From: Rhizophagus sp. LPA8_4_AMF
Taxonomy: Eukaryota; Glomeromycota; Glomeromycetes; Glomerales; Glomeraceae
DNA length: 64,000 nucleotides
Direction: 5' to 3'
Assembly: GCA_021464525.1 (NCBI GenBank)
Contig: JADRCO010000032.1
Coordinates: 1 to 64,000 of the forward strand
Below the pieces are notes generated by a model. That model saw only the letters and a program-made list of their open reading frames with translations, did no database searches and was not told the origin of the DNA. Shown piece after piece: positions 1-64,000 of this stretch. Each line of letters starts with the position of its first letter. Positions within the stretch are counted from its first letter, which is position 1. The translations under genes were made by a program, and so were the position numbers.

Positions 1-105
1 AAGCCTATAGTCCAATAGTCCAAATTTTAATGGAATTGGAATGGACTAAGTCCAGTAGTCCAATAGTCCAATGGTCTAAAAGTCCAATAGTCCAAAAGGC
101 CAACA
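1..105. repeat. degenerate AGTCCAAT short tandem repeat
   Basis: The first ~105 bases are built from imperfect copies of an 8-9 base word, AGTCCAATA or close variants (AGTCCAATG, AGTCCAAAA), repeated about ten times. It runs off the left edge of the window, so its full length is unknown. No reading frame is associated with it. Confidence 0.6.
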
Positions 106-324
106 CTGATGGCCTCATGGGGAACGTTAGAAGGACACCATGACTATTTGTTGAAATATACAGCTTAATTATTCACACTAATACATAATGATGCAGTAAA
201 GTTATTTATTTTGATTGGTAAATCAGTTCATGACTAATATTGAAACTAATCAGACTAGTTTTAGAAATAATTTACATATATAAATTCACAATTTCATAAT
301 TAAATTTATAAAACACAAAATTAA

Positions 325-890
325 GAATAACTTCTGATCCAGTAATCAGATTTTGATAAATTTTATACCATTAGATTCATCTCATGAAGACAAATCTAAT
401 GGTAGTAAGATCATCTCTCTATGTTTGATATTGACAGAGATATTACTCTAAAACCGCTTAATAACTTTTAATTTCAAAAATTAATCTAGTGATTAGATTT
501 TGGTGAATTTTATATCGTTAGATTCGTCTCATTATGACAAATTGAATGGTGGTAAGATCATCTCTCTATGATCAATATTGACGGAATTATTACTCAAAAA
601 CTATTTAATAATTTTTAATTTTGCAAATTGATCTAGTGATTGGATTTCAATGTATTTTATATCATTAGATTCATCTCATTATGACAAATCGAATGGTGGT
701 AAGATCATCTCTTTATGATCAATATTGTTGGAGTAATTACTCAAAAACTATTTAATAATTTTTAATTTCAGAAATTGATCTAGTAATTGGATTTCAATGT
801 ATTTTATATCATTAGATTCAGTTCATCTCATCAAGATAAATCGAATGATAGTACGATCATCTTTTTACAGTCAATATTAATGGAATTATG
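325..890. repeat. 147-bp tandem repeat, about four copies
   Basis: The anchor GATCATCT recurs at 409, 556 and 703, exactly 147 bases apart, and again at 855 after a 5-base insertion in the fourth unit. A second anchor (CATTAGATTC or CGTTAGATTC) recurs with the same spacing at about 368, 515, 662 and 809. Units are roughly 80-90% alike by eye and have no open frame. Confidence 0.8.
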
Positions 891-973
891 ATCAATACAT
901 TATTTAAGTATAATTCTGATCAAAATTATGTTAATTTTTGACCAGAATTATGATTTATATATACTATATGAAA

Positions 974-1054
974 TTTTTTATATAGTCACATCTCTTTATA
1001 ATTACCAAATATAGACTGTCCCAAATGTGTGACTATATAAAGAGTTGACTGTAC
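974..1054. repeat. inverted repeat ending in AGTTGACTGTAC
   Basis: The arms TTATATAGTCACA (about 975-988) and TGTGACTATATAA (about 1035-1048) are inverted copies, and the structure ends with AGTTGACTGTAC at 1043-1054. The same 12-mer occurs at 61146-61157 beside another transposon-like sequence, so it may be the end of a dispersed inverted-repeat family. Only these two copies are visible here. Confidence 0.4.
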
Positions 1055-1449
1055 TAGTTAAGGTTTTACAGTCAATAATTATTATATACATAAATATAAA
1101 ATATTTTTTTTTTTAAATTATCAATTTCTATTAATATTAAAACTGAAAAAATGACTTTATTGCCATTTAATTTATCAATAAGAGAAATCAAATGATATAA
1201 AATTTATTGGAATCTGATCATTAAATAAAATTTTATTGTCCAGAGTGAATGCGTAAGATATTATACTTTTAGAAATTAGGTTAAAAAATCGATCAGTCAC
1301 GTAAGTCTTTTTGTTTATCACGCCACATCATTTTTGATTGGTTTGCATAGACGCGTCATTGAAATTTTATGCTACATCAAGATAAACAAGTGTAAAAATA
1401 AATTTGTAACAATCAGATAAACAGATTTAACATTTTATTATTATTTTTT

Positions 1450-2135
1450 TTTCTAGGGCGCCAGGTTTTGTACACACTGACCTTTTAAAGATAAAGCCTT
1501 TTTTTATTTGTTTAACTTTAAAGAAACGTTTCTAACGTTTCATTCCTTATTTTTTTTAGGGATGCTAGGTTTTTTTCATACATACTAGACTTTTAAAGGT
1601 AAAGTCTTTTTTTATTTTTTGTTTAACCAAAAAATATTTCTGACATTTTATTCTTATTTTTTTTTTCTAGGGATGCTGGGTTTCTTGCACATACTGGATT
1701 TTAAAGTAAATTGGGGAGAAGGATTTTTTTTATTTGTTTGACTTAAAGAAACGTTTCTAATATTTTATTTCTTAATTTTTTTAGGGATGCCAGTTTTTTG
1801 TACACACCAGACTTTTAAAAGTGAAGTCTTTTTTTTATTTATTTGTTTGATTTCACAAAATGTTTCTAATGTCTTATTATAATTTTTTTCTAGAGATGTC
1901 AGGTTTCTTGTACATATCGGACTTTAAAGATAAATTTTTGATTTTAAAGAAATATTTTTAACATTTCATTTCTTATGTTTTTTCTAGTAAATAGGGATGG
2001 CAGGTTTCTTATACATGTCAGACTTTAAAGGTAAATTTGGAAGAGGGTGTTTGTTTTATTTGATTTTTTTCATTTCTTATTAATAGGAATTCTGGGTTTC
2101 TTGTACATACCAGACTTTAAAGGTAAATTGGAAAG
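1450..2135. repeat. tandem array of seven exon-like ~110-bp units
   Basis: Seven imperfect units start near 1456, 1559, 1673, 1783, 1893, 1993 and 2085. Each has a pyrimidine-rich tract ending in CTAG or TTAG, then a ~36-base block like GGATGCCAGGTTTCTTGTAC, then ...ACTTTAAAG followed by GTAAA(T/G). Each block therefore looks like a 12-codon exon between a 3' and a 5' splice site. Units 3, 5, 6 and 7 share one open frame (M-x-G-F-L-x-I/M-x-D-F-K) and the others are degenerate. It could be decayed duplicated exons or a minisatellite that mimics them. Confidence 0.6.
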
Positions 2136-3449
2136 ACGTAATAATTTATTTTCATTATTGTTTTGTTTAGCTAATTTTGATTTACTGTAATAAAAAAAAT
2201 GTGCACAGGTATATAAATTAATCAATAAAATTTTTTAAACTGCTTGTAAATTACATGATTTATATTTAAACAACATTAGACATAAACATATATAATTGGG
2301 AGATAGTGAAAAAAAAATTTTATGTATGAAATGATTAGTATTCATTTTTTTTAAAAAAGATAAATAAATAAAAATTTTTGTAGAAATAATAACCCTTAGA
2401 TTTCATAGAAATATGTATTTTAAAATATATACAACTGCACACTAAATATAAGATGGCACAAAATTTTTTACTTCAGATTTTTAACGGTTTCTGTTTCTTA
2501 ATGATTAATAATTATTATATAAATAAATACATTAATCTTTGTTAATATTGAATTTAGAATGATGGTTTTATTACTATTTGATTTGTCACCATAAGAGAAA
2601 TTAAATTCATTAAAATTTAATTACTGAATAAGATTTTATAATTAATAAATTATCAAATATTTATTAAATTGTAACTTTATTAATATTTATACTGAATTTT
2701 ATATATTAAAATTATGTTAATAAGATGGTTTTAATAAGTTATATTTTACTTTTTTTTTAATTATTAAATATTAATATTACTATTTAAAACTAATTTTTTA
2801 AAAAATTGTAATTTCTGATATAATTTTGGTTATTCAATATTTTTATATAAAAAAATACAAAAATTATATTAATTAATATACTTTTAACTAAAGAATTTTA
2901 AAATTGAAAACGTAATCTTAAATTTATAATTAACTTTATATTTTTATGCAAATTCTTAATAAATTGTAAGATTTATTTTTTTAAAGTATAATATTTTTAA
3001 ATAAGTATTTATAGTATTTTATTTTATTATTATTGTATATATCTTTTTATTGCATTGCATTATTTATAAAATATTTAATTTTCCATAGACCGCAAGGAGC
3101 ATATTTCTAAGAAAATCTGTCTTACTACATGATTTACTTGCGCAGGAAAACAAGCTAATCAACAGTGCACAGATGGAATTAATTAATTGATGACAGATGG
3201 TTTACAAATTCTGAAAATTAGTATAGCTTAGTTTTTATTTTTACTCAATATATTAGATTACTTATATCTATATTAATTAATTTGTAAATGCATTGTGAAA
3301 AAAAAAAATAAAAATAAAAATAAAATATTTAATTATAAATATTTTAATATTTTAAATATCATATCTACCGATTTGTGAAATTAGCTAAAATTAAGATTTT
3401 ACAAGAATTATGTTATACAAACTTAAATTAAATATGTGTTACATATTTA

Positions 3450-3612
3450 TATGGGACCTTTGCAATAGAAAGGAGGGAAACTACCAGAAAAAATTAAATT
3501 TATATTTATATGCTAAATATGTTCTATTAGTTATAAAAAGTTCAGATTTAATATTAACTTAAAAAATTTTTTTTCTAGTAGTTTCCCCCCTTTCTATTGC
3601 AAAGATTCCATA
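3450..3612. mobile_element. 163-bp terminal-inverted-repeat element (MITE-like), TA ends
   Basis: The left arm TATGGGACCTTTGCAATAGA and its extension (3450-3497) pair with the right arm (3565-3612), whose reverse complement begins TATGGAATCTTTGCAATAGA. About 45 bases match with few differences. TA stands at both outer ends, as in the target duplication of Tc1/mariner-type elements. The centre is short, AT-rich and non-coding, so any element would be non-autonomous. Confidence 0.6.
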
Positions 3613-3734
3613 TGATCCAAATTTATTAGAAAATAAAAAATTTCTTTAAAATTATATTTAAAAATAACAATAATGGCTGCTTCTTTTTTCAATTATTAAA
3701 TGAGTTAAAAAAGTTTATAAATACATAAAGTGGT

Positions 3735-3970
3735 TAGAACCCAAAAATATATATAAAAAGGTCAGGTTTGAGTTTGCGTATTTTGAACTAAAAAAATCAT
3801 AAAAATCTTTTCTTTTTTAGATAATTCTTGATAATGCCAGTCAGAATTTTATTTCCTACTATAGTAACTGACTGACATTATCATAATTCCAACCCTGAAA
3901 AAATGCATACAGCTAATAGTAAAAAATTTTTTTCATCACCTGACCCCTATATATATATTTTTGGATCCTA
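3735..3970. mobile_element. 236-bp terminal-inverted-repeat element (MITE-like) with inner hairpin
   Basis: The left end TAGAACCCAAAAATATATAT and the right end, which in reverse complement reads TAGGATCCAAAAATATATAT, are inverted copies extending to GGTCAGG. TA stands at each outer boundary. A second inverted repeat lies inside: TGATAATGCCAGTCAG against CTGACTGACATTATCA, 15 of 16 pairing. No protein is encoded. The structure fits a non-autonomous Tc1/mariner-like element or foldback element. Confidence 0.6.
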
Positions 3971-4431
3971 GTAGTTATTTTTAAACAGTAAGTAAAAGAA
4001 AAAATAAATAAATATTTTCTATTTATAAGAAAATTATTTTTTATTTGTTCTTTTAGCTTTAGTTTTTCCCTAAATATAGTATATTAAATAAAAATATAAA
4101 CTATAATATAGGATTTTAAAAGTTTTTTTTTATTTTTTATTAAACCAATTTTATACTAATTATCTACTACCTTTTGATATTTATTTTAATAGTTTTATTC
4201 AATTAAAACCATAAATAACAAATTATTACCTTTAAATAAGGTAACAAGTATTCAAGATCTTTTGTAAAAAACATTTTTAGGTAAGAAATGTAAATTTTAA
4301 AATTTTTATATTAGGTTTTATGCAATTGACATGTTCGTTAATATCTTAGCATTCATGTATGCTAATCAAATAATTTTATATTTATTTGAAAGGTGGAAAT
4401 ATATTCTATCTTAGTAATTAAAGATCATTCA

Positions 4432-4526
4432 GATTGAATCACTAGATGCGGAAATACCAATGATCAAAGTTAAAAATTAAAAATAAATATGTTGAACATA
4501 TTTACTCAGCAACTAGTGATTCAATT
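4432..4526. repeat. short inverted repeat
   Basis: GATTGAATCACTAGATGC at 4432-4449 pairs with GCAACTAGTGATTCAATT at 4509-4526 (16 of 18). No clear target duplication was found, so it may be a small foldback or a chance palindrome in AT-rich DNA. Confidence 0.4.
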
Positions 4527-6138
4527 CATGTGCTTTTAGATTCATTAGATAGGTTTTTGTTTTCTTTTCAAATGAATATAAATTCATCTGTCTAACTTAC
4601 ATATATGTCATGTTATTTATTTTATCACAATAATTTATTCCAATTTTTTAAATTTTGTTGGTCAAATTAAAAAAATACAAAAAATCATATGATAATTAAA
4701 TTTATTTACATCAGCTGATATTGATTTATTATTTTGTACACCTGGTAATTTGTACTTACATAATAAAGTTGGTTTTTTTTGATGTAAAAACCAAATTCCA
4801 GAAATTGGCATATATGTATGAATTAATTGATATTTTTATAAAATTACAGTATATAGAAAAATTTGTATTTTATTTATTTTTTATTTAATTAGAGTGGGTA
4901 GATATTAGTATTTAATACTCATTATAGTAAAGTTTGTTATAATAAATTGAACTTTTTTTTTATTTTTCCAATTTACTTACCAATCAATCTTATTTATTAT
5001 AATAAACTTACTAATAAAATCTATAGTAAATTTCTAGAAATTTTACTGTAAATATATGTTATAAATTTATATTTGTTATAATAAATATTACATAAAATCA
5101 TTAGATATATTATTTACAAATCACTTTAAACATAAAACTAGAATTGATATTTTACTTTAATATGATAATTGAATAATAATAATAAAATTATTTGTATAAG
5201 GAATTAAATTTATAAAACTGTATTATAAAATGCCAATAGAACTGTTATTAGATAAAGAAATTATAATAATTTCAAATCCTTACAAAAGAGAATGAAAAAT
5301 TAGAAATAATATTAAATAATTCATTGGTTTAAATTTTACTAATGGATAATAATTATATATAGAATTTTTAAGGCTTTAAAATTAAAAATTAACATTAAAA
5401 GAAACTTTTTTTTTGTATTAATATAACGTTCACTATGAAATCTTTTATTTTGTGAATATTTGTCAATAGAATAAATTAAAATAACCTGTTCCGTTTTATT
5501 ATTACCAAAAAAAAAGAATTATAAGAATTATAACCTTTAAAATTTTCCATTTTTATTATAACAGCCAAATTTTTTTTTGCTTTTAATAATATTAAAAAAA
5601 AATTTAATAAAATTTTTGTTTTTAATATTCAATAATTATAATGAATTAAAGAGATTAATGAAATTAATGAAATTAAAAAAAATAATTAATAATCCTATTT
5701 ATTGATATATTATAAAAATTTTTTTTTTTTTACTTTTCAATAACGTAGCAATAATACCAAAATGATGCCATCTTTCTTTCTACTATAGACAAAATGTAAA
5801 TAATAATGATAATAGAAATAATGATAAGGCGGAATAAAAGTAATGTAAAAAAGAAAATGAATTTTTTGTGTATTTTTTTGCATAATAAAAAAAAGGAAAA
5901 AGAAAATATTTTTGAAAAATTTAGATATAGTTAGTTATACATATTAGTTTGAAAAAAAAAAATAAAACAATACAACAAATTTATGATGTATAAAAATAAT
6001 AAAAGGTAAGGGGAAATTACGAGTTAATTGATTAAGGTTTTAAATACTGCATTGGCCGTTATTAATGAGGTGATGAAATTCTTAACGAATAGAAAAATCA
6101 TCTATGAATTATTACGATTATTAAATTTTTACTTTTTT

Positions 6139-9100
6139 TTATGACGATGTTTTTATTTCTGTTGTTTCTGTAACAGTGGTTATTTCCTCTGTAGATTCTT
6201 CAACCTTGGCGGTTTGAGTCGTTATCTCTTGAGCTTCAGTTACTTTAGCATCAGCAGTATCAGCAGATTTATCAGCGGCATCTTTAACAGATTTTTCAAT
6301 ATCATTTTCATTTCCACTACCAGATGGTACTACATCATCAAGTTTTTTGGGTGTTTCTTTACTTTCGGATGTTGATTCATGAGATTCAACTACTTCAAAC
6401 CCCAACTCTTTAAATACTTGGATCCATGATTCACGATCTTCTTCAGATTCAGCACCTAATTTATATGTTCTTGACTTTGTTTCGAGGTCAAATTTATTTC
6501 CATCAACTATTTTGACTTTAAGAATATCAATTGATTTCTGAGTTGATGCATCATTTTCATTACTGGTTCTATAATAATATAACTTTTTATCATCAGTGAG
6601 CACAAAATAACGTTGTTCAAAACTTTTAGATATAAAACCAGTTTGTTTTAGAAGGTTTCCACTCTTTTTTGTCCTTTTTTCATCAGGGAAAACTGCTTTT
6701 TGACCAGACTTTTCGATCTTTTCAGCCTTTTCTTCCTTTGGTTCTTCTACATCTGTCGCTTCGGTGGCTGATGCAACAGCTTCTCCATCTGTTTCTGCTT
6801 TTTCTTGTGATTCTGAATTTTCTTTCTTAACACCACCACTTTTTCTATTAAAAGTCGTAAATAAAGAAAATGATTAAAAAAAAATTTTACATTATTAAGC
6901 AAGGAAGCAAGGAAAAGAGAAACAAACTAACCTTCTGCCAAAATTAAATAAACCGCTTTTTTCTTTCTTTTTGTTTTCAGTTTCGGTGGAACTTTCTGGT
7001 CCTGCGGTTTGTTCAGCATTTTGCTCAGCAGTCTGTTCAGTAGTCTGATCAGCAGTCTGATCAGAAGTTTGTGCTGTAGCATCGGCATTTTCAGTGGGTT
7101 TTGTTTCTTCAGTTTCTTCTTTTTTTTCTTCAGTTTCATCAACTAAATCTCGAGAAATGGATTCTGATTTTTTTTCATCGGCTTTTGGCGATTTAGCTCT
7201 TTTCGCACCAAAAATCTTGGTGGTCACTCTGCGAACAAGGGAAGGTTCAGCTTTATCTTCAGTTTTATCTTTATCTTCTGCATCATGGGTATCAGTTGTT
7301 TCCTCAGTTTCTTTATTTCCATCATTTTTGACTTCAGTAGTTGTAACATCAGCAGAAGGTTCAGTTGTCTCTGCTTTGGCTATTAGAATTTTTTTTTTTA
7401 AAAAAAAAAATATATATAATTATAAGTACACGTGAGTGAACATTTAAATACCTATACAAATTAACTCCTTTTTCTAATGAAGGATAATAACTTACTTTCA
7501 CTAGTTTCTCCAATTGGTTTTTTGAAGATGTTTTTAAAGAAACTACTACCTTCCTTATGCTGAGTTGTTTCATCAGCAGGAGTTTCAGTAGTTTCAGGTT
7601 TACTTTCAGACTGTTCACCTTGTTCAACATTAGACGCTACCTCCTTATTATCATCCTTTGGAGTTTCTTTGCTTGTTGTCTTCTTAAGGAAGTAGTCAGA
7701 AACATTAAATTTCTTCTTCTCAACTTCAGGATGTTCTGCACCATTAGTAGCAGCAGCAGCATTACTGGTTTCAGCATTAGTAGTTTCATCAGCAGTTTTT
7801 GCTTTATCATCATCAGCTTTGGGAGTTGATTGAGTTGATTCTGGTCTTTTATTAAAAAAGGAAAGGAATTTACTAGCCTTTGGAGGAGATTTGGGTTCAC
7901 CAGTTTTGCTCTCTTCGGTTTCTTCCGTAGTATTTTCAGTAGCAACATCCTCAGTATTTTCGGTTATAGAAGCAATAGGTTCAGTTGTCGAAGTCTTTCT
8001 TCCAAAAGCGAAAGGAAGGAAAGATTTACGTTTGTTGGACTCAGTAGATCTTGATTTATCAGCAGTTTCTTCATCTCCAGAAAATGGTTCATCAGAAAGT
8101 TCACCAGCATGTCTGGATGCTTCACCAGTAAAAGCTGTTCCTTTAGCTGTAAAGGAACAATGTTAAAAATTAGTTTATGTACTTACACTTACATTTTTTT
8201 AGTGTGCATTATAAAAATGTAAAGATAAAATAAACTTACTAAGTTTTTCATAAGTTTCATTAAACTTAGATTCATCAACTGCTACAACAGATGACTCTTT
8301 AGCTTTATTAGATTTTTCCTTGATAGTTTTTATCCAACTCTCACGATCCTCCTCATTTTCAGCAGCAAGTTCAAAAGTACGATATTCTGTTTCGATTTTG
8401 AAAGCAAATTGTTTTCCAACGTGTTCACTTTTAAGTGCTATAACTTCTTTTACATCTTTCAAATTAATAATACCATGAGGAATATTTTTCTGAGTATCAG
8501 ATTTGAAATAGAATAGAAGACCTTCACCGGTCTGAGAAGCATGAGCAATGTTTTCGAATACTTTCTTAACGTAAGGTGTTACAGTTACTTCATCTTTGGG
8601 TTTTTCATCTTTGGTTTCCGGTGATTTTTTATCATCGACCTGTTTTTTACCACTCTCTTCTTTCTCAATTTCCTTTGGTTTATCATCAACTTTAACTTCT
8701 TCAACAACATCAGCTGAAGTAGATTCTTCAGCTTTTGGAGGTTCATCAGCTTTTGGAGGTTCATCAGCTTTTTTTGATTCTTCAACTTTTGGAGATTCAT
8801 CAACTTTTGCAGATTCATCAGTTTTTTTAGATTCTTCAACTTTTGTAGATTCAACAACTTTTGAAGGTTCATCATCTTTAGAAGAAGTATTTCCAGCAGC
8901 GGAAGGTTTTGGTATACCTCTTTTTACATTTTTCCTGTGATAAGTCTTAAGATTGGGTAAAGAAATAGGCTGACCTTCACTTCCAAATTCGAAGTAGCTT
9001 CTACTCCAATGTTTCATCACAAGTAATTTAGAAGATTTAAGCAAGTAACCATTATTAATGGGTTTAATTTCTTTAACTTTTTCTTCGGGTTTAGAATCAG

Positions 9101-9215
9101 AAACTTCATTTTCAGGTTGAATAGCTTCAGGTTCTTGTTTAACCTCAGGCTTCTTTTCGGGGTCAACAGGAGTGATATTATCTTCTTTGACTGGTATGGT
9201 GGTTGTTTCGGTCAT
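6139..9215 (-). CDS. acidic protein with two PH domains, the first split by a long insert
   Basis: Four exons (9215-8240, 8146-7496, 7379-6932, 6844-6139) join in frame to 926 residues. An N-terminal PH-like strand region (about 54-77, N-G-Y-L-L-K...W-S-R-S-Y-F-E-F) is separated by about 150 residues of Lys/Glu/Pro/Ser repeats (DESxKVEES and ADEPPK units) from its matching second half (about 231-302, ending in E-D-R-E-S-W-I). A second, compact PH domain lies at about 750-842, with S-G-N-L-L-K-Q...R-Y-F-V-L near its start and again E-D-R-E-S-W-I in the final helix. The middle is low-complexity, rich in Glu, Thr, Lys and Ala. PH domains usually bind phosphoinositides or proteins at membranes. 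It resembles acidic fungal PH proteins of the S. pombe Meu6 sort, but orthology is not shown. No catalytic domain is visible. Confidence 0.85.
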
Positions 9216-9465
9216 TATTAAAAATGATACGCGACAAAAATTAAAAAAAAAGATATGATTTTTTGTTTAAAAGGTAAAGGAAGAAGAATAATAATAATAA
9301 TAATATACTTTATTTATTTATTCTTTTAAAAAAAAAAATTTAAATTTTTTTTTTACTTCGGACTAAGAGAGGAAAAAAAAAAAAAGAAAAATTAAAAAAA
9401 AATTAGGTAGAGAAGGAAAAGAAGGGTCAAAATATTTTAAATTGTTAAATAAGTAAATATATATT

Positions 9466-9497
<32 letters not shown>

Positions 9498-10348
9498 TTT
9501 TTTTTTTTTTGGTGAGAAAAAAAAAATTTTTTTTTTTAGGTAATTATGGGGGTGTGACGTACAGGATATACAAATAAATAAAGTAAGTAAATTTGAAAGT
9601 CAACGAGGTTAGTAACAGGAGATTACCAAAAAAATCAACTAAATAAAAGGGGTTTAAAAAAAAAATTTCAGTGGGACAATTTTTTTTTTTTAAAAAAATA
9701 TGGTCAGACCCACTGTCAATTTATAGAATAGAAAATTATTATAGTAAATAATAATAAATAAATAATAATAATAATATAATATAATATAATTTATACATAT
9801 ATATATATATTTTGAGTCACATTATCATTAACTGGTAACAGATAACAAGCAGTAAAGAACAACATTTTGAACAAATTACGTTACCAAAAATTGGGTGGTA
9901 AAAAAAGAATAATTTTCATTTTTTTTGGGATTGTTTTAATTTACATATTATTGTCATATCGTACAACGTAATAATTGATGAACTTGTGACATTTTCCTTT
10001 CTTTACCACATGATGGATGATAAAAAAGAAAATAAGAAAAAAGAATAATTGAAACATGCAATTTTTACATTTGTGGTAATTTATGTATGATATACTAATA
10101 AATCAAAAATTATTATTTAAAAAAGACGAGACAAAACAGAACGTGTTTAATACATGGGAATATTTAATGGGACAAAGCAAATTTGTACTTTAAAAAGATG
10201 AATGGTGGGATCGTTCTTTTTATTCGAACCAAACGGACAGCTTTCCGCAGGGTGTAACATTTTAGGAATTGCATGATAATTTTTACATAATTTATTTTAA
10301 AGTTCCAGATTAGTTCCAGATTAGGTTTCATTTTTTTATTTTTTTAAG

Positions 10349-10391
<43 letters not shown>

Positions 10392-11521
10392 GAAAAAAAG
10401 AATTCTGTCTTGGAAATTCAGATAAGGAAGAGATTTTCTACTCGAAAACTAGAAAGTTGTAGAAAGAAAATTGGAGTAAAATAAAAAAAAAATAAAAAAA
10501 ATAAAAAAATAAATTCCGATGATCATGTGGTGAAATTTTTGATAAACGATAAACACAAAAATAGAAATAAGAATAGAAGGTCTATATACTTATACTTTAT
10601 ACTTTATTTATCTAATAATCATTTAAAATCATAATAAAGCATAGCACAAAAATTTATCTCGTATACACAACATGAAAAAGAAAGATTCACACGGAATGAG
10701 ACATATAAAGTCTTAATTGACACAACATTATAATTAAGAACTGCGGGTTTCAATTGATTATATTGATTGTCAATCAATCATAATGAATCGAGTGTTAAAA
10801 TGAAGTTAATTAAAACATTGTAGAAGATCATTTGAACGTCGCATACATGAGCCATACATAGCATACATAAATAAATATTATACATAATTTGTAATTATTA
10901 ATCATTTTTAAAATGTTTTTTGCAGAATTCCAAAGTTGGAATTGTTATTTCTTTATTTGGATTTAGTGAAGGAATCTTTTTATCCAATTGTTACATTTCC
11001 CTCCAATCCATTTTTACGAGTTTGGATAATTCGCTCATCACTATTTTGTCATATTACTTTTTTCATATTACTTTTTGGATAATAAATCATAATATCATAC
11101 AGCTTTGTTTGTCTATTATATATATATATTTTTTTTTATTATTTTAATTTTTTTTTGTATTCGATTACACACATACATTCTCACTTTTTTACAACGCTTT
11201 CACAACGCATTTTTATTAAAAATGACTGGTTCTTTTAAAATAGACCTTATTTTATTTTATTTTTTATAACTAAATTTGGAAAATAATAAAGAAAAGAAAA
11301 AAAAAAAAAAAAGTGCATGATAAAAAAAAAAATTCTCATTCTCATTATCTTTCTAATTTGGCTAAAAAAGAGGTTATTATATATATTTATTTATATATAT
11401 TTCTTTCATTCTAGAACATTTTTTTTTATTTTCTCTCACAATTGTTTTAAAAAAAAAATTATTTTTGATTTGGTGAAGCTTGGCAAAAAAATAACCACAT
11501 GGTACATAAAATGAAAGGAAA

Positions 11522-11692
11522 ATGACGAAATCGACTTTTAATCGTCTCATTGATATTACGTCTTATAAGCCTGTTGAATGCATCATATGTTGTGTATTGT
11601 GTTCGGTTATATGCGTTTTTCTTTTTGCGCCTTTTTTACTTTTCTTTATTCGTTTACACAGAATGATAATCCATATAACCATAATTGAATAA
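11522..11692 (+). CDS. possible small single-pass membrane protein, 56 aa
   Basis: An uninterrupted frame starts at ATG 11522 (M-T-K-S-T-F-N-R-L) and ends at TAA 11690-11692. Its centre (about residues 20-46) is a continuous hydrophobic stretch with several Cys, Val, Phe and Leu residues, followed by R-L-H-R. It is less AT-rich than its surroundings, which are full of poly(A) and poly(T). No family is recognised and no introns are needed. A chance frame is quite possible, because T-rich DNA encodes hydrophobic residues. Confidence 0.25.
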   Translation: MTKSTFNRLIDITSYKPVECIICCVLCSVICVFLFAPFLLFFIRLHRMIIHITIIE

Positions 11693-12757
11693 ATCTACAA
11701 ACATATTGATCTCATATTCATATGTAATTTAAAAAATATTTCATACTTTCCCCACATAAGCCAAAAAAATAATATATTGTGTCAAATTTATTTATCCAAT
11801 TCAAGTTTCATTTGTTAATTTATACAGTATATATGTATAACAACAGTAAACAGTATTATTAAATGGGCGTGATAGCTGACGTGATGAATTGTCTCCATCC
11901 ATTATAATCATTATTTAGATTATTCGCCAAATTTATCTTTTATGATATCATTGACTGATTGATTGATTTTTCCCACGTACAGTTATCTACTAATATATAT
12001 ATATATATATCTATATACATATATATATACATATATATACATTGATCAAAAAACTGATTGGCAAATTTTTTACTTACCAAATTCATATTAAATAAAAAAA
12101 AATTTCATTATAAATGAGATTGAGATGTTATATTATTACACATATACACAATAAAAACACAATGAAATAATAATCGATCCTATATCAAAAAATCATAAAA
12201 ATGGTTTAATTTATCTAAATAAATATATATTTATTGTTTAAATGTTACCTATCCAATTTTTTTTTTTTGCTGATTAGGATCCGCAGTCTTTGACCAACAT
12301 TATGTTTGGTCATCAAATAAACAAAATTAATCTCACTCATTAGGTTAGTTAGTATTCATATTTTATTAGTCATGAATGAAATTATTTCATATTCTATTTT
12401 AATATACTTTATACTTTTTTGAATTGATTTTGATCTTCGCGTTTTGGAGATCAAAAAAATTTAGTTAGAAGATTTACCTGCCTTTATTAGAACTTCCCGA
12501 ATTTACCAATTTGGAAACCATTACAAGTTATTTCAATTGTGTTAATACGTTTTATCCATTTATTCGTTAATCACATTTTAAATTTTCATGCCTATTAAAA
12601 ATGCGAGACCGCCCTAAGTAAAATGAAAGAATGAAAAATTTTAATTTGTGATATTCTATACTAACTTGTTAAAGCGTTTTCACATGGAATAAAAAAAGAA
12701 ATGTGTATATGTATAATATTTTTAACTTCTAATAATGTTTATCATAAATAACTCTTA

Positions 12758-12793
12758 ACGCGTCATTATAATATTAGTTTAAAAAAAACGCGT
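12758..12793. promoter_or_regulatory. two ACGCGT (MCB-like) boxes upstream of the coiled-coil gene
   Basis: ACGCGT occurs at 12758-12763 and 12788-12793, thirty bases apart and about 140-175 bases before the ATG at 12935. In yeasts this word is the MluI cell-cycle box bound by MBF to drive G1/S genes. Use here is inference; the hexamer should be rare in DNA this AT-rich. Confidence 0.35.
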
Positions 12794-12934
12794 CTAGACT
12801 TAATAAATAGCAAAACTTATATGTGCGCTGTCGATCATAACTCCAAAAATTTTTTACCTTTAAAAGGTACGTTAAACCGAAAGAGAACTACAACTAAACT
12901 TTGATTGGAATAGTTCCAAGTAAAACTTACAAAA

Positions 12935-14147
12935 ATGTTTCCTCATTGTTTTCATGTTAATTCACAAGAATCATATCAGGTAGTTAATGTAATTACAGTA
13001 TGTAAATAAAAGAAAAAAAAAATATGAAAACCCCCAAATTTTTAAAATTTTATTTTATAAAAAGCCATCGTTCGATAAACAACGTCCTAGTTCGATGGAT
13101 GATCTCTTGGCACATTCTAATTTTTTGTCAAATTACTTGTCTCAACCGAATATTGCTGAATTACAGAACAAAGAGCGAGTTGATAAGAATATTTGTACTT
13201 CATGTAATCATCAAATTAAACCTGCTGATGATTTCAATTTGTCCAAATTATTCGATTGCGTTCTAGCTCCTAGTATTGTTGATTATAATAAATTATTGAC
13301 AAGAATTGATAATATTCTTAAACATTTCACAACATTACATAATCAACATCATGATTATATAATGAATATTAAAGAGGAATTAAATACTTTTCGAGAAACT
13401 ATGACTAATCAAATTAATATGCATGAGGAAGCTTTGGAAAAACGTATTGAAGAGATATTTGCGCGCTCATGTAATTAATATATATAATGATTTTTACTTT
13501 TCCAATAATCTTTATTCTACTAATTAAAATTATTTAGTGGAAGCAAATAGAGAAAAATATCAAAATTTCATTAAGGAAGAAATTTCTAAACAATCAACTT
13601 TCATTTTATCTCAAATAAATGATTCTTTTACCACTCTTGTTGATCGAATTCCACAAGATAAATATATACAAATTAATTCTTTGAATCAATTATTTTCTAA
13701 TGAAATTACAAAGGAATCATCTGAACATCGTTATTCATTTGAGCATGTATATGAACGATCTCAAGTAAGATGTAATCTTTTACATTGCATTTTGTTTTAT
13801 TAACCAAATAAAATCATTAATATTCACGAAAAATGTGAAGAATGTAATAAATATGGAGGATATAATCGATTCCACCATAATCTCAAATTCTATTCATTCC
13901 CGCAATATGGATGGTTCCAATTTGACATCAAATTTTACAGATATGCAAGAAAAAGAAATGAATTATATCGTACCTACAAGTTCAACAAATTCGATTATTG
14001 ATGTCGTCAAATCAGAGTGTAAGTATTTTTAATTCAATTTTCGTGTTTCTATAAACTTGGTAATCAAAACAATTTATAGTTGCAGATAATTCAGCACGTC
14101 ATGTTGCACAATTAAATAAGATGTCTCTCGAAAATATTATTCTTTAA
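12935..14147 (+). CDS. uncharacterised coiled-coil protein with a CxxC motif
   Basis: Five exons (12935-12979, 13065-13470, 13538-13764, 13841-14018, 14080-14147) join in frame to 307 residues. The second exon carries C-T-S-C near residue 50, then a helical, Glu/Lys/Asn-rich stretch (about 75-190) with heptad-like spacing typical of a coiled coil. The last third is Ser/Asn/Thr-rich and probably disordered. No known family is recognised. The fourth-exon acceptor (GTGAAG at 13835-13840) is weak, so that boundary is the least certain; the alternative frame there soon hits a stop. Two ACGCGT boxes upstream hint at cell-cycle-linked expression, but this is inference. Confidence 0.6.
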
Positions 14148-15414
14148 CTATAATACAAAGTATAAACAAATATATAGTTTGTTATATTTAATGTTTCAAC
14201 AACGTATTATCAATCCAATCAATTTCAATAAATATTATAATTGATTCACTCTCTAATGTTATTATTAAATAAATTATAATGATCAATCAAATTATTGTAT
14301 CTTTGAAAACGAAAACAATTACCTTATGTAGAATTAAATTATTTGCAGAAGATATTTTAAAAATTTTTATTTTTTATATTATTGTAAGAAAAATATTTTG
14401 AATTAAGTATTTACGTTGTTAAACGAAAAGAAAGAACTTCTGCAATTAAATTAACTTTTTTTTCTCCTTGCAGATCAATGGATCAAAACATTATTGCCCC
14501 TGCAGTTTTGGAAAGAAACCAATTTATTTATTTATGTATCGTACAATCTGTCTTGCCATAAACCGAATTTTTATTTAACGAATAATTATTTGATATAACG
14601 TGGATCTTCAACATGGTATATAAATCACCAAAGTCATATTTATTATTATAAATATTATATTATAACGAATTTTTATTATACTGTTGAATTCTTCGAATAA
14701 TAATAATTCAGGCCAAAAATGAAATAATTGTATATCAAATAATATTATACCGAATATTTTGATTTTTTTTTCAATGACCCGACTATAGAGTGAAGAATTG
14801 ACTATATAATTAAGAGCCGAATATATGTATTAACTTTTATTATCGTAAAAGATATATATATATATATACTTGTATTATATCAATTGATTATATTAGCAGT
14901 TAGGGGTTTTTTGTTTATTTTTTTTAATCCGAAGGTTGATCAATAACCAAAATTTGGCCAAATACCAGAAAACTAGGTCAAAATTATATTCTAAAGATTA
15001 CATACAATGTGAATAACTATTACCGTATATTTTAATTTTCTAATTAAGTTTAAGAAATTCAATAATGTTATCATTTTTAATCAAAAAAATAAATAAATAA
15101 ATGAAATAAAAATGATGTTATATAACTTTGTTTATTGTTAAAATCAAAACTACCGGATATATTATTTTATTGACATTCTTGGTACTTCTGAATAAACAAT
15201 ATATTAATATTATAGTTTTTCAGCGTCTTAATCCTCACAATTACAAGTTTTTACAATATTTGTTTTATTATATAAATTCAATGGATAAAGAAAGGATTAA
15301 ATACAAAATACTTATATAAACATATGTAAACAATAATACTAGATAAACTAAATAATAATGAATTTCAAAAATTATAGAAAAGGGTAACCAAATTTGTTAT
15401 ACAGTATTTCCATA
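14148..15414. other. intergenic, convergent 3' ends
   Basis: This AT-rich spacer lies between two genes that converge. A short frame at about 14469-14552 follows a good 3' splice-site-like sequence (TTTTCTCCTTGCAG) but codes for only ~27 residues and has no partner exon, so it is not called. Nothing else is supported. Confidence 0.5.
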
Positions 15415-16499
15415 TTAAAATTTATGCACTTGATTTTGAGCATATCCAAGTTCTTTCAATATACCTTCAACAGATCCTTGAGACCTATCACGTGCTTTTG
15501 GTCCACTAATATGACGCATCATCCTATAATAAAATACAAAATTTTTTACGAGTAAGAACATATCATAATAATAATAATAAATTTATTAACGGAAAAAAAT
15601 ATGTCATACCCTCCCGGTCCACAAACTAATACAAGAACATCATCACTTGGAGCAGGGATATTTTCCTTTACCATTTCCTGACTTACAAATCCAGTACCTT
15701 GCGTCCAATTTTCTTTTGGTGGATTATCAAGTGTATAATAAATTTTAAACTGTTCTGGATTTTCTTTCGATAATTGTTCCAATTCTTCATGAAGAAGAAT
15801 ATCTTCTTTTGTTATATTCGCATAAACTAAATATATTTTTGTTTTATCTTCTGGATTTCGAAGTATACAATCGATTAATTGATGCCTACGTTTTTTAAAA
15901 GTGTAAACAATTAGAATGTTGTCTAATAAAGAATCCAAGATTTTTTAAATACATACATTGGAGTTATTCCTGTTCCACCACAAATCTATGTTAAAAAAAA
16001 TTATTAGTTTATCAAAGTAGTGATAAAAAAAAAATATGTATAATATATGTTATTTTTCAACCATTCCAATGTGTTTTTTCATATTCGCCGTATAAGGTAA
16101 AGTAACAATAGGACCTTTAACGTCAATTTTATCACCAACTTTTAAACTATGAATAAATTTAGACATATGTCCATTATCATATCTTTTTACCATTAAATCA
16201 ATATGGTTTAATTCATTAACAAGACTAATTGGTGTATATGGTCTCACTATTTGTGAGGAATCATCTTTAACAAGCACACAAGAAGCAATTGGAGCTGGTT
16301 CTTTTAATGGTTTTTGAAAATTTAATCGAAATATACTTGTATTATGATTATATGGTGTTATCTTACTAACAGTTAAAGGAATAAATTTTTCTGGTGTTAA
16401 TGATGATAATGATTTTTTTTTTGAATAATCAAGAGAAGTTTTGTAGAGTGTAAATCCACCCACTCCAACTAATCCTGTTATAACAACTTTTTTCCACAT
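15415..16499 (-). CDS. MCR1: mitochondrial NADH-cytochrome b5 reductase
   Basis: Four exons (16499-16062, 15985-15957, 15885-15610, 15523-15415) give 283 residues, the normal length for MCR1/CBR1 proteins. A hydrophobic N-terminal anchor (about 5-19) would hold it in the mitochondrial outer membrane. The FAD-binding motif R-P-Y-T-P is at 86-90. The NADH-binding motif C-G-G-T-G-I-T-P is at 148-155 and begins exactly at the second exon. C-G-P-G-G is at 244-248, and the C-terminal F is present. The enzyme passes electrons from NADH through FAD to cytochrome b5 for lipid and sterol desaturation and redox protection. One exon is only 29 bases long. It diverges from the coiled-coil gene at 16682. 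MCR1 is preferred over the ER form CBR1 because of the short positively flanked anchor, but the two are hard to separate by eye. Confidence 0.93.
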
Positions 16500-16681
16500 G
16501 TTTGAATTATTTAACTCCTCTTAACGTATTAAAATGTTAAAAGGAATAAAAAAATTTTTCGAACTATTTAATCATTTCATATGAATTATAAGCTCATCCT
16601 TGTTACACCAGATTGATAAATCATTTTCAATGTTTAAATTCGAATCTGATTCAACTATATTTCTTTACACGATTCTCTATT
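16500..16681. promoter_or_regulatory. shared 182-bp divergent promoter region
   Basis: Only 182 bases separate the start codons of the cytochrome b5 reductase gene (minus) and the coiled-coil gene (plus), so both promoters must lie here or overlap the genes. No recognised factor site stands out. Confidence 0.5.
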
Positions 16682-17967
16682 ATGGAACCCGATTTGTACT
16701 TGGAAAAAAGGTCTACCCTTGCTAGTCTTATTAGTTCATTCCAACCAAAATTTATATCGCGTATTTGCTCCTTTTTCTTAATAATTTGTTTGAGTTTTAT
16801 ATAAAGACGAATATATTATACTGAACTTTTTAGAATTATTCCTTTTGACACTTATTCTTTTCACAGGTTCTTCAACACAAAATAATGAATTGAATCAAAA
16901 AGTCATCCCTCAACAAAAAAATGAATCGAGTTCTCAGGAAGATCTGAGATGTCATGATCGTCTATATTTGATGCAACAAAAATCAGAGCAATATCGAAAT
17001 GAAATATCAAGGTTAATTATTGATAACCATTTTGAGTGATCTGATTCAAATAAATTTACCATGATTTAAGTTAGATTGAAAAAGGCAATCGATGTTCGGA
17101 AATCTACTTTATTATATAAGGAACATATCACGAAAAGAAACAATGCCCTTGAAGAAAATTTATTGTTCGTAATTTAAATTATTAAAATTATTTTAAATAT
17201 ATTGATCTTATTTAATTGAACTTTATTGATATATTTGTCAATTATCAGAAATGTATATGAGATTATAACAGAAAGTATTACTCATTCATTTGGTTCAATA
17301 CGTGAAATCTATAATTCATTACGACACGTGATTGATGATGATGATAAAGCTCTTGATAAAGCAAATGATGAAGGTAAATTTATACGTTATTTTTACATAA
17401 GAAATTTGATTTATTAACATATGATCTTAAATATTATAGCAAATAAAGCGATACAAGAAATCCAGGAACTTTGTAAAAAGATAAATGATTTAAAGCAACA
17501 AAATGGATTTCCTTGGAGTATATTAGATAATACGCGTAATCAAGGTAAAAATTAATAGTGGTTCCAATTTTCAAAAATTACTAATGATATTAGATGAGCG
17601 CGGTCCAGTAGGTAAGGATGAAGACGTCATGGATATAGATGTAAGGTACGGATAACAATTTGATTTAAATTTATTTAATTTATATTGACTTTATTGATTA
17701 ATATTATAAATTCTTTTTAAAGTAACGATAAAGACATGATCGCAAATATAGATCTGAAAACTTTGTTAGAACAATACGATAAAACGGAATCTCTCGTTGA
17801 TGAATTATCGAATGACCTTGAACAATTGGAAAGGTATTTAAATGATTTCTTAAATTTATTTTTTTAATATTATTTATTGAAATATATCACTTTCTTCATT
17901 TAGTTCCAAAGATGAAATGATTTTATGGAAATTTTCGCATGCGAAAAATTCTTCAAACTTACTATAA
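16682..17967 (+). CDS. uncharacterised coiled-coil protein, eight exons
   Basis: Eight exons (16682-16760, 16867-17011, 17075-17164, 17249-17373, 17440-17544, 17594-17645, 17723-17833, 17904-17967) close in frame to 256 residues. Much of it is predicted helix with heptad-like Leu/Ile spacing: Q-K-S-E-Q-Y-R-N-E-I-S-R-L, N-K-A-I-Q-E-I-Q-E-L, and L-L-E-Q-Y-D-K-T-E-S-L-V-D-E-L. It looks like a small structural coiled-coil subunit, but the family is not recognised. The first donor (GTATTT) and third donor (GTTCGT) are weak; they were chosen because they alone keep the frame, so those two boundaries could be wrong. Confidence 0.65.
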
Positions 17968-18251
17968 TCTTGTTCTTGTCATTATAAATATTCAACAACA
18001 ATATTATTTGAACTCATACCAATATCTAATGTAACTAATGAGACGTGGATAATATAATTAATATCCTGTCTGTATTCAATATTCTGTGATGTACTTTTAG
18101 TATGTAAAAGGGTATTCATTATTTTTATTTATGATTATAATAATATTAAATATTTTTTTTTTTTTTTTTTGTTTTTAAATTATTTAATAATTAATAAATA
18201 TTTTACATATATAATATATAATTACAATTAAGTCAAAGTAAAATAGATTTT

Positions 18252-19645
18252 TTATTCTTGTTTTTCCTCTAATGGTTGACTCTCTTGTTGACGTTCTTCA
18301 CTGGCTGTCATGCGATGCCAAACATATTCTTGAGCAATTGTTTTAACAGCTAATTTTATCGCTTGAACCATCTTTAACTCAACCCATTCATTATCTTCAT
18401 TGGGAATATCTAGCCAGTTAACAGGTAATGCTTGTGAAACAGTCTTAAAGGTTAGTTTATGAGTTGGATCAGTGAGAACAATAACGTAAAATAGGTATTG
18501 TTCAGAATCCGTTGATGTTTCGCTATTTGTTGGTAAAGAGCAAGGATTTGCTTTTGTGGGTTGAATTGCCATGAAAACGGGACAAGTTGTTGTTGGAATA
18601 TCTCTTAATAACTCTTGTTGATCTTGTTCTTTGATTTTTTCACTTATTGAAGGAGGTGGTTTATAATGTTTCTTGATCATTTGTTCAATATTAGCCTAAA
18701 AATTGTTAATTCTTACAAATCAATTATAATATAATTAGATAAAATTAAGATATAAAAATCTTTTAATTACCTTTGCAATTCCACCAGCTTCAATAAAACC
18801 TTCACAAACATTTAATTCTCTGTGCATTTCATCTTCTGAATCATACTTTATTGATTCATTGCCTTTTCTTACTACAATATCTCCACCCTCAACTTGTTCC
18901 ATTATTTTCATGAATGCTGTATACACAAGGGATTCTAGTCCAACATATCCTACCATATCATGTGTTAACCATACTTCCACTATCTCATATTGTGAAATTG
19001 GAGGCACTACAGCATTGACTACAGTTGTAAGAGTACTTAATCCTAGATTTCTTAGATCAGTTCCTTTAAAATAACAATAAAGAATGTTAAATTATAATTC
19101 TAATAATAATGATTATAAATAAACGACAAATCATTAAATGATATGATTGATGAACCTATTTTTCCAATTGCTTCCTTATTTAGAATTCCGCGGAACTTTT
19201 CTTCAAATTTCTTAGTTCCTTCATTTGTGCGTACATTTTCAACTGTAGCTAATGCTTCTTTAACAGAAGAATCAACAACAGTACTTGCAGTCTTGTAAGC
19301 TGTAGAAGCTGACGCTAATAGACCTCCCCAAGACCAAGCTCCCTCTTGTTTTTGTTCTTGAGTTTCACTTGATATTTGTTGTTGGTTTTGTTTTTGTTGT
19401 TGTGGAAGTGGTTGTGGTGGCTGTTCCGGTTGTTCTGCCAAACTACTTTGATTATCTCCTCCTTTAGACGAACTATTATTTTGAGCGTTAAACTGGTCAA
19501 GAAAATCAAGAACTGATTGAGTATCAGCAGGTGGTTGTCCTCCTTCTGGGTTAGTAGCAGTTGTTTGAGAATAGTTATCTAATGTTTCAAGAAACTGAAG
19601 GACGTCTTCACCAGCATTTGAGGTTGGTGGTTTTGTTTCAGTCAT
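18252..19645 (-). CDS. MTC1: MTC1 family protein (maintenance of telomere capping 1)
   Basis: Three exons (19645-19156, 19063-18771, 18695-18252) give 408 residues. Family features are an N-terminal V-L-Q-F-L-E-T-L segment followed by Gln/Pro-rich linker, the W-S-W-G-G-L-L-A-S-A-S-T-A-Y-K-T block near 130-150, and a conserved core with P-P-I-S-Q-Y-E, T-H-D-M-V-G-Y and V-E-G-G-D. These are the signatures of the fungal family that includes yeast Mtc1 (DUF5427). Yeast Mtc1 was named from a telomere-capping genetic screen, but the protein localises to early Golgi/COPI vesicles. An upstream in-frame ATG (19696) would add 17 residues; the start at 19645 (M-T-E-T-K) is preferred because the family begins close to it. 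Confidence 0.85.
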
Positions 19646-19850
19646 TGTATTATATCTACTTTTTTCTCGATGGGTAATGAAGAGAATTGTGTTCACCTGA
19701 TCTACGTGATCTATATTTATCTAAGTATCAGTCAGTATCACGTGTTTCTTTGCCTTTGATAAGGTCGGCTCGGTTGCTACGCCGTAGTTCACTGCGGTTC
19801 TCCACCTTTCATAATTATTTAAATATTTTATTTAGATTGATAATCGAAAT
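19646..19850. promoter_or_regulatory. divergent MTC1/BRO1 promoter with CACGTG box
   Basis: The 205-base spacer between the two start codons is less AT-rich than most spacers here. It contains a palindromic CACGTG at 19739-19744, the E-box bound by bHLH factors such as Cbf1 and Pho4 in yeasts. Which gene it serves is unknown. Confidence 0.4.
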
Positions 19851-22800
19851 ATGAACCAAAGTCCAACAATTCATGTTCCAACAAAAAGGACAGACGAAGT
19901 TGATTGGGCAAGTCCTCTTAAGAGATATATTCAAACAACATATCAAGAGGATCCAGAAAAATATGCAGACGAAGTTAATTCAATTCACCGTCTAAGACAA
20001 GATATGAGAGGTGCTGGTAAGGATCTAACTGGAAGAGATTTATTATATCGATATTATGGCCAGTTAGAGTTACTTGATTTAAGGTTCCCTGTTGATGAAA
20101 ACCATATTAGAGTTTCCTTCACATGGTATTAAGTAATTTTCAATTATAATGAAATTTTTTTACAAGTGAATTTTTTGATTTTTTGATGATTTATATTTTG
20201 GAATTATATGAAATTATTTTAGGTACGACGCTTTTACTCTTAAATCTACTTCTCAGTTTTCACTTGCATATGAAAAAGCAAGCACAATTTTCAATATTGC
20301 TTCTGTCTTATCTGCAATTGCTGCTTCTCAAAATCGATCTGAATCTGAAGGTTTAAAACGCGCTTTCAATTTTTTCCAAGCTTCTGCTGGAATGTATACT
20401 TATATAAATGATAACTTTTTGCACGCTCCTTCAACTGATTTAAGTCGTGATACTGTGAAGTTGCTTTCACAACTAATGCTTACACAGGCTCAAGAATGTT
20501 TCTTAGAGCAAAGTTTAGTAAAAAATAAACCTGCTTTGATAGCTAAATTAGCCGCTCAGGCTGGTTGGTCTTACGGAAATGTTGTTGAAAATATGGGTGA
20601 TCTTGTAGGTCGTAGCGTATTTGACAGGAGTTGGCTGACGATTTGTCAGGTACAGCATAAAATATATCAAAATATTACAAAATTTAATTTATATCAGAAA
20701 TTGCAGTAACCCAAATTATTTTGACTTTGCTTCAGATAAAACAAAAATATCTTTCATCTATTGCACAATATCAAAAATCTTTGGCTTGTGAAGGGGAGGG
20801 TAAATATGGGGAATGTGTTGGTCGTCTCACCATTGCGGAGACTTTGGCTAAAGATGCAAATAAACTTTCCAACAGTTTTGTATCATCCTTTTCGCCGACT
20901 GTAACTCAAACTCTCCCTCCAGATGCTGCAACTTCATTACAAGAACTTATAAAGTCAAATCTTGCACTGATTACGGAGAAAAAAAATTCCGCTACAAAGG
21001 ATAATGATATTGTGTACCATGAAATTGTACCTCAAGAAAGTGTAATTCCGCCTATAGATAAGTTGAATGCAGTTAAACAAATGCCAATACAAGAATTATA
21101 TGGAAATAATGAGATTCAAAAAGTTATTGGACAAGATATTTTCCATCGACTTATTCCATTGTCGGTTCATGAATCCGCATCGTTATATTCAGAAGAAAAG
21201 GCTAAAATAGTTCGTAGTGAAACTGAGAGATGTGATATTTCTAATGGCGAATTAGAAGCTGCTTTAGAATATATGAAATTACCAAAAATTCTTGGAAAAT
21301 TTAAGACTAGTAATAATGATGAATCTCGATATTTGAATGAATTGGCATCACCCAGTCTTGAAGTTAAACAGTGGGCTCAATTGATAAAAACAGAAGAAGA
21401 ACAAAGTGGTACAATTAAAGATTTACAAACAAATTTAAATGGTTTAAAAAGTAGAGCGAAGGAAATTTTAGATGAAATTTCTAAAACATTAGAAAATGAT
21501 CATCGAGATTACGACATTATGAAGGTAAAAATTTTTTGTATAATAATTCAATTCCCCCTATTCCGAAAGTTATTATAAATAACAATTATTACTTAATAAT
21601 TAGGCAAAACATGGTGATTTATGGACACAGACTTCACCTATTACTTCTTATCGACAAGACTTTCTTAATCATAGTAGTACACTTGAAAAAGCCGCAAATT
21701 CCGATCAGCATCTGCTTCAAAGATACAATCATTATTTTAATGATATTATGATTTTACAAAAAGGCGAAAATAGTGATGATTTAGAAAAAATATTTGCAGA
21801 AGCATTAGCACTCTCTGTAAATGTTAATAATGATACATTTGCAGGAGGTAGGAGAGTGAGCAACGCGGAAAGTTTGTTAGATGTAGATACGTCGAAACCT
21901 GAGGAAGATATTAGTACTAAATTACATAAAGTCGAAGAATGTTTAAGTACTTTAAATAAAGTTAGAAAAGAACGAATGGATACATTAAATGATTTAAAAG
22001 AAAAGGTTAAAAAAACTATTATCATCATTAATTATATTGATAAAAAATTAATATGTATTTATAGTTATTATTTTTTTTTTTTTATTATTATTATTATATA
22101 GACACATCAAGATGATATATCCCATCTTTTAATCCTAAATAAGAAGTCACAAAATATTGAACCACAACTTTTTGCAACTGAGCTTGAAAAATTCTCTCCA
22201 TATCGTAATCGTATAACCGCCAGTATTCATCATCAACAAGTTTTATTACAAGATCTGACAACTAATTATAAAAGCTTAATGGAAAATGATGACGCAAAGA
22301 AATTACAAACACGATGGGATTATGCTGAACAAGGAAGAAGAGATGTCTGTGATCGGTTGAGAAAAGCAAAAGATGGTTACCTTGAGGTTAAAGAAGGCTT
22401 GAGGTAAACTCTTACTTATTAGTCATGATATTTTTGTTTTGTTATTTAATTAAGACTTATATAATAATGATAAAATTATAGGAAGGGAATTCAATTTTAT
22501 GCTGATTTGAATGATCTTATTGAAAATCTTTCCAAGAATATACATCAATATACAATAGCTCGTCAAAAAGAACGTAATGAATTATTACAATCTATTCAAA
22601 CTCAAGAACAGCAAAGAGTTAAAGATCAAATAAATAAACTCATATCGCCAAACACGCCATCTTCTAATCAAGCAATAAATAGTTATGATTCTATGGCTCA
22701 ACTGACAGAAGAAGCAAATAAATTGTCAATCAATAATACTTTACCAATTGACAATAGAAATTTAAATACTTCAAGTTTATCAACAATATCACAGACTAAA

Positions 22801-24087
22801 TCTAATGCTACCAATTTCTACAATACTACATCCCAACCTTATGTACCGAGTACACCATCACCTATCCGAAAAGACTCTTACCCTAATGCTTCAGCACCTT
22901 ATGTTCCTATAGCTCCTCCAAAACCATCTGCACCACCTGCTTTAGTAGGTCTGGGTTCTTCACAAAGGTCTATTTCATCAATATATATGACAGACTCTTC
23001 CTCTCCAAAATCACAAGGCCCACCTATACCTCCTATACCTTCTGAATATCAGTCACAACAGAATAATATGTTTAATTCACATCAACCTGCATCAATCTCT
23101 CAATTACAGCAGCTCCCACAACAATCACCATCAATTTTACATACTCACGGTCAGTATACAAGACCACTGCAACTACCGCCTCAACAAATATCGCAGCAGA
23201 TACAGCCACAACAACAATTACAACCACAACAACAGTTACAACAACCACCACCACAACAACAGTTACAACAACCACCACCACAACAACAGTTACAGCAACC
23301 ACCACCACAACAGTTACCACCACAACAACCACCTCAACAACAGCCGCAACAACCACAGCAACAACAGCTATATCAACAACCACAGCAACAACAGCTATAT
23401 CAACAACCACAGCAGCAACAGCTATATCAACAACCACAGCAACAACAGCTACATCAACAACCACCGCCGCCGCAACAACCACTACATCATCATCTACCAC
23501 CACAACAGCTAACACCACACCAGCTACCACAACTACCGTTGCAACCACAACCACCACAACCACAAGCTTCTCAATTTCAAACTTATCAGCAACATGGTCA
23601 ACAACCTTCTCAACAATCATACTCGAGACCGTCAAGCACATACGTTATGCAAACACCTCCTCAAACACCTCCACAACCAATGCAGCCTTCTTACTCATCA
23701 GCGAACTTCCAATACTCTCAACAATCATCACAACCGACGACAAATTTGACATCGTTGCCTCCAACTCCACAGCCACAGCAATTGCCTACTCAATATCGCC
23801 AACCATCATTTGATAATTATGCTAATCAGACAAGTCAATACTATACTAGTCAGTCATCGCCAGGAAATCAATATCTTCCACATCAATTATCACAATATTC
23901 TGGAGCCCAAACTCAAGGATTCAATAATCATCCTCAAGCTCAACAAGCACCTCATACACAACAAAATACTTACCAATCTAATATGCAACATCCACAAGGG
24001 AATTTTCAACCTGCAACAAGTTATCCTGCTTATTCTTATAATCAACAACAAACTCAACAGCAAAGTAAATCATTGTTAGATGATTAA
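19851..24087 (+). CDS. BRO1: BRO1/ALIX family ESCRT-associated protein
   Basis: Six exons (19851-20125, 20223-20649, 20736-21524, 21604-22005, 22102-22403, 22482-24087) give 1266 residues. The first ~390 residues are a BRO1 domain (starting with K-R-T-D-E-V-D-W, with R-R/R-Y-Y-G-Q-L and F-T-W-Y-D-A-F motifs), which in the family binds the ESCRT-III subunit Snf7/CHMP4. Residues ~400-800 form the helical V domain that binds YPxL-type peptides and ubiquitin. The C-terminal ~450 residues are Pro/Gln-rich, with an almost pure Gln/Pro tract at about 930-1100. In yeast, Bro1 recruits the deubiquitinase Doa4 to endosomes during multivesicular-body sorting. The protein is longer than yeast Bro1 (844), entirely through the tail. 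Rim20/PalA is the related alternative, but the long proline-rich tail favours BRO1/ALIX. Confidence 0.9.
23200..23545 (+). repeat. CAA/CAG/CCA codon repeat in the BRO1 tail
   Basis: Nested tandem repeats within the last exon encode Gln/Pro runs. One unit (codons for Q-Q-L-Q-Q-P-P-P-Q) recurs about three times, followed by a 24-base unit (codons for L-Y-Q-Q-P-Q-Q-Q) about four times. The near identity of the 24-base units suggests recent slippage or unequal exchange. Confidence 0.75.
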
Positions 24088-24581
24088 ATATTATATTATA
24101 ATAGTGTTATGATAGTATAGAATATATATATATACCTCGATATTATTTATTTATTTTTATTTGTGTACTACAATATTTATGAGGAAAAAAAATGATATCG
24201 CATAATTATCAATAAATTAATTTTTTTTTCATAAAAATAAATATTTTTTTTATATAGTGCTTAAATTGGTAAAAATAATACAATGAAAGAGTACAATCAA
24301 TTCTATTTTTTTTTTTTTTTTTAAAAAAAAAATAAATAATCTATAAAAAAAAAAATAATACAAAATAAAATAAAAATAAAATAAATTGCCATGTTATGAA
24401 ATTATATAAATAAAAACATTTTTTTTTTTTTTCTTAAAACAGATATTTAAGAATCCAGCTCTTTAAATAAGAATTTTTTTTTAAAGAAAAAAAATCTATC
24501 ATGTTATTTTAAGCAAATGCAAAAAAAAAATATTAAATATGCAAATTATCCTTGAAATTTTTTCTGTAATGAAATTAATAG
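24088..24581. other. convergent 3' intergenic region
   Basis: This AT-rich spacer with A and T homopolymers lies between the converging BRO1 and Ser-rich genes. No gene or clear element is visible. Confidence 0.5.
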
Positions 24582-27500
24582 TTATTCATTAATATAAGAA
24601 TCAGCAACTCCAAGAGCTCTCATAACCTGATCCAATTTTTCCTCAACAGTCATTTCACCAACAACACCAGTACCACCTGCACCAACTTCACCACCATACA
24701 CATAATGACTTTCTTCTCCATCCAAACCAACACCTCCAAAACCTCTTGACATTTCTTCTAATAATTTTGGTAACGGAACACCTTTAGCCAAATACACACT
24801 TGTCCTTGGTATTAAATTTTCCTCACCATTTGATATTGTTGACGCAGTTGAATTAATATACTTTTCATTAGTTATCCTATTTGGACTACGTGAAGTTATT
24901 ACATTTGGAGTTAAATATTGACCATGTTTCTGATATTCAGATGATTGGAAAGAATTTGGAATATCGTCAGTAAAAGAATCTAAATTATCATTATTTTGTT
25001 GTTGATCATTAAAAGATAATTGGGAAAGTTGATCATCTTCAAGGTCACGGCCATAGTTTAATCTACCAAAATCCTGTGGCCATATTTGAGAGTAAGTACG
25101 ATCATTACTATTACTATCAACATTTGCGCCAGCATAATAATAACTGTAACGATCTTCCATATCTTCACCACGTAAACCATTTACCACTTGCCATACGTAG
25201 GAACCGTCAGACATTTCTAATACTTCAACATGTTGTTGAGTTTCAAACTGTTGCCTCTTTGTGATTTTAGTAGCAGTGGAATTATTATCACCTTCGTCAT
25301 CACCTTCTTGATCGCTATAATTATAATAATCATATATACTTTCACCATAAGTACTATAAACACTTTTATTACCTATGGATTTTCTATTAAATTTACTCGA
25401 TGATGATTTTAAAGAAGAAGCTATACTGGATTTACTGGTACGTTTTGAGGTTTTTGATGCCATACTATTCCTATGGGGAGATGGTATGGGTGGTATTGGA
25501 ATACCATAAGGTAAATCCATCGTATCTCTTGTATTAGGAGAAGGTATTGGAGTTGGAGGACGATCACGTAGTGAAGTTTTTTGTTTGGGAATATTTAATA
25601 AAATTGAATTATCTAGTTCATCATCATTACTTGATGTATCTTTTGAAAGAAACCATTGACGACCATCAGAAGCAACATGAATCTTTCCATCATCAGGGCT
25701 AATTTTCTTTTTTAAGGCAGACTTTGAAGATGGAAGAATTGGAGTGGAAGGAGCAGAATCTTCGGGTAAAGGAGGAAGAAAAGGTTTAGTTATGATGATA
25801 GTACGACGAATTACTTTATTTTGACTTTCTTCATCTTCAATATTATTATTTGTTTGTGAATGATTGATATCACTATTTTTACTATTTCTACTACTACTAC
25901 TTTTACTACTACGATTACTAAATATAGACATCAAACGTGAAGAGGAAGCTTTACTATCTTTTGAATCTCTCTTTTCATCACTGCCAGTATCGGAAATACT
26001 ATTTTGACTCCCAGTAGAATATTTTATACGACTTTTATCCGGTTGACGTAATGGATTTCTCGGAGAGATTGGAGGTGGAGTACTCGTACTATCACTAAAT
26101 GGAGTTATTGGACTACTTGGTACACTTTCAGATTCATTTGGAATGTCAGCAGTAAACGAAAAAGAAGACGATTGAGAAGATGGACGAGAAATTGTTAACT
26201 GATTTTCAAGTTTTCTATTGCTATATCTTGTTACCATTTCCGCATGTCTTTTCAGTGCATAAATATCATACAATGGTTGTTGCCCTGTCCACTTATCACT
26301 ATTATTAATCGGAGTACTTAATCTATCACCTGGAATATAAACATCATCCCCATTGAGTTGTTGTTGTTGCTGTTGTTCATTATTCATGATGAAGGTAAAG
26401 TTATTCCTTATATCTTGTTTCAATTTATCATCGGGCTTATCTTTTTCACGTGTGCTAAATGCACGTCTTTTTCCAAATTCAAGGCCTCTTTTTTCATTAT
26501 TAATAAATTTTTGATTTAAATTCTCATCGGAAACAAACTTACGAGACAAATTTTCATTAGAAGAACCCAATGACGTACGTTTCTTCCCAAATCGAGTAGA
26601 TTCACTATCACTAGTAAAAACGTCTTTTATCCTTCTTAACGATTTACCAATACCGGTTTCACTTTCACGTTTTTTACGAAGTTTAGCATCATCTGGTTGT
26701 CCTACTAATTGTACTATTGGTATCGTTTTAACATTAGATGAAGTAGAAACCAATTGTGGTCCCGATATATTTTTTAAATTCTTCTTTGACCATTTCCTCA
26801 TCGGACCTTGTTTAGAATGGAACTGATGTTGAGGTAACAATTGTTGTTGTGGAATCACATTTTGAACTCTTCTCATGGCCATTACTTGATGAGCAATATC
26901 AGATTGACCAGATGCTATCAGTGTATCAGTGAGGGATAATGGAGGTGGTTGTGGTTTCGGTGGTGGCGCTGTACCTCCACGAGATGGTTTCTTTTGTAAA
27001 TTCACATTATTTTGCATACTTGCTATATTGGTCATATTCGAAACCGATATTTCTGGTTGAATTTCAGGCTGAATTTTAAATTTATTCTTCTCGTCGTTCT
27101 TTACGGATCTATTTTTCAGGTACGATATCTCGATTACATTTGAATTTTTATTAATTTCGTTTTCTGCTTCATCATCACCTTCATTATCAATACTATCATT
27201 ATTACTAATAATACTGTTACCATTAATACTCTTATGATTATTACTACTATTATTACTATTATTACTATTATTACTATTATTGCTAATATTACTATTTATG
27301 GTCTTTGTTGTTCTAATTCTTTTCAATGACGATCCTATTGTAGATGTAGTAGATGCTCTATCTGAATTATAAATGTTTTCCTCAATATTCCTTAATGAAT
27401 TAATACTAGGCGATTTTTTTATTGGTGATTCCATTGCATCTTCATCGTTGATTGATGATCCTCCGAACGAGCGAAGAGATGTTTGTGATAAATTTTGTGT

Positions 27501-28739
27501 ATTGTATAATGGAGAGCTGGGAGAAAGACTTGAGGATGATTGAATCTGAAGATTATATAATCCTTCTGATAATTTATCTAATGGAGAACGTGGTGATGCA
27601 GGTTGAGGAAATAAATCTGATTCATTATCGTTGAAATTTGCTGATCGTGGTGTTAATGCGAGTGGTGAAGTTTTTGTAGGTGAAATTTGTCGTGGTGAAG
27701 ATGATGATTGCATTTGTACTAAATTTGATAAGGATAAATTTGATGGAGATATACTATTATTTTTGGAAAGTGTAGTAAATTCATTTTGCCATGAATACCC
27801 TTGTGGAACTTGTAATAATGATGGTGGACGTGTTCTTGGAGGTTTAGGTCGATCTCTTATAGGGTTTACTAGTAATCCATTTGAGGATACTCTCTTTAAA
27901 TTCTTTACAGGTAACATATTCATTTCTTCATTTATAATATTAATTTTATCATTTTTATTGTCATTTTCGGTAACGCTCTTATTATTATAATTATCATCAT
28001 TGTTATTATTTACACTTGAGACAATAGTAGTACTTTGAATTCTAACGGAAGAATCATAAAATATTCTAGCATTTGATAAAACCTCCTGATTATGATGATG
28101 ATGATGATGATCATTATTGTTATCATTATTATCCTTATCATTATTAATGTTATTATTACTTATTGATAAAGTTGATACCGAAGTATTTACGGATGTTGAT
28201 GGAGTAATTGATGATGAAACTGAGGATATTGTGGATGATGAATTTCCTGACATTGATTCTTCCTCATTTGGTATTTCAATCAAGTTGTTTAACGGTGATC
28301 GTCCTATATCAGAAAATTAAATATGAGATGAAATAAAAAGATTATAATTCTAATGAAAAAAGAATTTTTCTTTACCTTTCATTTTTGATACTTCATTAGT
28401 GGTAGTGATATTATTATCGATTTTCTCATTATTAATTTGAGAATGTGAAAGAGTAGTTCGAATATCAGGAGATTCTTGCGTAATAGAAATAATTTTTGTC
28501 ATATCCGTTGACGTATCATTATGATTGTTTGCTTTTTCTCCTCTACGTAATACACTGAACCGTTTTGTCAAAGTGGGAAGGATGAGTGAAGTACGAAAGT
28601 CTGAGGCGGGAAGAAGTGTAGGTAATTCACCAGTAACAACAGTTGTACTAGTCGAGAGTTGACTTTCTTTAGTAGTGAGGGAGTTGTTATTATTATGTTC
28701 TAGTTTTTTCAAATCTTGCTTTTTTCGAAAACGGTGCAT
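24582..28739 (-). CDS. large Ser/Asn/Pro-rich disordered protein of unknown function
   Basis: Two exons (28739-28376 and 28303-24582) join in frame to 1361 residues. Most of the protein is low-complexity: Ser runs, a run of S-N-N units, a six-His run near the N-terminal third, a short poly-Gln, and many S/T-P sites. Islands that look ordered include K-I-H-V-A-S-D-G-R-Q-W-F-L-S-K-D, V-E-V-L-E-M-S-D-G-S-Y-V-W-Q-V-V-N-G-L-R, and the C-terminal M-T-V-E-E-K-L-D-Q-V-M-R-A-L-G-V-A-D. Short ordered motifs in long disorder, with basic clusters and proline motifs (P-P-P-I-S-P-R, P-P-P-K-P-Q-P-P-P), are common in cell-polarity or signalling scaffolds of fungi. That role is only a guess; no family is recognised. 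Confidence 0.8.
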
Positions 28740-30202
28740 TATGCTTATTAAATTATAAATATAATTTTTATAAAATACGCTATTGTTGGATTTTAAGGAA
28801 AGCGGTGTTATATGAAATGAAATAAGGAAGGAAGTTTGATAAGCTGAAATAAGGGGCGGGGAGGAAAAAAAAAAAGGTAAAATAAAATAATATATAAAAT
28901 ATGTATATAATAAAGTTTTTCTATCCGAATTTTTTATCTTTTATTTATGTATATGTACAGTACGTTTAATTAAAGATAATTTATGTGTGGTGATTTATTT
29001 AAATTAAACTACAAAAAATGGTTAAGCACATTTTACTGTGTACTAACTTTATATACAATAAACGTACCACGATTACATTTAATTGCATAAAAAAAGGATT
29101 AAGCCAATTTATGATTTGTTTGCCAAACAGATTCAGAAATCTACACTCGATTTTTCTTTGATTTTTTTTTAATACATACATAAAAAAAAAAAATTTCAAT
29201 ATTGAATTCAATTAATTTCTAACAAAATTTTTTAACCAGAATTAGAAAAAAGTAAAACATTTAAACCAATAAATATTATAAAAAAAAAATGATGTCGAAA
29301 AAATGATTAAATTTAATGAAACATGTGACTGATCAGGAATTTCCTTATTAGGCTAGTAAAAAAAAAATAGCCGAATATTGTGAAACCTCACGTCTGATAA
29401 TACTTTTCTAATGTTTCTAATGTTTAACCAATAAATTTTATAGAAATTTGAAACCTTTTTTTCCTATACAACATAAATATTTAAATATTTTCATATGCTA
29501 CAGTATTACTCAATTTTAACTATTTTTATTTATTATGATTTTTAATAAATAAATAAAATCTTCGGAATGTCGGGACAAATTTTTTTTTTTTTTACTGCGC
29601 TTACTTTAATATGCAAGAACATCCATGATTCGTACATATTACATACGCACAATGCCTATCGGGTAAATTACCGAATTTCCAAACAAAGAAAAGAATCATT
29701 GAACAAAATCCTAAAAGCAGGATAGTTTAAAAAGAATCGTTATTTGAAACACAAATTGATTTGGCATGGTAAATATTTATTTATGTTATATTTTCATTAT
29801 CTTCTTCTTTTACTTGATTTATATTATAACAAAAAAATTTTTATTTTTAAATAAAGAAATTTTTTAAAAATTTGTGAAAATTATTGAACGAATTGAAATT
29901 GTAAAATCCCCATACTCATTTAGGATTCAGAATAAAATTGATAAAACAAAGGTTTTAGGTTTTTTTTTTATTTAAATTCTGATTGGTTAAAAGATGATAC
30001 GTTTTTGTGCTAAAACGGATAAGGATTAGTACATTAGAATAAGACACGCTGAAATTTTATCGTATATGGACTTGGAAATACCTTTTATCGTATTAAACGC
30101 CGAGAAAGCAATATATGAATGCATCTTCGTCGTCTATTATATAATGAAAGCAAAAAATTAATATCCAGTTTTTTTTACGTTAGCAACTTAGCATTGATTT
30201 AA
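28740..30202. other. gene-free spacer
   Basis: No convincing coding region is seen. A 70-codon frame on the minus strand (29211-28999) is lysine/phenylalanine-rich, has no relatives visible here, and is treated as chance. Homopolymer runs are frequent. Confidence 0.5.
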
Positions 30203-31385
30203 TTAAAAGTTAATCACCGGGTTAATATAGTCCCAATATAGATAAGAGTCCGGATCTGAATTTAATTAATTTAAATTATTAATTCATCATAAGCTTATTG
30301 AAATTTTTACTTACCATTACAAACTCTGTATTCACTAATATTCATTCTTTCAACACAATTTTCATTAAAATTTGTTAATCTTAATCTTTTACTAACATCC
30401 CCATCCCTAACACGCATCCATAAATTTTGAAAATCTAATAAATAAAGTTTGGTCTTCCCTAAAAATTTTAAATTAAACTCGGTCACCCTTAAGATTAATG
30501 CAGCATTATGCAAAAGTGTAATCTTTCTGTCGATTAATTGTGTCACATTTTTATATAATTTCGTTTTATCGGGAAGTAAAGAAAAATCAAAGAAATTATT
30601 TATCAATATATGTTTGGCTCCTAAATTCGAGAGTGAAACCCATTGTTGATAAAGATTTGCGATCACTTTTATTGGATTAGTAGTTGGAACATTTATCTGA
30701 CATAAAAAAAAGAGAGAACAGTAAGAGCATTTGAGTGTAAGAACAGTGAAAACGATGAGAAGAGAAAAAAAACCTCTTACGTAATCATTTCCAAGATACT
30801 CTATGATAAATAAAGTTTCATTAAAATCCGTTCCATTACGTACAACATTTGTTAAATATTTCTCTTGAACTTGCTGTTTAATACCAATAATTGATATATT
30901 ATTAAATTCCCCACTAAATCCTGAAAAATATAAATAGTATATAAATAATATGTATAATATGTAAATATTATTAAATTATATACATATATTTAGATTTAGA
31001 TATATACCTGGAACGAAATTGGAATCAGAAGTGGCCCCTCCAAATGCATAATTTTCAATTTGTGCTCCTAAGAACTGTGATAAATATTCTACCCAAGTTA
31101 ATCCATTACTAAATCTCCCTTGAAATTTATAAATTGATGAAGGTGGATAAGTTTGATTACTTTGTTTCCATTCGTTTCCATTATCTACATTATTGTCCCC
31201 GAATACCTAATAATTGAAATTCACGTGATAATAATCAATTCCCATTATTTTTCAATTTTATTTTTTTTACACGTCTTTATTAACTAACTTACGACTATTT
31301 TATTGAAATGTTGAGATTCAACTTTAATAATAGTATTAATAAATAATATTACTATAATAATTATAAATTTGATACTTTTCATCAT
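30203..31385 (-). CDS. secreted GDSL/SGNH-fold protein lacking catalytic Ser and His
   Basis: Five exons (31385-31293, 31206-31008, 30920-30781, 30696-30315, 30255-30203) give 288 residues. A signal peptide (about 1-23, hydrophobic, ending V-E-S-Q) precedes V-F-G-D-N-N-V-D-N-G-N at 32-42. That is block I of GDSL lipases, where the family has F-G-D-S and the Ser is the nucleophile; here the position is Asn36. Block II (G-R-F-S-N-G) and block III (G-N-D, 141-143) are intact. The C-terminal block, W-D-x-x-H in active enzymes, reads W-D-Y-I-N (279-283), with Asn at the His position. The reading frame is clean through all splices, so this looks like a maintained pseudoenzyme rather than a dead gene. 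Several N-x-S/T sites suit a secreted glycoprotein. Possible roles, such as carbohydrate or lipid binding, are inference. Confidence 0.8.
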
Positions 31386-32019
31386 AATAATTAATGTTAT
31401 TTTTTTTTTTAAAAAAAAAAAGGGGGAATTGTTATTTAATTCATTCTGCTCCCTTTATATTAATGATTGTCGGCATTTGATTATGTGGCATTTAATTCTT
31501 TAAAAACTTTGCCACAATCGAATCTTTCGCAAATAATTCTGCCACATCAATAAAAAGTATTTTTTACTGAGGCTTTAATTACGAAAATTGTATTTATCTG
31601 ATAAATTAAAGTAAAGTGGGGCTTGCGTCAAAAAATTTTCATATATAAAATATTTGAAATTTATTAATAATATATAACCTATAAAGTACATACATATTTT
31701 AATAGTATGCATATACAGTGTAATAATAATAATAATAAAATAAAGATAACTCTAATTCAAAATATTGATAAAATAAAAATTGATATACAGTATAATGTTC
31801 ATATTGATTATAAATTCTGTAATTGAACTGACATATAAATTCTTAAATTTCATCCTTTATTATTAATTATTTACTCTCACTTGAAATAGAAAAATTATTC
31901 AAACCTATGAAGAAAAAGATGAGATTAATTAGCTTCCAATGGCATACAAAAAATTATTATTGCTAGTTTTTTATTTTAATGTTTAAAAAATTCATTATTA
32001 TTATTTGGAGAAGGATCGT
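31386..32019. other. intergenic spacer
   Basis: AT-rich sequence between the start of the GDSL-like gene and the 3' end of the next minus-strand gene. It should contain the GDSL-like gene's promoter. No distinct motif or other gene is visible. Confidence 0.45.
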
Positions 32020-33627
32020 TTAATTTTCATAGTAATCTTCCCCAATTTCGTCATTTTCCCTATTAAATATATTAGTGTTTCTAACAAGAGCTTCATCCAC
32101 AGCATTTAGAAATTCTTGGATACCAGAAATATATTCGGATCCAAGTCTAGGAGGTGTATTACATGGTGATGAAAATTCACTTGTGCAATCCATAGAACCC
32201 CTACTAGGTAACAGAACAGGACTACTGTCATTACTTGATGAATATGACAACATTTCATAGCCAGGTGAACCTACTGATAAGTTATCAACATAAGTACTAT
32301 TTGGTTCAGGGAATTGCAGATCAATTCCTCCATAATTTTCCTCTATCGGTGGTATATTTTCACCATAAAAAATTTCCTCAAGTTCAAAATGTGGACTATT
32401 TGGATCAATACCCAAACTTTGCAACATATTTTCAACTTCAATTTTTTGCACTCCACGAGGAAAATTTACAATCAACTCGCATCCATCAATTTTAACTTCA
32501 AAATCTCCGTGACGTAACAATGCTCCTAATATGGAAATAACTTCCGTCATGTGATCATGTTGCATTTCCACAATTTCTTGAAGATGTTGAACGAAAGATG
32601 AATTTAATTGTGAATTACGTTTTTGAGAAACGGGATCATTCCTACGTTGTAAAAGATAAGATAATACACTTGTAGTAGAATTAATACTGTTTGTACTATT
32701 AGACAACGAAGTTGAGTCATCAAGATTCCAGAAATTTGATGAACTAAGGATGATAGACATATAAACTTGAACATCTTCGTTACTATTGAAAAATAATTCT
32801 GGAACATTTTCTACAGCTTTATTCTCTTGTGATGATTTCTTTAAGCTCGATCTACGAACAACTCTTGGTTTGTTCTTATCATCTTCAATAACATTTGAAT
32901 TCTTGACTATTTCAAGAATACCTTTATTGTTGAAAAGTTTATTTCCCATTACCTCCTTCTTTCTCTCCGCTTTTTGGTTCTTAATAAGATTAAATTTATT
33001 ATTATCTAAACCTTCTTCTTTTTGAAACCATAATGAACCAGATTTAGAAAATGCCGAAAATGGTTTTAAACTCAACTGAGCAAGTATTGTTCCACCACTA
33101 CCAGTGCAGTTATTCAACATGGCAGGTTGAATAGTAGAAAAGTTTCTAGTTCCGCCACGACCGATTACATTTCTAGTTCCAGCAGGATGTAGAAAAGCGT
33201 GTTGAGAAATTAACCCAAACCCTTGAGGCTTACATAGACGCAGAGGTGTTTGTGAGAATACGACAGGAATTGGCGCAGGCTGAGGACTTAATATTTTAAA
33301 AATCGAAAAGTTTTCAAATATAAATTTACTAAGTAGTGGTTTTTCCAATGATTTATTTGAGTTTGAAAAATTGTTGACTGCAATTTGTTTTGGTATTTCA
33401 GACACTTGTTTTGGTTGCTTGGTAAAGTTAGTGATTTGTGTATTTCCACCAGAATGTGTTGTATTGGACTTTGGTCCTTTAGTCCCCAAAGTCGTTATGA
33501 GACGCTCCAGAGGCTCGACCAAAGCCTTCGCTTTTTTCCACATGACGCCGTTCGAATTTTTGTCGAACGAAACTGAGGAAGAAGACCTATCCGTTTCTTT
33601 GAGTTTCACAAGATGACAAATTATCAC
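32020..33627 (-). CDS. uncharacterised fungal protein, 535 aa
   Basis: A single uninterrupted exon of 535 codons runs from ATG 33627 to the stop at 32020. The N-terminal half is basic and low-complexity, with a proline-rich stretch (L-S-P-Q-P-A-P-I-P-V-V). The C-terminal half looks folded: a helix around Q-H-L-Q-E-I-V-E-M-Q-H-D-H-M, then V-K-I-D-G-C-E-L-I-V-N-F-P-R-G-V and V-E-N-M-L-Q-S-L-G-I-D, then Ser-rich linker and a final helix Y-I-S-G-I-Q-E-F-L-N-A-V-D-E-A-L. This layout suggests a conserved C-terminal domain, but no family is recognised. Lack of introns is unusual next to its intron-rich neighbours. A later Met (M-W-K-K-A-K) could be the true start. Confidence 0.75.
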   Translation of the reverse strand: MIICHLVKLKETDRSSSSVSFDKNSNGVMWKKAKALVEPLERLITTLGTKGPKSNTTHSGGNTQITNFTKQPKQVSEIPKQIAVNNFSNSNKSLEKPLLSKFIFENFSIFKILSPQPAPIPVVFSQTPLRLCKPQGFGLISQHAFLHPAGTRNVIGRGGTRNFSTIQPAMLNNCTGSGGTILAQLSLKPFSAFSKSGSLWFQKEEGLDNNKFNLIKNQKAERKKEVMGNKLFNNKGILEIVKNSNVIEDDKNKPRVVRRSSLKKSSQENKAVENVPELFFNSNEDVQVYMSIILSSSNFWNLDDSTSLSNSTNSINSTTSVLSYLLQRRNDPVSQKRNSQLNSSFVQHLQEIVEMQHDHMTEVISILGALLRHGDFEVKIDGCELIVNFPRGVQKIEVENMLQSLGIDPNSPHFELEEIFYGENIPPIEENYGGIDLQFPEPNSTYVDNLSVGSPGYEMLSYSSSNDSSPVLLPSRGSMDCTSEFSSPCNTPPRLGSEYISGIQEFLNAVDEALVRNTNIFNRENDEIGEDYYEN

Positions 33628-33768
33628 TTAAAAATAATGTAATCTCGTGATCTCCGGCTGAATTATATAAATTTTAATGTACAAGTACACGCAGTTGACT
33701 TTTCTTAGAAAAAAAGGAAATTTTTTTTAAATATACTAAAATCACTAATTTGAATAAACATTATATTT
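33628..33768. promoter_or_regulatory. 141-bp divergent promoter region
   Basis: Only 141 bases separate the start codons of the uncharacterised minus-strand gene and PFS2, so the two share a compact bidirectional promoter. No specific site is recognised. Confidence 0.45.
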
Positions 33769-37037
<3,269 letters not shown>

Positions 37038-39019
37038 ATATTTATAATTGTATTTTAATATTATATTTGTAATATTTTTTTTTTTTTTTTCTTCTATAAA
37101 AAATAAAAAAAGCCCCAAACTTATGGATTATAAAAAGTAATAATAAAATTACATCATTATATATATATATACATACGCATATACATCTGCTGAGTATAGT
37201 GTCACATCTATCAGTCTTTTGTGTGATAAAATACTGTAAGTGGAACACATGACAGGTTAATTTATAATGAATTGTACAAGTCAAAATTCTTTACTGGGCA
37301 TAGCAAGTTCGGAGCAAAAAAAAAATTTGCCTTATGATCACGTGGCAGACAGTGTCGCGTAGACGAATCTTGATGATGTGGAAATTTGTCGTCAAATGAA
37401 ATATCTAACTGAAGAACAAGAGTGTTTAACAAAGCTTGTTCCAATTAACTATTTCAAGCTTTTTTTTTTTGCTAATATAATATGATCCAATCCTTCAATT
37501 AGGTCAAGTAATATCATTCTTATTATTCTTTAAAGTAAAATCTTAACAATTTTAATTTTGCAAATTTTTTGAATAATTTGATTAAATTATTTAAAAAAAA
37601 GTGTTTTTTTTTGAGATAAGAGAATGAATGTCTTGGTACTTTGATAAAAAAAAAGCCGAAAGAAGTGATTTATCAGTGTTAGATGAGAATTGAAATTTAT
37701 CCCAAAAATGGTTCTTTTTATTCTTGATACTAGTAATTTATTAGATTTTGAATATGTCAAATGACATTGATCTGATTTCCAAAGTAAAATTATTTTACCT
37801 TTCTATATTTTAAATAATTTTTTTTTCAATAAAGTTTCAACCCTTTTTTACAAATTCTGACTTAATTGATAATAGGTAAAAAGTTAATGTTATGTAATTT
37901 TTATTTAGTAATAAAAAAAAAAGAAATATAGCCAATCTTTTATTAACAATAAAATAGAATGCCTGAATAGAAAACTTGAAGTAAAACTATTCGAAGTTCT
38001 ATCAATCGTTTGTTCTATATTCACATTGGTTGCGGGATTTTCAATTTTGCTATCATTACAAAAAGGTTTTGTTTTTTGTTACGGCCTTATTTTGACAAGT
38101 TTAAAGTAACTTCTAATCATAATTTAACTTGGAGAATTACTAAATATAATCATTTAGTAATCAGGGAAATAATAAATAAATCGAATATATAATTTCTATT
38201 GGTAAAATAATCACCAGTAAAGTAATTGTAAGTGAAATGAAAATAGCTATTGAAACTGATTTTTAGCATACAGGCCAGCCGGTGAAGGTGCAAAATGATC
38301 AGCGTTTAGGCACGCTTTTAGAGTCTACATGCGATTCTTTGAGAATCGATTTTACTAGATTTTTTTCAGAATCGATTCCAATCCCTACTTAATTCTATTA
38401 TTATTTAAATTAAATCAATTGCAAAAAAATCCTTATAATTAATAATACTATAAACAAAAAGTTAACTATTAATGGAATTAAATTTCAAAAAGAAAAAATA
38501 AAATTGTCAAATTAAATCAAACTTTTATTATAGAAAATTAAGCATGTTTTTAAAGAAAATATTTGGTTAATTTATTTGTTCTTTAATAAATTGATATAAA
38601 AAAATGATATAAAAAGTTGCTAGAGATAAATATTATTAAATACCTTTGCAATTGCTGCAAATTACGCGATGTTGTAATGAACTAGCAAGGGTATATGTTT
38701 CATTGCCAATAATAATGATGGATCTTACTGTTCATTTCTTACTGTTGACGTGACACCGCAAATTGTATGTATTAATGTATGGTATAGTTTTTATTTTATA
38801 TAATTTTTATCTATACTGTATTGATCTTAATCATAGTGTAAATGTTTAATTTTTTAATCCAAATTCCTAACCCAAATTCCTTAATTTTGCTTAACCCTAA
38901 CTCTAAAACTATACTCACACCGTGACAAATTAACCTTTTAGTAGTTGTCTTTGTACTGACTAGTGATAAAACGTTCACATTAGTCAACCAATTATATTCA
39001 ACTGTTGCAACTGTATTTT
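37038..39019. other. gene-free spacer upstream of POL3
   Basis: About 2 kb of AT-rich DNA. A GC-richer patch at 37190-37450 holds only a short minus-strand frame (60 codons) without family features. A repeat-like segment at 38273-38392 is listed separately. The POL3 promoter should lie at the right end. Confidence 0.5.
38273..38392. repeat. GC-richer repeat-like segment with GAATCGATT motifs
   Basis: A ~120-base block, distinctly richer in G and C than its flanks, begins GGCCAGCCGGTGAAGGTGC and ends with two GAATCGATT words ~30 bases apart. It has the look of a short dispersed repeat (SINE or MITE remnant), but no terminal repeats or target duplications were found. Confidence 0.3.
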
Positions 39020-39025
39020 ACGCGT
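39020..39025. promoter_or_regulatory. ACGCGT (MCB-like) box 55 bases before POL3 ATG
   Basis: ACGCGT lies just upstream of the POL3 start codon. In yeasts, replication genes including DNA polymerase genes are activated at G1/S by MBF through this hexamer. Position and gene function fit; binding here is inference. Confidence 0.5.
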
Positions 39026-39080
39026 CTCATTTCACAAAAAAATAAAAATATTAAAATTATATATATTTTTTTTTTAAAAA

Positions 39081-42000
39081 ATGTCAACCTTTTCTTCTCG
39101 AAACAAAAAGAAAGCAAATGCGCTACCTTCTTTTGAAGAACAATTGGCTCTTTTGCAAGATAGTGAAGGCGCCAATGGTAAGTAAAACGCGACCTTTACG
39201 TTAATAATTCAAGTTAATTTATTAAAATTATTTTTTGTTTGCTATAGCTGATAAAATTCACCAAGTTTGGGCACGCCCAAGTGTGCCAAATATCGTCTCT
39301 AATCGTGACTCTATTAGTAAGTAAAATATTTATAGTCTATCATTCGACAGCAGATATCATATTTAATGTTTCCATAGTATTTCAGCAAATTGAAATCGAC
39401 GATAGCATCGATCCCGTATCAAGAGAACCAATTATCCGAATGTTTGGCATTACAGAGGTACATCAGAAATGAACTACTTTGCTAAGTCTCCTGTCTCTGT
39501 TAATAACGATTTTTCCTTGATAGATTGGAAATAGCGTTCTTTGTTATGTCACGGGTTTTCGTCCATATTTTTATATTCCAGCACCAATTGGTTTCAGAGA
39601 AAATGAAATATCTAGTTTACAAAAACAGATCACGGTAACTGTATAATAAAATCCTATTTGAAAACTTTTTATTTATTTCTAAACTTCAAATAATAATAAG
39701 TAATATGTTTAGTGCGCAATGGATAATGGTTCAAAGAAGCCAATCGAAAGAATTGAACTTACTTTAAAAGAGAGTATATGGGGTTATCATGGAAATAAAA
39801 AGAGTCAGTTCCTCAAAATTATTTTTAGTGATGTGAAAGCTATGAATACTGCTAGACATATCCTTTATAATTTAATCCTTCCGTTTTTCGCATTAACAAA
39901 TAAATATAATAAATAATCCTTAACACCTTGTACGCCTCATCGAGGATGGAGCTATTAAATATAACGAACGGCAACTTCGAGAAATGACATTTGAAAGCAA
40001 TATCAATTATGTTTTACGATTCATGATTGATTGCAAGGTTTTCATCTTATATTATCATTTTGCAAATTTGTTAGCTACGAACTAATTTCTCATATAGGAT
40101 TGTTCTAATTAGGTTTCTGGAGCAAATTGGATAGAACTACCACCAAAAAGTTACAGTTTGCGTACTAATTTGCCCGAGACATCTACTTGTCAACTGGAAA
40201 TTGATATAAAGTAATACATGTGTAGATAATTTTATATATGTTTTAATAAATATATAATTTATTAATTTTATACTGTTTAGATACGACCGATTCATTAGTC
40301 ATTCTCCTGAAGGCGAATGGTCAAAAATAGCTCCATTGCGTATTCTAAGTTTTGACATTGAATGCGCAGGTCGCAAGGGCATTTTTCCTGATCCCGCAGA
40401 GGACCCAGTTATTCAAATTGCCAATATGGTTACGAGACAAGGTCACATTTTCTTATAAATGTAAATTGATTTAATATTAAATAATTAATCCGTTATTTAA
40501 TTACACTTTATAGGTGAAAAACATCCTTTTGTCAGAAATGTCTTCACCTTAAATTCTTGTGCTCCAATTGTTGCAACTGATGTCATCGAATGTTATGATC
40601 AAGGGAAGATGTTGCAAGCATGGAGAGATTTTGTAATCGAGGCATGTATATTGTTATGTCAGCTTATGTCATGTGATTTGATAATAATCTTTAAATTGAT
40701 TGTTTTTAATAGGTAGACCCTGATGTTATCATAGGATATAATATCACGAATTTTGATTTTCCATATTTACTTGATCGCGCCCACCAATTGAGAGTAAATA
40801 AATTTCCATATCTTGGTCGTATGAAAGGTACACATATATACGTTATTATCTAATTCATATCTTCTTGAGAAATAATGATTTTTCTAAAATTATTTATATT
40901 TTATTAAGGTATAAAGACAGAGGTTAAAGACACTAAATTCTCTTCAAAAGCGTATACTCGGGAAAACAAATTTATCAATATCCTTTTTTACATAAAACTA
41001 ATAACCATGTAAATCACCATTATAATTATAAGTCTTAACTAAAATTTACATCTTGAAGGAAGACTTCAGCTTGATATGTTACAGGTTATGCAGCGTGATC
41101 ATAAGTTAAGATCTTATACGCTTAATTCTGTATGTGCCCATTTTCTAGGTGAGAAATATATTTTCTTCATTTAATCCATTTAATTAATTTATATTTGGTA
41201 CATGTAAATAAGGTTTTTTGAAATTATAAAGGGGAGCAAAAAGAAGAAGTACATCATTCCATTATTACTGATTTACAAAATGGAAATGATGAATCACGAC
41301 GAAGGTTAGCGATTTATTGTTTGAAGGTCTGTAGTTTATTATTTAAATAGATACATTTATACAAGTAAATTTAAGCAATTTGATATTAAATATTTGTTAG
41401 GATGCAATCTTGCCACAGAGATTAATGGACAAACTCATGTGTCTTATCAATTATCTTGAAATGGCTCGTGTTACAGGAGTTCCTTTCAATTATCTTCTTG
41501 CTCGTGGACAACAAATTAAAGTAGTATCACAATTATACAGAAAAGCGTTTGAGCAAGACTTGGTTATACCGGCTTTAAAATCAGAGGGTATTAAATATTT
41601 ATTATTTATCCTGTGATATTCGGTTAAAGTAAAATTTGACGGCGTTAATGTGCAATAATATTGCAATTACTTAGGATCAGATGATCAATTTGAAGGAGCA
41701 ACCGTTATTGAACCGGAAAGGGGGTTTTATAATGTTCCAATAGCTACACTTGATTTTAGCTCTTTATATCCTTCTATCATGATTGCTCATAACCTTTGCT
41801 ATACAACATTATTGGATAACAAAGAAATTGATAGATTAGGTGATGTTGATTATATTACAACACCATATAACAATGGTAGGTATTAATAAAAAAGGTATGG
41901 CTTTTGTCCAGATCTTAACCAAACTTATATATCATTAATTACATTAGCAAAGTTTGTGAAAGTTCATCATCGAAAGGGACTTTTACCTACAATCTTAGAA

Positions 42001-44142
42001 GATCTTCTTTCTGCACGCAAGAAAGCCAAGGCAGACTTAAAAAAAGAGACAGATCCTTTTAAAAAAGCTGTTCTTGATGGACGTCAATTAGCTCTTAAGG
42101 TAACATTATTGTATATATTTAATAAATAATGAACTTCAATTGAAATAAAACCAAACATTCTCTTATAGACTAGTGCAAATTCTGTATATGGGTTTACTGG
42201 TGCTACAGTTGGTAAGCTTCCTTGTATTGAAATTTCAGCAAGTGTCACAGCTTATGGACGTCAGATGATTGAAAAGACAAAACAGGTTGATACACTTATT
42301 TCATAGTTGATTTACAATATTGTGAAATATCAAGTTTATGTGCATTTTTTTTTTAGGAGGTGGAAAGTCAATATACCATAGCCAATGGATATCAACATGA
42401 TGTTCATGTTATTTATGGAGACACAGATTCCATTATGGTAAAATTTGGAGTGGATAATCTAGTCGATGCCATGGCTTTAGGTAAATTTTTCCATTAGCAT
42501 TCATTTTCATATATAAGTGGTTATTAACATACTTTAATAGGGAGGGAAGCGGCAGACTATGTTACAAGGAAATTTGTTAAACCGATTAAATTAGAATTTG
42601 AAAAGGTTTACTTTCCATATTTATTAATAAATAAAAAGCGTTATGCTGGTTTATATTGGACGAATCCAGATAAATGGGATAAATTAGATACTAAGGGTAT
42701 TGAGGTAAGCTTTTGATGCAAAGTTTGTTAAAAATTGTGGAAACTAAACGTTATTCTTATTATAATAATAGACTGTCAGGAGAGACAATTGCCTTCTCGT
42801 ACAAAATGTAATAGAAACATGTTTGAGAAAAATGTTGATTGATCGGGATGTTTCCGGTGCCGAAGAGTACGTACCTAATATGTTTTTCTTAATATATTGC
42901 CCATTGACATTTGCTTAACATTTGGCACTTTCATAGATATGCTAAGAAAACAATTTCAGATTTACTTCAGAATAAAATTGACATGTCACAATTGGTTATC
43001 ACAAAAGCCTTAAGTAAATCAGGTAGATTTTAATAATAATTATTAATTTCTTTACTTTTCTGTTGAATATACGTAATTTTATTAATTGATATATCATCAT
43101 CCAGATTATTCGGCTAAACAGCCACATCATGAATTGGCTGAACGTATGCGTAAGCGTGATGCAGGCAAGTAACACGTTAAATTCGTTTTAAATTATAAAA
43201 ATTTTTTAACAATTTTTAATTAAAAAAAAAAGGTTCTGCGCCAACACTTGGCGATCGGGTCGCTTATGTTATAGTAAAAAGTACTAAAGGTAATAAATTT
43301 ATATTTTGTTTATTTCATATCAAATTATGAAAGTCAACGTATTATTTGATAAATTTAGGCGCCGCTGCCTACGAAAAATCAGAAGATCCGATATATGTTC
43401 TAGAAAATAATATTCCTATTGATACTAACTATTATTTGGAGAATCAATTATCTAAACCATTATTAAGAATTTTCGAACCAATTCTTGGCGACAAAGCTCA
43501 GTCTTTACGTGAGTAGTGATCGTAACTTATAATATTTAAATGAACGAGTTATAATTAATCTTTTTATATTTATCAAGTTGCTGGTGATCATACTCGTGTC
43601 GTTCAAATTGCAACACCAACAATTGGCGGATTGATGAAATTTGCCGTAAAGACAGCTACTTGTTTAGGATGTAAAACTCCTCTATCAAAAAACGGTATTT
43701 TCACAATTTATATGTCTAAAATAATAATATTTAGATTCTTACACTTTCAAAATTACAGATACAGCAGTATGTCGACATTGTAAGCCGAAATTGGGTGAAT
43801 TTTATCAGCGACAGGTAACCTTTTTCATTGCATGTTTTATTATAAGAACATTTATAACTATCTTTTCCCGATAGCTCGACACTGTAAACAAACTCGAAGT
43901 CCATTTTGCTCGGTTATGGACTCAATGTCAAAGGTGTCAAGGCAGCTTACATCAGGATATTCTCTGTAGTTCAAGGGATTGTCCTATATGGTACGAATTG
44001 TGATCTATGGTCGATTGCTCCTTATTTTTTTTTTAATTAATGCCAATGAATTATAATTTATGGCAGGTATATGAGGAAGAAGGCTCAAAAGGATGTGCAA
44101 GATGCAACCAATCTTCTTGAAAGGTTCAATTATGCGTGGTGA
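39081..44142 (+). CDS. POL3: DNA polymerase delta catalytic subunit
   Basis: Twenty-eight exons give 1042 residues (yeast and human are near 1100). The B-family polymerase contains a 3'-5' exonuclease with Exo I F-D-I-E-C-A-G (D260/E262), polymerase motif A D-F-S-S-L-Y-P-S (D546), motif B around T-S-A-N-S-V-Y-G (638-645), and motif C Y-G-D-T-D-S (D698, D700). CysA (C950, C953, C965, C968) and CysB (C997, C1000, C1010, C1015), which in this family holds a 4Fe-4S cluster and contacts the B subunit, complete the C-terminus. It is the main lagging-strand replicase. Intron types are mixed: two AT-AC introns (39858-39933, 40978-41049), two GC-AG introns (starting 40642 and 43165), and the rest GT-AG. 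Exon starts include 39248, 39378, 39524, 39713, 39934, 40113, 40281, 40514, 40713, 40909, 41050, 41232, 41401, 41675, 41948, 42169, 42357, 42541, 42772, 42937, 43105, 43233, 43359, 43578, 43759, 43875 and 44067. The N-terminus is short, so an upstream exon cannot be excluded. Confidence 0.96.
39858..39933 (+). other. U12-type AT-AC intron in POL3 (76 nt)
   Basis: The intron begins ATATCCTTT, the consensus minor-class 5' splice site, contains the consensus branch sequence TCCTTAAC at 39917-39924, and ends in AC ten bases past the branch adenosine. Splicing joins ...N-T-A-R to R-L-I-E-D-G, matching the A-R-R-L-L-E-Q-G of human POLD1. There is no AG anywhere between the upstream exon and the restored frame, so no GT-AG or GC-AG solution exists. 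The unspliced frame hits a stop. Confidence 0.9.
40978..41049 (+). other. second U12-type AT-AC intron in POL3 (72 nt)
   Basis: It begins ATATCCTTT, has the branch-like sequence GTCTTAAC at 41032-41039, and ends in AC eleven bases after the branch adenosine. Splicing gives [16 protein letters not shown], the conserved polymerase delta segment (human V-G-R-V-Q-M-D-M-L-Q). Reading through meets in-frame stops. Confidence 0.88.
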
Positions 44143-44491
44143 AATTAGACAAAACTTTATATCAAACCGGCCGTAGTTCCAGATAATGTGAATAATGTGG
44201 CTAAATATGTACAATATAAATTGTAATTAAAATTGATTAATTTGTCTGAAGGATGAACAGATTTTATAATTTCAGTAAAGTCAACAATACGATAAGATTT
44301 ATCTTTGAAATATCACTGTTTAAATTTAACGCGTAATATAAGAAACTGACCTTTATGCCAAATATGATTTTTAGATTTTCTCTTGTAAAAGTCTGTATCC
44401 TTTAATAGCTTTGCTCTAATCCCCTTTTTATTTTTTAAAAAAGTATATTTGTTGTTTATTTGTTATTAGAAATGGGAAGGATATTAAAGCA

Positions 44492-44937
44492 TACCGTATA
44501 GCGCTGCATACAGTATCCCCCTCAAATAGTATCCCCCCTTAAATAGTACCAGGGTTAGGGTTGGTAAATTACGCTAATTTTGGGAATTTCAAATTATTAT
44601 ATATTACTAAAGTAATATACAATTTATATAATTATGATTACTATAATATTTGGCATAAATTACCTATAAGTTACATGTAAGTTACGCGTAAGTTACATCA
44701 ATGAATCAGAATAAGTTTATATATTGAATATGCTATGATACACAAAATTCTTGTATCTTAAAAATGTAATTTTAACCAGGGTACTATTCAACTACAAATT
44801 TCGATATTTTTGATTAGTACCTGGGGCTAATTCTGGCCAAAATTTGATATTTGGCCCCCTGGGTACTATTCAATCTAGGCTGGCTTTTTTGAATAGTACC
44901 GGGCAACCAGGAATACTATATGCAGCGCTATACGGTA
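44492..44937. mobile_element. 446-bp element with 17-bp perfect terminal inverted repeats and TA ends
   Basis: The left end TACCGTATAGCGCTGCATA and the right end TATGCAGCGCTATACGGTA are perfect inverted copies bounded by TA, as expected for the target duplication of Tc1/mariner-like elements. Just inside are several inverted copies of the word AATAGTACC(A/G)GG (e.g. near 44550, 44780, 44865, 44890), perhaps transposase-binding sites. There is no open frame, so it is non-autonomous. The perfect ends suggest it is young. Confidence 0.75.
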
Positions 44938-46005
44938 TTAGCAATAGTATCAATGTAATATTGTATTATAGACTTACATGATCATGTTAAAAATTTACCG
45001 GCTGTACTATAATTTATAAGATAAGGGTTATATAAGCAGATTTAAAGGACAGCTTTAATAATAATATAATATATTATCTTTATATGAAAAAAATTTTAAA
45101 CTTTACTCATTCAAAAAAGTGATTTATAAATTTTATAAATAAAAAAAATCATATAAAATACTTAAAAATTTATTTTATTTTATGTATATTTATGACTTAT
45201 ATTTTTTAACTGCAATTTTGCAAAATTTCTAATTGAAATTAATAAAACTAATCTAATATCTGGTACAATTTTTACAGTTTCTGTAAACCTATTCATGTAT
45301 AATCATTTCAATATAATTAAATCTACAATAAAATTTTAAAATAAAAAACATATATATATATTTCTTTTTTTCAATTTTTCTTATAATAAAAATTTTTGTA
45401 ATTTAGAATTATTCTATAAATAATTTGTATAATTAATAATTAACTAATCCTTTACTTCATAAATTTCTTTTAATTAAAACTTGTTTTATACTTTTTTTGA
45501 TTGATTTAAAAAAATTGGATAATTAGATAAAAATAATAAACAAATAATCATTATATAAAAATCTGTAAAAAGACAAAATGATTAATATAAAAGACTGGAT
45601 CAGAATAAAGAATTAAAATCATATAATTATTAATATTAAAATTATAAAATAAATTTTCTTATCCAGATTTTGCAGAATTTTAGAAAGTGGTAAATTATTT
45701 TTTACTTACTTTTCTCTTAGATTTACATTTATATGATTTATTTTTAGTATTATTTCATAATTAGTAATATGATAGCTTCACCTATAAACAATAGTAATAT
45801 TAGATGACTTTAAACTTTTATAAATTATTAATTAAATAATAATAAGAAAAAACTAACCCGATAAAATGATAGTGCAACATGTAATGCACATTTCTATTGG
45901 TTTATTTTATGGAATTACATAAGAATTTGAAATAATATTATGTGTTAAACCCTGATAGTTTTAATAAGTAACCATAGTAGAAATATGAAAATTCAGACCA
46001 ATTGT

Positions 46006-46060
46006 CATGGAATTTTTATGGATTTTGTAAAATTCCATGGAAATCCATAAAAATTCCATG
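46006..46060. repeat. perfect 20-bp inverted repeat (hairpin)
   Basis: CATGGAATTTTTATGGATTT at 46006-46025 is followed, after a 15-base loop, by its exact reverse complement at 46041-46060. The loop contains a further AATTCCATGG copy of the arm end, so part of the arm is triplicated. It lies in non-coding DNA. Confidence 0.75.
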
Positions 46061-47133
46061 TAATATAACAAAAAAAAATTTTGCCACTTACGTGCCAATT
46101 AATAAAGTACTATAAAATAAGTTATACAATATAAATAAATGAAATTTCAAAATTTTAGACTATTGTTATTTATAGGTAACAGCACCATATTATTATTAAA
46201 AATATATATATTATTCAAATTATTAATTATTTTAAACTACCATAATTACAAATAAAATCCCAAATTCAATTATAGCATTCCAAATTATTTTGGCACTTTA
46301 TAATGAATTATGATATTTTAAGTTATAATTATAATATTCTAAAATAATTTGGACAGCATATATAATCAAAAATAAAATACTAATACCAAAAGAATTAGAA
46401 TATTCAGAATTACCTTTAAAACTAAGAATAGTATAATTTATAAATATTTTGCAATTATTAATTATTTTTATTTTTTGTCTTTAAAAATTTTTTTGCTTTA
46501 ATTGGAATTTTAAAATACAATAAAATATTTTTCATTTAATTTAATTTTTTATAAAAATTTACTAGATCTTTCTTATTCTTTTTTTCTTAAAGGTAATTTA
46601 CTAAAAAAACCCATATTTTTGGATTATTATTTATTAGTATAAAATGAACATTTATTAAAGTAATGAATGGACTTGTTTTTTTCATAATTTCTTTTTTATA
46701 GGTTTTTTCTTAACCAAATATGGAGATTTTGTTGATATTTATACAAAAATAAATAATGTTAAGTTTGGCCAAAACTGAAATTTGTTGATGGTATACTGTA
46801 CTATTTTTACTTTAACCGAGATAATAAATTAGCAATTACGTCCTTCATAACTGCTACTTTCCTATTATATAAACTATAGTCCTTTGTTACACTTCGAATT
46901 AATTATTTCTATTCTGTAATTAGTAGTAAAATTTATATTAGAACGTAAAATTTCAAATAAAAATAGATTAAATAATAGAGGAATTTTTTTTATGAAATTT
47001 AATTAATCAATAAAGAATAATATACCATCTTAAAATTTATTTACATATTTCTTTACTAATTTCGTTTTTTTTTAAAAAAATTTTAGTGTTCAACTTATTC
47101 TAACACATTCACTCATTATTAATAATGCATTTG

Positions 47134-50100
47134 TTAAGTTTCAAAGTTTTTTGTATCTTTTGTTATAGTATTACGTAAACCGCTTGATTGAACATAATTA
47201 CACGATAAATTACTATTTATATTGTTAGGTACTACAATTGATGAGACATTCATCTTCCAGCTTTTTTGTATTATTTGTGTTTCTTGAGTGTTTGTATTTT
47301 GTGAACTTTGCATGTCTATTTCGTAAACGTAATCTTGATCACTTATTATTTTATCTGGATTATCGAGGGATTTATCATTATATTTACTGACATTTCTAGA
47401 TGGAATTTCTTTACCTTTTGCTTTATCATTTTTATTTTGTAAGTGAATTAACCTTTCTTTACAAAATTCCACTAACTTTTCATTGTTGCTTCGTGAAGAA
47501 GGGTGGTTAATTTTATCCTCCAAAGCTTGTATTGACGCCTTTGTTGTATTGGAATTTGTTAATTGGTCACTGGAAGTTGAATTTTGCCGCAACAGAGAAA
47601 AATTTAGATCCGGAAATTTTCGATATAATTCGCGAAATTCACGAAGGATTTCGATATCTTTTTTTTTTCGAATTAGTTATTGATTGAAAAATTAAAGATA
47701 TAAAAATTTTGAAGTTAAGAATATTATCATAACAAGTTAAAGATACTTACTGTATACAAATCGTAACATGTCAGGGTAACTAAGGCCTCCATGTTCTTTA
47801 ATTTTTGAGAGTATTACTGGCCGAAATAATCGATCCCGCCAATAAGGCCAACCATATTGTGTCAATACTATTATATGTCCTAGTGTATTATCTATTTCTG
47901 GTTGTTCTCGTGAAAAGGAACTGAGTTCTTTCTAAGAAGACATGAAAAGAAAAACATCAAATATATGAAAGAATGAGAGTTAAAATATTTAAAGTACAAT
48001 ATTAAGAAGCCTTACCTCATAACATGCCATTAATTCTTTTATTGTTCTTACCACAAGATCTTCTTGCGTAACCTCCATTAACTTAAAATGTTTTCGTTTA
48101 TACCCTTCATCATAGCTAATGCCTTCAATCGTTTTGTTCGTACACCAATCGTCTTTCTTAAAATGCTCTTGTGTAACTGGCGTAAAAGGTATAGTTGCCA
48201 ATATCATTAAAAGTTCTTTTCGTGCTTCTTTCCACCAACCAATTAAAAGGTAAATCATAGAAATGGAATAAATCACTCGAAACGTAAGTAATAATGGAGT
48301 TTGTGTTTTAACATTCATTTTGGACAAATCCGAAGATTCTTCTTGTATCGTTTGTTGCTTTTCTTGCAAATAAGTTGGAGATGATAATGGAGGAGATTGT
48401 TCTTTTTTTGATAATTTTTTGCGATGAGCATCCCAAGCACCTTCAATTCGAGTGCATAAATTCTGACTAAAATAATACGCTGTATCCCAGGATCCACAAA
48501 AGAGAGCAAGATCTCCGCGTGTTAATATAATCGCATTTGACACGTCTAATGGAAGATCCCATGATTTAATATGATTTTCTAATTCTGTAATATAGAAATA
48601 ATGTTTCAGATTAAGGGAGCTTCAAATATATATTCAAACATATGACGTCATTTCAATACCTTGATCTAACATTTTAGAATCGTTCCCTCCACGTAGAACC
48701 ATTGCTTCTAAGAGCTGCCAGCAAGTTAAGGCACGTTCTATATGTGACATGGCAACATTAATTAACGACTCCGAAGTATTATACGATTCTGAAATTAATA
48801 ATAATTATAATTAATGATCGATGATCGATTAAAAGAAATCAATCGATTTTTTTTTTTTTAAAAAAAAAAAAAAATAAAAATAATAATAATAATAAATAGC
48901 TTATAATACCTTTCCATAAATTAATTTGTTCTGTGTTTAATTCCTGGCTAGAACTCTCTATTGTAATTGAATTTTGTCTTTGTTGCAATGACAATTCTGG
49001 GTCGTCAATCAACAAGCTTTTAACATTCATAACACTATTTCCTCTATATTTTTCGGATTGATTATTTTTTTCATCATTTATAGAATCATCGAGTGCACTA
49101 CTTTCGCTAGATTCTTTTGATAATAGGAAGCTAAGGCTTAACCGCCTCTTTTTGTTAACTCTCGTTTCACATTGATCATCATAAGAACTAGATCCTGATT
49201 GACTTGTTATGGGAGAAGTAAATTGTCCAATAGGAAGAACTGGTATAAAACACGTTCGTTTACCTTCAAATGATTATAATGAAAATTTATTACGAGATTA
49301 TCCTTTTTTTCTCTTTCCTTTTATTTGCTTTTATTTAAATATATATATATTAAAAAAAAAAAAAATCCCCTGAAAAACAGAGTCTTTACATACTTTTTAG
49401 TCCAGCTACATATTCATAAAACTCATGACAACATAATACAAAACATGCAATTCCCATAGACACAGCAAAAGAGTGTGGCGCTGAATCATGCATCATGAAT
49501 GGTTGATTAACCAGAGATGTTTGTTTCTGATTCAAGAGGGAAAACAATTTTGACGGTAATTCATGAGGATCGCAAAAAAGATCTACCATCGTTATCCTTG
49601 GAGAACTAAAAATTATGTATAAAATATTGAAAATCATATTGAGATAAAAATAAGAATTTTTGAATGTGTGGGTTAATTAAACCCTACCATTACAATGAAA
49701 GTACCTTTCAAATCTCAAGTACCCACAACTATTCATTACTCCTAATGAAACTTCGAATAATTTTCTCCAATCTTTGTTGGCAATATAAAAACCTTGTGCT
49801 CTTTCAAGCCATGATTTCAGTTGGCTATAAATAACGTGTAAACAGGATTGAGAAGAATTCGGTTGTGACGTTGAAGATATAGAATTGGAGATTTTCGGTT
49901 GATAAATTGGAATTTCTGGCGGGAGGCTGTTATCATATACCACAATTTTTTGGTGAAGAATCTCGGGCAAAATATCTTCCACTTTTGGTTGCGTTTGGAA
50001 AAAAAAATTAGATCACCGTTCAAATTTAAAAAATTAATAACCTCAAAGTCATGAGCAGTAATTTCATCCCATGCTAAAATCTATTCGATTAATGTTTACC

Positions 50101-51960
50101 AACCTAATATCTTTCGGTAGGAATTGGAAACAGGTAATGGCTGATTCTCGTTTTCGCATTTAACTGCGAGTTGAGCAGCATGTGACTTTTAAATTTTTTT
50201 TTAAAAGTGAAAATAAAAATAATAAATTAATAAATTATAATTAAATGATTAAATTCTCAATAAAATAGAAATAATTAGCTGATTAATATTACAATAAGAA
50301 ATATTATATTCAGTGTTTAATTGAATAAGTACAATTACAGTTTTAAAATTTAGATCATAAAATTCAATTACCCCATAAAAAGCAACAGTTTCTGGATATG
50401 CTTTTAAAAGTAAAACATATATCCTACACGCGTCTAAATATTCGCCATCCATTTCGTGGTATTCTAAAATTTATTTAAAAGAGAAAATTAAACATATAAG
50501 AATTATATAATTATGAAGGTTTAGAAATATTACCTGCACTATGTCTCAATATATCTTTTTGAGTTCGCGCCGGAAGTTTAAGAAAGAACACTAAAAGTAA
50601 ATAGAAAGTCTTTTGGTAAGAATTTTAAAACTGATAAAATTGATTGAACAATTCGTTAATTATTGTTTTGGTATGAAATTGGATGCTGGAAGCACGTAGT
50701 TGAGAATCCATCGTTATAATATGCTTTTCTAAAGAGAGGATAACCAAGGCAAGGTTAATTTCTAAAAAATCTATGATTCAGTTACTCTAAAATAATCACC
50801 TCGTCATTACGAAGCTAATCATATTGACGTGATTATTCTGTAACCATCACGCTCTGATAAATTGACTTTTATATATATTCAAATATATAAGATTTGCAAT
50901 ATTTCATTCGGCGGAAGGATAATTTCTTTTCAAGATCCAAACCTATCCTTGCGTGTTTATGATCCACTATTTGAATTCAATTTGTCTAACTCTCACTTTG
51001 GAGTTAAAAATATTTTTGGACACAAATTTAACGGTCTATGTACAAAATAATATTTAACATATTATTATTTTTTACTCACTAAACTTATCATCCATAGATT
51101 GGTATCGTACGGAATGAGTTATTTGAACTAGGTATTCTTTCAACGATTCATGATCAGGGAAAAGTCTTCGTCTATAAATATAAATATCGATTTTTAATGA
51201 TAAATATGAAATTAATATGTATATCGTTAACCACGAGAAACGAAAAAGAGTGGAACTCACAATTCATCAAAAGATTCGATGGCTTGAGACATGTCACCTT
51301 CTTTGATTGATATTTTGTGGGCTAGGAACTATGTTACATGCAAATGTGTTATGTTGAACCCAAAATTGAGAAAAGTTTATACATTTCAACTATTTATATT
51401 ATACAAAGCTAATAATAAATCACGAACACTTAATTAGGTACAAAAAAATTGGGAGGGAAAAAAACAAATTAAGTGCATTTGACAGCTTGAAAAATTCAAA
51501 TGAAATTTCATTTGACAAGTCAGATCAATTACGCGTTCAGTCACGATTATTCTTAATTTTCAGAACAATGTTCATATAAAAAAAGTATCACAGCTCTACT
51601 CATACACACTATCTTTAATTGAAAATTAAAAATCACTTTTTATTATTAAAAAATTTTTAAAGACCCAATTACCTTTAACTCGTATGCATCGGGGTAAAAT
51701 TCGAGACCTTCATAAAGGTGTTGAATGGCAAGTTGCAATCTTGTGTCTCCGTCAGTGTGAACTGAGGTATTTAAAAATAAATTGATTATATTGACATAAT
51801 GGATAAGATCCTTTCGACTTGCTTCAGAAGCAACATTTTTATTATTTGAGTTAGTATTTGCAGAATTAGCGACCGACTCATTAGTTGTAGAGGTAGATTC
51901 TGCATTTGTATTCTTGGTAGAAGTTGTTGAAGGAAAAGATGGTGACTTTGGAGTGCTCAT
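47134..51960 (-). CDS. INTS10: Integrator complex subunit 10-like protein
   Basis: Thirteen exons (51960-51673, 51328-51261, 51171-51080, 50590-50534, 50463-50372, 50185-50104, 49981-49705, 49605-49394, 49263-48910, 48788-48660, 48584-48016, 47931-47751, 47657-47134) join in frame to 974 residues; human INTS10 is 710. The clearest matches to INTS10 are N-S-Y-R-K-I-L-V-E-D-I-L-P-E-I-L near residue 225 (human C-F-R-K-L-F-V-C-D-V-L-P-L-I-I), a helical region with K-K-R-R-L, and near the C-terminus L-G-H-I-I-V-L-T-Q-Y-G-W-P plus Y-N-I-E-I-L-R-E-F (human L-G-H-V-I-V-L-L-Q-Q-E-W-P and T-N-I-D-M-L-E-E-F). Human INTS10 is a helical-repeat subunit of the complex that cleaves snRNA 3' ends and attenuates Pol II. 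Extra length comes from Ser/Asn-rich termini. Intron 3 (489 nt) may hide one more small exon near 50700-50740, so that part of the model is uncertain. Confidence 0.8.
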
Positions 51961-53000
51961 AGATGTTATTTTATTTTTTTATGCATGCAAATATTGAATT
52001 ATATATTCACGAAATAAAAATAAAAAGAAAAAAACAAATCGGGACTTAATATGTTACGTTTATTAATATATCTGAATAATCTGATGATTTTATGATGTAA
52101 ATTTTTAGACAAGCCATTAAAAATTTTTTAATAGTACAAATAAATGAAAAAAAAAACTCAAAATGCAATTGGGTAACCTTATATTTTTTAATTGGTGGAT
52201 AATAAGTCAACTAGTACATAATAAATAATGACTGCGGTAATGCAAGGAGATGAATCTAAATTATTATTTTTTTTTTTTTTGATTTTCAATGCACGACCAA
52301 AAATAAATGAAGATGTAAAAATTAAATATATCGCACAAATTTAACAGTACTTTTATTTTTGACTTTGTACCAACTGTCAGATGTAATTGCACACATTTAC
52401 GCAAAGAGATACCTTCTTGAACTGTACTACTTACTATACTTTCTTTTTAACCTCTATATATATATATTTACTCTATTATAAATATATGCTGAGTATAAAA
52501 TGCTAAGTTGATCATCAAACGTACAATACTGTCAATCAAGCAAAAAAATGTGGCCCAGAGTCGATTATATAATATAAATGCTAAGCGATCTTAAAATGCG
52601 AAAATTTGCTAAAAGGATTAAAATATTACATAATCTCATAATATTTGTTTCAAAAAATTTTTTTTTTTATTGGGGACCCCTTTGAATCTCGGTTTTCAAA
52701 CATGAAAAATAACGGGTTTAATAAAATTATGCAGAACATTTACTTTTATGGGCATCTCAATTAGAAGCTTCTGGATCTTTTTTTTTCACAAGTCAACAAT
52801 CTTAACTCGGTTCCTCTACTTAAATTATATAATCATACATATAATTTGTTGATCATTCTTTACTGGTTCATAAAATGTTTATTACTTTTTCAACAAATCA
52901 TCATTTTAATGCATTTTGATGCCAACTTTTTTTAGTAATTATATTTTTCATATAGTTTAATTAAATATATTATTCATTCATTTTTAGTTTTATAATACCC
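51961..53000. other. intergenic spacer
   Basis: AT-rich sequence between the INTS10-like start and the 3' end of SYO1. It should include the INTS10-like promoter. No gene, repeat or motif is clear. Confidence 0.5.
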
Positions 53001-56000
53001 TTACTTAATAAATTGTTCGTCTTTTTTATATTTAATGAATGCGACAAGATTAACATATGCTTCATCCATACGGAGTCGTTGTTCACGTGATTTTTTCTCA
53101 TCGATTGAGTTAGTCTACACATTAAAAAAAGGTTAAATATACATATAATAAAAATTCCCATAAATAAATAAATTACAAAATCCTTACAATATTATGAACA
53201 TTATCGGCTATACTTTCTAATATATGTAAATAACCTTCATGAACAAATACAGGTTCGTCGTAGTCAAAATCTTTATCCGCGTAAATATCAAATATAGCGT
53301 TCAATGATTCTGCAATGCATTCAATTGAAAGAGAATCCATTCGAGACAAATCTGATAAACCCCGTATTATTCCAATAATAAATGTGCCGATCAACTATAT
53401 TTTTATGATATTAATTTAATTAGTGAACAAAAATAATTAACCTAAAATAATGAAAATGAATAAAAAAAAAGGTCTATTGCCTTATTATCTTCTATTGCAT
53501 TTTGTCTCTTTGCAATTACTCCCAATGTGCCAATCAATTTAACACGCATGGACTCCGATACAGTAGACTTATAACATTGAATAAATGATTGAATTTGATT
53601 TTCTGCAAGTGGCTTATAATATTTATCAAGTATTTGAGAAAATTTCTAAATCACGGGTAAAATTACTATAATTAAAAAATATGAAATACATACCACATCA
53701 CCATTTAAACCTCTTGCCAAGGTCCATAAACATCCAACTAGAGCTTCCAATACAGTGCCTCTCATTTTTTGTCCTGGGTCTTCTGCTCCAACTTTTATAC
53801 CTTTGCCCGCAACCTGATTTGCCACTTCAACAAGTCTTGTCCATGTATATATAGCGGCATCCCGATGTTTAGTAAACCACCATTTCTCTTCAACAATATC
53901 TACCATTGTTAAAAAGAAGTTATTCATACACTCCACTGCTCTTAAATGTACCATTGCAAGTGATTCTGTTATTGTAGGTACAACTGACTTCACAGGTATA
54001 ACATTATGCCCCAACTGCTCCGGATATGAAAGAGATGTTGGCCTAGATAAACGGATAAGATCTGAAATTATATCAGTGGCGAATGCATTCAAAATTGGAT
54101 GCTCCGGTCCATTTAGAAGAGATTGGTCGTGAGAATTTGACACTTGATCATCAATATCCATGGTTTTATTTTCTTTGAAACTATCATTAATTTCAATTTC
54201 ATCATCATTTTGCATTTCATCCCGGAGGTTGTCATCGTCTGTTTTAATGAAAAAAGTAAATTAAATCATTCAAGAAAAGAAAAAGATAATAAAAATTAGT
54301 AATACCTTGGGAGAAACATTCCAAACAAATTTTTGCTAATAGCTCGAGTGCAAGTTGCAATATCGTTAATTTTGAATTTATACTAATAAGTTTTTCCTGT
54401 AATAAAAAGATCTATTAGATTCTAAAAAATAGTATGCATAAGTAATATCCAAATGTGAACCTCTTCTGCTGTAGGTAAATCATCTTTAGGATGGTTTGTT
54501 ACAGATTCGGATATCCTCTATATAATAGGAAATAAGATAAATAAGATTTAAGATCTATAATATTCTTAATTTAAAATATTGTAAATACATCACGTATACT
54601 TACTATATTTGAAGCTACCTCTTTGGCTTCATTGGCGGCAATTTCAATATCAAAATTTAAACAAGATTTTAAATAATTGTTTATGTATATATTAAAATCA
54701 GTCCTGGAAATGGGGGAAACAATGATAGAATTGAGGTTCAAAATAATACCTATATAATGAATCAAAGATTATAATTGTTACTAGAATAACAAGAAATCCG
54801 AAAAGATTTTGTTTACATAAATGTAATAATTAAATACTACCACAACACAGAACTTTAATGAGTATATGATCATCATTCAAATTTGTAGTTATGTCGAGAT
54901 TTACAACATTCATCAATACTTGTACGTATTGTGGGTTTTGTTCAAACTGACCATTTATGTCTGAATTATCATCCGTTATTGTGTGAAGGCATTGTGCTAG
55001 ATTGATTAAAAAAAATATTGTAAGTGAGCAAAGATTATATCATGTTTGAAAATAAAATCTATATATACCAGCAGCAACAAGAGTTTTTGGAGGAATTTTT
55101 TCAACTTGAGTAAAGAAAGCCATTAGAAAAGGAACTATATTCATATTATTGATCCTTCTAAGAACCTTTTGTGAAGTTTCACTAAAAATTATGAATTTAT
55201 TTTAATACAAAATGGAAAGCATATAATATATTATTCTAAGTTATTTCTTAATACCTCAAAGTCCATAAAATGCAAATTATGTTCTCCGTAAAAATCCATA
55301 TTTTTTTTCTTGCGCCTTCAATTGGATCAGATTCATGAGATATTCCTTTTAACAGGTTATCAATAATTATGGATATCTATAAATTATTAATATAAAAAAA
55401 AAATATTATATCTTCTTTATTCAAAAAAAAAATTTCTATACTTGTATATATATTATTACCTTTGAGATAAGCATATTCAGGGGAGTTAGAATATCTTTAT
55501 TGAACATTTCGGCACATATTTCATATTCTCCTATAGCCGTTAGGTTCCTGTATGTAGAACAAATGTTTAAGAAATTCATTGCTTTGCCATACTTGAGATT
55601 TTTAGCTTATATCGTGCTATACAGTCACCTTAGAGTACCCACACACTCATAAACTACTTCATAGACATCATCAGTTAAACGTTCTATTAATAATCTTATG
55701 AGATCCTTTGATAACAAAAGACGACGAATCTTTTCTTCGCTTGCTATTAGATTGGACGCACAACTTGCTGCCCATGCGCGCTCAGTAGGATCAGCTGAAG
55801 ACAACTTTTAAAATTTCTAATGAGAAAACTTTTGAAAATTTTTGCACTTGAATGGTTTAGGTTAGAAATAATAAAACTAGATAAACCTGTTTAATGACTG
55901 GCAATACATCCGAACTTCTCGAAGCTTGAGAGTTGTTAGTATTATAAATTTTGGATTCCGCTTCTAAATCATAGTTTATAATTGAAGACATTGAAGATTT

Positions 56001-56039
56001 TGCTAATTTGAATTTCTTTTTATTCGGTATTCTTCCCAT
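53001..56039 (-). CDS. SYO1: SYO1/HEATR3, ribosomal-protein import adaptor (symportin)
   Basis: Thirteen exons (56039-55887, 55804-55629, 55547-55460, 55376-55255, 55181-55069, 54996-54841, 54749-54604, 54517-54461, 54396-54306, 54238-53694, 53645-53481, 53394-53188, 53114-53001) give 710 residues, close to human HEATR3 (680). It begins with a short basic stretch (R-I-P-N-K-K-K-F-K-L), then Armadillo/HEAT repeats: D-P-T-E-R-A-W-A-A-S-C-A-S-N-L-I and E-V-V-Y-E-C-V-G-T-L-R-N-L-T are family hallmarks. An acidic loop (about 365-390) interrupts the repeats, as in the family. In yeast Syo1 escorts Rpl5 and Rpl11 into the nucleus with an importin and delivers them to 5S RNP assembly. The eleventh intron begins with GC (53480), supported because the retained L-G-V-I segment matches HEATR3 L-G-V-L. 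Confidence 0.9.
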
Positions 56040-56247
56040 ATTATTGTAAAAGCGGGAATAGCAGATTATCTCCCAACATCTAATTAAAATTTTAGCGATA
56101 ATCATTAAATATCATATGACTAGGATGAAGCAGCAGAAAAAAGATGTGTATATTTTTTTTTAATAGAATTATTAGATAATACACATATACTCTCAAAATT
56201 TCATTTCTTTAAAGTTTCCGTTGTTTACTAGTTTGATTTGATACAAT
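56040..56247. promoter_or_regulatory. divergent SYO1/RPA43 promoter
   Basis: 208 bases separate the start codons of two ribosome-biogenesis genes, which suggests joint control. The right half is T-rich. No established ribosome-biogenesis promoter element was recognised. Confidence 0.45.
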
Positions 56248-57201
56248 ATGAACAAGAAAATGAAACTCGGTAAAAACAAGAAAAAAGCAATAGTTGATGT
56301 CAACGAGATTGACAAGAGCACTAAATCAATTGAACGCTCCGAAGAAGTCTGTTCATTAATTGATGACTATAATATATTGTTGAAAGCGGACAAAACACCT
56401 TTACAAGTTGTTGCGGCAGATATGATAATAGATCTTCCGCCCAGTGCATTGGAAAACATTGAGGCAGGCGTGAAAAATTTTCTTAACGGTGTATGTATGC
56501 ACGAAATAGAACAATTTGAAGGGCTTGTCTTATCATATGGAAATATCGAATTTTGCGATAGTTCAGGTATCATATTTGAAGATTCGCCATATGCTCACTT
56601 TTTTATCCGTACAGAATTTCTGATATACAATGCATCAGCCGGGTATAGGTTATGTAAGCATTAATGTGATATAGTTTAATTTATTATTATTATCTTTAAC
56701 TATTTTCCGTTTTTTTTGTCAGTTGGGAGAGTTGCAAATCAATCACTTTCACATATACATCTTCACCTTTATGATCAATTCTACGTCAAGATCCCTCGCC
56801 ATCATATCCCTCTTGATGTATTCTTGTGGAAGGATAATGATGAGTTTTATGATGCAATGTTCCTTGATAAACAACTCGACCTAGACAGAATGTATGCTGA
56901 GGGTCAATGGGTCTTTTCTGACACGGGAGCAACCATCGAAGAAGACGCTTGGCTTGAATTCGAAGTGACAGGGTATGACTTACATTTTAATTTACTAATG
57001 TATACCTACATTACCGAATTAATTGTTTATATATTTTTTCATTGATATATGGAAAATTTTAGAGCTGACACGAATAATGGTCAGTTATACCTTATTGGCT
57101 CATTACTTCTTTATAGTAAGAATAATTATGATCAAGAAAAGGCGAAAACTCTTCCTTTGAAAACTAAAGGAAAAGAAAAGACTATTATTGAAGAGAACTA
57201 A
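56248..57201 (+). CDS. RPA43: RNA polymerase I subunit RPA43
   Basis: Three exons (56248-56653, 56723-56972, 57063-57201) give 264 residues. A basic N-terminus is followed by an N-terminal domain (L-P-P-S-A-L-E-N-I...L-N-G-V, then F-E-G-L-V-L-S-Y-G-N-I and D-S-P-Y-A-H-F-F-I) and an OB-fold domain starting G-R-V-A-N-Q-S-L-S-H-I, ending with F-E-V-T-G-A-D...L-Y-L-I-G-S-L. This layout is that of Rpa43, which with Rpa14 forms the stalk of RNA polymerase I and contacts the initiation factor Rrn3. It differs from the Pol II (Rpb7) and Pol III (Rpc25) relatives in its longer charged ends. The C-terminus is lysine-rich. Confidence 0.87.
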
Positions 57202-57797
57202 AATACACGCGCCGATCACCATTAAAACGTTGTTTGCGTATTAAAAGCTATTTTATAAGTATTATTAAATTTATAATATTTATGACAACTATCGTTCCAT
57301 TCTTACTAAAAGTAATTTATTGAAATTATTATTTTCGAATTTGCGACATATTATTGATACAAATTTCGAATTTAACGTATAAATTATTCGGCATTGTTTT
57401 GCATTTTTTGCCATAGTGAATTATATAGCACGTGCGTGACGAATATGTCACGGAGTATTGTGATATCATAGCCCGTTAACTTTGTAATAAAGAAACTAAA
57501 ATTTTAACCCCGAAACAAGAAATTTTTTAACAAGGGCGCATAAGTGCAGTTTAAGTAATTCATAAAATAATAAAAAAAAAAAAAAAAAATTTTTGTCGAA
57601 TCCATTGCTGTGTCGTTAGGGTTCCGAAAACCCTGTGAAGTCTACGGAGAAAATAATTGATTTGTAGTTACTTGATTCTTCACCTCTTATAAGTCAACTA
57701 TATTTAGGTATTGATGAATATTACATAAGTTTGAACTGGTTCGAAAGTATACGATCAGACATCATATATTGACCATTAATATCTGATATCCACCAGC
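57202..57797. other. intergenic spacer upstream of SIP5
   Basis: AT-rich but less extreme than most spacers, with a poly(A) run at about 57570-57588. It should carry the SIP5 promoter. No gene is visible. Confidence 0.45.
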
Positions 57798-59896
57798 ATG
57801 GGAAACTCGATAGGCAAAGATAAAGGGGAAGAAACTGTAGACGGAGGTCAACTTATGCCACATGGAGTATATAAAGGACCACAGGATTGGGACTATAGGA
57901 GTGTCCGAAAACTCATCATAGAAAGAAAATTAGCGCCTTTTTATAAAGGGTTATCAGACTATGACGAGAGTTGGAATGAAGTTACAGCAGCCTCTACTCT
58001 CCAAAAAAATGGTAAGGTCAAAAATGCTTCTTTTAATGGCGAATATAACTCACAAGGAAGTATAGGAGCTAAAAGTTTCAACTTTAAATACTATAGGCAC
58101 AACAAAAGGCAAAGAGGTACCTCCGTCAAAATCGGTAGAATCTCAACTATATAAGGGTGCTATCGAATGTCCTATTTGCTTTTTGGTAAGCTAACATTTC
58201 AGAATTTAACCCGATTTTTAGATATATTCTTCAAATGCATGAAAATTTCAAGACCATTATTTATTCATTATTACAAAACGTATAGTGAAAAAATATAAAG
58301 CATAGAATATTTGGAAACAATGTCATTATCTTTATTTATTAAATTAATTTATCTAATAATTATGTATAGTATTATCCGCGAAATATTAATCATTCTCGAT
58401 GTTGTGATCAACCTATCTGTACTGAATGTTTTGTTCAAATAAAACGACCGGAAAATGGTACATTAGGCGCTAATAATTCTCCAGCCGTATGCCCTTTCTG
58501 TGTAGAGCCTAATTTTGGTGTTTGCTACAAAGCACCTTCTTTCAGTGCGGGTATTGGTAGTGAAAGCTCGGTATGTTATTAATTAATGAATTTATATTGT
58601 ATTTTCTTTCAATTTTCTTTTTTAATATAATAATCATACCTTATTTTTGAATAGCCTTCTACACCATCACTAAATACAAATAATTTAATTCCACCATCAT
58701 CCTCAACTACCTCGCTTAATCCACAAGATGGGAAGCCTCGAAGAAAGAGTGTTAGTCATAAGAATCCGGATGTTGTTACTACCGGTAAGTCGTTTTTATA
58801 ATGATAATAATGAAATGGACAATGTTACAGTAGAGATCATTTAAGATACATTTAAGATAGTATTATTAAATTATGTTTTATATTTGTTGAGTTTACAAAT
58901 ACCTGAAATTTGATGATTCATTAATTTTTATTTCATCAAGATCAAATTCGCCCAGATTGGGCAGCGCGAGTCCTACAACAACCTCCTCGTCAACTTTCGA
59001 CTCCAAGACGACCTACTAATACTTCACCTTCAAGACGTATCATGGTTCGCCCTGGAGGAGGCGGAAGCACCTACGTGACTTCATCTACAACCATTCCTTC
59101 TCGACGTAATAACCAACCTACTGGAGGCGAATATGGAGGATACTTAGCTGCTATGAGAATGGGTACAGACTTGGAAGAACTTATGGTCATGGAAGCAATC
59201 AGATTGAGTCTATTAGAACAAGAGGAAAGAGAAAGAAGAGAACGGGAAGAAAGAGATCAGACTGAAAGAGCACAAGATGATAATTCTAATAATGCTTCAT
59301 CATCTGACGGTTCTACAACAGAAACTATAACGTCACCTAATCTATCTAATAATGATGAAAATGATGAAGGAGGATTACTTAATCGAATCGATAATAATTT
59401 TGTGAATATTGATGATGAGATACTTACTTCAAGACGAGAACTACTGGAAAATGATGATGATGATGAAAGTTCCTCTATTTCTCATTCACATGATCAGACT
59501 CCAACTACTGTATCAACACCAATAACAGCAAGTACAGAAGATGGTACAATAACAAGTACATCAGCTCCATCGTCAAGAGGATCGGGACCATCTACCCCAA
59601 GCTCAACAAATTCTACCAACGAAGCTCTATCCCCCCCGTCATCTCCACTTACACACAATCATAATATTACTTCATCAACGGAAATATCAACATCAGCAAG
59701 GGGTTCAAATGATGATTCACTTCTTCTTAATGAAATTGATGACCAGGGTCAAACATCTGAACAAGTAAATGATATTAAAAAACCAACCGTAAGTATTTTG
59801 TCGAATAATGCATTAGGCGTTGATGATGCGCTTGTGAAAAATGAAAGTGATGGTGATACTCGGGATCCAAGAGGAGGTTCATGGGGACCTGCTTGA
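57798..59896 (+). CDS. SIP5: SIP5-like zinc-finger protein
   Basis: Five exons (57798-58011, 58097-58185, 58370-58570, 58655-58784, 58941-59896) give 529 residues. The start M-G-N-S-I-G-K suggests N-myristoylation (Gly2, Ser in range). A RING-like zinc finger follows: C-P-I-C at 96-99, then [12 protein letters not shown] and, after a loop, V-C-P-F-C. The segment [28 protein letters not shown] is the conserved C-terminal block of the family, followed by a charged helix and a Ser/Thr/Asp-rich tail. Yeast Sip5 was found as a protein that links the Snf1 kinase to its phosphatase Glc7. A role in ubiquitin transfer is possible from the finger but unproven. The in-frame ATG and promoter distance support this start. 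Confidence 0.85.
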
Positions 59897-60865
59897 TTAT
59901 TATTGTATTAAAGACGATATATCTAAGAATATGAGAGTTTAGAAAATCAAACAAACAATATTATATTTGATAATCTTTTATCGTTTGATTTAATTTATCA
60001 TTTTACAACAAATTGAGTCTATTTTGGCTTATTTATATATATGAAGCATTCGTTTTACTAGCTTTTCATAAAATTTAAGGGCATTTAAAGTTAGAATAGG
60101 AAAGTGTTAAATATGATATATATGTATATGTTTTGTGTATTTAGTATTTTTTTTTTTTATTTTATTGATTGAACTTTTATTTCAGTATTTTTGTTTTTTT
60201 TGTATTATTTTAAATCTGTTTATATTCAATAATACAATACAAATTTTGTGCATTCAATGTTCATTATTTGCTATTAAATTAAAAAAAAATCATTGTGCAC
60301 TATGGTTTTTCGTAAATATATTTTTCAATCAATCAACTGTAGCAAAAATAGACTATAATCAAAAAATTAATGTTTTTTTATTATTTACTTATTATTACAT
60401 CATCACTCTTTGCATTAGAATGATTTGCATTTTCTCCCCGATTTAACAAAATACGTCATGCCAATCATTGCTGATTATTTCCAAATATAAAAATCCATCA
60501 AAAAAAACAGTAATATTTACAAGTGTAATTAAGATAGTATCTTTATAAGTATGATATATCTGATATTGTATCTATTATTTATTTAGCAATATATTATTTT
60601 GTCAAAAAAAGGATAATTTTGGCCAAAAGTTCATTATAGGTTATATATTAAATATTTAATAATTACCTGCAATTTTTGACTAAAATTATAGTATTATTAT
60701 ATAATATTAATTAAAATACTTTCTTTTTAATATATAATTAACTCCACTTAGATATAACCATACCCCTCCTTATAAGCACATTTATATTAACCCCAAGTTA
60801 CTAATAAACTTATTAAAAAAACCCCCTTCTTTAGTTATACCATATAGTATTTTTATAATCACACC

Positions 60866-61110
60866 TAAGATTGCTTGCCAAAACTAAGGAGTTTAGCAAG
60901 TTGGCATAATAATGAAAGGGTGAAACTTGACAAAACTATATTAATAAAGTCTTATTAAAAAGTTGGTGAACTAGTCGAATGCTGAAACTGCCAAAACTAT
61001 ATTAGTAAATGGCGAAACTGGAAAAACTCTGCAAAACTATATTAAATTCATATTAAAATCTAAGCAAAACTAATCATAGAATTTTGAAGGGGTTTAGTCA
61101 AGCAACCTTA
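60866..61110. mobile_element. 245-bp element with terminal inverted repeats and perfect 8-bp target duplication
   Basis: The ends TAAGATTGCTTGCCAAAACT and, in reverse complement, TAAGGTTGCTTGACTAAACC are inverted copies (16 of 20). ATCACACC flanks both sides exactly (60858-60865 and 61111-61118), a textbook 8-bp target duplication as made by hAT transposases. Inside are several CAAAACTATATTA repeats and no open frame. It is non-autonomous, and the intact duplication suggests fairly recent insertion. Confidence 0.8.
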
Positions 61111-61885
61111 ATCACACCATACTTTTTTGGTTCCAAAAAGTAGAAAGTTGACTGTACTTCCTATATAAAATATTTATTTTAATATATTAAATATAATATA
61201 TAAATTTATTTATTTCTTAAAATTATTATTATTATACTTAATTTTTTTTTAAAAATCAGTATTTTAAATAAATAATATTTAACAAAAATACGATAAATAT
61301 GTATTTTACTTCCTATATGTATAATACTTAAATCTCACAAAAATTCGTAAAAAAAAAATTTTAATATACAAACTTTTTTAAAAATAGTACAATATATGTA
61401 TTTTTATCTATTTTGTAAATTTATTTAAACTATGATTAAAAATGGGTTTAAAAGTTATTTTGACTTATTTGACAAACTTTTTTCTCAGATATTTTCATTA
61501 AATTATATAATATATTTAATTTTAGCCAGAATTATAAAAGTATTCTTTTTTTAATTTAAATTTTTTTGTATATAAAATTCTTTTAATATTAATAGAATAA
61601 AAGTATATATTTATATATAAATTAATGTTTTTAAATTGAGTAAATTAATTTATATTTGGGCTATGATATTTATTATATAATATTTAGAGGTAAAAGTATT
61701 TAAAGGCCTTATATATATATTATATAAGTATAATGTAAGATTATAGAGGTATATGGGCTTATAATAAATAAATATTACATAATATATATACAGCCCTTAA
61801 AGTATTTTAGTTAATATTATATGGTAATTATAGTATTTTAATATTAATATTAAACTAAAAGTTTTCAACATTTTTGAAGACTGGC

Positions 61886-62432
61886 ATAGAGCTCCACACA
61901 GGTAAAGATCAATTCAGGTAACCCGTCAGGTTAACCCGAAATATTTGGGTTGGGTTGTCAAATTCGTGACCTGGTATCAGGTCGGGTTACAGGCTTGATT
62001 TGACCTGATTGACCTGTTAACCCAAATATTTTAATGAAAAAATTGCCAAAACGGCATTTTTTCATATTTTTTTATTGAAAAATGCTGTTTCAGCATTTTT
62101 TTCATTTACTTTATGAAAAAAATTGCCAAAATAGCATTTTTTCATATTATTTTATAAAAAAATGTCATTTCAGCATTTTTTAGCATTTTAATAAAAAATA
62201 AAATGTTGTGAAAACATTTTTTAGTATACAATTAGTTAAAAAAGAACGTTTTGCAATATTTTTTCTCTTTTTTATAAATCAGGTTACTCAGTTACCTGAA
62301 TGACCCAAATACTTTCAGATCAAATGGGTCGGTCAGGTCAAAGCAGGTAACTTGACCTGACCAGACCTGATAAAAAATTTTTGGTTCAGGTCAGACCAAT
62401 TACCTGATCTGACCTGACCTGTGCAGAGCTTT
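61886..62432. mobile_element. 547-bp palindromic element rich in AGGTCAGGTCA words
   Basis: The outer ends AGAGCTCCACACAGGT and, in reverse complement, AAAGCTCTGCACAGGTCAGG are imperfect inverted copies. The subterminal regions carry many CAGGTAACC and TGACCTGA words in opposite orientations, and the centre is a string of smaller hairpins (GCATTTTTTCATA and TGAAAAATGC words). AGACTGGC at 61878-61885 and AGATTGGC at 62433-62440 flank it, an 8-bp duplication with one difference, suggesting a hAT-type non-autonomous element. No open frame is present. Confidence 0.55.
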
Positions 62433-62737
62433 AGATTGGCATTTGAAGTAAAATTGAATTAGCTATAACATTAAAACTAAAAGAAAACCTTAAAATTTTT
62501 CATTCGAAAACTTAAAGTTATATAGCCAACATTTTGATTTGGTTTATTCTAATTTCCAAAGAACTGATATGAAAATCAAGATGCGAACAAATAATCCTAT
62601 AGAAAAGAGCATAGGATATATTAAGAATAGATAAAATAATCTCAATATAAACTTTAAAATAAGTCAAATTATAATGGTAAAATGACTAAAAATAATATTA
62701 AAATAAATACAACAAAAACTATATTAGTAATATTCTG

Positions 62738-62795
62738 AGATTTCAAATCTATAAGGATTCTATAAATTTCTATAGAATCCTTATAAATCTGAAAT
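62738..62795. repeat. near-perfect inverted repeat
   Basis: TATAAGGATTCTATA and TATAGAATCCTTATA form a perfect 15-bp stem around a 6-base loop, and the pairing continues outward with few mismatches into AGATTTCAAATC / AATCTGAAATTT. It is non-coding. Confidence 0.6.
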
Positions 62796-62868
62796 TTTAT
62801 GCATTCTTTAAAAAACTTTAATCAAAATTTAAGAGTCTTTTAGAATTTTATAGAATGATACAGTGGCT

Positions 62869-62892
62869 CATAAAAGTAATACACCAAACTAA
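62869..62892. repeat. CAGTGGCTCATAAAAGTAAT motif, transposon-end-like
   Basis: CAGTGGCTCATAAAAGTAAT occurs here and, as CAGTGGCTCTTAAAAGTAAT, at 63585-63604 in the same orientation. Such sharply conserved words next to TA-rich DNA resemble Tc1/mariner terminal repeats. The opposite ends are not seen within the window. Confidence 0.4.
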
Positions 62893-63289
62893 TTGTTAAT
62901 CATTAATCATATGTATTATCATTAAATTAAAACTAATCAAAATAAAATTCAAAATGTAGATTATTTATCATATGGTCTATCAAAATGTAAAATTTGATTG
63001 GTTAATTCTTTATGTACAGCACATTTTATTAAAAAAAGATGATACGTTACTTTTGTTACTTTTTGTACTTTTAATAAATTTAGTATTTTATAAAATTAAC
63101 AATATGCTTTATTATAAATTTAATGATAAATTAAACATTAAATAGTCTAAATTATTAATTTAATTTAAAAAAACCAAAAAATTTTAGGGGTTTATTAAGT
63201 AATTTATTTAAATAGTATATTTTATAATTATAATGTCATTATATATAGATATTTTTTTATTTTTTTTTTTTTAATCTTTAAGGATTGTG

Positions 63290-64000
63290 ACATTGTGGGT
63301 TTACAAATAGTGTTATTGGCAAACTAGCAACTTCCAGAATATAATCCTATTATGGTGGTCATTAACTACCTGACGATGTAAAGAACACTGCCCCGCTCTT
63401 TATCTCATGTTGAGCCTAAGCCGTCACCTACTCCCCCTTTAATCTTATAATCATGATAAGGTCGAGACTAATTCAATTTATCTAGGACCAGCCCATCACA
63501 GGAAGAATAAGGATCTTTTGGACCTAAAGGTGTAATGCAATAGAACAATCATCTAGAAATCCTCACATGTTCATTACTACATCAGTGGCTCTTAAAAGTA
63601 ATGCAATATCAAGATTCAGGTTGGTCTCACTTAAAGACCATCACAGCCCATAACTACTAACATAGCAGAACACAGTTGTAAGTCCCCAACTAGTATATAC
63701 TGGTACAATTAAATACACTTTGACAGTGACTAGTCAAACAGAAAGCAACAGAGGGTACAGGATCAGACCTTAAAGGTGATTACCTCACAATCCTAAGTTA
63801 TCACCAGCCAATACGTCAAAGTCACTGGGAAATTGAATCCCACCTCTAAACCTAATACATCACTTACTCTCATGAACAACTTAATTGGCCTAGGACCTAC
63901 AAGAAGGTCCATCTATCACAAAGACAAGCACCTAATGTCTTTAGCATCTATAGAACCATCTAGCCCAATTGGACCCTTAAAGATATCGCTGAGTGATCTA
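63290..64000. repeat. GC-richer unassigned repeat-like block at window edge
   Basis: Base composition changes sharply near 63290, from about 20% G+C to roughly 40%, and stays so to the window end. No frame longer than ~60 codons is open on either strand, and no known domain was recognised. It is probably part of a larger dispersed element that continues beyond the window; the family is undetermined. Confidence 0.4.

Follow-up and report, generated by a model that had tools for sequence, protein, structure and literature searches.

Two probable U12-type AT-AC introns in a fungal gene for the catalytic subunit of DNA polymerase delta

Introduction

In humans and plants, AT-AC introns of the U12 type are built on a ATATCCTTT / TCCTTAAC / AC architecture (5' splice site, branch element and 3' end), which is also the architecture of the two introns described here. 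The 5' splice site of such introns is recognised through pairing by U11 and later by U6atac, while U12 pairs with the branch element, whose adenosine is left bulged.

The closest described fungal system is that of Rhizophagus irregularis (Glomeromycota), in which 205 minor introns make up 0.272% of the annotated introns (Larue and Roy 2023, PMC10639083). All four minor snRNAs (U11, U12, U4atac and U6atac) have been reported in this species, its minor-intron consensus motifs are very close to the animal and plant ones, and its minor introns show the phase order 1>2>0, with phase 1 the commonest (PMC10639083). Minor-intron density is also high in Basidiobolus (PMC10639083), and U12-type introns were reported earlier from Rhizopus and Phycomyces (PMC2846911), with about 4 minor introns per genome in Rhizopus oryzae and about 20 in Phycomyces blakesleeanus (as cited in PMC10639083). 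Given the 205 introns and four snRNAs of R. irregularis (PMC10639083), and the examples from Rhizopus and Phycomyces (PMC2846911), the rarity in fungi implied by the original prediction, which concerned a single AT-AC intron in the gene studied here, was overstated.

The introns that we describe share their 5' splice-site and branch consensus with the minor introns of R. irregularis, and their phase (phase 1 in both cases) fits the preference seen there. R. irregularis probably belongs to the same AT-rich fungal phylum as the DNA analysed here. The U12-type introns of R. oryzae and P. blakesleeanus, AT-AC ones included (PMC2846911), are likewise fungal, but these species have few such introns per genome and belong to another fungal group.

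Results

The window, by which we mean the whole 64-kb stretch of DNA that was analysed, contains among other genes an adjoining pair at 18255-19720 (minus strand) and 20212-24084 (plus strand). The first is a DUF5427 gene, DUF5427 being a fungal family, and the second encodes a BRO1 domain and a long tail rich in glutamine and proline. A WD40-repeat gene at 33763-37040, which by reading we take to resemble the polyadenylation factor Pfs2/WDR33, lies just upstream of the polymerase gene, and its introns looked GT-AG when read by eye. At 335-826 a unit of about 147 nt occurs three times in tandem, the copies being roughly 80% alike. The G+C content of the window is 27.8%. Published averages (PMC11134847) are 27% for Glomeromycota, 48% for Mortierellomycota and 40% for Mucoromycota; together with the gene content, the value of the window agrees with Glomeromycota. 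The source is most likely a glomeromycotan (arbuscular mycorrhizal) fungus or a near relative.

The gene of interest was assembled by hand into the following exon-intron structure.

39081-44142, plus strand: coding region of POLD1 (catalytic subunit of DNA polymerase delta), 28 exons and 27 introns, 1042 aa

The translation of this hand-built model is uninterrupted, with zero stops. The top phmmer match of the encoded protein is human POLD1 (6s1m_A, 1282.6 bits, residues 34-1039), followed by two further delta catalytic subunits (6p1h_A with 1221.1 bits and 7kc0_A with 1216.3 bits). Since polymerase zeta scores far lower, at only about 302 bits, the gene is, judging by its encoded protein, POLD1. 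Human and yeast POLD1 both align with this protein over its full length, end to end. The identity given to the gene in the original prediction is thus borne out. A search for POLD1 relatives among viral and prokaryote contigs returned none.

By their terminal dinucleotides, the 27 modelled introns comprise 23 GT-AG, two GC-AG and two AT-AC introns. The GC-AG introns are modelled at 43165-43232 (GCAAGT) and 40642-40712 (GCATGT); for the latter, a GT-AG alternative may exist that would yield a slightly different protein. The AT-AC introns are the fifth, which had been predicted before, and the eleventh, which had not. Their features, all on the plus strand, are as follows.

39858-39933, plus strand: intron 5, U12-type AT-AC by its motifs, the gene model and the join test, 76 nt, phase 1
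39858-39866, plus strand: U12-type 5' splice site of intron 5, ATATCCTTT, 9/9 to consensus
39917-39924, plus strand: U12-type branch site of intron 5, TCCTTAAC, 8/8 to consensus, branch adenosine at 39923
39932-39933, plus strand: 3' terminal AC of intron 5, 10 nt past the branch adenosine
40978-41049, plus strand: intron 11, U12-type AT-AC by its motifs, the gene model and the join test, 72 nt, phase 1
40978-40986, plus strand: U12-type 5' splice site of intron 11, ATATCCTTT, 9/9 to consensus
41032-41039, plus strand: U12-type branch site of intron 11, GTCTTAAC, 6/8 to TCCTTAAC, branch adenosine at 41038
41048-41049, plus strand: 3' terminal AC of intron 11, 11 nt past the branch adenosine

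Both introns therefore open with the 5' splice site that defines the U12-type AT-AC class, ATATCCTT(T), carry an element like TCCTTAAC near their 3' end, at the canonical distance from the AC, terminate in AC and, once removed, restore the conserved reading frame. Reading through either of them unspliced meets stop codons. Joining position 39857 to 39934 gives AGA C|GC CTC, which encodes ...NTARRLIEDG..., and the human sequence ARRLLEQG aligns with it without gaps. No alignment gap falls at either junction, the nearest being a 1-residue gap several residues upstream of the intron 11 junction. Intron 5 contains no AG dinucleotide, and the first one downstream, at 39943-39944, is not preceded by a pyrimidine tract. 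What had been predicted for intron 5, from its 5' end, its branch sequence and an AC ten bases past the branch adenosine to the missing AG acceptor and the restored A-R-R-L-I-E-D-G, is all present in the DNA, and its assignment as a U12-type AT-AC intron is upheld by the motifs, the exhaustive join test and the POLD1 alignment.

The similarity between introns 5 and 11 is confined to the 5' splice site. With nothing alike beyond it, the two are not recent copies of each other, and we rejected a common origin by copying.

In the join test, the possible joins around each intron were enumerated, those with open in-frame products were kept, and these products were scored against human and yeast POLD1. 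For intron 5, the AT-AC join has the top score among 2511 open in-frame joins, tied with the two registers equivalent to it in sequence; these would be CA-TA and AC-GT introns, and no such intron type is known. For intron 11, the AT-AC join scores 330 among 1503 open in-frame joins, the maximum being 331, and the joins that outscore it, which lack any splice-site character, change a single residue (L to I). At each site three joins give an identical protein, among which homology alone cannot pick, and the AT-AC register was chosen because it alone combines known intron termini with the U12 motifs.

The same test bears on the reading that the major (U2) spliceosome removes these segments through nearby GT-AG or GC-AG sites, the AT-AC motifs being a coincidence. 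Frame-open GT/GC-AG pairs do exist, 8 at intron 5 and 6 at intron 11, among them one with a good-looking GTAAAT donor at 41009. However, every one of these pairs adds or removes residues in a conserved stretch. Their scores fall short of the AT-AC join by at least 34 at intron 5 and at least 58 at intron 11, these being the deficits of the best GT/GC-AG alternative and the best GT-AG alternative, respectively. For intron 5, moreover, the nearest AG is the one just downstream, with its missing pyrimidine tract. We consider this reading highly improbable.

It is just as improbable that the AT-AC introns are genuine but are excised by the U2 spliceosome. U2-dependent AT-AC introns do occur in other organisms, but these have 5' sites of the ATAAG type, and the site here is ATATCCTTT. 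Moreover, U12-type branch sites lie 10 nt (intron 5) and 11 nt (intron 11) from the intron end, which sets the pair apart from the remaining 25 introns, all of them GT-AG or GC-AG, where the two U12 motifs never occur together (0/25). As for the notion that this POLD1 copy is decaying or non-functional, which would make homology-based joins meaningless, we found no support for it, and with a 1042-aa protein that is open and aligns along its entire length with human and yeast POLD1 its probability is negligible.

How often such motifs would arise by chance was estimated from dinucleotide shuffles of the 64-kb window. The strict combination of 5' splice site, branch element and terminus occurs in about 20% of the shuffles (mean 0.21), and 1.5% of them hold at least two such combinations, so that a U12 motif alone in a 64-kb AT-rich window is modest evidence. 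In the whole window there are only two strict matches, both within POLD1 and both where homology independently requires introns. It is this coincidence of the two strict matches with intron positions fixed by protein homology that makes the case strong. By a rough, independent-base approximation, the chance of finding the observed motifs at a homology-fixed site is about 4e-10 for intron 5 and 1e-7 for intron 11. A loose weight-matrix scan for U12 introns, GT-AG ones included, gave 3 candidates of at least 20 bits against 1.7 expected, which is not above chance. The top candidate of that scan, at 44395-44552 and starting with GTATCCTTT, lies beyond the POLD1 stop codon and outside any gene model. 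It scores high in the scan but stays at chance level, its weak branch-like motif ends in AAAT rather than AAC, and we did not accept it as an intron.

Taken together, these findings make it very probable, as far as sequence can tell, that introns 5 and 11 of POLD1 are ordinary AT-AC spliceosomal introns of the minor (U12-type) class.

Discussion

If introns 5 and 11 are of the U12 type, their removal would follow the established course. U11 and then U6atac would pair with the ATATCCTTT of each intron, U12 would pair with the branch element and bulge the adenosine at 39923 (intron 5) or 41038 (intron 11), and the minor spliceosome would ligate 39857 to 39934 and 40977 to 41050. That the organism probably keeps a working minor spliceosome, as the presence of U12-type introns implies, is well supported by the sequence: an intact essential replicative polymerase needs both removals, and finding a second U12-type intron in POLD1 strengthens the argument. 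An Rfam scan of the 64-kb window found no snRNA genes, minor ones included, with two sub-threshold matches at chance level; this result holds for the window and carries no weight for the genome at large.

Little of this is new in kind: Mucoromycota, and above all the glomeromycete R. irregularis, are already known to have both minor introns and minor snRNAs (PMC10639083). At the R. irregularis density of 0.272%, the chance that the gene would have another minor intron among its 26 remaining ones is about 7%, which makes its occurrence mildly notable, no more. In the papers that we searched, the published R. irregularis intron list not being among them, no species was described as having a minor intron in its POLD1 gene. 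It is possible, with a likelihood that we would put somewhat short of even, that POLD1 here carries two minor-class introns undescribed in this gene before, which would make an essential polymerase twice dependent on the minor spliceosome.

An essential replication gene with two clear introns of the U12 type would add to the evidence that some early-diverging fungi have retained a working minor spliceosome. Given the roughly 205 minor introns and the four minor snRNAs of R. irregularis, the two introns would confirm the known picture and not change it. For practical purposes, gene predictors that allow only GT-AG introns would probably get such genes wrong, and POLD1 offers a clean local marker, the correct removal of two introns being readable from one transcript. 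Should making the polymerase require the minor spliceosome twice over, DNA replication would be limited directly if that machinery were lost or slowed.
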